Shown: positions 1 through 64,000 of the stretch, piece by piece
How the letters are laid out: each line of letters starts with the position of its first letter
How positions within the stretch are numbered: position 1 is the first letter of the stretch
Origin: Flaviflexus equikiangi
GTDB lineage: Bacteria > Actinomycetota > Actinomycetes > Actinomycetales > Actinomycetaceae
Direction: 5' to 3'
Length of the DNA: 64,000 nucleotides
NCBI RefSeq assembly: GCF_014069875.1
Contig: NZ_CP059676.1
Coordinates: 1,612,001 to 1,676,000 of the forward strand
The notes under the pieces: generated by a model
Told to the model about the DNA's origin: nothing
The model's database searches: none
Seen by the model: the letters and a program-made list of their open reading frames with translations, nothing else
Made by a program: the position numbers and the translations under genes

Positions 1-1003
1 TCCCGCCGGTGAGTTCGTTGACAAGTGGCGCGAGTCCGACGGGAACGTCGGTCTCACGAGTGTCCCCCTGGTGGGTGTCGTGGCTTTCGCTCGGGAGGCC
101 GAGTGTCAGCAGTCCCGCAACCCCCATGACCGGGTGTGCCTTGAGTTCGAGAGTTGACACCTGTGCGTCCCGCAGAGTCGGGAAGCGCGTTCCTTCCCTC
201 AGGTCGCTCAGGAGTGCCTGTTCGCGCTCGTAGATCCTGGTCGACAGCGGGTCGCTGGCGGCAGCTTCTGGCAGTAGGCCGTTGAGGATGAGATGGGAGG
301 TGGGTATCCCGATCTCGTTGAGTTCGCGGGCGCTCCGCTCGGCTTCCCCGATTGAGCTGTCCTGTCCGCGTGCGACGAGCACCATCGTTGTCGACTGTGT
401 GTCGGACAGTGCGTCGACAGCGTCCGCATACGTCTGCTTGTGCTTGTCGAGTCCAGACATGGGTCCGAGGCAGGAGGCGTCACCCGCACCGTTGTCGATG
501 AAAGTCGACCAGTCGCCGGGCAGCGAGAGGAGGCGCAGGGTGTGGCCGGTCGGTGCGGTGTCGAAGATGATCCGGTCGTAGTTGTCCTGGTGTTCGGGTG
601 ATGTCAAGAAGTCGGTGAATCTGTTGAAGCTGGCCACCTCGACTGTGCATGATCCGCTCAGCGATTCCTCCGTCGTTGCGAGGACCTCGGGCGGGAGGAG
701 TCCGCGGACGGGACCGAGAATGGATTCGCGGTAGGCCTCGGCTTCGGCCTCCGGGTCGATTTCGATCGCGTCGAGAACGATGGCGTCATTCGCAGGGATG
801 AGGTCTCCGAGCGCCGTGATCGCGCCACCGATCTCGCGTCCGAAGACCTGGCCGATATTGGAGGCGGGATCGGTGGAGATGAGGAGGACTCGTTGCCCTG
901 CCTGCGCGTATTGCGCGGCGAGTGAGCAGGCGACGGTGGTCTTGCCGACCCCTCCCTTGCCGGTGAAGAAGAGGTGCTTTCCTGTCAGGGTGGGAAGTGG
1001 CAT
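1..1003 (-). CDS. arsA: ArsA arsenite-efflux ATPase (3' end cut by window)
   Basis: Soluble ATPase that takes arsenite from ArsD and energises an arsenite efflux pump. The reading frame is open from ATG at 1003 to the window edge, so the C-terminus is missing; it encodes about 334 residues here. The N-terminus carries the deviant Walker A motif GKGGVGKTT of the ArsA/GET3 family (residues 15-23), followed by STDPAS (switch I) and, further on, IIFDTAPTGHT (switch II/A-loop), all diagnostic of ArsA. The start overlaps the arsD stop by one base (TGATG), so the two are translationally coupled. No efflux pump (ArsB/Acr3) is visible; it probably lies beyond the left edge. Confidence 0.93.
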   Translation of the reverse strand, partial: MPLPTLTGKHLFFTGKGGVGKTTVACSLAAQYAQAGQRVLLISTDPASNIGQVFGREIGGAITALGDLIPANDAIVLDAIEIDPEAEAEAYRESILGPVRGLLPPEVLATTEESLSGSCTVEVASFNRFTDFLTSPEHQDNYDRIIFDTAPTGHTLRLLSLPGDWSTFIDNGAGDASCLGPMSGLDKHKQTYADAVDALSDTQSTTMVLVARGQDSSIGEAERSARELNEIGIPTSHLILNGLLPEAAASDPLSTRIYEREQALLSDLREGTRFPTLRDAQVSTLELKAHPVMGVAGLLTLGLPSESHDTHQGDTRETDVPVGLAPLVNELTGG

Positions 1004-1365
1004 CAGCAGCAGCCGCCCTGGTCGCCGCAGCACGATGATGCCATGGGCAGAGTCTGCTTCGCTTCCACGCCGGCAAAGGTCCTCAGAGCGGCGATGTCGG
1101 GATAGGAGCCGGACATCGCGATGACATCGTCGACGACGATCGCGGGGAGGGCGTCCGCTCCGGAGATCTCGAGGAATCTGCGCACTGCTTCCGACTGTGC
1201 GAAGTCGAGCGGATCGGTTGCCAGGTTATGGCGCGTGACCTCGATGCCCTCGGTCTTCGCCTGGTGGAGCACCGCTGAGAAGTCGACCAGGTTCTGGTCG
1301 ACATCGGCCCCGCAGACACCGGAGGAACAGCATAGTGCCGGGTCGTACACGTGGATGGATCGCAT
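1003..1365 (-). CDS. arsD: ArsD arsenite metallochaperone
   Basis: Metallochaperone that binds As(III)/Sb(III) and hands it to ArsA; also a weak repressor in some systems. 120 residues from ATG 1365, preceded by GAGGAG five bases upstream; a TTG one codon earlier is too close to that site. With this start the cysteines fall at 12, 13, 18 (metal-transfer triad), 112, 113, 119 and 120, exactly the E. coli ArsD positions. It is the first gene of the leftward ars operon, coupled to arsA, and diverges from the arsR-arsC fusion across a 92-base promoter region. Confidence 0.95.
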   Translation of the reverse strand: MRSIHVYDPALCCSSGVCGADVDQNLVDFSAVLHQAKTEGIEVTRHNLATDPLDFAQSEAVRRFLEISGADALPAIVVDDVIAMSGSYPDIAALRTFAGVEAKQTLPMASSCCGDQGGCC

Positions 1366-1457
1366 CAAGACTCCTCAGTCATATCGATAAATGTCGTTAC
1401 GTCTTAAGTGAAACAGTCGTATCGACATGTGTCAATGCGTTCTCTATGATCTGTCCT
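1366..1457. promoter_or_regulatory. Divergent ars promoter with two candidate ArsR boxes
   Basis: For the rightward gene there is a good promoter: TCGACA (1422-1427), 17-base spacer, TATGAT (1445-1450), seven bases before ATG 1458, implying a leaderless mRNA. Two similar 15-mers, TATCGATAAATGTCG (1382-1396) and TATCGACATGTGTCA (1420-1434), match at 11 of 15 positions in the same orientation, each containing a partial dyad. One overlaps the -35 of the fusion gene; the other lies just upstream of the arsD ribosome site. They are candidate operators for the encoded ArsR domain (inference). Confidence 0.6.
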
Positions 1458-2213
1458 ATGACGTGTGAACCGGGAGCCAGCTGCTCCATCCCCGCCGTGG
1501 CCGACGACGCCGCCGTGAAGCCCCTTGCCGACGTCTTCAAGGCTCTCGGAGATACGACAAGGTTGCAGCTCGCTCTGTTCGTCCACCGCTCCGCACCATC
1601 CCCCGTGTGCGCCTGTTCGTTCCCCGAAGCCTTCGGGATCGGACAGTCCACCGTGTCTCACCACCTCACGAAGCTCGTCACGGCCGGGGTGCTGACCCGC
1701 GTGAAGAAGGGCAAGTGGAGCTACTATTCGGTGGCCGACACGTTCGACAAGACTCTGCTCGACCTCGCGAATGCGATGGTGGGACACGACCATGAGGAGC
1801 AGACGGTGTCTGACCAGCCGATCACCATCCTGTTCGCGTGCCGCAAGAATGCTGGCCGCTCACAGATCGCAGCCGCGATCGCGCAGTCTCTCGCGCCGGA
1901 GAATGTCACGATCCTCTCGGCCGGCACCGAGCCGGCGGACGAGGCACATCCTGAGGCGGTCGCGGTCCTGGCGGAGATCGGTCTCGCCCCGACGTCTGCC
2001 CCATCGAAGCTCGATCCCGCGGAGGTCAAGGCCGCGGATTGGGTGGTGACCATGGGATGCGGGGAGAGTTGCCCGATCTTCCCCGGGACACGCTACGAGG
2101 ACTGGCCGATCGACGATCCCGCAGACCAGCCCATCGAGATCGTGCGCACCATCCGCGACGAGATCAAAACGCGCATCGAGGATCTCCTCTCGCGGGCACG
2201 GTCGTCCGTTTGA
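1458..2213 (+). CDS. ArsR-ArsC fusion: arsenic repressor joined to arsenate reductase
   Basis: 251 residues. Residues 15-110 are an ArsR/SmtB winged helix with a VCAC pair (C51, C53) in the position of the As(III)-sensing ELCVCDL helix and a recognition helix around QSTVSHHLTKL. Residues 120-251 are a low-molecular-weight phosphatase-like arsenate reductase with the CX5R loop C128-R134 followed by Ser, plus MGCGESCPIFPG and WPIDDP typical of the actinobacterial mycothiol/mycoredoxin-linked ArsC. One protein thus senses arsenite and reduces arsenate. ATG 1458 is preferred because a TATGAT box ends seven bases upstream and no ribosome site is present; upstream in-frame codons are probably untranslated. 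ArsR-ArsC fusions are known in actinobacteria. Confidence 0.93.
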   Translation: MTCEPGASCSIPAVADDAAVKPLADVFKALGDTTRLQLALFVHRSAPSPVCACSFPEAFGIGQSTVSHHLTKLVTAGVLTRVKKGKWSYYSVADTFDKTLLDLANAMVGHDHEEQTVSDQPITILFACRKNAGRSQIAAAIAQSLAPENVTILSAGTEPADEAHPEAVAVLAEIGLAPTSAPSKLDPAEVKAADWVVTMGCGESCPIFPGTRYEDWPIDDPADQPIEIVRTIRDEIKTRIEDLLSRARSSV

Positions 2214-2219
2214 CAGCAG

Positions 2220-2243
2220 TTGCCCCCGCCGTGGCGGGGGCAA
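2220..2243. terminator. Hairpin terminator after the ArsR-ArsC fusion gene
   Basis: Perfect 10-bp inverted repeat (2220-2229 with 2234-2243, loop CGTG) seven bases after the stop of the fusion gene and just before the end of the oppositely oriented gene. No strong T-run, so it could act in both directions. Confidence 0.7.
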
Positions 2244-2247
2244 CATG

Positions 2248-2475
2248 TCACTGGCGGGAGTTCTCCGGGACGAAGAACTCCCCGAGTGAAACATCATTGA
2301 TTGAATCCTCGAGGCTGCCGAGTTCCTTGTTGCGGAGCGCAGCATAGGATTCCTGGACGAAACCACGAGTCTCCTCCCACGTCTGGGAGGCATCGGGATC
2401 ACGCCGCACGAGCATAGCGACGGCGACGATAAGACCTACGAGGCCGAGAGCAGCGATAATCATTCCAAAAGTCAC
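2248..2475 (-). CDS. Small single-pass membrane protein, function unknown
   Basis: About 75 residues from GTG 2475 (71 from ATG 2463). The first 25 residues form one hydrophobic helix (MIIAALGLVGLIVAVAMLV) followed by RRD, suggesting a single-pass membrane protein with an acidic cytoplasmic tail that ends GEFFVPENSRQ. No catalytic or binding motif is visible and I do not recognise a family. It lies downstream of smc on the same strand (72-base gap) and converges on the ars fusion gene. The longer frame running upstream to 2535 lacks support. Confidence 0.6.
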   Translation of the reverse strand: MTFGMIIAALGLVGLIVAVAMLVRRDPDASQTWEETRGFVQESYAALRNKELGSLEDSINDVSLGEFFVPENSRQ

Positions 2476-2547
2476 GCTTTCAGTATGACCGGCTAAAACA
2501 AGCAAGGCGACCGCTGACACGCCTTCGTGACACAACTGTCACCAACC

Positions 2548-5500
2548 CTACCTGCGCATCTGAGCCAACCGCTGCGAGATGACAGTCGACACGCCCTGCT
2601 CTCTCATCGCCACACCATAGATAGTGTCCGCGATCTCCATGGTCCGCTTCTGGTGGGTGATGACGATGAGCTGGGATGAATCCTGAAGCTCCTTGAACAT
2701 TGTCAGCATCCGGCCCAGATTCGTATCGTCAAGGGCAGCCTCGACTTCGTCGAGGACATAGAACGGCGATGGTCTGGCCTTGAAGATGGCGACGAGGAAC
2801 GCGAGCGCGGTCAGGGACCGTTCCCCTCCCGACAGGAGGGAGAGCCGCTTGACGCGCTTCCCTGGCGGACGCGCCTCGATCTCGATGCCAGCCGTCAACG
2901 GGTCGTCCCCGGTGAGGACGAGCCTGCCGTCACCACCGGGGAACAGGGTCGTGAAGACATGGACAAACGCTTCCTGAACGTCGGCGTAGGCGGTCGAGAG
3001 GACCGATTCGACCCGCTCATCGATATCGGCGACGATCTGGATGAGATCCACTTTCGACTTGCGCAAGTCCTCCAACTGGTCCGACAGGTAAGTATGGCGC
3101 TCCTCAAGAGCCGCGTGTTCCTCGAGGGCGAGCGGGTTGATCTTGCCGAGCCGGGCAAGCTTCTTCTGCGCCTGGGCGAGCCGGGTCTCCTGCTCGGCAC
3201 GCACGTATGCACTCTCGCCCTCCTCGGTCGGCACGGGCACGTGAGGCCCGTACTCGTTGAGGAGTTCCTCCCCATCCATGCTGAGTTCGTGACGGGCGCG
3301 CTCTTCGAGCTGGTCGAGGATGATGCGCTGCTCGGCCTTGGCGATATCTCGCCTGTTCGTCGCATCATCGACCTCTGAGACCTGCTCCGACACGTCGTCG
3401 AGGCGGCGCCGAGCGGCGATGAGTGCCACGTCGCGGTCGGCCCGGCCCCGCTCCGCCTCCTGACGCAGACGCGCAGCCGTGTCACGGGCACTCTCCACAC
3501 GCGCCAACGCGTCGGAAGCAAGACGCGCCACCTGCTGGGCGATATGGGCGTGGTGTGCGCGCCGCCGGGCACGGCGCTCCTCCTCCACGCGGCGCGCTTC
3601 TTCGCTCCGAGCATGCCGCTCCAGGGACTCGGCCTTGCCGGAGATCACGGAGACCCGTTCCTGGGCGATACGCAGGGCAAGGCGGGCTTCCGTCTCCTCC
3701 GACCGCGCGGCCACCGTTTCTGCGTGGCGGGCGGACTTGGCCTCGTGCGCGGCCGACAGTCGGTCCTCCAACTCGGTCGGATCGGTATCCTGGGCGCGCT
3801 GGTCGGCTTCGAGGACGGCGACTTCGTCGCGGCGTTGGCTGAGCTCGGACGATATCTTGTCCAACCGGGCCGTGTTCCGTGCCACCTCGGCTCGCGCCGC
3901 GCTCAGAGACTGTCGGAGCACGCCGAGTTCCGCGGTCGCGGCAGCGAGCTGAGAGTCACGCGCATGGAGCTCTGCACTGGCCGCAGCATAACGTCCCTCA
4001 ATGTCATCGAGACGATCCTGCGCGGTCCGGACCGACACACCCGCCCTCTCGAGATCACGAGCGGCCCGTTCCGCCTCGATCGTCGCCGCGCGGGCGGCAG
4101 CCTGGCGGGCAAGAATCGATGCTTCAGCCTTCGCACCGCCGCTCGCGGCATCGGGTCCGATCGAGTCGCCGTCGCGCGTGACGACGCGCGGGGCTCCCGC
4201 CGCGACGAGACGACCCGCCAGCGTCAGATCGGTTGCGAGCACGGTCCCCGCCAGCACAGCATCGAGGCCGTCCCAGCCGGTCACGACATCGGCAGCCAGC
4301 ACTGCGTCGCCGCCCGCGGCCACCGCATCCACCGCTGCCCTGGCACGTTCCTGTTTCGACTCGGAGCGCTCGCGCTGCGCGGAGAGCGCGAGAACAACCC
4401 GGCCGCTGTCGCTGTCACGAACGTGGCGGATGGCGGAGATGGCGGAGTCGACGTCCTCCGCTGTCAGTGCCTTCGCGAGGTCGCCGAGCGCAGCCTCGGA
4501 GGCAGCCTCCCAGCCGCTTTCCACCTCGAGGGATTCACGCAGCCAGCCCGTGATACCCGGAACGTTCTCAAGAACCCCCGCCGCACCATCCTCGGGTTCG
4601 AGCGAGAGGGTCAGCGTCTCTGCACGGGTGTGGGAGATATCCCGTCGACCTCGGGCTTCAGACAGATCATCGTGTGCCTTCGCGAGGGCCGCCTTCGCGG
4701 CCGCCAACTCTTCGGAGAGGAGCTCATGAGACCGGGACAGGTCATCATTGCCACCATCGTGGGCAACAATAGCCTCCTCCGCGGCAGCAACCTTTGCCTG
4801 GGCGTCGCTCTCCCTCTCCATCGCAGCCCCTCGTGCCGATTCGACGCGCTCCGCCTCCTCCACGAGCGACTGGACGCGCGAGGTGGCTGTCACGATCCGT
4901 CCCGACAGTCTCGCCGCGTCCTCGCGCCGATCCGCGATCGCACGGGACAGTGCCGAGATCTCCCGGTCGAGTTCCCGCTCCTTCGCCTCCGCAGCTTCAC
5001 GTCGTTCGATTGCCCCCTGGAGGGCCCGCTCGGCCTTCTCCCGTGCGTGGACGAGATCCGTCTCTTCGGCTCGTACAGTCGCGGCCCGTGCACGGAGCTC
5101 GTCGGGCGAGTCGCGCCGTTGAACGTCGGGTTGGACGGAGAGCGAGCGTGCACGCTCCCCCGCGAGGGACACGAGGGACGAGAACCGTTCCGCCTGGGTC
5201 GATAGCCGCTGCCATGATTCCGTGAGGTCGGCGATGACAGGATTGGCTCGCGCCCGTTCCTCCTCGAGGAGGGCAACCTCGTCCCGCACCGCGTTGCGAG
5301 CGGTGATGAGCTCGGCGCGGCGTGCTCGCAGCCGAGATTCGTCTTCCGCCGCGGCACTGAGCCTGGCCTGGACCTGGGCGATATCGTCGGCAAGGAGCCT
5401 TGCCTGAGCATCGCGCACATCGGCCTGGATGATTTGTGCGCTGCGAGCCGCCTGCGCCTGGCGCGCGAGAGGGCCCAGCTGGCGTCTCAGTTCCGCCGTC

Positions 5501-6081
5501 AGATCGGAGAGCCGGTTGAGATTTCCTGCCATGGAGTCGAGCTTGCGGAGAGCCTTCTCCTTGCGCCGGCGATGCTTGAGAACACCCGCGGCCTCTTCGA
5601 TGAAGGAGCGGCGCTCCTCGGGGGTGGCCTGCAGGACAGCATCGAGCCTGCCCTGCCCCACGATGACGTGCATCTCCTTCCCCATCCCCGTATCGGACAG
5701 GAGCTCTTGGATATCGAGGAGACGGACGGGAGAGCCATTGATGGCGTACTCGGATCCACCGGAGCGGAAGAGCGTCCGGGAGATCGTCACTTCCGTGTAG
5801 GAGATCGGCAGGGCACCATCGGAATTGTCGATCGTCAGGGACACCTCGGCGCGGCCGAGCGCGGGACGAGAGGCGGTACCCGCGAAGATCACATCCGCCA
5901 TCGACCCGCCGCGCAGAGTCTTCGCGCCCTGCTCCCCCATGACCCAGGAGAGGGCGTCGACAACATTGGACTTACCGGAGCCGTTGGGGCCGACGACGCA
6001 GTTGATGCCGGGCTCGAACGTCAACGTCGTCGCGGTCGCAAAAGACTTGAAACCGCGAAGAGTGAGCTGTTTGAGATGCAC
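2548..6081 (-). CDS. smc: SMC chromosome segregation ATPase
   Basis: Condensin core subunit that with ScpA/ScpB compacts and segregates the chromosome. 1177 residues, normal for the family. Walker A GPNGSGKS is at residues 31-38 after the typical MHLKQLTLRGFKSF start; long coiled coils flank a hinge near the middle (Gly/Ala-rich stretch with ALGDLAKAL and GRVVLAL); the C-terminal head has signature LSGGERSLTAL and Walker B FYVLDEVEAALDD. The GTG start at 6081 gives the conserved N-terminus; upstream sequence is not conserved. A TATCCT box lies six bases before the GTG, so translation is probably leaderless. Confidence 0.97.
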   Translation of the reverse strand: MHLKQLTLRGFKSFATATTLTFEPGINCVVGPNGSGKSNVVDALSWVMGEQGAKTLRGGSMADVIFAGTASRPALGRAEVSLTIDNSDGALPISYTEVTISRTLFRSGGSEYAINGSPVRLLDIQELLSDTGMGKEMHVIVGQGRLDAVLQATPEERRSFIEEAAGVLKHRRRKEKALRKLDSMAGNLNRLSDLTAELRRQLGPLARQAQAARSAQIIQADVRDAQARLLADDIAQVQARLSAAAEDESRLRARRAELITARNAVRDEVALLEEERARANPVIADLTESWQRLSTQAERFSSLVSLAGERARSLSVQPDVQRRDSPDELRARAATVRAEETDLVHAREKAERALQGAIERREAAEAKERELDREISALSRAIADRREDAARLSGRIVTATSRVQSLVEEAERVESARGAAMERESDAQAKVAAAEEAIVAHDGGNDDLSRSHELLSEELAAAKAALAKAHDDLSEARGRRDISHTRAETLTLSLEPEDGAAGVLENVPGITGWLRESLEVESGWEAASEAALGDLAKALTAEDVDSAISAIRHVRDSDSGRVVLALSAQRERSESKQERARAAVDAVAAGGDAVLAADVVTGWDGLDAVLAGTVLATDLTLAGRLVAAGAPRVVTRDGDSIGPDAASGGAKAEASILARQAAARAATIEAERAARDLERAGVSVRTAQDRLDDIEGRYAAASAELHARDSQLAAATAELGVLRQSLSAARAEVARNTARLDKISSELSQRRDEVAVLEADQRAQDTDPTELEDRLSAAHEAKSARHAETVAARSEETEARLALRIAQERVSVISGKAESLERHARSEEARRVEEERRARRRAHHAHIAQQVARLASDALARVESARDTAARLRQEAERGRADRDVALIAARRRLDDVSEQVSEVDDATNRRDIAKAEQRIILDQLEERARHELSMDGEELLNEYGPHVPVPTEEGESAYVRAEQETRLAQAQKKLARLGKINPLALEEHAALEERHTYLSDQLEDLRKSKVDLIQIVADIDERVESVLSTAYADVQEAFVHVFTTLFPGGDGRLVLTGDDPLTAGIEIEARPPGKRVKRLSLLSGGERSLTALAFLVAIFKARPSPFYVLDEVEAALDDTNLGRMLTMFKELQDSSQLIVITHQKRTMEIADTIYGVAMREQGVSTVISQRLAQMRR

Positions 6082-6087
6082 GGGTTC

Positions 6088-6093
6088 AGGATA
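6088..6093 (-). promoter_or_regulatory. Candidate -10 box of smc (leaderless)
   Basis: TATCCT on the minus strand ends six bases before the smc GTG at 6081; no ribosome site fits, so the transcript may begin at the start codon. No convincing -35 is seen. Confidence 0.45.
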
Positions 6094-6164
6094 TGCCAGA
6101 ACGAGCCCGGAACAGGGCAAGGGGAGGAGGAACGGGTTCCCCGCACCTCACTCCCCTTGATCGC

Positions 6165-6854
6165 CTAGTCCAGGCCGGCGTTGATGGCGTCCGCGATACG
6201 GTCGACTCCGCTCCAGCACTTCGCATCATGCGTCGACACGATGACGGTCGTGCCCTTCGTGATGCCGAGAGCCATGATCGACATGATCGAATCGGCAGGG
6301 GTGTCGTTGATGAGGATCTCACCATCGTATTCGCCCGCCAGGGCCGCGATCTGGGCCGCGGGACGAGCATGGAGGCCCGCCTCGTCGATGACGGTCGCTT
6401 CCCGCTTGAACATGCCGTTCGCGTCTTCGCTCCCCGACACGGGCTTGGGTTCCGTATCGAGCTTCTCGGCATAGACGACGGCAGCGGCAGCCGCCGCACC
6501 CGCCGCCTCCCACAGGTCGCTCCCCTGCTGGGCGGAGACTGCTGCCGCGATCGCGCCCTCCACGAAGGGAGCATCCTCGAAGACGACCTCACGGTCGTCC
6601 GCGGCCTCCAGGACGGCTTCCACCGTCATCGTGGCCGACCCGATATCCGTGAGGACGAGAACGGAAAGGCCGCGCGAGCGGAGCTCGCGAATAGCGGACT
6701 CGATCTTGTCGTAGGACGTGCCGATCCCGCCATCGTCCATGCCTCCCGCGGGAATGATCGACACATCTGCCGCCATCTGTCCTGCCAGCTCGGCAAGGCC
6801 CTGCGCGAGCCTGTCCGAGTGGGAGACGAGGACGAGGCCGACTGTGACGGTCAC
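6165..6854 (-). CDS. dhaM: DhaM, PTS phosphotransfer subunit of dihydroxyacetone kinase (EIIA-HPr)
   Basis: Passes phosphate from the PTS to ADP bound on DhaL. 229 residues: an EIIA-mannose-type domain (1-125) with the phospho-acceptor His12 in VLVSHSD, then a linker and an HPr domain (about 148-229) with His162 in AGLHARPAA and a DSIMSIM segment corresponding to the HPr Ser46 region. The truncated enzyme I domain found in E. coli DhaM is absent, so this HPr domain presumably takes phosphate directly from EI. GTG start overlaps the dhaL stop by four bases (GTGA). Last gene of dhaKLM. Confidence 0.94.
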   Translation of the reverse strand: MTVTVGLVLVSHSDRLAQGLAELAGQMAADVSIIPAGGMDDGGIGTSYDKIESAIRELRSRGLSVLVLTDIGSATMTVEAVLEAADDREVVFEDAPFVEGAIAAAVSAQQGSDLWEAAGAAAAAAVVYAEKLDTEPKPVSGSEDANGMFKREATVIDEAGLHARPAAQIAALAGEYDGEILINDTPADSIMSIMALGITKGTTVIVSTHDAKCWSGVDRIADAINAGLD

Positions 6855-7480
6855 TTCTCTGCCGCCTGAGCCGCCGCTTCCAGGAAGTAGGCGCTCGAGG
6901 TGGCACCCGGGTCACGGTGACCGATCGAACGCTCCCCCAGATAGGAGGCGCGTCCCTTCGTCGCCTTGAGGGGGCCCGTGGCCACCGCACCTGCCTGAGC
7001 GGCATCGGCCGCCGCTCGGAGGACCGCTTGGGGAGCCAGACCATCGGAGGCGGCCTTCTCGGCGGCACGGACGGCAGGGGCCCACGCATCGACCATCGTC
7101 TTCTCACCCTCATCGGCCTTGCCGCGGGCCTGAATCCCTGCGAGACCGGCTTCGAGCATGGCGACGATGTCGCGCGGGCCGAGGTTCTCCGCGGTCACCT
7201 CTTTCGAGGCGCGGAGGAAAGCGGTGCCGAGGAGGGGGCCGGAGGCTCCGCCCACGGTCGACATGAGGGTCGTGGCGACAAGCTTGAGAACGTCACCGGC
7301 GTTCGAGGGCTGAGCGTCTGCCAGCTTCGTCTTGACGGCAGAGAATCCACGATCCAGGTTCTCGCCGTGGTCGCCGTCCCCGATGGCGCGATCGAGCTCG
7401 ATGAGCTCGACCCGATGCTCGGAGGCCATCTCGATGCAGCCGTCGATCCAAGCGATAGCCCAGTCTTTGCCGAGAGTCAT
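6851..7480 (-). CDS. dhaL: DhaL, ADP-binding subunit of dihydroxyacetone kinase
   Basis: Holds ADP/ATP as a cofactor that transfers phosphate to dihydroxyacetone on DhaK. 209 residues. The AIGDGDHGENLDRGF motif supplies the Mg-ADP ligands; starting at ATG 7480 places the aspartates at 30, 35 and 37, the numbering of E. coli DhaL. A GTG two codons earlier overlaps the dhaK stop, but the purine-rich site AAAGGGA is eight bases from the ATG and only two from the GTG. Middle gene of the operon. Confidence 0.95.
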   Translation of the reverse strand: MTLGKDWAIAWIDGCIEMASEHRVELIELDRAIGDGDHGENLDRGFSAVKTKLADAQPSNAGDVLKLVATTLMSTVGGASGPLLGTAFLRASKEVTAENLGPRDIVAMLEAGLAGIQARGKADEGEKTMVDAWAPAVRAAEKAASDGLAPQAVLRAAADAAQAGAVATGPLKATKGRASYLGERSIGHRDPGATSSAYFLEAAAQAAEK

Positions 7481-7482
7481 AC

Positions 7483-8484
7483 TCACATTCCCTTTCGGTA
7501 GGCGACCGTGTTGGCGGGCGCGTCATACAGGTCGATCATCTCGTCGTCTGCCTTGAGGATCGTCACGGAGCATCCCTGCATCTCCAAGCTCGTGATGTAG
7601 GACCCGACGAGAGAACGGGTCACCTCCACGCCGAGCTCCTCGAGGCGCTTCACCACACGGGCGTAGACGATGTACAGCTCGGTGAGCGGCGTCCCTCCCA
7701 TGCCGTTGACGAAGACGATCGTCTTCTGGCCGGCCGCAAGATCGAGATCCTTGAGGATGGGATCGACCAGCTGATCGGTGATCTCATCGGCGGGAGCCAT
7801 GGGGATGCGATGACGGCCCGGCTCACCGTGGATGCCGATGCCGATCTCGACCTCATCCTCTGCCAGCTCGAAGGAGGGCTTGCCCGCGTGCGGGACAGTA
7901 CAGGCTGAGAGCGCAACGCCCATGGACCTGACGTTGTCGATGACGCGCTGAGCAACCTCCGTGACGCCCTCGAGATCGTCGCCGCGCTCCGCCGCGGCAC
8001 CCGCAATCTTCTCCACGAGCATCGTGCCCGCAACGCCTCGGCGTCCGGCCGTGTAGAGCGAGTCCTCGACGGCAACATCGTCGTTGACGATGACGGACGT
8101 GACCTTGATATCTTCAGCATCGGCAAGTTCGGCGGCGGTCTCGAAGTTGAGGACGTCACCCGTGTAGTTCTTGACGATGTGGAGCACTCCCGCACCGCGG
8201 TCGACGGCCTGCGTGGCTGCCAGGATCGGGTCCGGCGTGGGCGAGGTGAAGACCGCACCGGGAACGGCGGCGTCGAGCATGCCGTATCCGACGAAGCCGG
8301 CGTGGAGGGGTTCGTGGCCGGAGCCGCCGCCTGAGACGAGAGCGATCAGGCCGTCGCCCTTCTTCTCGGCCCGCTCAACAAACATGGGATCCTCGTGGAC
8401 CACAACATGGTCGGGGTGGGCAAGAGCAAAACCTCGAACAGATTCGAGAACAACGTTGTGCGGATCGTTGATGAGCTTCTTCAC
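7483..8484 (-). CDS. dhaK: DhaK, dihydroxyacetone-binding kinase subunit
   Basis: Binds dihydroxyacetone covalently as a hemiaminal and accepts phosphate from DhaL. 333 residues. His219 (in GIGIHGEPG) is the covalent ligand (E. coli His218); GSGHEP gives His57 and NYTGD gives Asp110, matching E. coli His56 and Asp109. Start GTG 8484 follows AAGGAG with five-base spacing and yields the conserved N-terminus [12 protein letters not shown]. First gene of dhaKLM, with a TATAGT box 40 bases upstream. Together the operon feeds dihydroxyacetone (e.g. from glycerol oxidation) into glycolysis as DHAP. Confidence 0.97.
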
Positions 8485-8523
8485 TGGGACTCCTTCGGCC
8501 AGATCAATGGTGTTCAAGTCCAC

Positions 8524-8529
8524 ACTATA
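8524..8529 (-). promoter_or_regulatory. Candidate -10 box of dhaKLM
   Basis: TATAGT on the minus strand, 39 bases before the dhaK start. No TTGACA-like hexamer is found at 17 bases, which would fit a promoter needing an activator (inference). Confidence 0.45.
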
Positions 8530-8667
8530 CGCGTACGGGAGGGGCTCGGAGGCATGAATGTCTGCCCGTCAGTCCAGGGCTGAATCAGCTGGTCTATCCC
8601 CTGCGCGGAAGCGTCCAGACCGCCAGTGCACGTTCAGCCTGCCCGTGGCGAGAATCCCCGCGGACAT

Positions 8668-8699
8668 GGTTCTGTCCCCCTCGAGAGGGGGACAGAACC
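8668..8699. terminator. Hairpin terminator of the ndk operon
   Basis: Perfect 15-bp inverted repeat (8668-8682 with 8685-8699) separated by two bases, starting nine bases after the ndk stop. It closes the ileS-folC-DUF4233-ndk strand before the dha promoter region. Confidence 0.8.
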
Positions 8700-8707
8700 G
8701 TAGACGA

Positions 8708-9115
8708 CTAGAACCAGAGCGCGATTTCTCGTGCGGCAGATTCGGGTGAGTCTGAGGAGTGGACGATGTTCTCGATCTGTCCCGTCCCCCAGTCGCGGCC
8801 GAGATCCCCGCGGATCGTTCCCGGCGCGGCCAGGGTCGGCTCGGTCGAGCCCGACAGGGAGCGGACTCCTTCGACGACGCGAGCGCCCTCGACGATAGCG
8901 GCGACGATCGGCCCGGAGGTCATGTACTCGACGAGATCGGGGAAGAACGCCTTCTCGCGATGTTCGACGTAGTGCTCGCCGAGGAGCTCCTCTGTCGCTG
9001 TCACCATCTTGAGGTCGACGATGGTGTATCCCTTGCGTTCGATCCTGGCAAGGACCTCACCTGTCAGACCGCGTGTGACGCCGTCCGGTTTGATTAGAAG
9101 CAGTGTCTTTTCCAT
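8708..9115 (-). CDS. ndk: Nucleoside diphosphate kinase
   Basis: Transfers the gamma-phosphate of ATP to nucleoside diphosphates through a phosphohistidine. 135 residues, usual length. N-terminus [13 protein letters not shown] and active-site NIVHSSDS (His119) are textbook. A TAGGCT box at 9123-9128 ends seven bases before the ATG, suggesting its own leaderless promoter in addition to read-through from folC. The neighbours folC and DUF4233 are its usual actinobacterial company. Confidence 0.98.
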
Positions 9116-9122
9116 ACGGTTA

Positions 9123-9128
9123 AGCCTA
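9123..9128 (-). promoter_or_regulatory. Candidate -10 box of ndk (leaderless)
   Basis: TAGGCT on the minus strand, seven bases before the ndk ATG; no Shine-Dalgarno sequence in between. Confidence 0.45.
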
Positions 9129-9166
9129 ACGATGTTTGTCGATGCAGTTTGGCCCTTTAGCCCCGA

Positions 9167-9592
9167 TCAGTGCGAAATCGGGCCATCATCGTGGGCGGCT
9201 TCCCAGGCGGCCTGTTCGGCCCGGCGCTGGTCACGTTCCCGATCGAGCTTAATACCCCAATAGATGGAGGCCACCCACAGGGCCAGGAAGGAGGCGCCCA
9301 CGACGACTGCCGCCGGCATCCAGACACCGAGGATGATGACGATGACCTGGGCGATTGAGCCCAGGATGAGTCCAACGCGGGGGGATCGGCGCAGGACGAT
9401 CGCGGCGAGCAGGAAGACCACCATGCCGATCCCCGTCAGCGTCCACACGGTCGCGGCACTCGCGAGCCTCAATCCGAAGGCCGTGACGCCCGCGAAGAGG
9501 ACCACGAAGATCTCGAGGATCAGCATGACCATCGTGAACTGGAGGAGCGCCGACCCCTTGGGCACGGGAGCGGTGAGGGGGTTGCGTGCCAT
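9167..9592 (-). CDS. DUF4233 membrane protein
   Basis: 141 residues with four predicted hydrophobic segments (roughly 20-42, 48-68, 75-93, 96-113) and a charged C-terminal tail KLDRERDQRRAEQ. The start ATG 9592 is preceded by AAGGAG six bases upstream and overlaps the folC stop, so it is coupled to folC. Proteins of this family sit between folC and ndk in many actinobacteria; their function is unknown. The family name rests on this context plus membrane topology. Confidence 0.85.
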   Translation of the reverse strand: MARNPLTAPVPKGSALLQFTMVMLILEIFVVLFAGVTAFGLRLASAATVWTLTGIGMVVFLLAAIVLRRSPRVGLILGSIAQVIVIILGVWMPAAVVVGASFLALWVASIYWGIKLDRERDQRRAEQAAWEAAHDDGPISH

Positions 9593-11127
9593 CACAGGCT
9601 CCTTGTCGCTTTGCCGAAGAGCTCGCGCACGCGGCTGGCCAGTTCGATCGACCCGATCGTGAGAACCGCAGGCGCCGTCATCTCTTCCCTGTTGAACGAT
9701 TCCGCAAGCGAGGCGGCCATGTCGACAGCATCGAGGAGGTCGTATTCCTCTCGGACGCGCTCCTCCCCGAACACCTCCTCGGCGAGTACTCGAGCATCCT
9801 CCATGGGCAGGGCCCGCGGGTTGTTGAGGTTCGTGACGACGATCGCGTCGAGGAGCGGTTCGAGGACGCCAAGCATGTCCTCGACATCCTTGTCTCCCAT
9901 GGCCGCGAACACGCCGACGATCGGGCCGTGGAAGGTTTCTTTCAGCGCCGCGACGGAGGCCTGCACCCCGGCGGGATTGTGCCCGCCATCGGCGACGACT
10001 GTCGGTGAGGAACGGACGAGCTCGAGGCGCCCGGGCGACTGGACTCCCATGAGCGCGTGTTCGATGACGGTGCCGTCGAGCACCCCTCCCCCGAAGAACG
10101 CCTCGACAGCACCGATTGCGAGCAGAGCATTGCGTGCCTGATGGTGGCCGAGAAGGCTGAGGGGAATATCCTCATAGGTTGCTGCGGGTGTCCGCACGGC
10201 GATCATCTGGCCGCCGACTCCGGGCGCCCTGTCGGTGACGAGGAGGTCGCGTCCCTCGATGTTGAGGTGGGCTCGGTGTTCCCTCACTGCGTCGAGGAGG
10301 ATCGGGAGGACGTCCTCGTGCTGGACGGCAGAGATGACTGTCGCACCGTCCTTGATGATGCCGACCTTCTCACGGGCCACCTCGGCGCGTGTCGATCCGA
10401 GGAAACGAGCATGGTCGACATCGACGGTTGTGAGCACGGCGACATCAGCGTCGATGACGTTCGTCGCGTCCCATTTCCCTCCCATGCCGACCTCGATGAC
10501 AGCAACATCGACGGGCGCATCCGCGAACGCGGCATACGCCATGACGGTGAAGAGTTCGAACGTGGACAGTCGGGGGCCGCCCGCCGCGAGAGACGCCTTG
10601 TCGACGAGCTCGACGGCCGGCTGGATCTGCTCCCAGACGTCGATCCATTCGCCGCGCGAGAGGATCTCATCGTCGATCGAGACACGTTCCCTCATCGTGT
10701 GCATGTGCGGGGACGTGTAGCGTCCCACCCGCAGCCCCTTCTCTGCCAGGAGTGCGGCGATCATGCGGGATGTCGAGGTCTTCCCGTTCGTGCCCGTCAC
10801 GTGGATCGTGCGGTAGCTGTTCTGCGGGTTCCCGAGAATGTCGAGACAGTCGACGACGCGCTGCGTCGAGGGCTGGACGTCGTGTTCCGGTGCGCGCGAC
10901 AGGAGCTCGGTGGCGATGTCGGCCATGCGTTCCTCCAGGCCGACTTCTTCCGCGAGCTCCAGGGTTGCATCGGGTTCCCGGATGATCTCCGCGATCACGT
11001 CGGAATCTCCGAGAATGCCGGAGGCGGCGATGTTGCCGAGAGCCTCCTCGAAGTCCTTCTCCTCCACGTCCTCCGCGCCGCTCGCGCTGAGCCCGAGTTC
11101 GTCGCGGCCGTCCGGGGAGATGCTCAT
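9592..11127 (-). CDS. folC: Bifunctional folylpolyglutamate synthase / dihydrofolate synthase
   Basis: Mur-ligase-type enzyme that adds glutamate to dihydropteroate and tetrahydrofolates. 511 residues. P-loop VTGTNGKTS at 110-118, then [13 protein letters not shown] and the Mg/central-domain segment [19 protein letters not shown]-terminal ligase domain includes [12 protein letters not shown]. There is an unusual acidic N-terminal extension of about 80 residues before the conserved core (rich in Glu/Asp), longer than in most bacteria; alternative internal starts would shorten it. ATG overlaps the ileS stop by four bases (ATGA), so it is coupled to ileS. Confidence 0.96.
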
Positions 11128-14100
11128 GAGGTCTTCTCCGTGACGATCGCCAGATCGCCTTCGGTGATCTCTGTCTGCACCGCGAGCGTCTCGGAGGTGA
11201 TGAGGTCGAGGTTCGCTTCGACCGCCGCCATATCCGCCGCGGGGACGGTGAGGCTGAGCCTGATCCTGTCCGACACGTGCAGGCCGGAAGCCTTGCGGGT
11301 GTCTTGGATAGCGCGGATCAGGTCCCGCGCATAGCCTTCCGCGATCAGAGCATCGTCGAGGTCCGTGTCGATGACGACGAACGATCCGGAGTCGAGGACG
11401 GTCGCGGCATCGCCCTCGGCCGCGTTGACGACCGTGGTGAGGACGAACTGTCCCGGTACGAGCGTGACCGGCTCCGGCAGCTCCATGACGACGTTCTCGC
11501 CGTCACGATGCCAGGCACCGGACTTCGCGGCCTTGAAGAGGGCTGATGTCAGCTTCCTCAGCTCACCAGGCAGCTCGCGCGGCTGGACCGCGAGCTCTTC
11601 GGACACGGCCAGGCCGGACTCGGCGGGACGGGTGATCGTCACGGTCTTGACGTTCACCTCGGAGGCGATGAGGTCCGCGAACGGTGCCAGGTCGAGAGTC
11701 GTCACGCACTCCAGGGAGCGGAGCGGCTGGCGCACGCGAAGCTTCTCCGCCTTGCGCAGGGAGTGCGCGGCAGAGACGACGGCGCGTGCTTCGTTCATGA
11801 CGGCGACGAGCTCGTCGTCTTCCCACGATGTCGGGAGGACAGGCCAGTCGGTCAGGTGCACGGACCGTCCGCCCGTGAGTCCGCGCCAGATCTCTTCCGC
11901 GACGAGCGGCGCGAGGGGTGCGATAACCTTCGCGAGAGTCTCGAGCGCCGTGTAGAGAGCGTCGAAGGATCCCGTGTTCTCATCCCAGAAGCGGTCGCGT
12001 GACGTCCGCACGTACCAGTTCGTCAGGACGTCGAGGTATTGGCGGACCCGCTCAGCCGCGTTCGCGATCTCGTAGCTCTCCAGGTCGCCGCGCACGCCGT
12101 CCGCGAGCTTCTTCGTGGAGGCCAGCAGGTACCGGTCCATGACGTCGAGTCCGGACGGATCGATGACGAGTTTCGCCTCGTAGCCGGCACCCTTGTTGCA
12201 GGTGCCCGCGTACAGGGAGAAGAAGTAGTACGTGTTCCACAGCGGCAGGAGCACCTGGCGCACCGTGTCGCGCAGGCCCTGCTCGGTGACGATGAGGTTG
12301 CCGCCGCGCACGATCGGGGAGGCCATGAGGAACCAGCGCATCGCGTCCGCGCCGACCTCGTCGAACATCTCGTAGACGTCGGGATAGTTGCGCAGAGACT
12401 TGCTCATCTTCTGGCCGTCGTTGCCGAGGACGATGCCGTGGGAGACGGACGTGCGGAAGGACGGCTTGTCGAACAGCGATGTGGCAAGAACATGGAGTGT
12501 GTAGAACCAGCCGCGGGTCTGGCCGATGTACTCGACGATGAAGTCGCCCGGGTAGTGGTTCTCGAACCAGTCCTGGTTCTCGAACGGGTAGTGGACCTGG
12601 GCGAACGGCATCGATCCCGAGTCGAACCAGCAGTCGAGGACGTCCGTGATCCTCCGCATCGTCGACTGTCCCGTCGGGTCGTCCGGGTTCGGGCGGGTCA
12701 GCTCATCGATGTAGGGCCGGTGCAGGTCCACCTCGCCCTGCTCGTTGACGGGCAGACGGCCGAAGTCCCTCTCCATCTCCGCTAGCGAACCGTACACGTC
12801 CGTGCGCGGGTAGTCAGGATTGTCGGACACCCACACGGGGATCGGGCTGCCCCAATACCGGTTGCGGGAGATCGACCAGTCGCGCGCCCCAGCCAGCCAC
12901 TTGCCGAACTGGCCTGCCTTGATGTGGTCGGGCACCCAGGTGATGTCCTCGTTGAGTTCGACCATGCGGTCGCGGAACTGGGTGACCTTGACGAACCAGG
13001 AGGAGACAGCCTTGTAGATCAGTGGTTCGCGGCAGCGCCAGCAGTGCGGGTAGGAGTGCACGTAGGAGGCTTGACGGACGAGAACGGGACGATCCTCCCC
13101 CCGTCCGGCCAGGGGGCCTGTCCCGTCGCGCAGGTCGCGGATAATCGGCATGTTGGCCTCGAAGACCTGCATCCCAGCATAGTCAGCCACCTCGGATGTG
13201 AAGACGCCGCGGCTGTCGACGGGGACGACGGGGATGATGCCGGCCTCGTGGCAGACGAGCATGTCGTCCTCGCCGAAAGCGGGAGCGAGATGAACGAGGC
13301 CCGTGCCGTCCTCCGTCGTCACGAAGTCCGCGCTGAGGATCCGGAACGCGTTCGGGCCGGGAGCTTCACCCTCTCCGCTCGCGAAGTAGTCGAAGATCGG
13401 GGTGTAGGAGCGTCCTACGAGGTCAGTGCCCTTGAGCGTCTCGACGATCTCTGGCTCACCGAGCTCCTTCTCGTAGGAGGAGAGGAGATCGGCTGCGAGA
13501 ATGACCCGTTCCCCGGCCAGGGCGCCCTCGGTGGGACGGACGACCGAGTAGGTGACGTCGGGGCCGACGGCCACCGCGAGGTTCGACGGCAGCGTCCACG
13601 GCGTCGTCGTCCAGATAAGGGCGAGTTCACCGGTCTCGAGGCGCAGGCCGACAGTGACTGTCTGGTCCTGTCGGTCCTTGTAGACGTCGTCGTCCATCTT
13701 CAGCTCGTGGTTCGACAGGGGTGTCTCGTCGTTCCAGCAGTAGGGCAGGACACGGTGTCCTTCGTAGGCGAGACCCTTGTCGTAGAGGGTTTTGAATGCC
13801 CAGATGACGGACTCGATGTAGGGAGTGTCGAGGGTCTTGTAGTCGTTCTCGAAGTCGACCCAGCGGGCCTGGCGGGTGACGTAGTCCTCCCACTCCTTCG
13901 TGTACCTCAGCACGGAGGACCGACATTCGGCGTTGAAGGTGTCGATGCCCATGGCTTCGATCTCGTCCTTCGTCTCGATGCCGAGGAGGCGCTGCGCCTC
14001 GAGCTCAGCCGGCAGCCCGTGCGTGTCCCATCCGAAGCGCCGCTCGACCTTGCGTCCGATCTGAGTCTGGAAGCGGCCGACGAGGTCCTTGACATAGCCG

Positions 14101-14327
14101 GTGAGGAGGTGGCCGTAGTGGGGAAGGCCGTTCGCGAACGGCGGGCCGTCGTAGAACACGAACTCGTTCGCGCCGTTCTCTCCGGCCTCCCGGTTGTCGA
14201 TGGAGGCCTGGAACGTCTTGTCTTTCTTCCAGTACGCGAGAATCTCGTCCTCGAGCGTGGGGAAATTGGGGGACGCAACCACGTCACCGTCGCGGTGCAG
14301 GGGGTAACGTACGGACTTCTCAGTCAT
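11124..14327 (-). CDS. ileS: Isoleucyl-tRNA synthetase, type 2 (eukaryote-like)
   Basis: Charges tRNA-Ile. 1067 residues from ATG 14327. Class I signature HYGH is at residues 70-73 ([19 protein letters not shown]) and KMSKSLRNY lies in the second half; a CP1 editing domain sits between. The HYGH form and sequence around it are those of the IleRS2 lineage, which tends to be less sensitive to mupirocin (family knowledge). The first 32 codons of the longest frame are T-box leader sequence, not protein. The ribosome site GAGGAG is ten bases before the ATG, inside the riboswitch sequestor stem. First gene of ileS-folC-DUF4233. Confidence 0.97.
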
Positions 14328-14510
14328 GGACAGCCATCTCCTCGTCAACGTGCGCCGGGACGAGGGGATCGGTTTCGATCCTCCCGCGGTACCACCCCGC
14401 TTGCCGCAGAGCGGCCGCTTCATTCAGGAGACGATGTCGGGTCCAACCGTCCGGTTCTACTGGGCCGAAGCTGTTCTTCCGGAAGCTCACCGGTGATGGC
14501 CGGGTCATAG
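14328..14510 (-). ncRNA. Translational T-box riboswitch of ileS
   Basis: Ultrashort actinobacterial T-box sensing uncharged tRNA-Ile. The minus strand shows the specifier ATC at 14497-14495 in GCCATCACCGG, a downstream AGTAGAACCGGACGG segment, and the T-box core GGGGTGGTACCGCGG (14398-14384) whose TGGT pairs with the tRNA 3' end ACCA (discriminator A). A GGATCG/CGATCC hairpin follows. The stem CCTCGTC (14365-14359) with GACGAGG (14346-14340) buries the GAGGAG ribosome site of ileS, so control is on translation rather than termination. A TATGAC hexamer (14509-14504) with GTGACG 18 bases upstream may be the promoter, but is close to the specifier. Confidence 0.93.
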
Positions 14511-14569
14511 CACGACACAGCTTACATCGTCACCCCCCGATTGGCCTAGACCGCTCAGCCGGTTCTCGA

Positions 14570-14905
14570 TCACACCGGATCGGGCTCGTCCACCGGCAGG
14601 AGCTTGAGCCCCGTCACGGCGGCGATGATGCCGGTGAGGAAAATGATCTTCAACAGGCTGGCCTGTTCCGTTCCCGCCACCAGCGCATAGCTCACCGTCA
14701 GGGCTGCTCCCGTTCCCGTCCACACCGCGTACGCCGTGCCGAGCGGGATCTCCCTCATCGCTCGGGCCAGGCCGAGCATGGAGATGACGATCGCGATAAG
14801 GAAGATGATGGTGGGAACGAGCCGGGAGAATCCCTCGGATGCTCCCAGAGCGGTGGCCCAGATAGCTTCGAAGACCGCGGAGATGAGAAGGATTGTCCAC
14901 GCCAT
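14570..14905 (-). CDS. SMR-family exporter subunit, Gdx type (second of pair)
   Basis: 111 residues, four transmembrane helices, small multidrug resistance family. The N-terminus MAWTILLISAVFEAIW carries the essential membrane Glu13, and the PLGTAYAVWTGTGA motif marks the SugE/Gdx branch, which exports guanidinium. Its ATG directly abuts the stop of the partner gene, so the two are translationally coupled and likely form a heterodimer. The C-terminus ends in an acidic LPVDEPDPV tail not present in the partner. Substrate guanidinium is inferred from the upstream riboswitch. Confidence 0.9.
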   Translation of the reverse strand: MAWTILLISAVFEAIWATALGASEGFSRLVPTIIFLIAIVISMLGLARAMREIPLGTAYAVWTGTGAALTVSYALVAGTEQASLLKIIFLTGIIAAVTGLKLLPVDEPDPV

Positions 14906-15220
14906 TCAGCTCACCGCCTTGAGTCCGGCAACGCAGCCGATGAGGACGAGGAGCAGGATGATTCGAGCCGCGGAGGCCTTCTCCATACCCCGCACCATGG
15001 ACCATGCCACCGTCAGGCTGGCACCGACCCCCACCCACACCGCATACGCGGTTCCGATGGGAAGCTCAACCGTCGCATAGGCCAGCCCTGCCATGCTCGC
15101 CACCATCGCGAGCGCGAAAAGGATGGTCGGACGTTTCCTGGTGAAGTTCTCGGATGCGTTGAGGGCACCCGCCCAGACGGCCTCGAGGGCTCCGGATATG
15201 AGAAGAACAATCCACGACAT
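14906..15220 (-). CDS. SMR-family exporter subunit, Gdx type (first of pair)
   Basis: 104 residues, four transmembrane helices. MSWIVLLISGALEAVWAGALN has Glu13 and Trp16 of the Gdx branch and PIGTAYAVWVGVGA matches the family signature. Start ATG 15220 follows AGGAG; the frame can be extended upstream but that sequence is riboswitch leader. It sits directly under the guanidine-III element and a good promoter, which supports guanidinium export rather than general drug resistance. Confidence 0.92.
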   Translation of the reverse strand: MSWIVLLISGALEAVWAGALNASENFTRKRPTILFALAMVASMAGLAYATVELPIGTAYAVWVGVGASLTVAWSMVRGMEKASAARIILLLVLIGCVAGLKAVS

Positions 15221-15234
15221 GACATCACTCCTGT

Positions 15235-15275
15235 GAGTCAGTCTTGTCCGTGGCGGGTACTGCTCCCTCGTCCGC
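15235..15275 (-). ncRNA. Guanidine-III (ykkC-III) riboswitch
   Basis: Minus-strand sequence begins GCGGACGAGGGAGCAGTACC and then continues CGCCACGGACAAGACTGACTC, matching the guanidine-III consensus (CGGACGAGG, GTACCCG, GGACAAGAC). P1 pairs GCGG (15275-15272) with CCGC (15256-15253); the pseudoknot pairs GAG and CAG of the loop with CTG and CTC at 15241-15235 around one bulged A. The pseudoknot ends only a few bases before the AGGAG of the SMR gene, so ligand binding can regulate ribosome access. The class is known to control SMR guanidinium exporters in actinobacteria. Recognition is by eye from the consensus. Confidence 0.88.
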
Positions 15276-15296
15276 TTGCCGATTCTCGGCCCCACC

Positions 15297-15325
15297 ATCC
15301 TAGGAGAGCCCACCGTCCCTTTCAA
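15297..15325 (-). promoter_or_regulatory. Promoter of the guanidine exporter operon
   Basis: Minus strand TTGAAA (15325-15320), 17-base spacer, TAGGAT (15302-15297); predicted start near 15290, giving a leader of about 70 bases that contains the riboswitch. Confidence 0.65.
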
Positions 15326-15350
15326 GAGGGCACATCGCCCTCGGCTCCGC

Positions 15351-15356
15351 TAGATT
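15351..15356 (+). promoter_or_regulatory. Candidate -10 box of the GNAT gene (leaderless)
   Basis: TAGATT ends six bases before ATG 15363, with no ribosome site in between. It lies back to back with the guanidine exporter promoter. Confidence 0.45.
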
Positions 15357-15362
15357 GAGCCC

Positions 15363-16484
15363 ATGATTATCGCGCAGATCGCCACACCGACAGGGAATAC
15401 TCCCTCCCCCGCCATCCACCAGCTCGTCGAGATCATCACGCACAATGTCGTGGAGATCGATGGGGATGCGCAGACGGTGACTTCACCCGAGATGTTCGTC
15501 CGCAAGGACCGGAACCAGTTCACCTGGCGGACCATCCACCTCCTGGCAGTCGAAGGCGACATCGATACGGAAGACCAGTCGCCCTATGGCTACCCCCTCC
15601 TTCCAGGATCGGTGGACGGCGTCGATGCTGGATCGGCCGCTGTTCCTGCGGTGGGGATGACCTCGATCAGTCTGTCCCTGCGAGAGAATCTTGACTCTGC
15701 CTACGTCGACATCAACGCGCTGACGGGCCATGAGGATGCGTATCTGCCCCTGTGGGAGGCGACGCGGGAGATCCTGCGCGCCGAGGGCAGGACGAAGGTG
15801 ACGGCGTATGCCGATCACCCGTTCGGCGATGAGCTGCGCGCACCGAGCTCGGACCTGTCTCTCGCTCAGACGCGCTTCTCCCGGTTTCTCTTGGAGGCCG
15901 GTTTCGAGCTGACCCAGACCGAGACGTGCAGCAGGCTTGCCCTGCCCGTCGACGAGGAGAACCTCGAGCGGCTCTCGGCCGACGCCGCAGCACATGCTGG
16001 CGATTATCGGACAGTGTCGTGGGTGGGCCCCACTCCTGCCGACTATCGGTCCGACCTTGTGGCCCTCGTCAGTGCCTTCCACCTGGACATGCCTTCGGCG
16101 GGGATCGTCGAGGCAGAGATCAACTATGACGTGGAGCGCCTTGTTACCGCCGACCAGAGGACGGCGGATATCGGGATCACGGCGATCGTGACCGCTGCCC
16201 AGCACAGCTCCGGACAGCTCGTCGGCTACACGAGGCTGAACATTGAAGAGGGCCTCCCGGCCGTCTTCCAGGATGACACTCTCGTCCTGCGGGATCATCG
16301 CGGACACCGGCTCGGCATGCTCATGAAGACGGAGAATCTGCGCAGGCTTGCCGAGATCGCCCCGGGTCGGCCCTTCATCCAGACGTGGAACGCGGGCGAG
16401 AACGACATGATGTGGTCGATCAACGAACGCCTGGGCTTCCGTCCGCACAGCGGCGTCGGCCAGTGGCAGATCGAGATCGCCTAG
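15363..16484 (+). CDS. Tandem GNAT-type acetyltransferase family protein
   Basis: 373 residues. The C-terminal half has an acetyl-CoA loop RDHRGHRLGMLMKTENL (about 311-327), followed by FIQTWNAGENDMMWSINERLGF, the usual closing helix of GNAT enzymes; the N-terminal half (about 40-200) resembles a second, degenerate GNAT fold ending in a LLEAGFELTQTETCSRLALP strand. Tandem GNAT proteins of this size are common in actinobacteria, including the mycothiol synthase relatives, but the acetyl acceptor cannot be told from sequence. It appears to be transcribed alone from a leaderless promoter. Confidence 0.8.
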   Translation: MIIAQIATPTGNTPSPAIHQLVEIITHNVVEIDGDAQTVTSPEMFVRKDRNQFTWRTIHLLAVEGDIDTEDQSPYGYPLLPGSVDGVDAGSAAVPAVGMTSISLSLRENLDSAYVDINALTGHEDAYLPLWEATREILRAEGRTKVTAYADHPFGDELRAPSSDLSLAQTRFSRFLLEAGFELTQTETCSRLALPVDEENLERLSADAAAHAGDYRTVSWVGPTPADYRSDLVALVSAFHLDMPSAGIVEAEINYDVERLVTADQRTADIGITAIVTAAQHSSGQLVGYTRLNIEEGLPAVFQDDTLVLRDHRGHRLGMLMKTENLRRLAEIAPGRPFIQTWNAGENDMMWSINERLGFRPHSGVGQWQIEIA

Positions 16485-16542
16485 CCACACCCGCCTCACC
16501 CCTCGACCTGGCGACGGGATAGGATGCGGGGAGGAGGAACCC

Positions 16543-17445
16543 ATGAGTCATGATCATTCGCATGCGGCCGCGAACCGCAAGCGTCTCGGCATCGCTTTCG
16601 GTATCACATTCACCATTCTCCTCGCCGAAGTCATCGGCGCGGTATGGACGGGGAGCCTGTCCCTGTTGGTCGATGCGGGGCACATGCTGACCGACACGGT
16701 CGGCCTCTTCATGGCCCTCGTCGCCACACATCTGACGCTGCGCCCGCCCACGACGAAGAGGACCTGGGGCCTGCACCGGGCCGAGGTTCTGGCCGCGGGC
16801 GCTCAGGCGACCGTCCTCTTCGGTGTCGGTGTCTTCGCCCTCGTCGAGGGCGTGCGGCGCCTCATGGAGCCGGCTGAGATCGAATCGACGGGACTGCTGA
16901 TCTTCGGCATCGTCGGTCTCGCCGGGAATCTCATCTCTCTCGCTGTGCTCAGCGGGGGCAAGGACTCGAATCTCAACATGAGGGCCGCGTTCCTCGAGGT
17001 CCTCAACGACGCACTCGGTTCCGTTGCCGTCATCGTGTCCGCAATCATCATCGCGACCACGGGCTGGGCCTATGCCGACTCCATCGCCGGCATGCTGATC
17101 GCTCTCCTCATCCTTCCGCGCGCGCTCATGATCTTCCGGGAATCGACATCGATCCTCCTCGAATCGACCCCCTCAGGCGTGGATCTGGAGGAGGTGCGCC
17201 AACATATCATGGCGCTCCCCCACGTCATCGCCGTCCACGACCTGCACGCCTCCCAGATATCGTCGACGCTGCCGACCCTGTCCGCGCACGTCGTCATCGA
17301 CGACTCCTGCTTCCGCGACTTCCACGCCCCGCAGATCCTCGATTCCCTCCAGGAATGCGTACGCGACGATTTTGGGATCGAGCACGCCACATTCCAGCTC
17401 GAACCGGCCAGCCATTCCGTCCACGAGTTCACCGTCCACGACTAG
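16543..17445 (+). CDS. Cation diffusion facilitator (Zn/Cd/Co efflux, CzcD type)
   Basis: 300 residues, six transmembrane helices and a C-terminal cytoplasmic domain. Proton antiporter that exports divalent metal. The first metal half-site HxxxD is intact in TM2 (His47, Asp51 in DAGHMLTD). In TM5 the usual HxxxD appears as Glu152-VLN-Asp156 (FLEVLNDALGS), which could alter metal preference. A His-rich N-terminus (MSHDHSHAAA) may bind incoming metal. GAGGAGGAAC precedes the ATG. It is downstream of the GNAT gene with a 58-base gap. Confidence 0.93.
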   Translation: MSHDHSHAAANRKRLGIAFGITFTILLAEVIGAVWTGSLSLLVDAGHMLTDTVGLFMALVATHLTLRPPTTKRTWGLHRAEVLAAGAQATVLFGVGVFALVEGVRRLMEPAEIESTGLLIFGIVGLAGNLISLAVLSGGKDSNLNMRAAFLEVLNDALGSVAVIVSAIIIATTGWAYADSIAGMLIALLILPRALMIFRESTSILLESTPSGVDLEEVRQHIMALPHVIAVHDLHASQISSTLPTLSAHVVIDDSCFRDFHAPQILDSLQECVRDDFGIEHATFQLEPASHSVHEFTVHD

Positions 17446-17480
17446 CCCGCACGTATGCTGGGCCTGCTCCGACGGGTGGG

Positions 17481-18911
17481 CTATCTGCCGCGTCCGAGGA
17501 TCTTGGCCACGATCTGACGATGTGCGGACGTGTCCGCTGCTGTGAGATAGGCGGCCGACATGGGGAGCGGGTCTCCGTGGAAGTAATACTCGTAGAGGGC
17601 TTGCCTCCCGGCGAAGGACGATACGGCCGCGTCGAAGCCGAGATTGAACAGGTGAACCCGCTCGTGGCCGGGCACGTTCCTGCCCTGGAGGTAGCGATCG
17701 ATATCTGCTTCGAGCTCCCCACGAGTATCGCTCTCGTACGGAAGGGCGGTCAGCCCGGAGGCCCCGAACTTGCGGACCTTCTCTGGCAGGGTTTGGAAGT
17801 ATCGCGGGAACCAGTTCCGCACGGCCGCGAGGGGCGCCATGTCAGGCTGGAAGAACCCGTACTCGTTGACCGCACCGTCCGCTTCTGCGGCTCGCAGGGC
17901 CGACTTCCCCATCTGGACCGCCACGAGAGCCTGGGCGAGATCGTCTCGAACATGGTCATACCGGTCGATGCCGATCGCCTCCGCCATCTCGCTCAGAAGG
18001 CCTGCATAGAACTCGGTCTTGACGGTTGTGCGGGTCACGGACTGGTGCGCCATGAGCGCGGTCGCGCCCGTCTGCGTCAGCATCCCATTCGACTTCGCAG
18101 GGTGCCCGAGAAGGAACACCCGATCCCAGGGAACCCGCACCTGCGTGAACACGCACACCGCGTCGATCTCCTCGAAGCGTGCCGCGAGGGGCTCGTCGAC
18201 AACCGAGTTGCCGTGCCGCAGCGGACGGCGACAGATGAGAGTCAGACCCTCGATATCGGCTGGGACTGCGAACGCGAAGGAGTAGGGCATGTCGTCCAGC
18301 CCCGGCCGGAGCACCGTCTGCGGCATGACAAGGATCTCGTTGGCGATGGGAGCATTCGTGGCAACCATGCGGGCACCGGACACGACAATGCCGTCCGAGT
18401 CTTGGGAGACGACGCGGAGCGTCGTCTCGCCCCCGCCCTGCTCGGCGGCCGAGACGGAGCGGTTGGCCTGGGGGGAGCCCACCGTGGACGTGAGGAGGAT
18501 GTCGTTCTCCCGCACCCACGTCACATACGCCGCCATGTTCTTCTCGAACTGGGCATCAGCATCGGCGAACCACGAACCCGCCTGTGAGAACGCGGTCAGC
18601 GCCGCGTTGAGGAAGTCTCCGGTCCGTCCCAGCATCCCGCCGGAATACTCCGCCCACAGGCGTGCGGCCGTCCGCCGGCGGACCAGATCATCCTGGGTGC
18701 GCGGCACGAGGAACGACATCGCATACCGGGATCCGTCCTCCTCGAAAGCCAGCCGATCATCCCCCTGCATGTCATACAAATCGGCATAGGAGTCGATGAT
18801 CCCGGTGAAGGCCGGATGGTCGGGCACAGATTCCACCCTGCCATCGAGATAGACGAGGGGGCTCATGGCCGCCAGGCTCTCGCGATAGTCCCCGCCGCTG
18901 CGTACTGCCAT
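17481..18911 (-). CDS. hpaB: HpaB-type flavin-dependent aromatic hydroxylase (oxygenase component)
   Basis: 476 residues, full length for the two-component 4-hydroxyphenylacetate 3-monooxygenase oxygenase. Uses FADH2 supplied by a separate reductase to hydroxylate a phenolic ring. Conserved features are SFLVPRTQDDLVRRR near the N-terminus, the flavin-binding stretch around VVSGARMVATNAPIANEILV and the RVFLLGH loop. It is preceded by the flavin reductase (nine-base gap) and an SDR on the same strand, forming one operon. No ring-cleavage genes are present nearby, so the true substrate (4-hydroxyphenylacetate, another phenol, or a halophenol) is unknown. Confidence 0.9.
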   Translation of the reverse strand: MAVRSGGDYRESLAAMSPLVYLDGRVESVPDHPAFTGIIDSYADLYDMQGDDRLAFEEDGSRYAMSFLVPRTQDDLVRRRTAARLWAEYSGGMLGRTGDFLNAALTAFSQAGSWFADADAQFEKNMAAYVTWVRENDILLTSTVGSPQANRSVSAAEQGGGETTLRVVSQDSDGIVVSGARMVATNAPIANEILVMPQTVLRPGLDDMPYSFAFAVPADIEGLTLICRRPLRHGNSVVDEPLAARFEEIDAVCVFTQVRVPWDRVFLLGHPAKSNGMLTQTGATALMAHQSVTRTTVKTEFYAGLLSEMAEAIGIDRYDHVRDDLAQALVAVQMGKSALRAAEADGAVNEYGFFQPDMAPLAAVRNWFPRYFQTLPEKVRKFGASGLTALPYESDTRGELEADIDRYLQGRNVPGHERVHLFNLGFDAAVSSFAGRQALYEYYFHGDPLPMSAAYLTAADTSAHRQIVAKILGRGR

Positions 18912-18920
18912 AGAGATTCC

Positions 18921-19463
18921 TTACACGAGGTGTTCGCGGCCGAGAACGGTTTCAGAGATCTCGGTGAAGCGGGCACCGTTGAAGCCGAGAGGGTCTCCCC
19001 TCCGTGAACGAAACGACTGGATCTCGCCCAGCACGAGGGTGTGGTCTCCCCCGTCGTAGGCTGCCCAGGGAGTGCACTCGAACCAGGCCAGGACGCCCGC
19101 GAGGCGCGGAGCACGCTCCCCCTCGACCCACACGGGGACGTCGTTGGGGCGGCCCGCGAAACTCCATGCCACACGCTCCTGGGAGGAGCCGAGGACGTTG
19201 ACGGCGAAGGGCCGGTCGATGACGAGATCGTGCGATGATGCAGAGCGTTGGATCGAGACGAGGAGCAGCGCAGGATCGAACGAGACCGAGGTGAACGAGT
19301 TGACGGTGATGCCGCGCTTGACACCATCGGCCTCGAACGTGACGACGCAGACGCCAGTCGGGAAGCGTGAGAACGCGGTCCGGAGGCGTTCCCGCTCACT
19401 CGGCACCGGCAGCGGCCGAGGATCGGCCCGCTCCGACAGCTGCGCGACGAAACCGTCCCTCAC
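18921..19463 (-). CDS. HpaC-type NAD(P)H:flavin reductase
   Basis: About 180 residues from GTG 19463 (a TTG at 19496 would add 11 residues and overlap the upstream SDR). Flavin reductase-like split barrel: FSRFPTGVCVVTFEADGVKRG, NSFTSVSFDPALLLVSI and FAVNVLGSSQ are the family hallmarks. It should supply reduced FAD to the adjacent HpaB. No obvious ribosome site supports one start over the other; the GTG gives a normal length. Confidence 0.88.
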   Translation of the reverse strand: MRDGFVAQLSERADPRPLPVPSERERLRTAFSRFPTGVCVVTFEADGVKRGITVNSFTSVSFDPALLLVSIQRSASSHDLVIDRPFAVNVLGSSQERVAWSFAGRPNDVPVWVEGERAPRLAGVLAWFECTPWAAYDGGDHTLVLGEIQSFRSRRGDPLGFNGARFTEISETVLGREHLV

Positions 19464-19479
19464 GGCCCCGCGATCGTCA

Positions 19480-20217
19480 TCACCCGCGCGCGACAACGGT
19501 ATTCGATGCTTGGGCGACGGGACGGATCGTCAACGTATCGATGTTGACATGCTCGGGCAGTTCAAGGGTCCACATGATCGCCTCCGCAACATCGTCCCCG
19601 ACGAGCGGCTCCGCAACACCCTCGTACACCTTCTCGGCCGCCTCGGCCGAACCGAGCCGGTTGAGGGAGAACTCCTCCGTCTTCACCATGCCGGGGGCGA
19701 TCTCGATGATACGAATCGGTTCGCCGACGAGCTCGAGGCGCAGCGTGTTGGGAAGCATGCGCTCCGCATGCTTCGCGGCAGTGTAGCCCCCTCCGCCCGG
19801 GTAGGTGCCGTGGGCGGCCGTGGACGTGAGGAACAGGAGCGAGCCGTGCCCGCGCTCCCGGAAGTGCGGAATGATCGCCTGCGTGAGACGAAGCGTCGCC
19901 AGCACATTCATGTCGAACATGGCCTGCCAATCCGCAACATCACCGTCCTCGATCCGGTCCGTGCCGCGGGCCCCGCCAGCATTGTTGACGAGGGCATCGA
20001 TGCCGAGGGATGCGGCCTTCTCCGCAAGTGCTGCCACATCATCAGGCTTCGTGAGGTCTGCCGCGAACCAGTCGCAGCCGGTCTCCTCCGCCAAGGCCGC
20101 GAGGCGGTCTGCACGCCGAGCGGTGGCAAGCACCTCCCATCCGCTCCGCCGGGCCCGCCGAACTGTGGCGGCGCCGATACCGGTTGATGCTCCCGTGACG
20201 AGTACGCGTTTGGTCAT
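19480..20217 (-). CDS. Short-chain dehydrogenase/reductase
   Basis: 245 residues, classical SDR. Cofactor motif TGASTGIG at 8-15, NNAG after the fourth strand, and catalytic YTAAK with upstream Ser in FLTSTAAHG. ARRADRL after the second strand suggests NADP preference. Closest in style to YdfG/serine 3-dehydrogenase-like enzymes. First gene of the operon with the flavin reductase and HpaB; it might process the aldehyde or ketone precursor of the hydroxylase substrate, but that is a guess from position. Confidence 0.88.
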   Translation of the reverse strand: MTKRVLVTGASTGIGAATVRRARRSGWEVLATARRADRLAALAEETGCDWFAADLTKPDDVAALAEKAASLGIDALVNNAGGARGTDRIEDGDVADWQAMFDMNVLATLRLTQAIIPHFRERGHGSLLFLTSTAAHGTYPGGGGYTAAKHAERMLPNTLRLELVGEPIRIIEIAPGMVKTEEFSLNRLGSAEAAEKVYEGVAEPLVGDDVAEAIMWTLELPEHVNIDTLTIRPVAQASNTVVARG

Positions 20218-20245
20218 GTGGCAAGTCTGCCCATAAACACTCCGT

Positions 20246-20251
20246 TAGGCT
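20246..20251 (+). promoter_or_regulatory. Candidate -10 box of proC (leaderless)
   Basis: TAGGCT ends six bases before ATG 20258; no ribosome site. Confidence 0.45.
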
Positions 20252-20257
20252 AGTCGC

Positions 20258-21079
20258 ATGATTGGATTCTTGGGATCGGGAAACATGGCTCGCGCCATCA
20301 TCACAGGCCTCATCGAGGGCGATGTCGAGCCCTCCAGCATCGCCGTCACCTCGCGTGACCCGCGCAATGCGGAGAAGCTGGCGCACGCGACGGGAGTGGA
20401 CTTCGCGACGACGAACAGCGACCTGGTCGACATGATCGGCCATGACGGCACTCTCGTCCTCGCGGTCAAGCCCTACCAGATCGAGGCTGTCCTCGACGAG
20501 ATCCGAGACGCCCTCGAGGGCACGGCCGTGCTTGTCGTGTCTCTCGCGGCGGGAACCACGATCGAGGCCCTCGAATCAGGTCTCCCCACAGGCCAGCCGG
20601 TCGTGCGCGTCATGCCGAACGTGAACTCCCATATCCGGGCCGGGATGACAGGGATCTGCGGCAACGAGCACGCGACGGAGGCACATCTCGACACGGTGTT
20701 CGCCATGTTCGACGCCATCGGGGACGTGGCACATATCGCCGAGAAGGACTTCCCTGCGTTCTCTGCGCTCGCGGGCTGTTCTCCCGCCTACACGTTCGAC
20801 TTCATCGAGGCGCTGGCTCGGGCTGGCGTTGCGAACGGGATTCCGAAGGCCCAGGCCGTGCGGTTTGCCGCTCAGGCGGTCATGGGTTCGGCGCAGCTGG
20901 CCCTGGAGCGTGCCTCCGATGGTCTGTCTCCCGCGAACCTGCGCGACACGGTGTCCTCCCCTGGGGGCACGACTATCGCGGGTCTGATCGCGATGGAGGA
21001 CGCTGGTTTCTCCGCGGCTGTGGTGCGCGGGGTGCAGGCCTCGATCGATCGCGACCACGAGATATCGGGGCGTGCCTAG
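20258..21079 (+). CDS. proC: Pyrroline-5-carboxylate reductase
   Basis: Last step of proline synthesis, NAD(P)H reduction of pyrroline-5-carboxylate. 273 residues. N-terminal Rossmann motif MIGFLGSGNMARAI, AVKPYQ, VRVMPNVNSHIRAGMTG, and the C-terminal signature SPGGTTIAGLIAMEDAGFSAAVVRGV. Start is fixed by the glycine-rich motif at the very N-terminus and the -10 box six bases upstream. Its stop overlaps that of the convergent siderophore-interacting protein gene within the tetranucleotide CTAG. Confidence 0.97.
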   Translation: MIGFLGSGNMARAIITGLIEGDVEPSSIAVTSRDPRNAEKLAHATGVDFATTNSDLVDMIGHDGTLVLAVKPYQIEAVLDEIRDALEGTAVLVVSLAAGTTIEALESGLPTGQPVVRVMPNVNSHIRAGMTGICGNEHATEAHLDTVFAMFDAIGDVAHIAEKDFPAFSALAGCSPAYTFDFIEALARAGVANGIPKAQAVRFAAQAVMGSAQLALERASDGLSPANLRDTVSSPGGTTIAGLIAMEDAGFSAAVVRGVQASIDRDHEISGRA

Positions 21080-21945
21080 CCCCTCATGGCAACGCCCTCG
21101 CGCCAGTACCCCATGAAGGCGACCTGGCTCCGGTCGATCCCGATCTCTCGGACGAGGTAGCGGCGCAGTCTCGTGACAACTCCGCTTTCGCCCGCGATCC
21201 AGTAGTACGTGCCGGTGGCCGGCGGCGTCGCGGGTTCTTCGCCCGTGGCCGAGTAGAGCGGTGTCTCCCACACGAGCTCCTCGGCGGGCGCCTCATCGCC
21301 ATCGGACAGGTGCCAGCCGAGTGCCTCCGCGAGGCATTCGCCCTTGGCGCGTTCCCCTCGGGCCAGCCAGCGGATGGGGAGGGAGCCCGTCAGACTGTCC
21401 TCCTCTGTGGGCACTTCGATGTAGGCAGTCGCGGTCCGGCCTGCCGAGGCGGGGAGGTCGTCGAGGATGCGGGCGATAGCGGGGGCGGCTGTCTCGTCCC
21501 CGAGGAGGACGATTCTGTCGGCCTCTCCCGGAGCGAACTCGATGCCGCCCGAGGCGCGCCCCTCGAGGGGAATGATGATGATGAGTTCATCGCCGGGGCG
21601 GGCACGGGACGCCCAGGCCGCTGCCGGCCCTAGCATCCCCCCGTGCATCGCGAAATCCACCGTCAGCAATGTCTGACCATATCGGCGGGTGACGTCCCTG
21701 ATCGAATAGGTGCGCATGCTGCCACGCTCCGTCTGCGGCAGCGCCAGCCATGCCCGATACCAGTCCGGATCGGAGCCCAGATCGGGCAGATCGGTGGATG
21801 TGGGGAAGATGAGTTTGATGCGCTGGTCGAAGAAGGGTCCCTCGAGGATGTCGAGTCCTGCCCCCGTGAAGACGAGCCTGCGGAAGCTTGGGGAGACGTC
21901 GGTGACCGCATGGACGGTGGCATGGACCGGGCCGTAGGTTGCCAT
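21076..21945 (-). CDS. Siderophore-interacting protein (ferric-siderophore reductase, FAD type)
   Basis: 289 residues, ViuB/SIP family. Releases iron from imported ferric siderophores by reduction. N-terminal ferredoxin-reductase barrel contains the FAD-binding RTYSIRD (about 78-84), and the C-terminal half has LLGDETAAPAI and YYWIAGESGVVTRLRRYL typical of SIP NAD(P)H binding. It starts immediately after the stop of the ABC ATPase gene, so it is the last gene of the iron uptake operon. Confidence 0.93.
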   Translation of the reverse strand: MATYGPVHATVHAVTDVSPSFRRLVFTGAGLDILEGPFFDQRIKLIFPTSTDLPDLGSDPDWYRAWLALPQTERGSMRTYSIRDVTRRYGQTLLTVDFAMHGGMLGPAAAWASRARPGDELIIIIPLEGRASGGIEFAPGEADRIVLLGDETAAPAIARILDDLPASAGRTATAYIEVPTEEDSLTGSLPIRWLARGERAKGECLAEALGWHLSDGDEAPAEELVWETPLYSATGEEPATPPATGTYYWIAGESGVVTRLRRYLVREIGIDRSQVAFMGYWREGVAMRG

Positions 21946-22740
21946 CTAGTCGCCTTTCGCGTGGTGGCGGCCGATCGGCACGACGAGCGGGCTGCCCGAG
22001 ACAGGGTCGGGATGGATCTCGCTCCTGATGCCGAACACCTCGGCCATGTTCTCTACGGTGACAACCTCGTGGGGGGTGCCCTGGACGTGGATGGCGCCGT
22101 CTTTCATCGCGACGAGATAGTCGGAGTATCGGGCCGCCAGGTTGATGTCGTGCAGCACCATGACGATCGTCGTCCCCTCCCTGTTGAGGTCGGTCAGCAG
22201 ATCGAGCACGTCGAGCTGGTTGGCGACGTCGAGGAATGTTGTCGGCTCGTCGAGGAGGAGAATGTCTGTCTCCTGGGCGAGTGCCATCGCGATCCACACC
22301 CGCTGGCGCTGGCCTCCCGACAGTTCATCGACCGGACGTTCAGACAGTTCTGACGTGTGGGTGGTCTCGAGAGACCTGGCAACGACCTCATAGTCGCGTG
22401 GGGACCACCGTCCCATGAGCCCCTGATAGGGGTGTCGTCCGCGGCCGACGAGATCGGCGACGACGATGCCCTCGGGTGCGATCGGTGATTGCGGGAGGAG
22501 TCCGAGGATACGTGCAATCTGCTTCCCGCGGAGCGAGGAGAGCGGCTGACCATCGAGGAGGACCGCACCGCTGCTCGGTGCGAGCAGCCGCGAGAGCGCC
22601 CTCAGCAGGGTCGATTTTCCGCAGCCGTTGGGGCCCACGATCGACGTGATCTTGCCCGGCGGCACGGCAAGATCCATGCCCGCGATCACGTTCCGTTCCC
22701 CGTAGCCGAGTGACACGTTCGAGGCGACAAGCTGGTTCAT
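21946..22740 (-). CDS. Iron-siderophore ABC transporter, ATP-binding protein
   Basis: 264 residues, FecE/FepC type. Walker A GPNGCGKST (36-44), Q-loop LLPQSP, signature LSGGQRQRVWIAMAL, Walker B ILLLDEPTTFLD and switch His in VLHDIN. Start ATG 22740 overlaps the upstream permease stop (ATGA) and has AGGGAG five bases upstream; a much longer upstream frame is out-of-frame read of the permease gene. Powers the FecD-type permease pair. Confidence 0.96.
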   Translation of the reverse strand: MNQLVASNVSLGYGERNVIAGMDLAVPPGKITSIVGPNGCGKSTLLRALSRLLAPSSGAVLLDGQPLSSLRGKQIARILGLLPQSPIAPEGIVVADLVGRGRHPYQGLMGRWSPRDYEVVARSLETTHTSELSERPVDELSGGQRQRVWIAMALAQETDILLLDEPTTFLDVANQLDVLDLLTDLNREGTTIVMVLHDINLAARYSDYLVAMKDGAIHVQGTPHEVVTVENMAEVFGIRSEIHPDPVSGSPLVVPIGRHHAKGD

Positions 22741-23768
22741 AGTGTGCTCCCTGCTCTGTTCGAGCGGATGAGGAGGTAGATGAGGAAGGGTGCTCCCAGG
22801 GCGCCGGTGATGACACCGACCGGGTAGCGGGTGCCGAGGAGGTACTGGCCTGCAAGATCGGAACAGAGGATGATGAGGGCTCCGACGAGCGCTGAGGGGA
22901 TGATGAGAGAGCCGCTCACGAGGCGGGTCGCGATCGGGCCGGCCAGGAACGCGACGAACGCGATCGGCCCGCATGCGGCCGTGGCCACGGCGATGAGGAT
23001 GACGGCGCACACGATGAGGCTCAGCCTCGTCGCATTGACGCGCACTCCAAGAGCGGCGGCCGTGTCGTCCCCGAGACGCAGCAGCTCGAGCCCCCTGCCC
23101 AAGACCACCATGGTCGGGAGGAGAGTCCCGACCGTGACGGCGAGGGGAAGCAGACGTTCCCAGGTCGCGCCGTTGAGGGAACCCGTCAGCCACCGCGTGG
23201 CAGTCGGCAGATCCCACGTGCTGGCCTGCGACAGCGCATACGTGACGACGGAATGGAGCATGGCGGCGACACCGATCCCGATGAGGATGAGACGGGTGCC
23301 CGCGAAACCGCCCCGTGAGGACAGCACGTAGATCGCGAACGCGACAAGCAGGGAGGCGATGAGGGAGACGATGGAGACAGCCGTCTGGCTCAGCCCGAAG
23401 ATGACGATCCCGATAACACCCGCGGCTGACGCTCCAGCAGAGATCCCGATGATGTCCGGTGATGCGAGCTGATTGCGGAGCATCGTCTGGAACGTCACCC
23501 CGGCAACGCCGAAGGCGAAGCCTGCCAGGAGCCCCATCGTCGCCCGCGGCAGGCGCAGCTCCCCGACGCTGTAGCTCGCGCCCGGGACGAGTTCGCCGCG
23601 CATCACGCGCACGATCTCACCGGGGCCGTAGAAGACTTCTCCCCACATGAGGCTGACGAGGTAGACGGCGAAGACTGCCGCCCCGAGGAGAGCAAGGGTG
23701 ATGGTCCTGCGGCGCTGTCGCGAGCGTCGTTCCGCGACGAGAGCCTCCACCCAGGTCGGTGCGCTCAC
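22737..23768 (-). CDS. Iron-siderophore ABC transporter permease (second)
   Basis: 343 residues, FecCD family, about nine to ten transmembrane helices. Family signatures are LRLPRATMGLLAGFAFGVAGVTFQTMLRNQLASPDIIGISAGAS and the ATPase-coupling segment LGVRVNATR; the end GAPFLIYLLIRSNR is typical. GTG start overlaps the preceding permease stop by four bases. A positively charged N-terminus (RRSRQRRR) faces the cytoplasm. Confidence 0.95.
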   Translation of the reverse strand: MSAPTWVEALVAERRSRQRRRTITLALLGAAVFAVYLVSLMWGEVFYGPGEIVRVMRGELVPGASYSVGELRLPRATMGLLAGFAFGVAGVTFQTMLRNQLASPDIIGISAGASAAGVIGIVIFGLSQTAVSIVSLIASLLVAFAIYVLSSRGGFAGTRLILIGIGVAAMLHSVVTYALSQASTWDLPTATRWLTGSLNGATWERLLPLAVTVGTLLPTMVVLGRGLELLRLGDDTAAALGVRVNATRLSLIVCAVILIAVATAACGPIAFVAFLAGPIATRLVSGSLIIPSALVGALIILCSDLAGQYLLGTRYPVGVITGALGAPFLIYLLIRSNRAGSTL

Positions 23769-24802
23769 AGGTCACGCACCTTGTGGCGGCGCACGATCCA
23801 GATGAAGATCGGGGCACCGATAATCGGCATGATGATGCCGACGGCGATCTCGCTCGGCCTCGTCATGACCCTCCCGAGAGTGTCGGCGAACACGAGCAGG
23901 GTCGCTCCCGCGACGGCGGAATAGGGGATGAGGAGGCGATGGTCGGTGCCGACGAGGAGGCGGCACAGGTGGGGGACGATCAGGCCGACGAAGCCGATGG
24001 GCCCCGCCAGGGCGGTTGCCGCCCCGCAGAGGATCACGGCTCCGGCAGAGCTGATGAGCCTGGTGCGCAGGACGTGCTCCCCGACCCCGGTGGCCACGTC
24101 ATCGCCGAGCGCGAGGGCGTTGAGTCCGCGTGCCGTGGCGTGGCAGATGAGGAAGCCGGCCACGAGCAGGGGTGCCGCGAGTGCCAGCCGGTCCCACTGT
24201 GCGCCTGCGACCCCACCGATCTGCCAATGCCGGAAACTGTCCATGACGTCGATGCGGGGCAGGAGAATGGCGGAGATCAGGGCGGACAGGGCGGCGGAGG
24301 TGGCCGCCCCCGCGAGCGCCAGCTTGAGAGGAGATGCTCCTCCCCGCCCGAGCGAGCCGACGACGTAGACGAAGACAGCGGCCGCTGCGGAGCCCGCGAT
24401 GGCAAGGACCATGACGGTGACAGGGTTGACGACGGCGAAGAACGTGATGCCGATGACGACTGCGAGAGAGGCGCCTGACAGGACTCCGAAGATACCTGGG
24501 TCCGCCAGCGGGTTCCGTGTCACCCCCTGCATCGTCACACCCGCGACGGAGAGAGCCGCCCCGACTGCGAAGCCGAGCACGGTGCGCGGGAGGCGGGCTG
24601 CGGCGGCAGCCTGGTTGGGTGTGTCGGTGCTTCCCATGACGCCGCCGAGAGCATCCGCGATCGAGATCGATCGCACGCCGAACATGATGGAGCAGATTCC
24701 CGCCGCGGCGAGGAGGCCGAGGAGGGCGAGGAGGGGAAGGAGTCGGCGTCCTGCCCCGCGCCGAGTCTCAGCGGTGCGGGGCAGTGCCACGTGGGCGCTC
24801 AT
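23765..24802 (-). CDS. Iron-siderophore ABC transporter permease (first)
   Basis: 345 residues, FecCD family. LPRTVLGFAVGAALSVAGVTMQG and NPLADPGIFGVLSGASLAVVIG are the classic permease signatures; GLIVPHLCRLLVGTDHR near the end is the conserved periplasmic/loop motif. Three bases after the binding protein stop, and overlapping the second permease. Two different permeases indicate a heterodimeric channel. Confidence 0.95.
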   Translation of the reverse strand: MSAHVALPRTAETRRGAGRRLLPLLALLGLLAAAGICSIMFGVRSISIADALGGVMGSTDTPNQAAAAARLPRTVLGFAVGAALSVAGVTMQGVTRNPLADPGIFGVLSGASLAVVIGITFFAVVNPVTVMVLAIAGSAAAAVFVYVVGSLGRGGASPLKLALAGAATSAALSALISAILLPRIDVMDSFRHWQIGGVAGAQWDRLALAAPLLVAGFLICHATARGLNALALGDDVATGVGEHVLRTRLISSAGAVILCGAATALAGPIGFVGLIVPHLCRLLVGTDHRLLIPYSAVAGATLLVFADTLGRVMTRPSEIAVGIIMPIIGAPIFIWIVRRHKVRDL

Positions 24803-24805
24803 CGG

Positions 24806-25822
24806 CTAGTTGACCGCGTCCTCGAGGATCGCGAAGTAGTCATCGATGCCCCAGGAGATCGAGAGGGGCGACGGGTTCGCCGCGGCCGCGATCGGACCGT
24901 TGCCGAGGAAGGCGACGTGGCCGTCGGCGATGGCGGGGATGAGGGAGAGGAGCGGGTCGTTCTGCCATGCTTCGAGGCTGGCCGCGTTCTCGGCATCATC
25001 GTCCGAACCGTAGGTGATGAGAAGGTCGACGTCGGCGAATGCTTCCGGGTTCTCTGCCGAGATCTCGACGTAGAACGATTCAGAGTCTGCATAGTCGGCA
25101 AGGATGTCTGCCTCGGCGAAGCCGTGGTCGAGGAGGAATCCCGCGCGCGGATCGAGTGCCGTATAGATGCCGATCTTCGACGTGTCTGAGTTGTCGAGGA
25201 AGGCGAACACCGGGGTTATTCCCTCGAGGCCGGGATGTGCGGCCAGGGCAGCATCAATGTCGGCGTTGATCGAGGCGATCAGCTCCTGCCCTTCGTCTGC
25301 CATGCCGAGCGCGGCCGCGTTCATGTCGATCATGTCCTCGAGGGATGTTCCCCAGGCGACATCCGGGTAGGCCACGACGGGAGCGATCTTGCTCAGCTGG
25401 TCGTAGTCCTCCTGCGTCAGGCCCGAATAGGCGGCGAGAATGACGTCGGGGCTGGTGTTGGCGACGGATTCGAACGGGATGGAGTCCGTGGCATCGAAGA
25501 GCACGGGGGTCTCGGCGTCGAGCTCCGCGAGCCGATCCTCGACCCATGGCAGCATGCCGTTCGCATCATCATCTCCCCACGTCACCTTCTCCATGCCAAC
25601 AGGCACGACCCCGAGAGCAAGGGGCACTTCGTGGTTGTTCCAGGCAACCGTGGCGACGCGCTCGGGCTTCTCCTCGATGACGGTCTCGCCGAAGGCGTGG
25701 CTGATCGTCACGGGGAAACCCTCGGACGCAACGGATTCCGTCTGCGGCGCCTCCGTGTCGGAGCAGGCGGCAAGGGTCAAGGATAGCGCTGCAGCGACTG
25801 CTGCAAGGCGACGTGCGGTCAT
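24806..25822 (-). CDS. Iron-siderophore substrate-binding lipoprotein
   Basis: 338 residues. Signal peptide with lipobox LAAC (lipidated Cys20), then a FepB/FhuD-type periplasmic-binding fold: PERVATVAWNNHEVPLALGVVPVG, SPDVILAAYSGLTQEDYDQLSKIAPVVAY and a C-terminal lobe. Captures ferric siderophore outside the membrane and delivers it to the permeases. GGAG lies five bases before the ATG. First gene of the operon, directly below the DtxR/IdeR box, so iron-repressed. Confidence 0.95.
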   Translation of the reverse strand: MTARRLAAVAAALSLTLAACSDTEAPQTESVASEGFPVTISHAFGETVIEEKPERVATVAWNNHEVPLALGVVPVGMEKVTWGDDDANGMLPWVEDRLAELDAETPVLFDATDSIPFESVANTSPDVILAAYSGLTQEDYDQLSKIAPVVAYPDVAWGTSLEDMIDMNAAALGMADEGQELIASINADIDAALAAHPGLEGITPVFAFLDNSDTSKIGIYTALDPRAGFLLDHGFAEADILADYADSESFYVEISAENPEAFADVDLLITYGSDDDAENAASLEAWQNDPLLSLIPAIADGHVAFLGNGPIAAAANPSPLSISWGIDDYFAILEDAVN

Positions 25823-25854
25823 GGGTACTCCAGTCGGAACGAAAACAATGGCCG

Positions 25855-25873
25855 TTAGGTTAGGCTCGCCTTA
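25855..25873. promoter_or_regulatory. DtxR/IdeR iron box
   Basis: TTAGGTTAGGCTCGCCTTA matches the actinobacterial DtxR/IdeR consensus at 16 of 19 positions. It lies 33 bases upstream of the binding-protein start, within the 53-base gap that must hold the promoter, so Fe(II)-DtxR should repress the uptake operon. Confidence 0.85.
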
Positions 25874-25875
25874 CT

Positions 25876-26415
25876 TTACATAGACTGGCCGCTGCGTCCT
25901 AGGACGAATATCCCATCCTGGTCCTCGTACGTGAGGAGATGCCCGAGCCCGCGGATCGCAACGACAGGATGATCCGGGTAGGCGTTCATGAGCACGTCGG
26001 CCATGCCCGCCAGGCTCTCCCGCAGCGGCGATGTGCCGACGTGGGGATCGACACCGGCCGCCGCCACATCACCGGTGATGATGACGCCCGGGCGCCCGCC
26101 GAACCGAGCATCGAGGCCCCGCCTGATCGCTCGGGCGCTGGCGAGCGGATCGACGGGAGGGAGGACGGCGATGCCGGGAGGGAGGTGACCGGCCGAGAGC
26201 ACGCCCTCGGTCGCGGCCGGCACGAGGCGGCCTTCACAGATGGCGACGAGCTTGCGGGCAATGACGACGATGTCGCCGTTCCGAAGGCCGACCGCACGGT
26301 CGGGCCACACGAGTGCGTTGAGGGCGGGTGCGATGAGGGCGGGGACAGTGTCGCGCATCGTGGCCTGGGGAATCCCGGGCACGGCGACAGCAAGGAGGGA
26401 GGAGTGGGGAATCAT
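25876..26415 (-). CDS. Short CofE-like protein (F420:glutamate ligase superfamily), function unknown
   Basis: 179 residues. NGDIVVIARKLVAICEGRLVP resembles the N-terminal nucleotide/metal segment of CofE (coenzyme F420-0:gamma-glutamyl ligase), and GRPGVIITGDVAAAGVDPHVG resembles the CofE segment that normally contains GRPWR. The family usually has about 250 residues, and the characteristic Arg/Asp-rich catalytic loop is altered, so the protein is short and perhaps not a ligase. It lies upstream of the iron operon on the same strand, separated by the DtxR box, and diverges from valS. Confidence 0.55.
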   Translation of the reverse strand: MIPHSSLLAVAVPGIPQATMRDTVPALIAPALNALVWPDRAVGLRNGDIVVIARKLVAICEGRLVPAATEGVLSAGHLPPGIAVLPPVDPLASARAIRRGLDARFGGRPGVIITGDVAAAGVDPHVGTSPLRESLAGMADVLMNAYPDHPVVAIRGLGHLLTYEDQDGIFVLGRSGQSM

Positions 26416-26476
26416 GTCACCATCGTGACATAACCCCTGGCGTCAGGCGGCGTCGCTTTATGAAACAATTGGCTCC

Positions 26477-29113
26477 ATGACTGAGAACGCTTCCATCGTC
26501 ACCGGCGTGAACGCCCCCGATAAGGTCAGCCTTGACGGCCTCGAAACCAAGTGGGGAACCACGTGGGAGGAGAACGGCACCTATTCGTATGAGCTGACGG
26601 ACCGTGAGAACACGTATTCGATCGACACTCCCCCGCCGACCGTCTCGGGCTCCCTCCATGTGGGCCACGTCTTCTCCTACACGCACACGGATGTCATCGC
26701 CCGCTACAAGCGCATGACAGGCAAGCACGTGTTCTACCCCATGGGCTGGGACGACAACGGGCTGCCGACCGAGCGCCGCGTCCAGAACTATTACGGCGTG
26801 CGATGCGATCCGTCCCTCCCCTACGAGGAGAACTTCGTCCCCCCGCACGACGGTGGGGATGGGAAGTCCATCAAGTATGCGGACCAGAAGCCGATCTCGC
26901 GGCGCAACTTCATCGAACTGTGCTGGAAGCTGACCGCTGAGGATGAGGCCCAGTTCGAGCACCTGTGGCGTGCACTCGGGCTCTCCATCGACTGGAAGCA
27001 GAACTATCAGACGATCGGCGCGAAGGCACAGAAGGTCGCCCAGGCGGCTTTCCTGCGGAACCTCGAGCGCGGGGAGGCCTATCAGGCTCAGGCTCCGGGC
27101 CTGTGGGACGTGACGTTCCAGACGGCTGTCGCCCAGGCAGAGCTGGAAGCACGCGAATACCCCGGCGCTTATCACAAGATCGCCTTCCACGGCGCTGACG
27201 AGGACGTGGTCATCGAGACGACCCGGCCCGAGCTCCTGCCCGCCTGCGTCGCCCTTATCGCCCACCCTGACGACGAGCGCTACCAGCACCTGTTCGGCAC
27301 GACCGTGACGTCCCCCGTGTTCGGGGTCGAGCTGCCCGTCCTCGCTCATCCCGCAGCCGAGAAGGACAAGGGCGCCGGCATCGCCATGTGCTGCACGTTC
27401 GGCGATCTCACCGACGTCCAGTGGTGGCGCGAGCTCTCCCTTCCCATGCGCTCGATCCTCAACCGGGACGGCCGCATCGTCGCCGAGACACCCGAGTGGA
27501 TCACCTCCGCCTCTGGCATCGCCCTCTACGGGGAGATGGCGGGGAAGACGATCTTCTCCGCCCGCAAGGCTGTCGTCGAGAAGCTCGCGGAGACGGGTGA
27601 GATGATCGGCGAACCGGTCAACACCCAGCGCATGACCAACTTCTTCGAGAAGGGCGACAAGCCGCTCGAGATCGTCACGTCCCGCCAGTGGTATATCCGC
27701 AACGGCGGACGTCCCTACACCGAGTCGAACGGCAAGGATCTGCAGGAGAACCTGCTCGCGGCCGGCCAGGAGCTGAACTTCGTCCCGGACTTCATGCGCG
27801 TGCGCTACGACAACTGGACGAAGGGCCTCAACACGGACTGGCTCGTCTCCCGCCAGCGCTTCTTCGGCGTCCCCATTCCCGTCTGGTATCGCGTCGACGA
27901 GGCGGGCGAACCCGACTACAGCTCCGTCATCGCACCCCGCGAGGATCAGCTTCCCATCGATCCGTCGAGTGACGTCCCCGATGGATTCACCGAGGATCAG
28001 CGCGGCACTCCCGGCGGGTTCGTCGGCGAAGTCGACATCATGGACACGTGGGCGACCTCATCCATGAGCCCCCAGATCGCGACGGGATGGCTCACGGACG
28101 AGAAGCTCTTCGAGGCAACGTATCCGATGGACCTGCGCCCCCAGGGCCAGGACATCATCCGCACCTGGCTGTTCTCCTCCATGGTCCGCGCCCACCTCGA
28201 GTTCGGCGGCCTGCCCTGGAAGAACGCCGCGATCTCCGGCTGGATCCTCGACCCCGACCGCAAGAAGATGTCGAAGTCGAAGGGCAACGTCGTCACGCCC
28301 ATGGGCCTGCTCGAGAAGCACTCCTCGGACGGGGTGCGCTACTGGGCCGCCTCGGCCCGCCTCGGCACGGACGCCGCCTTCGAAGAGAACCAGATGAAGA
28401 TCGGCCGCCGTCTCGCCATCAAACTCCTCAACGCCTCGAAGTTCGCGCTGACGATGGGAGGGGACGAGGTCGAGTTCAACCCGGCCAAGATCGTCCTCGA
28501 TGTGGATCGCGCGATGATCGCGAAGATCGCGCGCGTCGTCGCGGACGCGACGGAAGCGCTCGAAGCCTACGATCACACGAAGGCTCTCGAGGTGACCGAA
28601 TCGGCCTTCTGGTCGTTCTGCGACGACTACCTCGAGCTGGTCAAGGATCGCGCCTACAACCGTGACAACCAGTTCGCCCTGGCGCAGACGGAGTCGGCAC
28701 GAGCCGCTCTCGCACTCTCCGTCGATGCGTTCGTCCGCCTCCTCGCCCCCTTCATCCCGTTCGCTGCCGAAGAAGTGTGGTCATGGTATGCGGAGGGTTC
28801 CGTCCACCGCGCGTCATGGCCCGAGGCTGCTCCGCTTCTTGCAGCGGCCGCGGATGCAGACGAACAGCTCCTCACGATCGCAGGCGAAGCACTCGCCGTC
28901 CTGCGCCGCGTGAAGAGCGAGAATAAAGTGTCCCAGCGCACAACATACGCATCGGTAGCTATGATGGTTCCTGATACCCACCATGAGCAGATCAACGCGG
29001 TCCTCCCAGACCTGCGCCACGCCGCTCATGTTCGAGGCCCGCTCGATATCGTCACCGGTGATGCGATTGCCGTCGACCGATACGAGCTGGACCCCGCACC
29101 GGCAAAGAACTAG
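26477..29113 (+). CDS. valS: Valyl-tRNA synthetase
   Basis: 878 residues, class I. HVGH at 61-64 in SGSLHVGHVFSYTHTD and KKMSKSKGN near residue 600; the WDDNGLPTERRVQNYYGVRCDP segment marks the archaeal/rickettsial-like form found in some actinobacteria, which lacks the C-terminal coiled-coil arm of E. coli ValRS. An editing domain lies in between. The leader before ATG is about 60 bases and holds a TATGAA hexamer but no clear Shine-Dalgarno sequence. Confidence 0.96.
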   Translation: MTENASIVTGVNAPDKVSLDGLETKWGTTWEENGTYSYELTDRENTYSIDTPPPTVSGSLHVGHVFSYTHTDVIARYKRMTGKHVFYPMGWDDNGLPTERRVQNYYGVRCDPSLPYEENFVPPHDGGDGKSIKYADQKPISRRNFIELCWKLTAEDEAQFEHLWRALGLSIDWKQNYQTIGAKAQKVAQAAFLRNLERGEAYQAQAPGLWDVTFQTAVAQAELEAREYPGAYHKIAFHGADEDVVIETTRPELLPACVALIAHPDDERYQHLFGTTVTSPVFGVELPVLAHPAAEKDKGAGIAMCCTFGDLTDVQWWRELSLPMRSILNRDGRIVAETPEWITSASGIALYGEMAGKTIFSARKAVVEKLAETGEMIGEPVNTQRMTNFFEKGDKPLEIVTSRQWYIRNGGRPYTESNGKDLQENLLAAGQELNFVPDFMRVRYDNWTKGLNTDWLVSRQRFFGVPIPVWYRVDEAGEPDYSSVIAPREDQLPIDPSSDVPDGFTEDQRGTPGGFVGEVDIMDTWATSSMSPQIATGWLTDEKLFEATYPMDLRPQGQDIIRTWLFSSMVRAHLEFGGLPWKNAAISGWILDPDRKKMSKSKGNVVTPMGLLEKHSSDGVRYWAASARLGTDAAFEENQMKIGRRLAIKLLNASKFALTMGGDEVEFNPAKIVLDVDRAMIAKIARVVADATEALEAYDHTKALEVTESAFWSFCDDYLELVKDRAYNRDNQFALAQTESARAALALSVDAFVRLLAPFIPFAAEEVWSWYAEGSVHRASWPEAAPLLAAAADADEQLLTIAGEALAVLRRVKSENKVSQRTTYASVAMMVPDTHHEQINAVLPDLRHAAHVRGPLDIVTGDAIAVDRYELDPAPAKN

Positions 29114-29145
29114 GCACCAGCCCACTGATGGGCGGGAAGGCAACC

Positions 29146-30984
29146 ATGACAGAACACGACCGCCCAGTCAGTTACACGGAGGCAAACGTCACGATCGCGG
29201 AGGAGCATAATCTCGCGAAGCTTCTCCGCGATCGGGTCGAGGAACGCCCCAACCAGGTCGCTATCGAATTCAAGTCGGCACTCGGCGAGAGCTGGAACCC
29301 GATCACGTACCGGCAGTTCGAGGACAATGTCCGCGCACTGGCCCGCGGATTCGTTGCCCTCGGGCTGCAGCCCGGGGAGCGTGTCGGCATCATGTCTCCC
29401 ACGCGCTACGAGTGGAGCCTCATCGATTTTGCGCTGTGGTATGCGGGAGCGTCCGGCATCCCCATCTACGAGACATCGTCCCGAAGCCAGGCTGAATGGA
29501 TCCTCTCCGACTCGGCCTGCAGGTTCGTCATCGTCGAGAACACGGCCCTGCGCGACACTGTCACCCCGCTCGTGGAGAGCGTCGAATCGCTCGAGAAGGT
29601 CTTCGTCATCGACGACGACTGCGTCGGAGAGCTGATGCGCCTGGGCGAGAGCCTCGACCTTGCGCAGGCCGATCGGGAGATCGACTCCCGTATCGCGGCC
29701 ACGACTGCCAGCGATATCGCGACGATCATCTACACGTCCGGAACGACAGGCCGCCCGAAGGGTGTTGAGCTCACCCACCGGAACCTGCTGCACGTGGTGA
29801 TCAACGGCCCGGCAGACCCGGAGCTGAACAAGATCATCGCCCACCCCACAGCGAAGACCCTCCTCTTCCTCCCCATGGCTCACGTGTTCGCACGTTTCGT
29901 CTCCATTCTCGCGCTCGAGGCGGGCGCCGTCCTCGGCCACTCCCCCGACACGAAGAATCTCGTGGCGGACATGCAGTCGTTCAAACCCACCTTTGTCCTC
30001 GCCGTGCCCCGCGTGTTCGAGAAGGTGTACAACGCGGCAGACGCGAAGGCGAACGCCTCCAAGGTGAAGGGCCCGATCTTCCGCCGCTTCGCGAAAGTCG
30101 CCATCGCCTACTCTCGGGCCCTCCAGACGCCCGAGGGCCCGAGCCCCGTCCTCAAGGCACAGCATCACCTGGGTGAGAAGCTCGTGTACTCGACGCTGAA
30201 GGAGCTCCTGGGCGGAGAACTCACGAACTCGATCTCTGGCGGCGGCCCGCTCGGCGAACGCCTCGGACACTTCTTCCGCGGCGCTGGCATCACCATCTAT
30301 GAAGGCTACGGGCTGACAGAGACTTCGGCTCCGACGACCGTCAACCGTCCAGGGAACCTCAAGGTCGGGACGATCGGCCCCGCCTACCCCGGCGCGCTCG
30401 TCGCCATCGATACCGACGGCGAGATCCTCGTCAAGGGCGATCATGTCTTCGCGGGCTACCACAACAATGAGGAAGCAACCCGTGAGTCGTTCACCGAGGA
30501 CGGCTGGTTCAAGACCGGGGACCTGGGGTCGATGGACGACGAAGGCTACGTGACGATCACGGGACGCAAGAAGGAGATCATCGTGACAGCGGGCGGCAAG
30601 AACGTCGCGCCCGCTGTCCTCGAGGACAGGCTCCGCGGCCACCCCATCGTCTCCCAGGTTGTCGTTGTCGGCGACAACCGTCCCTTCATCGGCGCCCTCG
30701 TCACCCTCGACGCGGACATGCTGCCCGGCTGGCTCTCCAACAAGGGCCTCCCGCCCATGACGATCGACGAAGCCGCCGAGAACCCCCAGGTCATCGCCGC
30801 TCTCGACAAGGCCGTCACCCGAGCCAACGAAGCAGTGTCACGTGCGGAGTCGATCAGGAAGTTCAACATCCTCACGACCGATTTCACGGTCGACAACGAC
30901 TACCTGACTCCCTCCCTCAAGGTGAAGCGCCACAAGGTTCTCACCGACTTCGAGAACGAGATCGAGAAGATCTACACGCGCTGA
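29146..30984 (+). CDS. Long-chain fatty-acid-CoA ligase (FadD15 type)
   Basis: 612 residues, AMP-forming. Activates fatty acids to acyl-CoA. P-loop-like YTSGTTGRPKGVE, GYGLTETSAPTTVN, the hinge motif KTGDLGSMDDEGYVTITGRKKEII and VTAGGKNVAP are all present. Start ATG 29146 has GGGAAGG five bases upstream; another ATG 18 bases earlier lacks one. 32 bases downstream of valS. A hairpin terminator follows. Closest in architecture to mycobacterial FadD15-like ligases involved in membrane lipid supply. Confidence 0.93.
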   Translation: MTEHDRPVSYTEANVTIAEEHNLAKLLRDRVEERPNQVAIEFKSALGESWNPITYRQFEDNVRALARGFVALGLQPGERVGIMSPTRYEWSLIDFALWYAGASGIPIYETSSRSQAEWILSDSACRFVIVENTALRDTVTPLVESVESLEKVFVIDDDCVGELMRLGESLDLAQADREIDSRIAATTASDIATIIYTSGTTGRPKGVELTHRNLLHVVINGPADPELNKIIAHPTAKTLLFLPMAHVFARFVSILALEAGAVLGHSPDTKNLVADMQSFKPTFVLAVPRVFEKVYNAADAKANASKVKGPIFRRFAKVAIAYSRALQTPEGPSPVLKAQHHLGEKLVYSTLKELLGGELTNSISGGGPLGERLGHFFRGAGITIYEGYGLTETSAPTTVNRPGNLKVGTIGPAYPGALVAIDTDGEILVKGDHVFAGYHNNEEATRESFTEDGWFKTGDLGSMDDEGYVTITGRKKEIIVTAGGKNVAPAVLEDRLRGHPIVSQVVVVGDNRPFIGALVTLDADMLPGWLSNKGLPPMTIDEAAENPQVIAALDKAVTRANEAVSRAESIRKFNILTTDFTVDNDYLTPSLKVKRHKVLTDFENEIEKIYTR

Positions 30985-31008
30985 TCCTGCCACGCGGGGC
31001 AGAAGCAT

Positions 31009-31041
31009 TCGGGCCGTGGTGGCAGTGTCGCCGCGGCCCGA
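31009..31041. terminator. Terminator after fadD
   Basis: Eleven-bp stem (31009-31019 with 31031-31041, one T-G wobble), 11-base loop, followed by a short pyrimidine run TCCTTTCC on the plus strand. Confidence 0.6.
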
Positions 31042-31404
31042 TCCTTTCCAGCGACCTCGGGAATCACTCCTGCGGTGCAGGCTTGCGAACCGGTCAGGAT
31101 ACGCCTTCTATCCGGCCTCCCGCAGATCACCGGTCCGTCGACAGTGGGTGGGTGTGGACGCTGTCCTAGATTTCTCGATTGCAGTGGGGAGCACTGACAG
31201 CCCATCACACGGAACTCTCGCGTCCTCGTCCTGGTCCGCTTCCCACCCGGGCTTCACGTGGTCCGTGATGAGCGAGGGAAGGACAATGAGAGAGCTTCCG
31301 CGGGAATAAGGACGACCTCGTGAGGCCGCAGACCTATCGTCGTTCACATGGGGAACATGCGACGGATTCGCGACCATCCTGGAGCTGGAAGAGAATGGAA
31401 GCGT
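31042..31404. other. Unassigned 363-base region
   Basis: No gene, tRNA or known RNA family recognised between the fadD terminator and the end of the chorismate mutase gene. Short frames on both strands (for example 31016-31309 on plus) have no family signature and no ribosome site. A CCTGC/GCAGG mini-hairpin occurs near 31072. Confidence 0.4.
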
Positions 31405-31704
31405 CTACTTCTTCTCCGCGAACTCTTCGTGGTGGCGGATCACTTCGGTGACGATGAACTTGAGAAACTTCTCCGCAAAGACGGGGTCGAGGCCCGAGTC
31501 TTCTGCGAGAGCTCGCAAACGCTGGATCTGGCGCTCTTCACGGCCGGGATCGGATGCTGGTAGGCCGAGTTCGGCTTTGAGCCGCCCGACCTGCTGGGTG
31601 CACCGAAATCTCTCGGCAAGGATATGGATCAAGGCGGCGTCGATGTTGTCGATGCTCTCTCGTGCACTGCGAAGACCCTCTGGCAGGCCGTCTGGTTCGC
31701 TCAC
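31405..31704 (-). CDS. Chorismate mutase, AroQ type
   Basis: 99 residues, all-helical AroQ fold. Converts chorismate to prephenate for Phe/Tyr synthesis. Conserved residues include Arg in LRSARESIDNIDAALIHILAERF, Lys in RLKAELGLPASDPGREERQIQRL and Glu in the third helix. A cytoplasmic monofunctional form typical of actinobacteria, which usually works with DAHP synthase. It begins eight bases after the clpX stop, so it is probably co-transcribed with clpX. Confidence 0.92.
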   Translation of the reverse strand: MSEPDGLPEGLRSARESIDNIDAALIHILAERFRCTQQVGRLKAELGLPASDPGREERQIQRLRALAEDSGLDPVFAEKFLKFIVTEVIRHHEEFAEKK

Positions 31705-31712
31705 TGGTCTCC

Positions 31713-32969
31713 CTAGGCTGACTTCTTCGAACGCTTGTGGACGTAGGTCGGCTCCCCGCCATCCAACGTCTTGTCATCAATGATGACGCGTTCGATGTCT
31801 GTACGCGAGGGGATCTCAAACATGAGCTCGCGAAGCAGGCTTTCGAGGATCGAGCGGAGCCCGCGAGCACCTGTGCCGCGTTCCAGTGCCTTCTCCGCGA
31901 TTCTCGTCAGCGCATCATCCGTGAACTCGAGCTCCACTCCGTCGAGCTCGAACATCTTCTGATACTGCTTGGCGAGGGCGTTCCTCGGCTCAGTCAGGAT
32001 CCTCACGAGGTCATCGACGTCGAGGGCGTTGACTGTCGCGATGACAGGAAGCCGGCCGACGAGCTCGGGAATGAGACCGAACTTGTGCAGATCGTCGGGT
32101 TCCACGTCACGGATCAGCTCCGATGAGGCGTCGTGGCTCGACAGTTCGGAGCCGAAGCCGATCGACCGGCGTCCGCTGCGTGCAGAGACGATCTCCTCCA
32201 TGCCGGCGAAGGCTCCGGCAACGATGAAAAGGACGTTCGTCGTGTCGATCTGGACGAACTCCTGATGAGGGTGCTTGCGTCCGCCCTGCGGGGGCACCGA
32301 AGCAACCGTGCCCTCGATGATCTTGAGAAGGGCCTGCTGGACGCCCTCACCCGAGACGTCACGCGTGATCGAGGGGTTCTCAGACTTCCGCGAGATCTTG
32401 TCGATCTCATCGATGTAGATGATGCCTTGGGCGGCGCGATCCGTGTCGCCATCGGCTGCCTGGATGAGCTTGAGGAGAATGTTCTCCACGTCCTCGCCGA
32501 CGTAGCCGGCCTCCGTCAGAGACGTCGCGTCAGCAATCGCGAACGGGACGTCGAGCATGCGGGCGAGAGACTGGGCAAGATAGGTTTTGCCCGTGCCTGT
32601 TGGGCCGATGAGGAGAATGTTCGATTTCCCGATCTCGACAGGGTCATCGCCCTTCTTCGGCACTTCCAGCCCGGAACGCACTCTCTTGTAATGGTTGTAC
32701 ACGGCGACAGCAAGGGTGCGCTTCGCACCGTCCTGGCCGACGACGAATTCGTTGAGGAAGTCGAAGATCTCCTTCGGCTTGGGAAGCGCCTCGAGGGAGA
32801 ACTCTGTCTCCTCCTGTCCGAGTTCTTCAGCAATGATCTCGTTGCAGAGCTCGATGCACTCGTTGCAGATGTAGGCCCCAGAGCCGGTGATCAATTTCTT
32901 GACCTGGCGCTGCGACTTCTGGCAGAACGAGCATTTGAGCATGTCAGCTGCATCGGCAGTCCGAGCCAT
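31713..32969 (-). CDS. clpX: ClpX, unfoldase of the Clp protease
   Basis: AAA+ ATPase that unfolds tagged substrates and feeds ClpP. 418 residues. N-terminal zinc-binding domain with Cys13, 16, 35 and 38 (CSFC, CNEC), Walker A GPTGTGKT, Walker [11 protein letters not shown], sensor/RKH region and a C-terminal lid. ATG 32969 follows GGGGAGG; upstream codons are out. Transcribed after clpP1-clpP2 on the same strand, but a terminator hairpin lies between, so clpX likely also has its own promoter. Confidence 0.98.
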
Positions 32970-33037
32970 AGTTACCTCCCCTGAACTCTCACTAACTCTA
33001 GCGACAACCGTACTCGTGTGCGAATGCACCACGCGGA

Positions 33038-33061
33038 AACGGGAGCCTTCAGGCTCCCGTT
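33038..33061. terminator. Terminator between clpP2 and clpX
   Basis: Perfect 10-bp stem (33038-33047 with 33052-33061, loop of four) 13 bases after the clpP2 stop; on the minus strand the stem is followed by TTCC. Confidence 0.7.
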
Positions 33062-33074
33062 CCGTTGTTCGATG

Positions 33075-33740
33075 CTAGGCTTCGATGCGCTTCGGCTTTC
33101 GCGAGGTCAAGACCTCGTCGACAAGACCGTATTCCTTCGCCTGCTGGGCGGTCAGAATCTTGTCCCGATCAATATCCTTCGAGACCTCTTCCTTCGTCTT
33201 GCCGGAGTGATCGGCGAGAGTCTGCTCAAGCCAGTCCCTCATGCGGTCGATCTCGTTCGCGACGATCTCGATATCCGAGGCCTGTCCCTGCACGCCCTGC
33301 ATGGCGGGCTGGTGGATGAGGACGCGTGCGTTCGGCAGTGCGAGGCGCTTGCCGGGCGCTCCTGCTGCGAGAAGCACGGCGGCCGCTGAGGCTGCCTGTC
33401 CCAGGCAGACGGTCTGCACCTCAGGCTTGATGTACTGCATCGTGTCGTAGATTGCGGTGAGCGCCGTGAAGGAGCCGCCGGGCGAGTTGATGTACATCGT
33501 GATGAGAGCATCCGGATCTTGCGACTCGAGGACGAGCAGCTGGGCCATGACGTCGTCGGCAGACGCGTCATCGACCTGGACGCCGAGGAAGATAATCCTG
33601 TCCTCGAACAGCTTCGCGTACGGGTCCTGACGCTTGTAGCCGTAAGGGGTGCGCTCCTCGAACGTGGGCAGCACGTAGCGAGATTCTGGCATGCGGGGCG
33701 CCATCATGGACGGGTAATTCACCTTGTACTCCTCATTCAC
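33075..33740 (-). CDS. clpP2: ClpP2 protease subunit
   Basis: 221 residues from GTG 33740, which overlaps the clpP1 stop by four bases (GTGA). Serine peptidase with Ser118 (GQAASAAA), His143 (LIHQP) and Asp193 (DRDK). N-terminal extension [30 protein letters not shown] is typical of actinobacterial ClpP2. It assembles with ClpP1 into a mixed tetradecamer docking ClpX/ClpC. Confidence 0.97.
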
Positions 33741-34348
33741 TTGGTACCACCGCCGCCGGCCACGAGATCGGAGGTCTCGACGACATGATCGACGAACCCG
33801 TACTCGCGCGCCTCGTGCGCGGTGAACCACTTGTCGCGATCCGAATCCTCGATGATCTGCTCCACTGTCTTCCCCGTCTGCTGAGCGGTGATCTGGGACA
33901 GCTCGTGCTTCATCTTGATGATGAGATCAGCGTTGATACGAATATCTGCCGCCGTGCCGCCTGCTCCGCCGGAGGGCTGGTGCATGAGGACACGCGTGTG
34001 CGGGGTGATGTAGCGCTTGCCCGGGGTGCCGGAGGTGAGGAGGAACTGGCCCATCGACGCAGCCATGCCCATCGCGACCGTGGCGACATCGGGCTGGATG
34101 TACTTCATGGTGTCGTAGATTGCCATACCGGCCGTGACGGAGCCGCCGGGCGAGTTGATGTACAGGTAGATATCTTCCTCAGGATCCTCTGCGGCGAGCA
34201 GAAGCATCTGGGCGCAGATCGAGTTCGCAATATCGTCGCGAACCTCGGATCCGAGCCAGATGATGCGTTCCTTGAGAAGGCGGTTGAAGATGTGGTCGCT
34301 CAAGCCGAGATTGCCAGCCTGGCCCTGCATCGAGGGAAGTGTGCTCAA
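33737..34348 (-). CDS. clpP1: ClpP1 protease subunit
   Basis: 203 residues. Catalytic Ser98 (GMAASMGQ), His123 (LMHQPSGG) and Asp172 (DSDRDKWF). First gene of the clpP1P2 pair, separated from tig by a terminator. Pro-peptide-like N-terminus [25 protein letters not shown]. Confidence 0.97.
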
Positions 34349-34455
34349 TGGACAGCCTCCTGATTAAGAGTCCTTGCGTTCATTCGAGGTTAACGCACTC
34401 CCACAGCAGGACAGTCCCTCCCCTGCGTTTGTTTCGCTGATGGCGCATATGCCAA

Positions 34456-34482
34456 GGCGCCCGCGGGTTTTCCGCGGGCGCC
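34456..34482. terminator. Terminator between tig and clpP1
   Basis: Perfect 11-bp GC-rich stem (34456-34466 with 34472-34482), five-base loop, 14 bases after the tig stop on the minus strand. Confidence 0.75.
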
Positions 34483-34496
34483 TGACAGTGCAAGGA

Positions 34497-36149
34497 CTAC
34501 TTGGTCTCGTCCTCGGCTGATTCAACCTTCTTCGCCGGAGCCTTCTTGGCGGGAGCCTTCTTCGCGGCAGGCTTCTTCGCGGGAGCCTTCTTCGGAGCGG
34601 GCTTCTCCTCGCCCTCGACTTCGTCGGCCTTCTTGGCGGGGGCCTTCTTCGCGGCAGGCTTCTTCGCGGGAGCCTTCTTCGGAGCGGGCTTCTCCTCGCC
34701 CTCGGCCTCGTCGGCCTTCTTGGCGGGGGCCTTCTTCGCAGCAGGCTTCTTCGCGGGTGCCTTCTTCGGAGCCGGCTTCTCAGCCTCGGCCTCGTCGGTG
34801 GCATCGACGGTCACTGCTTCGTCAGCGGACTCGGCGACGGGTGCCTCGACGGCCTCATCGGCCGTTCCCTCGTTCTCGTCGATGATCGACTTCACGTCGA
34901 TCGGATCGCCGTTCTCGTCCACGACCTTGACCTCGCGCAGGGCAAGGATGAGGGCCTTGTTGCGGGTGAGTTCGCCTGCGAAAGCGGAGATCTGGTTCGT
35001 CTGGGCTGCGGCCTGGATGAACTGGTTGGGCTCGATCTTGTACATCTGAGCCTGCTGGACCATGAACTCGAGGAGCTCGTCCTGGCCGATCGTCACCTCA
35101 AGCTTCTCGGTGATCGCATCGAGGATCATCTGGTCGCGGAAGGTCTTCTCGGTGTCCTCACGGATCTCATCACCGTGCGGGTCACCTTCCTCCTTGCCCT
35201 CTGCTTCGAGGTGGCGCTTGATCTCAGCATCGATGACGCGGGACGGGACGGGAACCTCAAGCTGCTTGTTGAGCTCCTCGAGGAGGAGGTCGCGAGCGCC
35301 GTAGACGACGTCCGTCAGCTTGTCCTTCTCGGCAGCCGTGCGCAGGTCGGCCGTGAACTCGTCGATCGTGTCGAACTCGGAAGCGAGCTGGGCGAAATCG
35401 TCGTCAGCGTCGGGGAGCTCAGACTCCTTGACGGACTGCACGGTGACAGTCACATCGGCCTCTTCGCCCTCGTGCTCGCCACCGGCGAGAGTCGAGGTGA
35501 ACGTTGTCGTCTCGCCGGCCTGGAGGCCTTCGAGTGCTTCGTCGATGCCCTCGAGGAGGTTCCCGGAGCCGAGCTGGTAGGAGATACCGGAGACGGAGTC
35601 GACGACCTCGTCACCGATCTTCGCCTCCATGTCGATCGACACGTAGTCCTTGGGCTCAACGGGACGGGAAACGGACTTGAGAGTCGCGAAGCGCTCCCTC
35701 ATCTCCGTCATCCGAGCCTCGACGTCCTCATCGGTCACGACCGGCTTCTCGGCAGTGAGCGTGATGTCAGACAGGTTGGGGAGAGTGATCTCGGGACGAG
35801 TATCCACCGAGATCTCCACGACGAGCTTCCCGCCGGGAGCGCCCTCCATGGCCGGCCATTCCGTGATCTCGACGTCGGGCTGGCCGATCGGGGACAGCTC
35901 GTTCTCGGTGATCGCGTCCTGGTAGTACCCATCGAGGGAGTCGTTGACCGCCTGCTCGATGATGGCGGGACGGCCGATGCGGCCTTCGAGGATGCGGGTC
36001 GGGACCTTGCCGCGGCGGAAGCCCGGAATGCTAATCTGCTCGGACAGCTTCTTCGCCGCGGTATCCACGGCCGGCTTCAGCTCGTCGTACTCGACCTCGA
36101 CGGTGATCTTCACGCGGGTCGGTTCGAGCTGTTCAACGTTGCTCTTCAC
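34497..36149 (-). CDS. tig: Trigger factor with a histone H1-like Lys/Ala/Pro tail
   Basis: Ribosome-bound chaperone and prolyl isomerase. 550 residues, about 100 more than usual. Start GTG 36149 gives MKSNVEQLEPTRVKITVEVEYDELKP; GGAG lies eight bases upstream. Residues 1-140 are the ribosome-binding domain with the GFRRGKVP motif, about 155-240 the FKBP-type PPIase, then the C-terminal cradle to about 430. After an acidic linker, residues 457-550 carry three near-identical 29-residue repeats of the form EKPAPKKAPAKKPAAKKAPA plus KKADE. Such tails bind nucleic acid in H1 and HupB; here one could add rRNA or DNA affinity (inference). Confidence 0.95.
   Translation of the reverse strand: MKSNVEQLEPTRVKITVEVEYDELKPAVDTAAKKLSEQISIPGFRRGKVPTRILEGRIGRPAIIEQAVNDSLDGYYQDAITENELSPIGQPDVEITEWPAMEGAPGGKLVVEISVDTRPEITLPNLSDITLTAEKPVVTDEDVEARMTEMRERFATLKSVSRPVEPKDYVSIDMEAKIGDEVVDSVSGISYQLGSGNLLEGIDEALEGLQAGETTTFTSTLAGGEHEGEEADVTVTVQSVKESELPDADDDFAQLASEFDTIDEFTADLRTAAEKDKLTDVVYGARDLLLEELNKQLEVPVPSRVIDAEIKRHLEAEGKEEGDPHGDEIREDTEKTFRDQMILDAITEKLEVTIGQDELLEFMVQQAQMYKIEPNQFIQAAAQTNQISAFAGELTRNKALILALREVKVVDENGDPIDVKSIIDENEGTADEAVEAPVAESADEAVTVDATDEAEAEKPAPKKAPAKKPAAKKAPAKKADEAEGEEKPAPKKAPAKKPAAKKAPAKKADEVEGEEKPAPKKAPAKKPAAKKAPAKKAPAKKVESAEDETK
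34542..34781. repeat. Three tandem 87-bp coding repeats in the trigger factor tail
   Basis: Nearly identical in-frame units of 87 bases encode the Lys/Ala/Pro-rich tail repeats beginning at residues 457, 486 and 515; the third unit is incomplete. Prone to copy-number change. Confidence 0.9.
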
Positions 36150-36383
36150 GAAAGTTACTCCAGTCATAGACGGTGTGGCAGGCTGCCACCTCACGTTTTA
36201 CCTGCAACGGGTGCAGACATACCGGGTTATTCTACGACACGAAGGCCGCCAATTCCCACTGCGAGAGCCGACGGGTTGCGTACGCCACGTCCATGGGATA
36301 TCGACCGGCAGCCTGACCACAGATTTCATACCGGGATACAGGTGCATCGGTCGCGAGGATTCGCGAGAGACTCGCGGTGATGG

Positions 36384-36456
36384 TCGGGGTGGCGGGACTC
36401 GAACCCACGGCCTTCCGCTCCCAAAGCGGACGCGCTACCAACTGCGCCACACCCCG
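36384..36456 (-). tRNA. tRNA-Pro (anticodon TGG)
   Basis: Complete cloverleaf on the minus strand: acceptor CGGGGTG/CACCCCG, D arm GCGC...GCGC, anticodon stem TCCGC/GCGGA with loop TTTGGGA (anticodon TGG), T arm GTGGG TTCGAGT CCCGC, discriminator A. CCA is not encoded. Confidence 0.97.
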
Positions 36457-36542
36457 TTGCCGCCGGAGCGACTTGCCCATCTTAGGCAGTGTTGGGAGCC
36501 GATTGGAAATCGGGAGCAAAAAGTTGGTACCCTCGAACCGTT

Positions 36543-36613
36543 GCGGGTGTAGCTCAATGGTAGAGCCTCTGCCTTCCAAGCAGATGGTGCGGGTTCGATT
36601 CCCGTCACCCGCT
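36543..36613 (+). tRNA. tRNA-Gly (anticodon TCC)
   Basis: Cloverleaf with acceptor GCGGGTG/CACCCGC, D arm GCTC...GAGC, anticodon stem TCTGC/GCAGA with loop CTTCCAA (anticodon TCC), T arm GCGGG TTCGATT CCCGT, discriminator T. CCA not encoded. Divergent from tRNA-Pro. Confidence 0.97.
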
Positions 36614-36620
36614 CCGCACA

Positions 36621-36643
36621 AGGCCCCGGTATCACCGGGGCCT
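36621..36643 (+). terminator. Intrinsic terminator after tRNA-Gly
   Basis: Perfect 10-bp stem (36621-36630 with 36634-36643) followed by TTCTCTTT. Confidence 0.9.
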
Positions 36644-36761
36644 TTCTCTTTGCCACGCGATCACTGTCGCACGGTCGGTGTTGTCATCATCCTTTCGGCT
36701 GATTCTTCTTTCACCACCACTGCCGATGTCTGTACACGGCTGGCCGGGTGAGATGGTGAGT

Positions 36762-38822
36762 ATGGCTATTTCTTCTCACCGACCGTGGCTCGTGTCCCGT
36801 CGCGGCGCCTGGTCCACGCTCGGATTGTCTCTCGTTGTTCTGGTTCTCCTCTTCGGGTTGTTCGGGAGTGCGGAGGCTCCCCCGTCCGGCTCATCATCTC
36901 CAGCATCCTCAGAATCCCAGAAGGTCAGCGACTTCATGGCGGAACTCCCGGATGCTGGGCGGCAATCGGTGCTGCTCGTCGCGACGCGTGACGATGGCGG
37001 GGAGCTCACACAAACCGATCTGACGTCGTTCGACACCCTGGCCGAGGAAGTGACGGGGCAGCCTGGTGAGCTCATGGTGAGCGAGGACGGTCAGGCCGCT
37101 GCGGTCAGCGCCCCGATCACTGTCGGACAGAGCAGCACGGAGACAGCGGACGTTGTGAACGAGCTGCGTGCCGGTCTTGAGGACGCTCCGGAGGGAATGT
37201 CGGTGTGGGTGACGGGCGGTCCCGCCTTCGGCGCCGATATCGCCTCGTCGTTCGATGGAGCCGACATCACTCTTCTCGCCGTGACGATCGCGATCGTCGC
37301 CATCCTCCTCATCGCCACCTACCGCTCTCCCATCCTCTGGCTGCTTCCGCTCACCGTTGTCGCGTTAGCGGATGGTCTCGCTGGCCGAGTCACCGCGGCT
37401 GCCGGCCAGGCGTGGAATCTTGAGTTCGATGCGGGGATCGTCAGCGTTCTCGTGTTCGGTGCGGGAACGAACTATGCCCTCCTTCTGATCTCCCGGTACC
37501 GGGAGGAGCTGACGAAGGATGCGGATCATCGGAGTGCCCTGGGGCGGGCGTGGAGGCTCTCCATGCCAGCGATCCTTGCCTCCAACGTGACCGTCGTGAT
37601 CTCTCTCCTCACCCTCGCCCTGTCTGTGATTCCCGGCACTCGAGGTCTTGGCCTCTCGTCGGCTCTCGGCCTTCTCATCGCACTTTCCGCGGTCACGTTC
37701 GTGCTTCCACCAGTCCTCGCGATTGCCGGCCGGCAGGCTTTCTGGCCCTTCGTGCCCAAGCCCGGATCCGCGGGAGCAGACGGCGGCGTGTGGCGCACGG
37801 TCGCCACACGTGTCTCCGCCCGGCCTGCCCGCGCACTGACAGCAGGATTAGTCCTTCTCGGTGTCATGGCCACCGGTCTCATCGGAACGTCGGTCGGATT
37901 GGATCAGGTCGAGAAGTTCCGTGTCCCGTCAGAATCCGCGGAAGGCCTGGAAGTCTTCGGCGATCACTTCCCCGCCGGTCAGACCCAGCCGATCTTCGTC
38001 CTCGCGAAAACCGAGCACGCGGCCGAGGTGATGGATGCGGTCTCAGACGTGGCGGGTGTCAGCCTCGTCCACCCGACGGCCGATCACGATGGCAGGACTG
38101 TCATCATGGTGACGAGCGAATATGCTCCCAGCACGCAGGAGAGCCTCGCTCAGATCGGTGACCTGCGGGAGGCTGCTCACGCGGTCGAGGGTGGGAATGC
38201 TCTCGTCGGCGGGGCAGTCGCCTCCGATGTGGACACGCGGGCCGGGACGACTCGAGACCTGCTTGTCATCGCTCCCCTCATCCTTGGCGCGAACTTCCTC
38301 GTTCTTGTTCTCCTGCTCCGGTCTTTCACTGCCCCAGCCATCCTCATCCTCGTCAACCTGGCCAGTTCCGTCGCCGCCATCGGTGCCGGTGCATGGCTTG
38401 GCCGCATCCTCTTCGATCAGCAGGCTCTCGACCTGCAGGTGCCGCTCCTCGCGTTCCTCTTCCTCGTGGCCCTGGGGATCGATTACACGATCTTCCTCGT
38501 CCACCGCGCGAGGACAGAAGCGGCCCAGCGCGGCACAAGGGCCGGCATCGTCGAATCGGTTGCGCACACCGGTAGTGTGATCACAAGCGCCGGTATCGTT
38601 CTCGCCGGTGTCTTCGCCGCACTCGGCGTCCTGCCGCTCGTGACGCTCGGCCAGCTCGGCCTGATCGTCGGTCTCGGCATCATCGTCGATACGCTGGTGG
38701 TCCGGACCATCATCGTTCCCGCCATCTTCACCCTCGTCGGGGACGCCATCTGGTGGCCGGGCGGGCTGAGAACAGGAGAGGGCACACATGAGTCTCGTCG
38801 AGTCACCCCTCGGACAGGCTAG
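36762..38822 (+). CDS. MMPL/RND-family membrane transporter
   Basis: 686 residues from ATG 36762 (another ATG nine bases earlier). Twelve transmembrane segments with two large extracytoplasmic loops, the MmpL/YdgH/ActII-3 layout. The proton-relay positions are GAGTNYALLLISRYREEL (Asn237-Tyr238, where many relatives have Asp) and LGIDYTIFLVHRARTE (Asp-Tyr intact). Likely exports a lipid or hydrophobic compound. Its 3' end overlaps the histidine kinase gene by 35 bases, so the kinase and regulator probably control this transporter or respond to its substrate. Confidence 0.9.
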   Translation: MAISSHRPWLVSRRGAWSTLGLSLVVLVLLFGLFGSAEAPPSGSSSPASSESQKVSDFMAELPDAGRQSVLLVATRDDGGELTQTDLTSFDTLAEEVTGQPGELMVSEDGQAAAVSAPITVGQSSTETADVVNELRAGLEDAPEGMSVWVTGGPAFGADIASSFDGADITLLAVTIAIVAILLIATYRSPILWLLPLTVVALADGLAGRVTAAAGQAWNLEFDAGIVSVLVFGAGTNYALLLISRYREELTKDADHRSALGRAWRLSMPAILASNVTVVISLLTLALSVIPGTRGLGLSSALGLLIALSAVTFVLPPVLAIAGRQAFWPFVPKPGSAGADGGVWRTVATRVSARPARALTAGLVLLGVMATGLIGTSVGLDQVEKFRVPSESAEGLEVFGDHFPAGQTQPIFVLAKTEHAAEVMDAVSDVAGVSLVHPTADHDGRTVIMVTSEYAPSTQESLAQIGDLREAAHAVEGGNALVGGAVASDVDTRAGTTRDLLVIAPLILGANFLVLVLLLRSFTAPAILILVNLASSVAAIGAGAWLGRILFDQQALDLQVPLLAFLFLVALGIDYTIFLVHRARTEAAQRGTRAGIVESVAHTGSVITSAGIVLAGVFAALGVLPLVTLGQLGLIVGLGIIVDTLVVRTIIVPAIFTLVGDAIWWPGGLRTGEGTHESRRVTPRTG

Positions 38823-39996
38823 CGCCGCCCCGATGGTGCGGGCAATGATCGTCGGCCAGCATGTCATCGCGCTTGCCCTCACCCTCACCGGCATCGTCCG
38901 TGCCATCGGCACGGGCACGGCCCCCTGGGCCGCGATCGCTGCGGGATGTGCCGTCCTGGTGACACACGCGATCGGCACGCTCCTGCCAGGCCGGGGGACG
39001 GGCAGGCGCTGGCTCCTCGCCTTCACCGCCGTGTGGATCGGTGCTGTCGCCGTGTCGTCTGCCTTCGTGTGGCTCGCGTTCCTCCTGTGGCTTCTCGCCG
39101 GCCACCTCCTTCCCCTGCGGTGGGGCGTGGTGTACTCCGTGTGCGTCATGGCAGTGACGGCGGCGGCCCCTCTCCTCCATCACTCCACGACGACCTATGC
39201 GGAAGTCTTCGGTCCCCTGATCGGCGGCGTTTTCGCATTCGGCATCTCCCGCGGTTATCTTCAACTCCTGCGGGACGCACAGGAGCGGGAACGTTTCGTG
39301 GATGCCCTCACGCACGCCCAGGGGGAGATGGCGGCGCTGCAGGACGAGCTCGCCCACGCGCAGCGCCAATCCGGGGCGCTTGCGGAACGGACCCGGCTCG
39401 CACGGGAGATCCATGACACGGTCGCGCAGGGCCTGTCCTCGATCAGGCTGATCGCACATGCTGAGACCGACCGCTCGGAGGATCCCCGATCCTCCGATGC
39501 TCTGGCCCGGATCGAATCCCTTGCCGGGCAGAGCCTGACGGACGTCCGCCGCATCGTCGCCGCCCTGGCCCCGGTCGAGCTGGAGAGGACGGCGCTCGCG
39601 ACTGCGCTCGATCGTCTCCTGTCGCGGCTGCGGGAGGAAACGGGGATGGAGGCCTCCCTCTATGTGGATCCTGATCTCCCCCTCCTCCCCACCAGTGTCG
39701 AGGTTGCCCTGCTCCGCTCCGCCCAATCGGCGTTGGCGAATGTGCGCCAACACGCCGCCGCCTCCAGAGTCGTCGTCAGTCTGACCTATGGGGACGGTGT
39801 GCGGCTGGATGTTGTCGACGATGGTCGAGGCTTCGACCTGCCCTCGTGGGAGGCTGCAGGGAAGGACACGGCCGCAAGTTTCGGTCTACGCTTCATGCGG
39901 GCCCGGCTGAAGGAGCTCGGAGGCGGTCTCGATATCGAGGCCAGCCCCGACGACGGCACTGCCCTCTCCATCCATCTTCCTCTCGGAGCATCATGA
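38788..39996 (+). CDS. Membrane histidine kinase, NarL/DesK class
   Basis: 402 residues. Five or six transmembrane helices in the first 155 residues, a coiled-coil linker (QERERFVDALTHAQGEMAALQDELAHAQRQ), HisKA_3 dimerisation helix with phospho-acceptor His209 in LAREIHDTVAQGL, then an HATPase domain with ANVRQHAAAS (N box) and VVDDGRGFD (G1 box) and GLRFMRARLKELGGGL. Senses an unknown membrane signal and phosphorylates the downstream regulator, to which it is coupled by a four-base overlap. Confidence 0.94.
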   Translation: MSLVESPLGQASAAPMVRAMIVGQHVIALALTLTGIVRAIGTGTAPWAAIAAGCAVLVTHAIGTLLPGRGTGRRWLLAFTAVWIGAVAVSSAFVWLAFLLWLLAGHLLPLRWGVVYSVCVMAVTAAAPLLHHSTTTYAEVFGPLIGGVFAFGISRGYLQLLRDAQERERFVDALTHAQGEMAALQDELAHAQRQSGALAERTRLAREIHDTVAQGLSSIRLIAHAETDRSEDPRSSDALARIESLAGQSLTDVRRIVAALAPVELERTALATALDRLLSRLREETGMEASLYVDPDLPLLPTSVEVALLRSAQSALANVRQHAAASRVVVSLTYGDGVRLDVVDDGRGFDLPSWEAAGKDTAASFGLRFMRARLKELGGGLDIEASPDDGTALSIHLPLGAS

Positions 39997-40607
39997 CAAC
40001 CACCGTCCTCATTGTCGACGATCATCCGGTCGTGAGAAGCGGCCTGCGCACCGTCCTCGACGCCGATCCGTCCCTCACGATCATCGGGGAGGCGGGTACC
40101 GGCGAGGAGGCGTTGGAGATGGCGGGGGAGCATCATCCCGATGTGGTTCTCTGCGATCTGCGGCTGGGCGATGGGATGGACGGGATCGAGACGACGGCGG
40201 CACTCCGCACGCTCTCCCCCGCCCCAGCCGTTGTCATCCTCACGACGTTCGATCGTGATGTCGAGATCATGGGAGCGGTGGAAGCGGGCGCGGCCGGCTA
40301 CATCCTCAAGGATGTTGCCCCCGAGAAGATTGCCGAGGCGATACGGCGTGCCGGTGCCGGGGAACTCGTCCTCTCCCCCGATCTCGCCTCCCGGGTTCTT
40401 TCCGGGATGAGGAGGCCACGCCTGACGGAGCGTGAGATCGAGGTCCTTCAGCTCCTCTCGACGGGCGCCACGAACAAGGAGATCTCGCGGGCGCTGTTCG
40501 TCACCGAGGCCACGGTCAAGAGCCATATCGCCCACATCTTCACGAAACTCGATGTGGATTCCCGCTCGCGCGCCGTGCACGTCGCACGCACGAAGGGCTT
40601 CCTCTAG
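39993..40607 (+). CDS. LuxR/NarL-family response regulator
   Basis: 204 residues from ATG 39993, which overlaps the kinase stop (ATGA). Receiver domain 1-120 with acidic pocket VDDH, phospho-acceptor Asp55 (VLCDLRLGDG), Thr in ILTTF and Lys in YILKD; HTH domain 140-204 with LTEREIEVLQLLSTGATNKEISRALFVTEATVKSHIAHI. Partner of the adjacent kinase; targets probably include the MMPL operon. Confidence 0.95.
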   Translation: MTTTVLIVDDHPVVRSGLRTVLDADPSLTIIGEAGTGEEALEMAGEHHPDVVLCDLRLGDGMDGIETTAALRTLSPAPAVVILTTFDRDVEIMGAVEAGAAGYILKDVAPEKIAEAIRRAGAGELVLSPDLASRVLSGMRRPRLTEREIEVLQLLSTGATNKEISRALFVTEATVKSHIAHIFTKLDVDSRSRAVHVARTKGFL

Positions 40608-40627
40608 GATCGACGGGGAGGCGAATC

Positions 40628-41068
40628 ATGGCAGATCTACACATTCCATCAGGGCCGGGTGCGCCCGATGGCATCATCGTGCCCTCCCATGAGCTCGTCG
40701 AACAGTTCTCCCGCGCCTCGGGACCCGGCGGGCAGGGTGTCAATACGACTGACTCCCGCGTTCAGCTCAGCCTCGATCTCGGAGCCACGTCAGCACTGAA
40801 CCCGGTTCAGCGGGCCCGCGTCCTCGACCGTCTGGCCAGCCGCCTCACCGGCACTATCATCACCGTCACGGCCTCGGAGCACCGCTCGCAACGGCACAAT
40901 CGTGAGGCGGCCCGCCTGCGCCTGGCAACCCTGATCCGCGACGCCGTGGCCCCACCCCTGCCGCGCCGTCCCACCAGGCCGAGCAGAGGGTCGGTGCGGC
41001 GCCGCCTGGAGGGCAAGAAACACCGGGCACAGATCAAGGAGAACCGCAGGCGCCCGCGAGACTACTAG
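40628..41068 (+). CDS. arfB: ArfB-type peptidyl-tRNA hydrolase (ribosome rescue)
   Basis: 146 residues, YaeJ/ICT1 family. Rescues stalled ribosomes by hydrolysing peptidyl-tRNA without a stop codon. GGQ at 34-36 in SRASGPGGQGVNTTDSRV, and a basic C-terminal tail (RRRLEGKKHRAQIKENRRRPRD) that enters the empty mRNA channel. GGGGAGG before the ATG. Downstream of the response regulator with a 20-base gap. Confidence 0.94.
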   Translation: MADLHIPSGPGAPDGIIVPSHELVEQFSRASGPGGQGVNTTDSRVQLSLDLGATSALNPVQRARVLDRLASRLTGTIITVTASEHRSQRHNREAARLRLATLIRDAVAPPLPRRPTRPSRGSVRRRLEGKKHRAQIKENRRRPRDY

Positions 41069-41115
41069 GAAGATTCCTCTCATAGGCCCGTTGTGGGCGG
41101 TACTGAGCGGGCTCG

Positions 41116-41862
41116 CTATCGCTTCGCGGGATTCGCGCCCCAGCCGAACCTGTCGGCCCACCGCCGCCAGGGCGGCTTGGTCTCCCAGTTGAGGCTGAGT
41201 GTGGTGAAGGCACGGGCGAGACGGCGGCGCCATTGGGGGCCCAGGTGGACGGAGCGTCCCGATACCTCAACCTGAAGGTGTGTGACGAGGGCGATCTGTG
41301 CCCCCGCGCCGAGGACAAGGGCGAGATCCATGTCGTCGTGGATCTCCTGATTGTCCCGGTGCACTCGGGCAGACACGTTCTCCCAGGCCGATCGGCGGAT
41401 CGCCATGGAGGATCCCCAGAGGACGTGATGAGCGGCGGCAAGGCCCCCCAGGGCGTAGTAGCTTCCCAGGTAGAAGCCGCAGAGGATCCGTCCGAGGAGG
41501 GGCGGAACATCGTAGAACACTCCCCATCCCGTCACCGCCGCAGCATCGGGCCGCTCCGCGAAGGCGCGGAGGATCTTTTCGATCCAGTCCGATCTGACGA
41601 TCGTGTCGGCGTCGCAGCGTGCGATGATCGAGGCGCGTGCACTGTCGTATCCGGTCGCGGCCGCGGCGGGAATGCCGACCTGCGGCTCGTGGACGACGCG
41701 GGCTCCGAACGAGCGTGCGATAGCAGCCGAGTCATCGGTTGACCCGTTGTCGACAATGATGATCTCGTCCGGAGGAACAGTCTGGGCGGCCAATGCTTGC
41801 AGGCACCGCTAGAGAAGTCGAGCATCGTTGCGTACGGGGATGACAACGCTGACGCTATCCAT
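41116..41862 (-). pseudogene. Family 2 glycosyltransferase broken by an amber codon (crtX-like candidate)
   Basis: From ATG 41862 the frame reads MDSVSVVIPVRNDARLL, meets TAG at 41811-41809 (codon 18), and continues in the same frame as RCLQALAAQTVPPDEIIIVDNGSTDDS to the stop at 41116. The two parts together form a perfectly normal GT2 N-terminus (VSVVIP, then VDNGSTD), CDADTIVRSDW as the metal site and GSSMAIRRSAW, so a single base change (for example CAG or GAG to TAG) interrupted a full gene of 248 codons. Without readthrough or reinitiation (a TTG at 41793 is the only nearby start) it is inactive. As last gene of the carotenoid operon it may have glycosylated the C50 carotenoid. Confidence 0.85.
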
Positions 41863-42406
41863 TGTGCCTCCGAGTGTAGAGAACCGCCGTGACGAGGGAT
41901 CCTGCCAGCCCGCAGGTCAGATCGCCGATCGTGTCGTCATAGCCGACCCCGATGCTGTCGTTGATGAGAGTGTGGCCGATCCACTCCCCGATCTCCCAGA
42001 GGACACCGAGCCCCGCCCCGAAGGCCGTGATGACAAGGATGCTGCCGCTGCGGGACAACACGTCTGGGAGGACTCCGGCGCGCTGGAGAGTGAGGAAAGC
42101 AAGAAGGGCGAGGAGACCGTTGGCCGCGACGTGCACGACCATGTCGAGGGACGGATAGATCCTGTACCAGTCGAGGACCGAGGCCCAGGCAGCGAGGATC
42201 AGAGTCACCCCGATCAGCATCTGCAGCCGTGCCGGCAACGCCGCCACCCTGGCCACCGTGACGCCGAGCGCGACAAGGGCGAAGAGCGCGGCCGCGACCG
42301 CATCGAACCAGAAACTCGCCAGGAGGGAGAGGAGGACTGCCAGTGCGACAGCATCGGCGCCCCGCCGCTCCCACGGCGTGCCCTGGACCGCGAGGCTAGG
42401 ATGCAT
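41855..42406 (-). CDS. Integral membrane protein in the carotenoid operon (YjdF/DUF2238-like)
   Basis: 183 residues with about five to six transmembrane helices. The segments LDMVVHVAANGLLALL, GVLWEIGEWIGHT and GVGYDDTIGDLTCGLAGSLV resemble the His/Glu/Asp-containing motifs of YjdF-like membrane proteins (DUF2238). Function unknown. It overlaps crtEb upstream by 11 bases and the glycosyltransferase downstream by eight, so it is clearly part of the carotenoid transcription unit and may assist pigment modification or placement. Confidence 0.7.
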   Translation of the reverse strand: MHPSLAVQGTPWERRGADAVALAVLLSLLASFWFDAVAAALFALVALGVTVARVAALPARLQMLIGVTLILAAWASVLDWYRIYPSLDMVVHVAANGLLALLAFLTLQRAGVLPDVLSRSGSILVITAFGAGLGVLWEIGEWIGHTLINDSIGVGYDDTIGDLTCGLAGSLVTAVLYTRRHNG

Positions 42407-43283
42407 AGGCGATCCAGATGAAGAGCTGTGTCACGAGGAAGCCGGAGAGGAGGTTCAGCCAGATAAACCTCCGCCATCCTCTGTTCGCCTCCTCGCACTG
42501 CTCGTCGCTCAGGTTGAGGTACGGGATCGTGTTCGCCACGTAGGGCAGGACAAGGAGGGCAGAGAGCGCCCCCGGCCATCCCGTCCCCAACAGCAGCAGC
42601 CCTGCGATCGAATATCCGGCTGCCGCGGCACGCGCGGTCGCTCTCGCACCGAGCCACGTCGCAACCGACGAGATCTCAGCCTCCCTGTCCGCCTGAATGT
42701 CCTGGATCGCTCCGAAGGCCTGCGAGGCCATGCCCCACAGGAAGAAGGCGACCAGGGCGCAGATGATCGCCGCGGACCAGTCTGCGCCCACGAGTGCGAG
42801 TCCGAACACGGCGGGACTGACGAAGTGGGTTGCGGAGGTCGCAGAGTCGAGGACGGGCTTCTCCTTGAAGCGCAGGCCCCGAGCGGAGTAGGCGATGACA
42901 GCGAAGACGCTGATCCCGAGCACCACGGTCGAGAGCGCATTGCCCATGATGGCGAGTGCGATGATGAACGGGAGGTTCGTCACGATCGCGGCGATGATGG
43001 TCAGACGGTGCCAGCGCTTCGAGAGCACAACACCCTCGATCCCGCCCTTGCGGGGATTGCGCAGGTCCGACTCATAGTCGAAGACGTCGTTCACGCCGTA
43101 CATGAGCAGGTTGTAGGGGATGAGGAACCACAGGGTGCCGATGACGAGCTCAGCCGTCATCCCGCCCCCGGCCATGATGTAGGCGGCGGCAAACGGGTAG
43201 GCCGTGTTGATCCAGCTGACCGGGCGCGAGGATCCGATGAGGTTCCGCAGACCCTCCGAGACGGGATGGCGTTCGCCGCTCAT
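42396..43283 (-). CDS. crtEb: Lycopene elongase (UbiA family, C50 carotenoid synthesis)
   Basis: 295 residues, about nine transmembrane helices. Adds two dimethylallyl units to lycopene giving C45/C50 products. UbiA prenyltransferase motifs are NDVFDYESDLRNPRKGG (first Asp-rich motif) and GAIQDIQADREAEISSVAT (second). ATG 43283 overlaps the crtYf stop by four bases. The placement after crtYe/crtYf is the corynebacterial order. Confidence 0.93.
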   Translation of the reverse strand: MSGERHPVSEGLRNLIGSSRPVSWINTAYPFAAAYIMAGGGMTAELVIGTLWFLIPYNLLMYGVNDVFDYESDLRNPRKGGIEGVVLSKRWHRLTIIAAIVTNLPFIIALAIMGNALSTVVLGISVFAVIAYSARGLRFKEKPVLDSATSATHFVSPAVFGLALVGADWSAAIICALVAFFLWGMASQAFGAIQDIQADREAEISSVATWLGARATARAAAAGYSIAGLLLLGTGWPGALSALLVLPYVANTIPYLNLSDEQCEEANRGWRRFIWLNLLSGFLVTQLFIWIAYAS

Positions 43284-43588
43284 CGTGTACCTTTCTGTGC
43301 GGTGAGTACCGCGAGCGAGGGAAGAAGAAGACCCGCGGCCACCGGCCACGCCAGGTCTTCGATGGGGGCGTGCCACAGGCGGATGCCGAGCAGGACGCTG
43401 TCGTCGTACCGGAACAGGTCCGAGAGGATCATGAGGCTGTCGAAGACGATCGTGAGAACACAGAGGATGACGATGGTGAGGCCAGTGACAGTCCACCAGC
43501 GCGCACCGAGTCCGTGCGTGACCGAGACGACCACGGCAACGGCTCCGCATGCGAGGACGAAGAGCGCCGCGAGCAGAGCATAGGTCAC
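43280..43588 (-). CDS. crtYf: C50 carotenoid cyclase subunit CrtYf
   Basis: 102 residues, three transmembrane helices. One half of the heterodimeric C50 (flavuxanthin) cyclase. The HAPIEDLAWPV segment carries the conserved PxE(E/D) motif needed for cyclisation. GTG start overlaps the crtYe stop by four bases. Whether the ring is epsilon (decaprenoxanthin) or gamma (sarcinaxanthin) cannot be read from sequence by eye. Confidence 0.9.
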   Translation of the reverse strand: MTYALLAALFVLACGAVAVVVSVTHGLGARWWTVTGLTIVILCVLTIVFDSLMILSDLFRYDDSVLLGIRLWHAPIEDLAWPVAAGLLLPSLAVLTAQKGTR

Positions 43589-43911
43589 GACAGGTCCTTC
43601 CGGTCCGCAACCAGCCGCCCGATGAGGCCGTGGAGGACGAGAGTGAGATAGCAGAGGAATGTGATGAAGAGCAGCTCTTCGACCGGCAGATCGGGGGCGA
43701 GCATGAGTCCTGTCATCGCCTCGCTCTCGCCCCGATAGTAGAAGCCCTGCTCGATCGCGATGATGTCCCACAGGAGGAAGAGGGCGATCCCGGCGAGAAT
43801 GGTCAGCAGGCTCCGGATCGGAGTCTTCCACATGACGAGGCGGAACCGCGCGTCGAGGAGAGCCATGCACCCGGTGACGAAGAGAAGGACGCCGCCATAG
43901 AGGAACGACAT
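43585..43911 (-). CDS. crtYe: C50 carotenoid cyclase subunit CrtYe
   Basis: 108 residues, three transmembrane helices (MSFLYGGVLLFVTGCMALL, SLLTILAGIALFLLWDII, LLFITFLCYLTLVLHGL). LAPDLPVEELLF carries the PxEE motif. Pairs with CrtYf; neither half is active alone in related species. ATG 43911 or GTG 43914, both overlapping the crtI stop. Confidence 0.9.
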   Translation of the reverse strand: MSFLYGGVLLFVTGCMALLDARFRLVMWKTPIRSLLTILAGIALFLLWDIIAIEQGFYYRGESEAMTGLMLAPDLPVEELLFITFLCYLTLVLHGLIGRLVADRKDLS

Positions 43912-45485
43912 CACCCGAGCCGCTCCACAGGGTTCGGCGATCGATCCCCCCGCACATGCTTGAGGACGAGCTCGGCGCTGATGAGGCACATGGGCAGGCC
44001 GATGCCGGGGATCGTGCTCGACCCAGCATAGTAGAGTCCGTCGACCCGTCGGGACCTGTTGCCGGCACGGAACATGGCGCTCTGGCCGAGCGTGTGGGCG
44101 GGGCCCAGCATCCCTCCCCGCCATGCGGACAGATCTGCCGCGAAGTCACCCGGGCCGATCGTGCGCCGAACAACGATCCGCTCCGCCAGATCAGGAATAT
44201 TCGCCCATGCCGAGATCTGGGCGATCGCATCATCCGCCGCCCTTTCGATCACACTGTCACCGGCGCCGTCCGCGCCGCCCCGACCGATCGCGGGAGCCGC
44301 GGGAACAGGAATGAGGATGAACAGGTTCTCGTGGCCCTCGGGAGCGACCGAGGGGTCCGTCTCGGACGGTTTGCAGACGTAGGCGGAGGCCGGGGACGGC
44401 ATCCGACCCTCCCGGATCGCGTCGAAGTTCTCCCGCCAGTCCGTCGTGAAGAACAGGGAGTGGTGCGGCATCTCAGGGAGCTGGCCGCGCACGCCGAGCA
44501 GGACGAGGACAGCGCCCGGCCCCGATTCGCGCTTGTCCCACCATGAGGCGGGGAATGTTTGAAGAGAAGGCGGCAGGAGCTTCGTCTCGCCGTGGAACAG
44601 GTCTCCCGCACCGACGACCAGGTCGGCGTCGTGCCGGTGCTCGATCCCCTCCCCATCACGCCAGACGAGTCCCGCTGCCCGCGCCCTGCGGCCGCGCACC
44701 CTTCGCGGGCTGGAGGCCGGAAGCGGGTCGGTGAGAATGCTCGTGACAGAGGCGCCCGTTGTCACAGTCGCACCCGAGGATGTCGCGAGGCGGTGGATAG
44801 CGTCGATGAGAGCGGTGAAGCCGCCCTGCGGGTACATGACCCCGCCCGTCAGGTCGAGGGCGCTCATGAGGTGATAGAGGCTGGGTGTGCGCTCGGGAGA
44901 GGACCCGAGGAAGACGGCGGGATATCCGAGGATCTGGCGCAGCCGGTTGTCGCTGAAGCGCTTCCCCACAAACGTCTCGAGGGACTGGGTGAGGAGCGGA
45001 GCCAGCTTGGGGAGATTGCCGATGACATCGCTGACGAGAAGATTGGTCGGGTCGGTGAAGTTCGTGTACAGGAAGTGCTTGAGCGCAAGATCGTAGGCTT
45101 CCTGCGCGGAGCCCACGTAATCCGCGAGCTTCCTGCCTGCGCCCGGCTCGACACTGTCGAACGTGGCCACATTCGAGTCGAAGTCCCGCGCGATATCGAG
45201 AGGCTCCCCCTCCTCGTAGAAGACGCGATAGGCGGGGTCGAGCACCCGCAGGTCGAGTTCTTTCTCCGCGGACGTCCCGAACAGCTCGAAGAAGTGGTCG
45301 AACACGTCTGGCATGAGATACCAGGACGGCCCCGTATCGAAGCGGAAGCCGTCGGCGGCAATGGAGCCGGCACGGCCGCCCACATTCTCCCGCTGTTCGA
45401 AGACGTTCACCTCGTGCCCATCGGCGGACAGGAGCGCGGCAGTGGCTAGGCCGGCGATACCGGCCCCGATGATGGCGACTTTCAT
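43911..45485 (-). CDS. crtI: Phytoene desaturase
   Basis: 524 residues. Converts phytoene to lycopene in successive FAD-dependent desaturations. N-terminal dinucleotide motif VAIIGAGIAGLATAALL and NVGGRAGSI, and C-terminal GLYYAGSSTIPGIGLPMCLISAELV, the carotenoid-oxidoreductase signature. Starts in a four-base overlap with crtB. Central region has an Arg-rich insertion (SSPRRVRGRRARAAGL) that is unusual but in a variable loop. Confidence 0.96.
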   Translation of the reverse strand: MKVAIIGAGIAGLATAALLSADGHEVNVFEQRENVGGRAGSIAADGFRFDTGPSWYLMPDVFDHFFELFGTSAEKELDLRVLDPAYRVFYEEGEPLDIARDFDSNVATFDSVEPGAGRKLADYVGSAQEAYDLALKHFLYTNFTDPTNLLVSDVIGNLPKLAPLLTQSLETFVGKRFSDNRLRQILGYPAVFLGSSPERTPSLYHLMSALDLTGGVMYPQGGFTALIDAIHRLATSSGATVTTGASVTSILTDPLPASSPRRVRGRRARAAGLVWRDGEGIEHRHDADLVVGAGDLFHGETKLLPPSLQTFPASWWDKRESGPGAVLVLLGVRGQLPEMPHHSLFFTTDWRENFDAIREGRMPSPASAYVCKPSETDPSVAPEGHENLFILIPVPAAPAIGRGGADGAGDSVIERAADDAIAQISAWANIPDLAERIVVRRTIGPGDFAADLSAWRGGMLGPAHTLGQSAMFRAGNRSRRVDGLYYAGSSTIPGIGLPMCLISAELVLKHVRGDRSPNPVERLG

Positions 45486-46330
45486 GACATCCTCACGATG
45501 TGGTGGGCAATGATGCGGGCTTTCACCGTGTCCGGGACACGGACTCGGTTCGAGGTGATCTCGTCGACGCTGGCGGCGCGCAGACGCCGCGACAGTTCTG
45601 CGAACAGTGCGTGGGCAACGCTGACGGCACGCCGGGAATCCGCGGGGATATGGGGGATGACGTCCGCCGCGGCAGCCAGGTCCGCGTCGATCTCATCCAT
45701 GATCCGGACCTTCTCGGCTTCCGTCAGGGTGGGGAAATAGCTGCGTCCCAGTGCTGTCTTGTCGGTCGCCAGATCCCTCATGAAGTTGACGTTCTGGAAC
45801 GCGGCACCGAGTCTGCGCGCCCCGGGCGCCAGCTCGTCGTAGAGTGCGCCGTTGCCGCGGACGAACACGCGCAGGCACATGAGGCCGACGACTTCGGCCG
45901 AGCCGTACACGTATCCTGACAGGCTCTCGTCCGTATGCTCTGCGACCGTGAGGTCGGCTCTCATCGAATCGAAGAAAGGATCAATGAGCTCGGCATCGAT
46001 CCCGTGCTCCCGTGCAGTCAGGGCAAATGCGTGGACGACGAGATTCGCGCTCCCGCCGATCGATATCGCTCGATGCACATCGGCTTGGAGATCATCGAGC
46101 AGGGCCGCTCGAGTCGGGGTATCCCACGGTTGACGATCATCGTCGACCAGCTCATCCGCGACCCGGACGAGGGCGTAGATGCAGCGCACGTGGGTTCGTG
46201 CGGGTTCTCGAAGCAGGCGCGTCGCCCACCCGAATGATGTCGAATACCTGTCGATGATCGAGCCTGAACTCGACCTGGCCACATCGTCGTAGAGAGATGA
46301 TGATGGGAGCTTCCGACTGTCCCGCCTCAT
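45482..46330 (-). CDS. crtB: Phytoene synthase
   Basis: 282 residues, squalene/phytoene synthase family. Head-to-head condensation of two GGPP to phytoene. First Asp-rich motif in YALVRVADELVDD and second in FQNVNFMRDLATD; YFP and the RRAVSVAHALFAEL helix follow. ATG overlaps the crtE stop by four bases. Confidence 0.96.
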   Translation of the reverse strand: MRRDSRKLPSSSLYDDVARSSSGSIIDRYSTSFGWATRLLREPARTHVRCIYALVRVADELVDDDRQPWDTPTRAALLDDLQADVHRAISIGGSANLVVHAFALTAREHGIDAELIDPFFDSMRADLTVAEHTDESLSGYVYGSAEVVGLMCLRVFVRGNGALYDELAPGARRLGAAFQNVNFMRDLATDKTALGRSYFPTLTEAEKVRIMDEIDADLAAAADVIPHIPADSRRAVSVAHALFAELSRRLRAASVDEITSNRVRVPDTVKARIIAHHIVRMS

Positions 46331-47358
46331 GAGGCCACCCCGTGGGCAGATGCCTGGGTTCCGAGAATCTGGTCGATGGCCGCAGTCACGACATCGGAGG
46401 CATCCCCCGGGAGGCGTGCGGCCGATGCGAGGGCAGACCGGCGGTAGTCCCCCGCCAGTGCGAGCACCGAGTCTCTCGCTCCGCTCTCCGTGAGAAGAGT
46501 GCGGGCTCGCCCAGCCTCGGCGAGAGTCAGGTCCGCCCTGCCGACGTAGCGCGACAGGTCATCCCACTGGCTCGTCGAACGAGCAAACACCATGAGGGCC
46601 GTGAATTTGCCTTCCCGCAGGTCAGAAAGCGGATCCTTGCCCGTCTGATCGGGGCTGGCGAAGACACCATCGAGATCATCGAGGAGTTGGAAGGCAATCC
46701 CCACATCGCGCCCAGCCTGCCCCAGGTCGGAGATGACATGCTCATCCGCCTCAGCCAGGATTGCGGCCGCCTGCATCGGCAGCTCGAACGAGTACGCGGA
46801 TGTCTTCCAGGCGGCGATGTCGAGCACGTCGGAAAGATCCGCTCCCGTGAACGAGACTCGCACGTCCGCGAGCTCACCGGCGGCGCTGCGATGAAGGACG
46901 AGATCGACAAGATCGAGGAGGCGAGACATGACGTCCGGTTTCGCGCCGCACATCGCAATGTTCCTCATCGCGCCGGCCAGGGCAAGATCGCCCGCGAGAA
47001 TGCCTGCCGTCTCCCCATACCTGTGGGCTTGCGCCTGCGGCGCTCCTGCTGCGATGGCGCGAGCGGAGAAGGTGCCCGTCACGTTGGGCTTGCCGCGGCG
47101 CAGCTGATCGCCGTCGATGACATCATCGTGGATGACGAACGTCGTGTGGAAGAGCTCGACCGCGTCCGCGACGAAGCCGGCAGATAGCTCATCGGTGCCG
47201 CCAAGGGCGCGGTAGACGGAAAGAAGGAGGCGGGGCCGGAACCGCTTCCCCCCGATCGCTTGTTCTCGGATTGCACGCCACAGGTTGCGGTCGTGCTCAT
47301 CCAGGCTTCGACTCAACGCCGAGTCGAAGAGAGGATCAAGCGAAGAGGGCTGGGACAT
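46327..47358 (-). CDS. crtE: Geranylgeranyl diphosphate synthase
   Basis: 343 residues, trans-prenyltransferase. Makes GGPP for phytoene. GGKRFRPRLL binds IPP; first Asp-rich motif HDDVIDGD at 77-84; the second is QLLDDLDGVF at 224-233, the actinobacterial DDxxGVF form. First gene of the crt operon; GAGGACCC before the ATG and a possible TAATGC hexamer about 50 bases upstream. Confidence 0.95.
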   Translation of the reverse strand: MSQPSSLDPLFDSALSRSLDEHDRNLWRAIREQAIGGKRFRPRLLLSVYRALGGTDELSAGFVADAVELFHTTFVIHDDVIDGDQLRRGKPNVTGTFSARAIAAGAPQAQAHRYGETAGILAGDLALAGAMRNIAMCGAKPDVMSRLLDLVDLVLHRSAAGELADVRVSFTGADLSDVLDIAAWKTSAYSFELPMQAAAILAEADEHVISDLGQAGRDVGIAFQLLDDLDGVFASPDQTGKDPLSDLREGKFTALMVFARSTSQWDDLSRYVGRADLTLAEAGRARTLLTESGARDSVLALAGDYRRSALASAARLPGDASDVVTAAIDQILGTQASAHGVAS

Positions 47359-47478
47359 GGGTCCTCGTCTCGTAGGCTGGCAGGACGGCAGTGTCGTTGC
47401 ATTAGATCATCGAACCACGCACGCCGGTAGAGACACGGTCGCCGCGGAGCGCGGTTCCAACGTTCCCAGAGTAGCAAA

Positions 47479-47508
47479 AAGTGGTGCTGAGAATACTCAG
47501 CACCACTT
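47479..47508 (-). terminator. Rho-independent terminator after rpmF
   Basis: Perfect 13-bp stem (47479-47491 with 47496-47508, loop AATA on plus strand), followed on the minus strand by TTTTTGC (two Ts within the stem base). Ends the rpsN-rpmF unit ahead of the crt promoter. Confidence 0.9.
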
Positions 47509-47521
47509 CCGCTTCAACGTT

Positions 47522-47683
47522 TTAGTCGATCGCGCCAGTCTGGTAAGCCTTGGCCAGACGGCGGGGAATACGAACCTCGCGACCCTGGACCTTGACCGTG
47601 ACGAGCTCGGTCATCTGGGCCTTCCACTGGGACCGGCGGTTGCGCGTATTGCTACGCGACATTTTATGCTTGGGAACAGCCAT
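47522..47683 (-). CDS. rpmF: Ribosomal protein L32, zinc-free form
   Basis: 53 residues: begins [20 protein letters not shown], the L32 signature, and ends [11 protein letters not shown]. It contains no cysteine, so it lacks the zinc ribbon of the usual L32 and belongs to the C-minus type that replaces it under zinc limitation. 45 bases downstream of the zinc-free rpsN, in the same transcription unit. Confidence 0.95.
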
Positions 47684-47728
47684 AGCGCCGCTCCTTCCTT
47701 GTTCAGGCGGCCTGAGCCGCGAAAATTT

Positions 47729-48034
47729 CTACCAGGAGGACTTGGTTACGCCCGGGAGTTCGCCGCGCAGCGCCATGTGGCGCATGCGGACGCGGGAGAG
47801 ACCGAAGGCGCCGATGTAACCGCGGGGACGACCATCGATGGCGTCGCGGTTACGCAGGCGGACAGGAGACGCATCACGCGGGAGTGCGTGCAATGCGGCC
47901 ATAGCCTCATCACGCTCCTCCTGCGTCAGGTTCATATCCACCGAAGCCTTCTTCAACTGTGCGCGACGCTCTGCGTAGCGCTCGACGATCTCGCGGCGCT
48001 GCTTGTCACGCGCAATCTTCGACTTCTTCGCCAT
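47729..48034 (-). CDS. rpsN: Ribosomal protein S14, zinc-free long form
   Basis: 101 residues. [28 protein letters not shown] and [43 protein letters not shown] identify S14; the long form without the CxxC-CxxC zinc site. GAGAGG is six bases before the ATG. With rpmF it forms a zinc-sparing pair of the kind usually repressed by Zur. I could not find a convincing Zur box in 48035-48270. Confidence 0.96.
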
Positions 48035-48258
48035 GCTTACCTCTCTTTACCAGAACACTCTGTCCCGGTAATACTTCTCTATCGTGCTGGACCTACCAGG
48101 AGTTTCCTCGCGCGATGGGGATCACCCGGAGGGACAGCGGTCCGACAAACAATCGTAACGCAGAATCCATCGAGAACCCTAGTTACGTCGGACACCAAAT
48201 CCGCGCAGTCGGTCACACTGCGACTGAACGGACCCGAGCCGATTGACATACTACCCAC

Positions 48259-48264
48259 TAGGAT
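48259..48264 (+). promoter_or_regulatory. Candidate -10 box of the yigZ-like gene (leaderless)
   Basis: TAGGAT ends six bases before ATG 48271. Confidence 0.45.
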
Positions 48265-48270
48265 AGGGGT

Positions 48271-48888
48271 ATGGCCCGCACGATTCGAACCAGCGTGAGA
48301 ACTGAGCTTGTGATTTCCCGCTCCCGTTTCATCACGCACCTCTCCCCCGCGGCCGACCCGGACGAGGCGCGAGCCGTTGTCGCCGACCTCCGGTCCGAGT
48401 TCCCCGATGCTCGCCACCACTGCTCTGCCTGGATCGTGCGCGTGGAGGGTGAACTGGATCGGGAGCATTCATCGGACGATGGGGAGCCGTCCGGGACGGC
48501 AGGCCGCCCCATGCTGGATGTGCTGCGAGGCGCAGGCCTCACGGATGTTGCCGCAGTCGTCGTCCGCTACTTCGGCGGCATCCTGCTCGGAACCGGCGGA
48601 CTCGTGCGCGCCTACTCCGACTCGGTGTCTGACGCGATTGCGGAGGCAGAGATCTGGACGGTCGATGACGTGCCCCGCTGGTCGATCTCGGTCCCCCCAG
48701 CATCGGCTGGGCGCCTCGAATCGGCCCTCCGCAACGCCGGCATGGCCGTCGAGGCGCAGTGGGGCGAATGCGTCACGCTCCTTGTGACGACGTCCGATCG
48801 CGATCATCTCACGGCCCTGGCCAGCGCAGACTTGGGATATGACGTCACCCCGGACCCGGCAGGAACCGTTCCGCTGTTCTCTCGCTGA
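48271..48888 (+). CDS. YigZ/IMPACT-family protein
   Basis: 205 residues, UPF0029. N-terminal domain has the conserved SRSRFITHLSPA, HHCSAWIV, DDGEPSGTAGRPML and VVRYFGGILLGTGGLVRAYSDSV; the C-terminal ferredoxin-like domain follows. Related eukaryotic IMPACT binds GCN1 and affects translation control; the bacterial role is unsettled. 87 bases before the Cys-rich leader of cysK, so probably a separate unit. Confidence 0.92.
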   Translation: MARTIRTSVRTELVISRSRFITHLSPAADPDEARAVVADLRSEFPDARHHCSAWIVRVEGELDREHSSDDGEPSGTAGRPMLDVLRGAGLTDVAAVVVRYFGGILLGTGGLVRAYSDSVSDAIAEAEIWTVDDVPRWSISVPPASAGRLESALRNAGMAVEAQWGECVTLLVTTSDRDHLTALASADLGYDVTPDPAGTVPLFSR

Positions 48889-48975
48889 GCGAACGGGACT
48901 TGCCCAGTGGCAAAGGTCATGAAACTATAGCCATGAGCAACTAGCTGATCTTTTAACTATTTCCAGGAGGCGATC

Positions 48976-49035
48976 ATGGGCACACTGATCCCCACATCCT
49001 CCTGTGTCTGCTGTCGCTGCCTGATCTGTCTGTAG
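48976..49035 (+). CDS. Cysteine-rich leader peptide upstream of cysK
   Basis: 19 codons from ATG 48976 to TAG, encoding MGTLIPTSSCVCCRCLICL with Cys at 10, 12, 13, 15 and 18. Perfect AGGAGG (48965-48970) five bases before the ATG, the best ribosome site in the area. Five Cys codons in 19, directly before the cysteine operon, indicate a sensor of Cys-tRNA supply: ribosomes would stall there when cysteine is short. Codons 8-10 contain CCTCCT (48998-49003), complementary to its own AGGAGG and, as TCCTC (48997-49001), to the GAGGA of cysK. Poly-Cys short ORFs act as cysteine-responsive attenuators in mycobacteria. Confidence 0.85.
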   Translation: MGTLIPTSSCVCCRCLICL

Positions 49036-49076
49036 AGTGCCGGGCTCCAAAGGTGCGCTTTCCGCACGCCCGACAC
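49036..49076 (+). promoter_or_regulatory. Stem-loop between the leader peptide and cysK
   Basis: AGTGCCGGGC (49036-49045) pairs with GCCCGACACT (49067-49076) with one mismatch, enclosing a GTGCG/CGCAC hairpin. No T-run follows, so it is more likely part of a translational switch than a terminator. It begins at the leader stop codon. Confidence 0.55.
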
Positions 49077-49127
49077 TCATACCCTTCATAGACCGATCCA
49101 CTCCACGACTATTCTTGAGGACCAAAC

Positions 49128-50063
49128 ATGTCTCGTATCGCATCTGACGCAACCCAGCTCATCGGCAACACGCCCCTCGTCCGCATCAACAACCTCTTCC
49201 CCGACTCGAAGGCGACCGTTCTCGCGAAGCTCGAGTTCTACAACCCAGCCAACTCCGTCAAGGACCGCATCGGTGTCGCCATCGTCGACGCGGCCGAGAA
49301 GTCGGGACAGCTTCCCGCCGGCGGCACGATCGTCGAAGCCACATCGGGCAACACCGGTATCGCCCTCGCCTTCGTGGGAGCCGCACGCGGCTACAAGGTC
49401 GTGCTGACGATGCCGTCGTCGATGTCGAAGGAGCGCCGCGCCCTGCTTCGCGCCTACGGTGCGGAGCTCATCCTCACGGAGCCCTCCGAGGGCATGCGAG
49501 GCGCCGTCGCCAAGGCTGAGGAGGTTGCGAAGGAGCGCGAGGGTGCGGTGCTCGCATCGCAGTTCGCGAACGAAGCGAATCCTGCCATCCATGAAGCCAC
49601 GACCGGTCCCGAGATCTGGAATGACACGGACGGCGACGTCGCGGCTCTCGTCGCCGGCATCGGCACAGGCGGCACGATCACCGGCACGGGACGCTACCTG
49701 CGCTCCCAGAACCCGGACATCAAGCTGTTCGCCGTGGAGCCCGCCGAGTCCCCGCTCCTGTCCGGAGGCAAGGCCGGCCCGCACAAGATCCAGGGCATCG
49801 GCGCGAACTTCGTGCCCGACGTCCTCGACACGGAGATCTATGACGAGGTCATTGCGGTGCCCTCGGAAGATGCCTTCACGTGGGCGCGCGCTGCCGCGAC
49901 GAAGGAAGGCCTCCTCGTCGGCATCTCCTCCGGCGCGGCTCTCAAGGCTGCCGGCGAGATCGCGTCCCGCGACGAGTTCGCGGGCAAGACCATCGTCGTC
50001 ATCATCCCGTCCTTCGGCGAACGCTACCTGTCGACACCCCTCTTCGAAGGCCTGGTGGACTGA
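49128..50063 (+). CDS. cysK: Cysteine synthase (O-acetylserine sulfhydrylase)
   Basis: PLP enzyme making cysteine from O-acetylserine and sulfide. 311 residues. PLP-binding Lys45 in [11 protein letters not shown], phosphate/substrate loop [12 protein letters not shown], and [22 protein letters not shown] precedes the ATG by six bases. First enzyme gene after the leader; cysE follows after two bases. Confidence 0.98.
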
Positions 50064-50065
50064 CC

Positions 50066-50647
50066 ATGATCTTCTCGCTTGGCGCCTCTCTCGGCACCCT
50101 CCTCAAGGAAGATCTTGAGGCGGCGCGCAAGCGGGACCCCGCCGCGCGTACGCCCCTCGAGGTCGCTCTGGCCTATCCCGGGGTGCACGCGCTATGGGCG
50201 CACCGCATCGCTCACGCGATGTGGAACTCATCGGATCGTCTCAAGCTCCCTGCCCGTCTCCTCTCCCAGATAGCCCGCTCCATCACCGGTATCGAGATCC
50301 ACCCGGGCGCTAGCCTGGGGCGCCGCATGTTCATCGATCACGGTATGGGAGTGGTCATCGGGGAGACGGCAGAAGTGGGCGAAGACGTCATGATCTACCA
50401 CGGCACCACTCTCGGGGGCGTGTCCCTCAGCAAGGGCAAACGTCATCCGACTGTCGGCAATCGGGTCACGATCGGTGCGGGAGCGAAGATTCTCGGCCCC
50501 ATCACACTCGGTGACGACAGCCAGGTCGGCGCCAACGCCGTCGTGATCCGCGATGTTCCCGCGGGCGTCACAGCGGTCGGTGTCCCGGCGAAGAACCGAG
50601 CAGTCCCCGTCTTGGAGCCCGCCGTCGATCCGGCGATCTGGATCTGA
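50066..50647 (+). CDS. cysE: Serine O-acetyltransferase
   Basis: Supplies O-acetylserine to CysK. 193 residues, the short form. ATG 50066, two bases after the cysK stop. Left-handed beta-helix with [43 protein letters not shown] and [24 protein letters not shown]. The C-terminus ends PAIWI: the terminal Ile is the residue that docks into the CysK active site to form the cysteine synthase complex in other bacteria. A long terminator follows. Confidence 0.97.
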
Positions 50648-50664
50648 GAGTCGAACGATGAACG

Positions 50665-50692
50665 GGAAGGGCGGCCCTCGGGCCGCCCTTCC
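50665..50692. terminator. Terminator after cysE
   Basis: Perfect 13-bp stem (50665-50677 with 50680-50692) 17 bases after the stop; tight two-base loop. Confidence 0.85.
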
Positions 50693-50703
50693 TCGCGTCC
50701 CGG

Positions 50704-50709
50704 TACAGT
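50704..50709 (+). promoter_or_regulatory. Candidate -10 box of the membrane protein gene (leaderless)
   Basis: TACAGT ends seven bases before ATG 50717. Confidence 0.4.
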
Positions 50710-50716
50710 AGTCACT

Positions 50717-51313
50717 ATGGGAACTTGTGACTATTCGGATGCTCGGGCGGAATTCTCGGCATCATCGCGCCAAAGCCGCGACCGTGCCATCCTTTTCGCC
50801 AGCATCGCCGGCATCGTCCTTCTCGTGGGGGCTTTCCTCATCGGGGATGTCGTCACGTTCGCCGCAGCGGCAGGAACCGCACTCCTTGCCTGGGCCGGAG
50901 TTCAACTCGTCGGCATCGGCTATCTGCGCACGAGGCCGAAAAATCCTGCAGTCGGCCTCTCGATCGTTGCGGGCGCCGCCACCGTCCTCGCCGTCCTCCT
51001 CATCACACCCGGCGGCACAGCAGCCGTCACCATCGCCGGCGCCTGGCTGGCCTGCGGTGCCGCCACCGAGGTGCTCCGCGGGAGCCAGTGGCGCCGTGCC
51101 CTCTCGGCGGAGGGCACCTCAGGAGAGGTTGTTCGCACTCTTGCCGTCCACACGGGATATGACGGCACCCCGCTCGTGAGCTTCCTCAGCGGCGGGGTGC
51201 TGGTCGGTGTGTGGGCTGCCGTGCTCGGCGCGCTGCCGTGGCTGACGCCGTTCGCGATCCTCGTGCACGTCGCGGCCGCCCTCGGACTGTCTGCTAGCCC
51301 TCGTACTCGGTGA
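50717..51313 (+). CDS. Hypothetical membrane protein
   Basis: 198 residues, about six transmembrane helices (roughly 25-43, 46-65, 77-95, 99-117, 155-175, 178-193) with a soluble loop 120-152 (GSQWRRALSAEGTSGEVVRTLAVHTGYDG). It resembles actinobacterial HdeD-like or DUF-type membrane proteins only in overall topology; no motif fixes a function. Its 3' end overlaps the convergent rpiB gene by 20 bases. Confidence 0.65.
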   Translation: MGTCDYSDARAEFSASSRQSRDRAILFASIAGIVLLVGAFLIGDVVTFAAAAGTALLAWAGVQLVGIGYLRTRPKNPAVGLSIVAGAATVLAVLLITPGGTAAVTIAGAWLACGAATEVLRGSQWRRALSAEGTSGEVVRTLAVHTGYDGTPLVSFLSGGVLVGVWAAVLGALPWLTPFAILVHVAAALGLSASPRTR

Positions 51314-51737
51314 GCAGGTCGATCCTGTCCTGGTGGCGCTGATCTCCCGAGAACGGTTCCGCAAGGAAGGCATCGACGAGGGCGAAGGCTTCCTCCTGCG
51401 TGTGCTGACGGGCTCCGATCGCGACAACGTTGGCGTTGTTGTGTTCGCGGCCGAGGCGGGCCGTTGCCTCCGACCAGGCGAGAATGGCGCGAACGCCCTT
51501 GACCTTGTTGGCGGCGATCTGTTCGCCGTTGCCTGATCCGCCGATCACGATGCCGAGAGATCCCTCGTCTGCGACGACTGCCTCGCCGGCGGCGAAGCAG
51601 AACGGCGGGTAATGATCGAGGGCATCGTATTCGTGGGCGCCGTGATCGATGACGTCGTGGCCAGCGTCGGTGAGGTAAGCGACGAGTGCTTCCTTGAGCT
51701 CGAAGCCGGCATGGTCTGTTCCAATATGTATCCGCAT
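51294..51737 (-). CDS. rpiB: Ribose-5-phosphate isomerase B
   Basis: 147 residues. Interconverts ribose-5-P and ribulose-5-P (pentose phosphate pathway). IGTDHAGFELK (phosphate/ring-opening Asp-His), the anion loop VIGGSGNGEQIAANK and REHNNANVVAIGAR are diagnostic. The Cys of the E. coli enzyme is replaced by Ser in GGSGNGE, as in the mycobacterial form. ATG 51737 is preceded by TATGCT at seven bases; codons further upstream are unlikely. Confidence 0.95.
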   Translation of the reverse strand: MRIHIGTDHAGFELKEALVAYLTDAGHDVIDHGAHEYDALDHYPPFCFAAGEAVVADEGSLGIVIGGSGNGEQIAANKVKGVRAILAWSEATARLGREHNNANVVAIGARQHTQEEAFALVDAFLAEPFSGDQRHQDRIDLLTEYEG

Positions 51738-51744
51738 AGCTACA

Positions 51745-51750
51745 AGCATA
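51745..51750 (-). promoter_or_regulatory. Candidate -10 box of rpiB (leaderless)
   Basis: TATGCT on the minus strand ends seven bases before ATG 51737. It lies 40 bases from the divergent -10 of the peptidase gene. Confidence 0.45.
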
Positions 51751-51789
51751 ACCTCAGCCATTCGGTTCGAGTGCCCGGCGGGCTCGTCC

Positions 51790-51795
51790 TAGACT
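51790..51795 (+). promoter_or_regulatory. Candidate -10 box of the M13 peptidase gene (leaderless)
   Basis: TAGACT ends six bases before ATG 51802. Confidence 0.45.
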
Positions 51796-51801
51796 GGGGC
51801 A

Positions 51802-53784
51802 ATGACTGATCCAATACTTGACGACGTCCTTGCCGGCGCCAAAACCTCTGTCCGCGTCCAAGACGACCTGTTCCGGTGGGTGAACGGCACGTGGCTCGAT
51901 ACTCACGAGATTCCCGCGGACCGTCCGAGCGACGGCTCCTTCTACAAGCTCAACGAGCAGTCGGAAGAGCGGGTGAAGGCCCTCATCGACGACCTGTCGG
52001 AGGGCAGCCCGGAGGGCGATGCGAAGAAGATCGCCGATTACTACCGTTCCTTCATGGATGTGGAGACGATCAACGCGGCCGGCATCACGCCTCTCGGTGC
52101 GGATCTTGACCTCATCACGTCGGCCCAGACAAAAGACGAACTGGCCCGTGCGGTCGGTCAGCTCTCGCGTACGGGTGTCGATGTTCCCTTCGGTTTCGAT
52201 ATCGATGCCGACCTGAACGATCCCGATTCTTACGTCTTGTTCGTCTCCCAGGCCGGCCTGTCCCTCCCCGATGAGGCGTACTACCGGGCCGAGCAGCACG
52301 CCGACACTCTCGCAGCCTTCACGACCTTCGTGCCCGAGTTCCTCGAGGTCGCTGGCCTCGTTCCCGATCCGACTGCCACCGCGGAGCGGATCATCTCGTT
52401 CGAGAAGGCTCTCGCCTCCCACCACGCTGATGTTGTGACGACGCGAGACACGGACAAGATCAACAACCCCATGCCGTGGGCTGACTTCGTCGCGTCCGCT
52501 CCCGGATTCGACTGGGATGGTGCCCGGGACGCCATGGGCATTCCCGCCGACCTCGTCGGCCGTGTCATCGTCCTCACCCCGGATGCTCTCGCGGGTGCGG
52601 CCGCGCTGTGGGCGGAGGCCGAGATGGAGACGCTCCGCGACTACCTGGCGTGGAAGGTGCTGACAGCACGCGCGTCCTACCTGTCTGAAGTCATCGATAA
52701 CAAGAACTTCGAGTTCTTCCGGACGACCCTGACCGGCACCACCGAGCAGAAGGAACGGTGGAAGAGGGGCGTCGCGGTCGTCTCCGGCGTTCTCGGTGAG
52801 GCCCTCGGAAAGATCTACGTGGAGCGCCACTTCCCGCCCGAGCACAAGGCGAAGATGGAGCAGCTCGTCGCCGACCTCCTCGAGGCCTACCGCCTCTCCA
52901 TCCAAAGCCTGGACTGGATGGGAGAGGATACGAAGGTGAAGGCGCTGAAGAAGCTCGCGACCTTCAACCCGAAGATCGGCTACCCGGATACGTGGCGCGA
53001 CTACTCGAACCTGACCATCACCGATGATCTCCTCGAGAACGTGCGGTCGGCCAACGCCTTCGAAACCGATCGTGCGATCGCCAAACTGGGCAAGCCCATG
53101 GATCGCGACGAATGGTACATGCCGCCGCAGATGGTCAACGCCTACTACAACCCGGTCTGGAATGAGATCGTGTTCCCGGCCGCGATCCTCCAGCCGCCCT
53201 TCTTCGACCCGGAGGCGGATGACGCATGGAACTATGGCGGCATCGGGGCTGTCATCGGGCACGAGATCGGGCACGGATTCGACGACCAGGGCTCCAAGTA
53301 TGACGATTCCGGCAAGCTCAACAACTGGTGGACCGATGAGGACCGCCGCGAGTTCGAGAAGCGCGCCAATGCGCTGATCTCTCAATACGATGCCTACACT
53401 CCGGCCCAGCTCGGACAGTCCGAGCATCACGTCAACGGTGCTCTCACGATCGGGGAGAACATCGGAGACCTGGGCGGGCTCACGATCGGGCTCAAGGCCT
53501 ACGATATTGCGCTGCGCCGCAACGGCTACTCGGGCTTGGCCGATGCTCCCGTCATCGACGGCCACACCGGCATCCAGCGCGTCTTCTACTCCTATGCTCG
53601 GATCTGGCGGTCGAAGTCGAGGGATGAGATGGCGGTGGTGCTGCTCTCCATCGACCCCCACTCCCCGGCAGAGTTCCGATGCAACGGCGTCGTCAAGAAC
53701 CTCACGGCCTTCCACGACGCATTCGACGTGACCGAGGGCGATGAGCTCTACCTTCCGCCCTCTGAGCGCGTCACCATCTGGTAG
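51802..53784 (+). CDS. M13-family zinc endopeptidase (PepO/neprilysin type)
   Basis: 660 residues, no signal peptide, so cytoplasmic. Zinc ligands His487 and His491 with catalytic Glu488 in VIGHEIGHGFDDQGSKYD, and third ligand Glu552 in ENIGDLGGLTIGL (E-x3-D). NAYYNPVWNEIVFPAAILQPPFF is the substrate-binding NAYY motif of M13 enzymes. Cleaves oligopeptides. Starts with an apparent leaderless promoter; converges on a lipoprotein gene across a shared terminator. Confidence 0.95.
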   Translation: MTDPILDDVLAGAKTSVRVQDDLFRWVNGTWLDTHEIPADRPSDGSFYKLNEQSEERVKALIDDLSEGSPEGDAKKIADYYRSFMDVETINAAGITPLGADLDLITSAQTKDELARAVGQLSRTGVDVPFGFDIDADLNDPDSYVLFVSQAGLSLPDEAYYRAEQHADTLAAFTTFVPEFLEVAGLVPDPTATAERIISFEKALASHHADVVTTRDTDKINNPMPWADFVASAPGFDWDGARDAMGIPADLVGRVIVLTPDALAGAAALWAEAEMETLRDYLAWKVLTARASYLSEVIDNKNFEFFRTTLTGTTEQKERWKRGVAVVSGVLGEALGKIYVERHFPPEHKAKMEQLVADLLEAYRLSIQSLDWMGEDTKVKALKKLATFNPKIGYPDTWRDYSNLTITDDLLENVRSANAFETDRAIAKLGKPMDRDEWYMPPQMVNAYYNPVWNEIVFPAAILQPPFFDPEADDAWNYGGIGAVIGHEIGHGFDDQGSKYDDSGKLNNWWTDEDRREFEKRANALISQYDAYTPAQLGQSEHHVNGALTIGENIGDLGGLTIGLKAYDIALRRNGYSGLADAPVIDGHTGIQRVFYSYARIWRSKSRDEMAVVLLSIDPHSPAEFRCNGVVKNLTAFHDAFDVTEGDELYLPPSERVTIW

Positions 53785-53801
53785 CCGCGCTTCCAGACTC
53801 C

Positions 53802-53840
53802 GGAGGGGGAGGATCGGGATCGACCCGGCCCTCCCCCTCC
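53802..53840. terminator. Bidirectional terminator between peptidase and lipoprotein genes
   Basis: Perfect 11-bp stem (53802-53812 with 53830-53840) enclosing a CGGG/CCCG inner pairing; lies in the 65-base convergent gap. Confidence 0.8.
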
Positions 53841-53849
53841 TTCGTGCCG

Positions 53850-54476
53850 TTACGAGACCGGCGCGAGAGTTCCGAACATCTCGAGAACATCCTCGAGGTT
53901 CTCGTCGAAAACATCCGTGCTTGCCGAATAGGCGATCTCCTGGAAGCCATCATCGGTGAAAATCGGGTAGACGAGCTGGCGCAGTCCCACCCCATCGACT
54001 TCGCGGGTGACGATGAGTCCCTCCACCGTTTCACCGTCGACATCGAGCGGTTCCGCGGCCTCGACGGAGACGCCCTCACCGGTGAAGGCCTCCCCGGCGG
54101 CGACGCTCCACTCCTCGTAGTCGGCAGGAATCCCCTCGACAGTGCCATCCGCCCACGTGCCGATAATGTTGGCGGCAAATTCGGCGTTGTTGACGTCGGA
54201 GACGAGCAGGATCGTCATGTTGACGCGGTCATCGAGGGGCGCCGGATATGCCTGCCACCCGTCGACGAGGGTGAGGGAGAATCGACCATCGCTCGACGTG
54301 GCGACTCCGTCTTCGACGACCATGAGGTTGCCCTCCGAGGAGGCATCACCATCGGCCGTGCTCTCGGCTGTCGTCCCGCTGCTCGTCACCTCGGATTCGT
54401 TCTCCTCAGAATCCGCGGAACACGCGGAGAGGGCTGCCAGGGCCACGATCGTCGTCGCGGCAAGTTTTCTCATCAT
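53850..54476 (-). CDS. Putative lipoprotein
   Basis: 208 residues. N-terminal MMRKLAATTIVALAALSAC with lipobox LSAC (Cys19) and an acidic Ser/Thr-rich linker, then a soluble domain with ISDGRFSLTLVDGWQAYP-like strands (LpqN/LpqT-type appearance). Function unknown. The tandem ATGATG start overlaps the stop of the DsbA-like gene, so it is translated with it; both may act in the envelope, or this is simple operon packing. Confidence 0.75.
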   Translation of the reverse strand: MMRKLAATTIVALAALSACSADSEENESEVTSSGTTAESTADGDASSEGNLMVVEDGVATSSDGRFSLTLVDGWQAYPAPLDDRVNMTILLVSDVNNAEFAANIIGTWADGTVEGIPADYEEWSVAAGEAFTGEGVSVEAAEPLDVDGETVEGLIVTREVDGVGLRQLVYPIFTDDGFQEIAYSASTDVFDENLEDVLEMFGTLAPVS

Positions 54477-55078
54477 TCGAACGAGGGACCCTTCTCGCGA
54501 GATCGCTTGATCTCGTAGAAGCCCGGCACGCCCGCCACGAGCACGGCACCGTCCCACAGTCGAAGAGCATCGTCCCCGCGCGGGGTGGGGGTGATGACGG
54601 GGCCGAAGAAGGCGTTGCCGTTGATCGAGATCGTGGGAACACCGACGTCGGTGCCGACAAGATCCGTCGCACCCTTCAACTGGGCATTGAGCGCCTCATC
54701 GAACTCGCCGGACTCGGCACGCTCCACGAGTGCCGTATCGAGATCCAATGCTTCGAGAGCTTCGATCACAGCATCGCGGTCGTTGACGCGGCCGCCGGGA
54801 TGGAAGCGTGTGCCCACCTCGGTGTAGAAGTTCCCGAGAGCCTCCTGGCCGTAGACTTCGCCCACGCCGACGGCGACCTGCGCGCCGAGACGAGCATCCT
54901 CCATCATCTGGGCGTAGCGTTCGTCGAGTTCGCGGCCCTCGTTGAGCTTCGTCAACGACAGGACGTGCCACGTCACTGCCACATCACGATTGGGAACGAT
55001 TTCGTCCGCGATCCATCGGGACGTCATCCAGCACCAGGGGCACGAGGGGTCAAACCAGAATTCAATAGTGTCAGTCAT
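54473..55078 (-). CDS. DsbA-family CPWC thiol reductase (Rv2466c-like)
   Basis: 201 residues from ATG 55078. Thioredoxin fold with helical insertion; the active site is Cys13-Pro-Trp-Cys16 in EFWFDPSCPWCWMTSRW. No signal peptide, so cytoplasmic, unlike true DsbA. It resembles the mycobacterial mycothiol-dependent reductase Rv2466c. GVPTISINGNAFFGPVI supplies the cis-Pro loop. Upstream codons to 55222 are not conserved. Confidence 0.9.
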   Translation of the reverse strand: MTDTIEFWFDPSCPWCWMTSRWIADEIVPNRDVAVTWHVLSLTKLNEGRELDERYAQMMEDARLGAQVAVGVGEVYGQEALGNFYTEVGTRFHPGGRVNDRDAVIEALEALDLDTALVERAESGEFDEALNAQLKGATDLVGTDVGVPTISINGNAFFGPVITPTPRGDDALRLWDGAVLVAGVPGFYEIKRSREKGPSFE

Positions 55079-55202
55079 GTGACCATCGTCCCTCAGATCG
55101 TCGGTCTCGACAAACAAAACGCTGTCCGCAGTCAGCGTAGCCCGTGCCCAGCAAGTAGGGTTATTGGGACGCACGAACCGTGCACTATCTGAAAGGACAT
55201 CC

Positions 55203-57728
55203 ATGCCTGGCGAGAACCTCACCCGGTCAGAAGCGGTGGCCCGCGCCGCCGTTGTCGCGACGGAACGCTACCACGTCGACCTCGACCTGCGAGGAGACGA
55301 CACCTTCTCCTCCGTCACCACGATCGAGTTCGCGGCGACGGGAAGCGACACATTCGTCGACTTCATCGGCACAGTGAACTCGATCGAGCTCAACGGTGAG
55401 CCGGTTGACGTATCGGCCTATTCCGATTCCCGCATCCACCTGACGGGACTGGCCGAACACAACACGCTCGTCGTCGATGCGACGGGCCTGTTCATGAACA
55501 CCGGGGAGGGCATGCACAAGTTCGTCGACCCTGTCGACGGTGAGACGTACCTCTACACCCAGTTCGAGGTTGCTGATGCTCGGCGTGTTTTCGCTGTCTT
55601 CGAGCAGCCTGATCTCAAGGCCGAGTTCACCTTCCATGTGACGGCACCGAGCCACTGGCAGGTGTTCTCCAACTCCCCCACTCCCGAGCCCGTCGTTCTC
55701 GACGAGGCATCGAGCCGCTGGGAGTTCACCCCCTCGGAGCGGATCTCGTCCTATCTCACCGCGATCATTGCCGGCCCCTACCGCGGCGGCACGTCAGAGC
55801 TGACCAGCGCCGATGGTCGGACGATCCCCCTCGGCGTCTACTGCCGGGCCTCTCTCGCGGAGCACTTGGATGCTGACGAGGTCATGGACATCACGAAGGC
55901 CGGGTTTGCGTTCTTCGAGAAGGAGTACGGCCACCCGTATCCCTTCCGCAAGTACGATCAGATCTTCGTCCCCGAGTTCAACGCGGGTGCGATGGAGAAC
56001 GCTGGCGCGGTCACCATCACGGAGACCTACGTTTTCCGCTCCCGCGCGACCGGCGCCATCATCGAGCGCCGCGCCATCACCATCCTCCACGAACTCGCCC
56101 ACATGTGGTTCGGCGACCTCGTGACGATGAGGTGGTGGAACGATCTGTGGCTGAACGAATCTTTCGCCGAGTTCATGTCCCACCTGGCTCTCGACGAGGC
56201 GACCCGCTGGGATCAGGCATGGCAGACGTTCCTCGCGTCCGAGAAGTCGTGGGCGATGAATGCCGACCAGCTGCGATCCACCCATCCGATCGTGACCGGG
56301 GTGACCGATCTCGAAGAGGTGTGGGCCAACTTCGACGGCATCACCTACGGCAAGGGCGCGTCGGTTCTCAAGCAGCTCTCCGCCTACGTCGGACGTGACG
56401 CCTTCATGGCGGGCCTGTCCGCCTACTTCGATAAGCATTCGTGGCAGAACACGGAACTGTCAGATCTGCTCGTCGAGTTCGAGAACGCCTCCGGGAGGGA
56501 CCTGACGGAATGGTCGAAGCTGTGGCTGGAGGAGTCCGGCCTGACTCTCGCCCGCCCCGAGATTGAGATCGTCGACGGAAAGATTGCGTCGTTCACGGTC
56601 CGGCAGGAGCTCGGGAACGCCTCGAGCCTGCGCCCACATCGTATGGGGATCGGCCTCTACGACATGGTGGATGGCACTCTTTCGCTGCGCCTGAGCATCG
56701 ACGAGGACATCGCGGGCGACACGACAACCATCGATCGTCTCGTCGGTGAAGCCGCACCGGACCTTCTCCTGCTCAATGACGGGGATCTCGCATACACGAA
56801 GATCCGCCTCGATGAGAGGTCCCTCGACACCTCGATCGCCCACATCGGGTCCTTCGACGATCCGCTCGCTCGAACGCTCGTCCTCGAGGCCGCGTGGGAC
56901 ATGTGCCGGGACGCAGAGCTCTCCGCCACCGCCTACACAGAGCTCGCTCTTCGTGCGATTGAGACCGAGAACCATCCGACAGTGCTCCGTGTTCTCCTCC
57001 TCAACCTGGCACAGGCCGCCACGATCTACTCTGCTCCCGAACATCGCGATGCTCTCATCGAGCACGTCGCCGATGCTCTGTTCGAGATTGCTGACCGCGC
57101 GGAAGGCGGCTCCGAGCTGCAGTTCCAGGTAGCCCTCGAGGCCGCCCGCCGCGCTCGGAGTGCGGCCCAGCTCGATCGGATCTCGGCCTGGCTCGAAGGC
57201 AGCGACCTGCCTGACGGCTTCGTCCTCGACACGGACGGCCGGTGGGCTGTGGTTCAGGCGCTGGCAGCGAACGGCAGGATCGATACTGCCGCGATCGACG
57301 CCGAACTGGCATCTGATGACACGGCGACAGGGCGTGAGGCCGCGTGGCGGGCTCGCACCTCGATTCCCACGCCGGAAGCAAAGGACGCTGCGTTCGCCAC
57401 CCTGATCGCCGGCGGTCTTCCGAACATGCAGCAGCGGAGCGCACTTCTTGGCTTCCGGGCGGGAGATCCTGGCGTCCTCGCGCCCTTCTTTCCCCGATAC
57501 CTCGATGCTCTGAGCACCGTGTGGAAGGAACAGACGTATGAGATGGCGCAACAGCTGACCACTCTCATGTTCACGCCGTCGATCATCGGGCTCGGGACGG
57601 ATGTCGAGGCAGGCCTGGAGGCCTGGCTCGATGCTCATCCCACCGAAGCGCCGGCATTGCGCCGAATCCTCGTCGAACACACGGACGATACTCGCCGTGC
57701 CCTCGCGGCGCAGGCCGCCGACGCTTAG
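55203..57728 (+). CDS. pepN: Aminopeptidase N (M1 family)
   Basis: 841 residues from ATG 55203 (AAAGGAC upstream). Zinc aminopeptidase with exopeptidase motif GAMEN (262-266), HELAH (His296, Glu297, His300) and Glu319 in NESFAEF. C-terminal ERAP1-like helical domain completes the actinobacterial form. Converges on the EIIA gene with a four-base overlap of the stops. Confidence 0.97.
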   Translation: MPGENLTRSEAVARAAVVATERYHVDLDLRGDDTFSSVTTIEFAATGSDTFVDFIGTVNSIELNGEPVDVSAYSDSRIHLTGLAEHNTLVVDATGLFMNTGEGMHKFVDPVDGETYLYTQFEVADARRVFAVFEQPDLKAEFTFHVTAPSHWQVFSNSPTPEPVVLDEASSRWEFTPSERISSYLTAIIAGPYRGGTSELTSADGRTIPLGVYCRASLAEHLDADEVMDITKAGFAFFEKEYGHPYPFRKYDQIFVPEFNAGAMENAGAVTITETYVFRSRATGAIIERRAITILHELAHMWFGDLVTMRWWNDLWLNESFAEFMSHLALDEATRWDQAWQTFLASEKSWAMNADQLRSTHPIVTGVTDLEEVWANFDGITYGKGASVLKQLSAYVGRDAFMAGLSAYFDKHSWQNTELSDLLVEFENASGRDLTEWSKLWLEESGLTLARPEIEIVDGKIASFTVRQELGNASSLRPHRMGIGLYDMVDGTLSLRLSIDEDIAGDTTTIDRLVGEAAPDLLLLNDGDLAYTKIRLDERSLDTSIAHIGSFDDPLARTLVLEAAWDMCRDAELSATAYTELALRAIETENHPTVLRVLLLNLAQAATIYSAPEHRDALIEHVADALFEIADRAEGGSELQFQVALEAARRARSAAQLDRISAWLEGSDLPDGFVLDTDGRWAVVQALAANGRIDTAAIDAELASDDTATGREAAWRARTSIPTPEAKDAAFATLIAGGLPNMQQRSALLGFRAGDPGVLAPFFPRYLDALSTVWKEQTYEMAQQLTTLMFTPSIIGLGTDVEAGLEAWLDAHPTEAPALRRILVEHTDDTRRALAAQAADA

Positions 57729-58144
57729 CCGAGGGTCCCGAGGAGGGATCCCACGGTGATGGGAGTGCCTGGTGCCGCGTGTTGGTGCCAGGCATTTTCA
57801 TCGGGGAAGGTCACGAGGACGATTCCCGGCAGGTCACCGAGGCGGCTGAGATCGGCAGCGATGATCGGGTCTCCGACCTCGACGGCGGCGCCGCGTTCTG
57901 TCAGGCACGACAGAGCATCGCTCTTGTACGTGTTGATTCCGACATGGACGAGGCAGGGGCCGATGATGACGGCATGCGAACGTGCCGCCGTGACCGTGCC
58001 CGCGAGTGGCGAGACCACGGTCACCGCCTCCGCGTCCCCCGGGTCGATGGCGAGTCCGGGGCCCAGCATGAGGCCCGCGAAGACAGGATCGGGGACCGAC
58101 TCAAGTGCGAGTACGGTCCCCGATAGTGGCGAATAGAGGTTCAC
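57725..58144 (-). CDS. PTS EIIA, glucose family
   Basis: 139 residues. YSPLSGTVLALESVPDPVFAG is the typical EIIA-glucose N-terminus; His57 and His67 (SHAVIIGPCLVHVGINTY) correspond to the two active-site histidines, but the loop between them is about five residues shorter than in Crr of E. coli. GTG start overlaps the EIIB stop by four bases. No EIIC gene is in the operon, so it must serve a permease encoded elsewhere. Confidence 0.9.
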   Translation of the reverse strand: MNLYSPLSGTVLALESVPDPVFAGLMLGPGLAIDPGDAEAVTVVSPLAGTVTAARSHAVIIGPCLVHVGINTYKSDALSCLTERGAAVEVGDPIIAADLSRLGDLPGIVLVTFPDENAWHQHAAPGTPITVGSLLGTLG

Positions 58145-58365
58145 ACCATGCGATCCGCAACGTCCTCGGCATCGGGGCCGACGACGATCTGAACAACGTT
58201 GTTCTCCTGGACGACGACACCGTGCGCCCCAGCATCCTTCAAGTCCTGTTCGGACACGGGGCCAAGGGTATTGACCTCGACTCGGATACGGGTGATGCAG
58301 GCTTCGACGCTCGAAATATTGTCCTTGCCACCGAGAGCGGCGACGAGGGATTCAGCTTTCTCCAT
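58141..58365 (-). CDS. PTS EIIB, glucose family, stand-alone
   Basis: 74 residues, one domain. Phospho-cysteine Cys23 in ISSVEACITRIRVEV. Passes phosphate from the adjacent EIIA to sugar bound by an EIIC. GGAGG lies five bases before the ATG. 15 bases after the malQ stop, so malQ-EIIB-EIIA appears to be one operon, tying PTS phosphorylation to maltodextrin metabolism. Confidence 0.92.
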   Translation of the reverse strand: MEKAESLVAALGGKDNISSVEACITRIRVEVNTLGPVSEQDLKDAGAHGVVVQENNVVQIVVGPDAEDVADRMV

Positions 58366-58380
58366 GATTCCTCCTTGTTC

Positions 58381-60516
58381 TCAGAGTAGCCGGTTATCCG
58401 CTCCTAGTGCGCGTCTGAATGTTGAAAGGAGGGAGGTCACACGGGCGTGCGTCGGGATGTCGCCGACAAGGACGACATCTTCCGTTCCGTCCGCGAGAGG
58501 GACCCTCCAGTTGGGGTATTCCTGGTCGGTTCCCGGCATATTCTGTGCCCGTCGCTCCCCCACCGCATCGACGAGCGATATCGACAGGAATGTCGATGGT
58601 GTCTGGGCAATGTAGGAGTGGAGCGCTTCCACGAGTTCACGTTCGGTCGGCTCGCCGTCGACGAGACCATACTCGCGCAGCCGATCGATCGTCTCCTGCA
58701 GTTCCCGCTCCGCATCCGCCCGCACCTGCTCGACCGGCTGGGTGAGAAGGCCGAGGCGTTCACGCAGGTCGACATGCTCACCGGCGATGTAGCCGGCCGC
58801 CGGGGGCAGGTCGTGGGTATTGACAGAGGAGAGAACCTCTCTGCGGTAATGCTCGGGGCGGAGAGGCTTGCCCTCATTGTCCTTCTCGAACCAGAAGATC
58901 GATGTGCCGTAGATGCCGCGGGCTTTGAGGAAGTCACGAACCCATGGCTCGACCGTTCCAAGGTCTTCGCCGACGAGGATGGCTCCCGCACGGTGTGCCT
59001 CGAGCAGCAGGATGCCGATCATCGCCTCATGGTCATAGTTGACGTATGTTCCCTCGGACGCCCGGTAGCCGTTCGGGATCCACCACAGCCGGAAGAATCC
59101 AGCGATGTGATCGACGCGGAGCATGCCGGCGTGGCGAAGAACGGTACGGATCATGTCCCGCAGCGGAGCGTATCCGGTGGCGGCGAGTGTCTCAGGCCGC
59201 CACGGCGGCTGCGACCAGTCCTGGCCGTGCTGGTTGTACATATCGGCGGGGGCGCCCACGGTGACACCTTGTGCGAACGCTTCCGGGTTGGACCACACGT
59301 CTGCGCCGAGGGGATGGACACCGACGGCCAGGTCGGTGCAGATCCCGATCTTCATCCCGGATGCTTGCGCTGTTTCCTGGGCTCTCTGGAGCTGTTCGTC
59401 CGCAACCCACTGCAGCCACGACCAGAACTCGATCCTGTCGCGCAGGTCGCGACGTTCCCGATCGACATAGATCGAGTCCGCCGTGCGAATAGTCTCGGGG
59501 AAACCATCTGGGTACTTCTCGCAGAGTGCGCACCAGAGCGCGAAGTTCTGCAGTCCCTCTCCCTCTTCCTCGAGGTACTTGGCGAATGCTGCCTGGCGGG
59601 CGAAGCTGCGCGGCACCGCGAAGATCACTTCGAGCGCTTCACGCTTCGTCGTCCACACCTCGTCGCGGTCGATGTACTCGTTGCGTAGAGAGGAGGCTCG
59701 CTGCTCTTCCCCGCCCCAGTCGATGAGTGAGCGCTGCGGGCCCGTCATGTAGGCCGTCTCGAGGATAGCCTCGGGACGGATGTAGATCGGGTTGATGAAG
59801 CGGCGAGATACCGGCAGGTAGGGAGACGGTGACATGTTGCCGACCGGTTCGGCGGCATGGAGGGGGTTGATCTGGAAGAAGTCGGCGCCCTCGTGTCCGA
59901 AGACTGCCGCGAGATCGGCCAGGTCGGAGAAGTCCCCGATTCCCCACGACTTGGCTGAGCGGACCGAATAGAGTTGGGCCGATACTCCCCATGCTCGACT
60001 GGTCTCAAGCGCCGGCTCGTCGAGGCGATCCGGAGTCATGATGAACGGGCACTCCGCCATCGACCCGTCCTCGAGTATCGCCGTCATCGTGTGATAGCCG
60101 AGGGGAATATCACCGGGAAGGAGGAACGATGCCTGTCCTGTCGGCCGACCATCGATGTCTCGGTCCGCGGTCCAGTCATCCACCTGGGAGAGGGGCCACT
60201 GCCCTCCGTCTTCGAGTTGGATGAGGAGGGCGACCTTCTCGCCCGCCGGCACGTGGACCTGGACACGCCCTTCCTTGTTCTGTCGATGCACCACGGAGAG
60301 GGGAAGCACCGTACGCCAGCTTTCGAGTTCACGATTGGCGATGGCGGAGCTTGCCCGATCCTCAGTCGTGGCATCCACGCCCATGGATCCGAGGACCTTG
60401 ATGAGAACGTCATCGGAGATGTCTCTCTGGATGCCGTCGTATCCCCAGAATTGGGTCGATATCCTGTAGGCTGCGGCGAGCTCCGTCAAGGTTGACCGTG
60501 AAGGCGGGACACTCAT
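58381..60516 (-). CDS. malQ: 4-alpha-glucanotransferase (amylomaltase)
   Basis: 711 residues, GH77. Transfers glucan segments between maltodextrins, releasing glucose. The long N-terminal extension (about 150 residues before WGVSAQLYSVRSAKSWGIGDF) is the actinobacterial/E. coli form. Catalytic motifs: nucleophile region LRVDHIAGFFRLW, acid-base ILVGEDLGTVEP and SSVNTHDLPPAAGY. ATG 60516 with AAAGG ten bases upstream. First gene of the malQ-EIIB-EIIA unit. Confidence 0.95.
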   Translation of the reverse strand: MSVPPSRSTLTELAAAYRISTQFWGYDGIQRDISDDVLIKVLGSMGVDATTEDRASSAIANRELESWRTVLPLSVVHRQNKEGRVQVHVPAGEKVALLIQLEDGGQWPLSQVDDWTADRDIDGRPTGQASFLLPGDIPLGYHTMTAILEDGSMAECPFIMTPDRLDEPALETSRAWGVSAQLYSVRSAKSWGIGDFSDLADLAAVFGHEGADFFQINPLHAAEPVGNMSPSPYLPVSRRFINPIYIRPEAILETAYMTGPQRSLIDWGGEEQRASSLRNEYIDRDEVWTTKREALEVIFAVPRSFARQAAFAKYLEEEGEGLQNFALWCALCEKYPDGFPETIRTADSIYVDRERRDLRDRIEFWSWLQWVADEQLQRAQETAQASGMKIGICTDLAVGVHPLGADVWSNPEAFAQGVTVGAPADMYNQHGQDWSQPPWRPETLAATGYAPLRDMIRTVLRHAGMLRVDHIAGFFRLWWIPNGYRASEGTYVNYDHEAMIGILLLEAHRAGAILVGEDLGTVEPWVRDFLKARGIYGTSIFWFEKDNEGKPLRPEHYRREVLSSVNTHDLPPAAGYIAGEHVDLRERLGLLTQPVEQVRADAERELQETIDRLREYGLVDGEPTERELVEALHSYIAQTPSTFLSISLVDAVGERRAQNMPGTDQEYPNWRVPLADGTEDVVLVGDIPTHARVTSLLSTFRRALGADNRLL

Positions 60517-60696
60517 AGGGGACGACCTTTCGCAACGTTGGTTGACCACTATTCTGCCACACCACGTACCAGTGCATTCCGCAGTCGAACGCCGGATCGT
60601 TCCATCAGGTATGTTGTCTCCGCGCGGCCGGGGGCGTCCTTTTCTTTGTCGGCGACGATCAGCGGTAGGTTACTGTTGGCGCAGAATAGGAGAATG

Positions 60697-61596
60697 ATGG
60701 ACACGAAGATCTTTGTACCCGAGTGCTCGACGGAACCGCTTGCTTCCCTTCTCAACACTCTCCGACTGGAGAAGCTCGACGGCCACCGCTATCTGGGCGA
60801 CACGAATCTTCCCCAGCTCTCGGGACGGGTGTATGGCGGGCAGGTACTGGCGCAGGCCGTCATGGCGGCCGCGGACACGTTCGACGACTGCGATGTTCGG
60901 CCCATCCACTCCCAGACGGCAGCGTTCCTCGCGCCGGGAGACGTCAAGCGGCCGATCAGTTTCGCCGTCGATGTGATCAGCGATGGTCGGTCGTTCGCGA
61001 CGCGCCTCGTCCATGCGAAGCAGGACGATCGGATCATCTTCACGGCCCGAGACTCGTTCCAGTTCCAGCAGCCAGGAGTCGATCACGAGGACCGCGCACC
61101 GGACGTTCCCGGGCCCGAGAACTTTCCGTCCTCTGTTGATCTCTTCGCATCGGTCGACCATCCCGCGGCCCGCTTCATGTCGTCGACGAACTCTCTCGAC
61201 ATGCGGCACGTCGACGGGCAGATCTACCTGCGTCCCGCCCGCGAGGAGCAGTCCACAATCCACATCTGGTTCAAGACCCGCTCCCCCATTCCAGACAACG
61301 CCTCACAGACCCTCAAGAGGGCCGTGCTGGCCTACGCGGCCGACCAGTTCATGCTCGAACCGATCATGCAGAAGCATGGACTCGCATGGTCAACACCGGG
61401 GATCGCCCTGGCAACCCTCGACCACACGACGTGGTGGCATCGCGATGTGGATCCCGCCTCCTGGATCCTTGCCGAGCTGCACAGCCCATCCGCCCAGGGC
61501 GGGCGCGGGCTCACCCTCGCAAAGTTCTATCAAGACGGCACGCTCGTTGCGACAATGGCGCAGGAAGGCATGGTGCGCTCTCCGCACATCGCATGA
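60697..61596 (+). CDS. tesB: Acyl-CoA thioesterase II
   Basis: 299 residues, double hot-dog fold. Hydrolyses acyl-CoA to free acid and CoA. GRVYGGQVLAQAVMAA in the first hot-dog, HSQTAAFLAPGD, and in the second LATLDHTTWWHRDVDPASWILAEL; the Asp/Thr/Gln catalytic set is in place. ATG 60697 has AGGAG four bases upstream; the adjacent upstream ATG is too close. Its TGA lies inside a 20-bp terminator stem shared with ettA. Confidence 0.94.
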   Translation: MDTKIFVPECSTEPLASLLNTLRLEKLDGHRYLGDTNLPQLSGRVYGGQVLAQAVMAAADTFDDCDVRPIHSQTAAFLAPGDVKRPISFAVDVISDGRSFATRLVHAKQDDRIIFTARDSFQFQQPGVDHEDRAPDVPGPENFPSSVDLFASVDHPAARFMSSTNSLDMRHVDGQIYLRPAREEQSTIHIWFKTRSPIPDNASQTLKRAVLAYAADQFMLEPIMQKHGLAWSTPGIALATLDHTTWWHRDVDPASWILAELHSPSAQGGRGLTLAKFYQDGTLVATMAQEGMVRSPHIA

Positions 61597-61636
61597 TGCC
61601 AGGGGGCCCGCTCGATGAGCGGGCCCCCTGGCATCA
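61594..61636. terminator. Bidirectional terminator between tesB and ettA
   Basis: Perfect 20-bp stem (61594-61613 with 61617-61636) and a three-base loop; the first arm begins with the tesB stop codon. Longest perfect inverted repeat in the window; eight bases from the ettA stop. Confidence 0.9.
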
Positions 61637-61644
61637 GTCCCGTA

Positions 61645-63327
61645 TCAGTCGCGGGTCAGCTTGCGATACGTGACGGCGCTGGGCCGTGCCGCATCCGCAC
61701 CCAGGCGCTCCACCTTGTTCTTCTCGTAGGATTCGAAGTTGCCCTCGAACCAGTACCAGTCGGCGGGGCTGTCCGCGGTGCCCTCGTAGGCGAGAATGTG
61801 GGTCGCGACGCGGTCGAGGAACCACCGGTCGTGCGTGACGACGACGGCGCAGCCGGGGAACTCGAGGAGTGCGTTCTCAAGGGATCCGAGCGTTTCGACA
61901 TCGAGGTCGTTCGTCGGCTCATCGAGCAGCAGCAGGTTGCCGCCCTGCTTGAGCGTGAGCGCGAGGTTGAGACGGTTGCGTTCACCGCCGGAGAGCACTC
62001 CGGCAGGCTTCTGCTGGTCGGCACCCTTGAAGCCGAAGGCTGACACGTAGGCGCGCGACGGCATCTCGACTCGGCCGACCTGGATGTAGTCGAGACCATC
62101 GGACACGACTTCCCACAGCGTCTTGTTCGGGTCGATGCCCTCGCGAGACTGGTCGACGTAGGAGATCTGGACCGTTTCGCCGATCTTGAGATCGCCCTCA
62201 TCCAACGGCTCGAGGCCGACGATCGTCTTGAAGAGTGTCGTCTTGCCGACGCCGTTGGGGCCGATGACGCCGACGATGCCGTTGCGGGGCAGGGAGAAGG
62301 ACAGGCCGTCGATGAGAACCCTCTCATCGAAGCCCTTCTTCAGACCCTTCGCCTCGATGACGACGTTGCCGAGCCTGGGGCCGGGCGGGATCTGGATCTC
62401 TTCGAAGTCGAGCTTCCTCGTCTTCTCAGCTTCCGCCGCCATCTCCTCATACCGGTCGAGACGGGCCTTGGACTTCGCCTGGCGGCCCTTTGCGGAGGAG
62501 CGGACCCAGTCCAGCTCTTCCTTCAGGCGCTTCTGAAGCTTGGCGTCCTTCTTGCCCTGGACCTGGATGCGCTCCTGCTTCTTCTCGAGGTAGGTCGAGT
62601 AGTTGCCCTCGTAGGGGTAGAGGCGACCGCGGTCGACCTCAGCAATCCACTCGGCAACATGGTCGAGGAAGTAGCGATCGTGCGTGACGGCGATGACGGC
62701 GCCGGGGTACTTCGCGAGATGCTGTTCGAGCCACAGCACCGATTCGGCATCCAAATGGTTCGTCGGCTCGTCGAGCAGCAGCAGGTCGGGCTGTTCGAGC
62801 AGGAGCTTGCACAGTGCGACGCGGCGCCGTTCACCGCCGGACAGGTGGGTGACGGGGGAATCGGCAGGCGGGCAGCGGAGCGCATCCATAGCCTGCTGCA
62901 GCTGCGAGTCGAGATCCCACGCGTTGGCCGCGTCGATCTCGGTCTGGAGCTTGCCCATCTCCTCCATGAGAGAGTCGAAGTCTGCATCCGGGTTCGCCAT
63001 CTCTTCGCCGATTTCGTTGAAGCGATTCACCTTGCCGAGAATCTCGCCGACGCCCTCCTGGACGTTGCCGAGGACAGTCTTCTCCTCGTTGAGGGGCGGC
63101 TCCTGGAGCAGGATGCCGACCGAGTAGCCCGGTGTGAGACGAGCATCGCCGTTCGACGGCGTATCCATGCCAGCCATGATCTTGAGGATCGTTGACTTAC
63201 CTGCACCGTTGGGGCCGACCATGCCGATCTTGGCACCCGGCAGGAACGCCATCGTGACGTCGTCGAGGATCAGCTTGTCGCCGATCTTCTTTCGAGCCCT
63301 GACCATTGAGTAAATGTACTCAGCCAC
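61645..63327 (-). CDS. ettA: EttA, translational throttle ABC-F ATPase
   Basis: 560 residues from GTG 63327 (GGGAGA five bases upstream). Binds the ribosomal E site and gates entry into elongation according to ADP/ATP. Two ABC domains: Walker A GPNGAGKST and GPNGVGKTT, signatures LSGGERRRVAL and LSGGERNRLNL, plus an arm insertion and the Lys/Arg-rich linker between domains. The N-terminus MAEYIYSMVRARKKIGDK is EttA-specific. Confidence 0.96.
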   Translation of the reverse strand: MAEYIYSMVRARKKIGDKLILDDVTMAFLPGAKIGMVGPNGAGKSTILKIMAGMDTPSNGDARLTPGYSVGILLQEPPLNEEKTVLGNVQEGVGEILGKVNRFNEIGEEMANPDADFDSLMEEMGKLQTEIDAANAWDLDSQLQQAMDALRCPPADSPVTHLSGGERRRVALCKLLLEQPDLLLLDEPTNHLDAESVLWLEQHLAKYPGAVIAVTHDRYFLDHVAEWIAEVDRGRLYPYEGNYSTYLEKKQERIQVQGKKDAKLQKRLKEELDWVRSSAKGRQAKSKARLDRYEEMAAEAEKTRKLDFEEIQIPPGPRLGNVVIEAKGLKKGFDERVLIDGLSFSLPRNGIVGVIGPNGVGKTTLFKTIVGLEPLDEGDLKIGETVQISYVDQSREGIDPNKTLWEVVSDGLDYIQVGRVEMPSRAYVSAFGFKGADQQKPAGVLSGGERNRLNLALTLKQGGNLLLLDEPTNDLDVETLGSLENALLEFPGCAVVVTHDRWFLDRVATHILAYEGTADSPADWYWFEGNFESYEKNKVERLGADAARPSAVTYRKLTRD

Positions 63328-63375
63328 ATTTCTCCCTTGTGTGAAAAAGCTTTCTGCCACAAGGCTACCGCAGGT

Positions 63376-63765
63376 TCAGAACGCGGCCGATTCCTCAGCC
63401 ATGAGCGGAGTCCTCGAATAGGTCACTGTGCCCCGTCCCAGCTCGACGCCGACAGCGTCTGCTCGGATGACCTGGTCGGTGCGCGACTGCGAGGGGTCGT
63501 CCTTCGTCTGGTAGGTCTCTGATTCGAGCCTGCCGCGAACAAGAACCGGGGTGCCCTTCACGATCGATGATGAGCAGTGGCGGGCGAGCTCCCCGAAGGT
63601 CTTGATCGTGAACCATTGCGTCACGGGCTCCCGACTGTCTCCGCCACCCCGCCAGGATGTCGATCCCAGGCGGAAGTAGGAATAGGGCTTGTTGCCTTCC
63701 CTCTCGATCAGCACCGCATCGGCTCCAGCGAATCCCATGACTGACACGTATATTTCGTTGTTCAT
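63376..63765 (-). CDS. Single-stranded DNA-binding protein-like (OB fold, short)
   Basis: 129 residues from ATG 63765 (GGAGG upstream). OB-fold: EIYVSVMGFAGADAVLIEREGNKPYSYFRLGSTSW, QWFTIKTFGELARHCSSSIVKGTPVLVRGRLESETYQ. Lacks the long Gly-rich, acidic-tipped C-terminus of the main SSB, so it is probably the second, auxiliary SSB found in many actinobacteria (linked to competence or repair). 48 bases upstream of ettA. Confidence 0.85.
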   Translation of the reverse strand: MNNEIYVSVMGFAGADAVLIEREGNKPYSYFRLGSTSWRGGGDSREPVTQWFTIKTFGELARHCSSSIVKGTPVLVRGRLESETYQTKDDPSQSRTDQVIRADAVGVELGRGTVTYSRTPLMAEESAAF

Positions 63766-63862
63766 GTGTCCTCCTTCACCACGAGGAAACCATCGGAGGG
63801 AATCATCCACGCGACGAGGAAGACACATTGTGAACAAGTGGCGTGCGTGCGCCGGATAGAAC

Positions 63863-64000
63863 TTATCCGCGAGCTGTTGCCAAGGCTTCGCGCGTCATCT
63901 TGTGCTTCGACAACACATCCTGGACAGGGTTCCCCAGATCACGGATCAGCACCTCAAGGATCTTGTCCCCGACAGCACGCTCGTACCGGTCCGCGGCCCG
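63863..64000 (-). CDS. C-terminal end of an unidentified protein (cut by window)
   Basis: The frame is open from the window edge to TAA at 63865-63863, giving 45 residues that include ERAVGDKILEVLIRDLGNP and end HKMTREALATARG. The helical, charged composition looks like a real protein end, but no family can be assigned. It lies 97 bases upstream of the SSB-like gene on the same strand. Confidence 0.55.
   Translation of the reverse strand, partial: RAADRYERAVGDKILEVLIRDLGNPVQDVLSKHKMTREALATARG

Follow-up and report, generated by a model that had tools for sequence, protein, structure and literature searches.

A Shine-Dalgarno-led cysteine leader joined to a covarying hairpin, a probable ribosome-mediated attenuator of cysK-cysE in Flaviflexus equikiangi and its family

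Introduction

What is a 19-codon, cysteine-rich ORF doing in front of the cysteine synthesis operon of Flaviflexus equikiangi, and how might it act on that operon with a single hairpin set at its stop codon? Leaderless polycysteine short ORFs have reportedly been found and tested in mycobacteria, where stalling on the Cys codons is said to have been proposed to relieve the sequestration of a downstream ribosome site. More broadly, Cys leaders upstream of cys or cbs genes have been predicted for Mycobacterium, Propionibacterium acnes and Bifidobacterium longum, those of mycobacteria having no conserved hairpin able to serve as a terminator (Seliverstov et al. 2005, PMC1262725), and two other publications describe the cysteine genes of M. 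smegmatis as being under translation attenuation via Cys-rich short ORFs (PMC9094748, PMC13236596). Here, we report the computational analysis of a stretch of 64,000 nucleotides of the F. equikiangi genome (contig NZ_CP059676.1, positions 1,612,001 to 1,676,000; hereafter the window, with position 1 as its first letter) and of the homologous loci in related bacteria.

Results

The leader ORF and the operon that follows it

The Cys-rich leader ORF, which appears in the ORF listing and has homologous leaders in relatives, lies at 48976-49035 of the forward strand and encodes MGTLIPTSSCVCCRCLICL*, with five Cys among 19 residues (codons ATG GGC ACA CTG ATC CCC ACA TCC TCC TGT GTC TGC TGT CGC TGC CTG ATC TGT CTG TAG). 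A Shine-Dalgarno sequence, AGGAGG (48965-48970, forward strand), can be read directly 5 nt upstream of its ATG, and most of the 78 homologous leaders described below likewise have an SD-like sequence ahead of their start codon. The preliminary description of this DNA had proposed exactly such an ORF, of 19 codons, with five Cys codons and a ribosome site, ending 92 bases before cysK and led by a Shine-Dalgarno sequence rather than leaderless, and the sequence bears out both its position and its architecture. On both strands of the 64-kb window, it is the sole SD-led ORF of at most 40 codons with at least three Cys among its last 12 codons.

The operon itself is compact. cysK, coding for cysteine synthase A (49128-50063, forward strand; TIGR01139, 442.9 bits against a cut-off of 350.95, E 5e-133), has a directly readable Shine-Dalgarno sequence, GAGGA, at 49117-49121 of the same strand, and is followed after 2 nt by cysE, coding for a serine O-acetyltransferase of the EpsC type (50066-50647, forward strand; NF041874 and TIGR01172 above cut-off, the latter with E 2e-71). 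Directly 3' of cysE is a perfect GC-rich inverted repeat without a U-run (50665-50692, arms of ~13 bp); if this repeat ends the operon, terminator hairpins of this genome may do without a U-tract. On the other side, a promoter scan found no consensus promoter at the locus, and a short inverted repeat, TTGCC-cagt-GGCAA (48900-48913), which the nearest relatives keep in part, lies upstream of the leader.

Distribution of the leader and of its hairpin

A mechanical search for leaders with at least three Cys in the region before cysK was positive at 55 of the 199 related loci; dinucleotide shuffles of these regions yielded 4.2, and their reverse complements three. The closest relatives within the genus have the leader peptides MSTTRPFLLCCLFCR, MMCPFLRCCLFCR, MGASFVALVSCACLNCL and MGASLIVLVSCACLSCL, which differ nearly everywhere except in the C-terminal Cys cluster; that cluster is also kept at the C-terminal end of the peptide of a more distant member, MITCRCSACVCCLVGAGL. 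Conservation of the Cys codons in relatives, the check asked for in the preliminary description, was thereby strongly borne out: the peptides diverge freely, while the Cys cluster, the Shine-Dalgarno sequence and the hairpin persist, in every case before cysK.

A covariance model of the hairpin element, R1, matches the complete 2.34-Mb genome of F. equikiangi exactly once, at the leader site (E 5e-10), and the idea of several loci of one genome sharing this hairpin-bearing element was rejected on that account. R1 also matches 77 of 151 genomes of the host family, distributed over 20 of 36 genera and nearly always with one match per genome, and all of the 78 matches examined sit before cysK. 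When the search was extended to 396 genomes of the order, 24 matches were obtained, all within the host family, and among 297 genomes of the class the own genome alone was matched, so that the element is essentially confined to the family. Short ORFs are generally frequent, and a chance ORF lying beside a chance hairpin could be imagined from that alone; however, no comparable SD-led Cys-rich ORF arose in 20 order-1 Markov copies of the window, and a covarying element conserved across 20 genera leaves coincidence a negligible probability.

Each of the 78 matches has a start, a short ORF and an in-frame Cys codon. These leaders range from 12 to 30 amino acids and from one to seven Cys, with at least two Cys codons in 76 and a single one in the remaining two, and their other residues are variable. 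A small Cys-rich peptide with a function of its own, in metal binding or otherwise, and with the hairpin as its terminator, would be in keeping with the strong Shine-Dalgarno sequence and the stable hairpin at the stop codon, but it is very improbable, given that length, number of Cys and all other residues vary, and that the element is nearly always single-copy and placed before cysK, which a terminator there would cut off. Because the Cys cluster and the Shine-Dalgarno sequence are kept and the rest of the peptide is not, we infer that Cys-tRNA is sensed at the codon level.

Two further leaders before cysK deserve mention, those of an Isoptericola MAG (L180) and of Actinotalea fermentans (L184). 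Both are SD-led, have at least six Cys and carry a larger hairpin at the stop codon that begins with the same TGTCT.TAGRGCG as the element, and R1 does not match them; they are probably a wider-branching form of it.

A single covarying hairpin at the leader stop codon

The conserved hairpin, delimited by covariation, R1 and folding, occupies 49035-49078 of the forward strand. It consists of a lower stem, P1 (49035-49045 paired with 49068-49078), a bulge of seven nucleotides in the 5' strand (49046-49052) and an upper stem, P2 (49053-49057 paired with 49063-49067), with a folding energy of -22.7 kcal/mol and a z of about -4.1. The stem-loop earlier placed at the stop codon is therefore present, with a slight correction: P1 begins on the third nucleotide of that codon, G49035, and has a single C-A mismatch in F. 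equikiangi.

Aligned from their final Cys codon, the homologous sequences show almost no gaps across P1. Read from the stem of the window, 95.5% of the alignment cells of P1 are standard pairs, with two-sided changes in nine of its 11 pairs, and the covariation score of the whole structure (0.454) exceeds those of shuffled alignments (0.225) and of structures with the partner slid (at most 0.166). RNAalifold recovers the same P1 unprompted; P2 is present but slides within the alignment and is paired in 71.5%. The hairpin is thus a covarying RNA element, and with the ORF, the Shine-Dalgarno sequence, the Cys cluster and an invariant UGU codon it is inherited as one unit, exclusively before cysK.

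Averaged over the family's leaders, folding z is -2.87 in the hairpin, compared with -0.12 in the ORF and +0.26 in the stretch to cysK, and folding energy revealed no second conserved hairpin or antiterminator besides P1/P2. An intrinsic terminator was rejected as an identity for the element, since it has no U-tract and the terminator scan returned none, and so was a T-box riboswitch or other Rfam RNA, since neither the region of the window nor eight relatives gave an Rfam match and the UGU lies within a short ORF.

An invariant UGU at a fixed distance from the stem

The last Cys codon of the leader is UGU (49027-49029, forward strand), 8 nt 5' of the stem base. UGU is also the final Cys codon of all 78 homologues, and UGC of none, a count to be read knowing that the training sequences of R1 were anchored at this codon and were all TGT, which biases it toward TGT matches; R1 matches scoring far above threshold with TGC at the anchor would nonetheless have been detected, and there were none. 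By comparison, UGU makes up 55 of 181 (30%) of the other leader Cys codons and 185 of 794 (23%) of those in the flanking long ORFs. Even leaders with only one or two Cys codons keep the final UGU, and the base after it is C in 71 of 77.

Counted from the start of this codon, the stop lies at 6 nt in 63 leaders, at 21 nt, inside the bulge, in 14, and at 3 nt in one. Among the non-identical leaders that stop early, 23 of 62 also keep an in-frame stop at +21, where stops in the neighbouring registers are almost absent. The alternative frames are open through the stem, as they would be anyway because the stem is GC-rich, and their openness is therefore uninformative on frameshifting at the stop.

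The near-invariance of UGUC as nucleotides (positions 0 to +3), the choice of UGU over UGC, which coding does not require, and a partly conserved bulge could be taken to mean that P1 and UGUC form an RNA element for a protein or metabolite, to which the Cys-rich peptide would be secondary. However, the UGU never falls outside the reading frame of a short ORF, and 76 of 78 leaders have at least two Cys codons in a peptide otherwise unconserved, which is the mark of codon-level sensing; together with the lack of an Rfam family match, this makes a ligand-binding element unlikely.

Pairing with the ribosome-binding sites

A UCCUCC sequence that precedes the first Cys codon (48997-49002, forward strand) complements the leader's own Shine-Dalgarno sequence over 6 bp and, in part, that of cysK. 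Its duplex with the leader Shine-Dalgarno sequence of the window has -15.6 kcal/mol, with p 0.00 against shuffles of the Shine-Dalgarno sequence and p 0.11 against codon shuffles. When partners were swapped among 57 non-redundant leaders, the segment before the last Cys codons preferred its own leader Shine-Dalgarno sequence (z -3.6 to -4.2), and the segments from -24 to -7 and from -4 to +9 preferred the ribosome site of their own cysK, with z of about -2 to -3; no comparable signal came from two control targets. These z-values are modest and uncorrected for the segments tried. In the loci L025 and L028, the leader Shine-Dalgarno sequence AGAAGGAGGG complements the codons just before the Cys run, CCCTCCTTCT, a complementarity that suggests feedback on leader initiation.

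The segment containing the UGU pairs strongly with the cysK Shine-Dalgarno sequence in seven relatives, L091, L271, L084, L244, L018, L113 and L066, with near-perfect complements in L091 (CCUGUCUGAGG/UCUCAGAUAGG), L271 (CCUGUCUAU/AUAGACAGG) and L084 (CUGUCGGUGG/CCACCGACAG); this near-perfect subset consists mainly of short leaders, often with the stop in the bulge. Once a ribosome covers the UGU, the predicted paired fraction of the cysK Shine-Dalgarno sequence falls from 0.94 to 0.22 in L063, from 0.75 to 0.24 in L244 and from 0.83 to 0.42 in L271; in the window, a stalled ribosome does not free the sequence, whose predicted pairing is 0.74 before and 0.79 after. A good complement of the UGU segment at the cysK Shine-Dalgarno sequence is absent in the window and in most relatives (mean p 0.54; p at most 0.05 in nine of 78), and the overall duplex energies of the Cys region with the ribosome site are no better than those of shuffles. 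The idea that the UGU segment pairs with the cysK Shine-Dalgarno sequence throughout the family was consequently rejected, such pairing being strong in a minority only.

Discussion

We regard the element as an SD-led, cis-acting, ribosome-mediated cysteine attenuator of cysK-cysE, to which we assign a probability of about 80%. From its sequence and conservation, a ribosome short of Cys-tRNA on the leader probably raises cysK-cysE expression. In the mechanism proposed, the ribosome would load at AGGAGG and translate the leader; with scarce Cys-tRNA it would stall on the C-terminal Cys codons, which end with the invariant UGU set against the base of P1, and would hold the leader mRNA in a state permissive for cysK-cysE. 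With plentiful Cys-tRNA, it would reach the stop codon and depart, the leader would refold around P1 and expression would drop. Translation of the leader, stalling as the signal and the rise in expression at cysteine shortage are all inferred here.

The effector step is the least certain, and our first choice is translational: a pyrimidine-rich segment at and just before the Cys codons, brought close to the cysK Shine-Dalgarno sequence by P1, may sequester a ribosome-binding site. We rank this sequestration first, on the strength of the pairing, folding and swap-test predictions, which favor it in part of the family only, and transcription control assisted by the hairpin or by Rho second.

The transcriptional version keeps the same sensor. 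P1 would either make RNA polymerase pause or terminate with no U-tract to help it, or cooperate with Rho, which would act on the C-rich sequence that separates P1 from cysK; interference by the stalled ribosome would then give read-through into cysK. P1 is the only structure conserved in the leader, most species show no clear sequestration of the cysK ribosome site, the stretch that follows P1 is unstructured, with a C-over-G skew of 0.26 compared with 0.13 before cysK in element-free genomes, and the hairpin downstream of the operon likewise has no U-run. Against this stand the terminator scan, which finds no terminator-like site, the presence of at least five T in the 9 nt after P1 in just six of 78 leaders, and the geometry of the ribosome. 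Judging from usual ribosome dimensions, a ribosome that holds UGU in its A site would have the first stem base at its mRNA entry, at about +12 counted from the base that opens the P site, and would cover no more than the first few nucleotides of the stem; one whose A site has advanced to the stop codon would cover the whole 5' arm of P1. A ribosome stalled at UGU would therefore leave the hairpin largely intact, which speaks against terminator occlusion and for a hairpin folded during the stall; and because the ribosome at the stop codon covers more of P1 than the stalled one, blocking of the hairpin alone would predict regulation in the opposite direction, unless the ribosome is released quickly. 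Transcriptional control retains an appreciable likelihood, if below even.

This geometry also allows a more specific, and tentative, version of the attenuator, in which the hairpin is fixed to the end of the leader so that its base meets the mRNA entry when the wobble-read UGU is in the A site. The stem would then time or strengthen the stall, no alternative hairpin or U-tract would be needed, and UGUC would serve as the anti-Shine-Dalgarno sequence of cysK in some lineages. If this doubtful reading were true, it would be a structurally new kind of attenuator.

With the classical attenuators of trp, his and ilv, the locus shares a leader peptide rich in codons of the operon's amino acid, but it has neither a U-tract terminator nor a mutually exclusive antiterminator, and because it lacks both the U-tract and a second conserved hairpin it is not one of them. 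It resembles Rho-dependent control of the TnaC type in that a leader peptide is followed by a C-rich untranslated stretch; in contrast to that type, no Rho-site arrangement is evident at the stop, and the Cys codons are clustered as in sensors of tRNA charging. The closest likeness is to the cysteine leader-peptide attenuators of Actinobacteria, in which Cys codons likewise stand in a run close to where a short ORF stops, and no terminator is obvious (PMC1262725): here too the run lies near the stop before a cysteine synthesis gene, and Cys is conserved as the other residues vary. Unlike the mycobacterial leaders of that study, however, the element has its stop codon joined to a hairpin that is strongly conserved. 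Like the mycobacterial leaderless polycysteine ORFs, it is a short Cys-rich ORF before a cysteine-metabolism operon, but it is SD-led, stands before cysK-cysE, is flush with a covarying hairpin, ends its Cys run in an invariant UGU and occurs once per genome, and ribosome-site sequestration, the mode of action put forward for those ORFs, is predicted clearly in some of its relatives and not in the window. The element of the window is thus an SD-led, hairpin-bearing form among the known cysteine leaders.

Control of cysteine genes by leaders in actinobacteria accordingly reaches beyond the leaderless mycobacterial form, and the host family gains a structured RNA element matched by no Rfam model. 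The 78 aligned natural variants, which include relocated stops and leaders with a single Cys codon, make the action of a terminator-free leader directly testable.

A second family of Cys leaders was observed before cysK in freshwater and other small-genome actinobacteria, with a conserved body, FTRRRVIDFGR, and C-terminal Cys codons. Its members (L133, L145, L149, L158, L190, L193, L195, L198, L204 and L210) lie about 55-180 bases before cysK. They are apparently leaderless, to judge from the TAAAAT-like -10 sequence that several of them (L133, L149 and L193) have a few bases 5' of the ATG, with no Shine-Dalgarno sequence.
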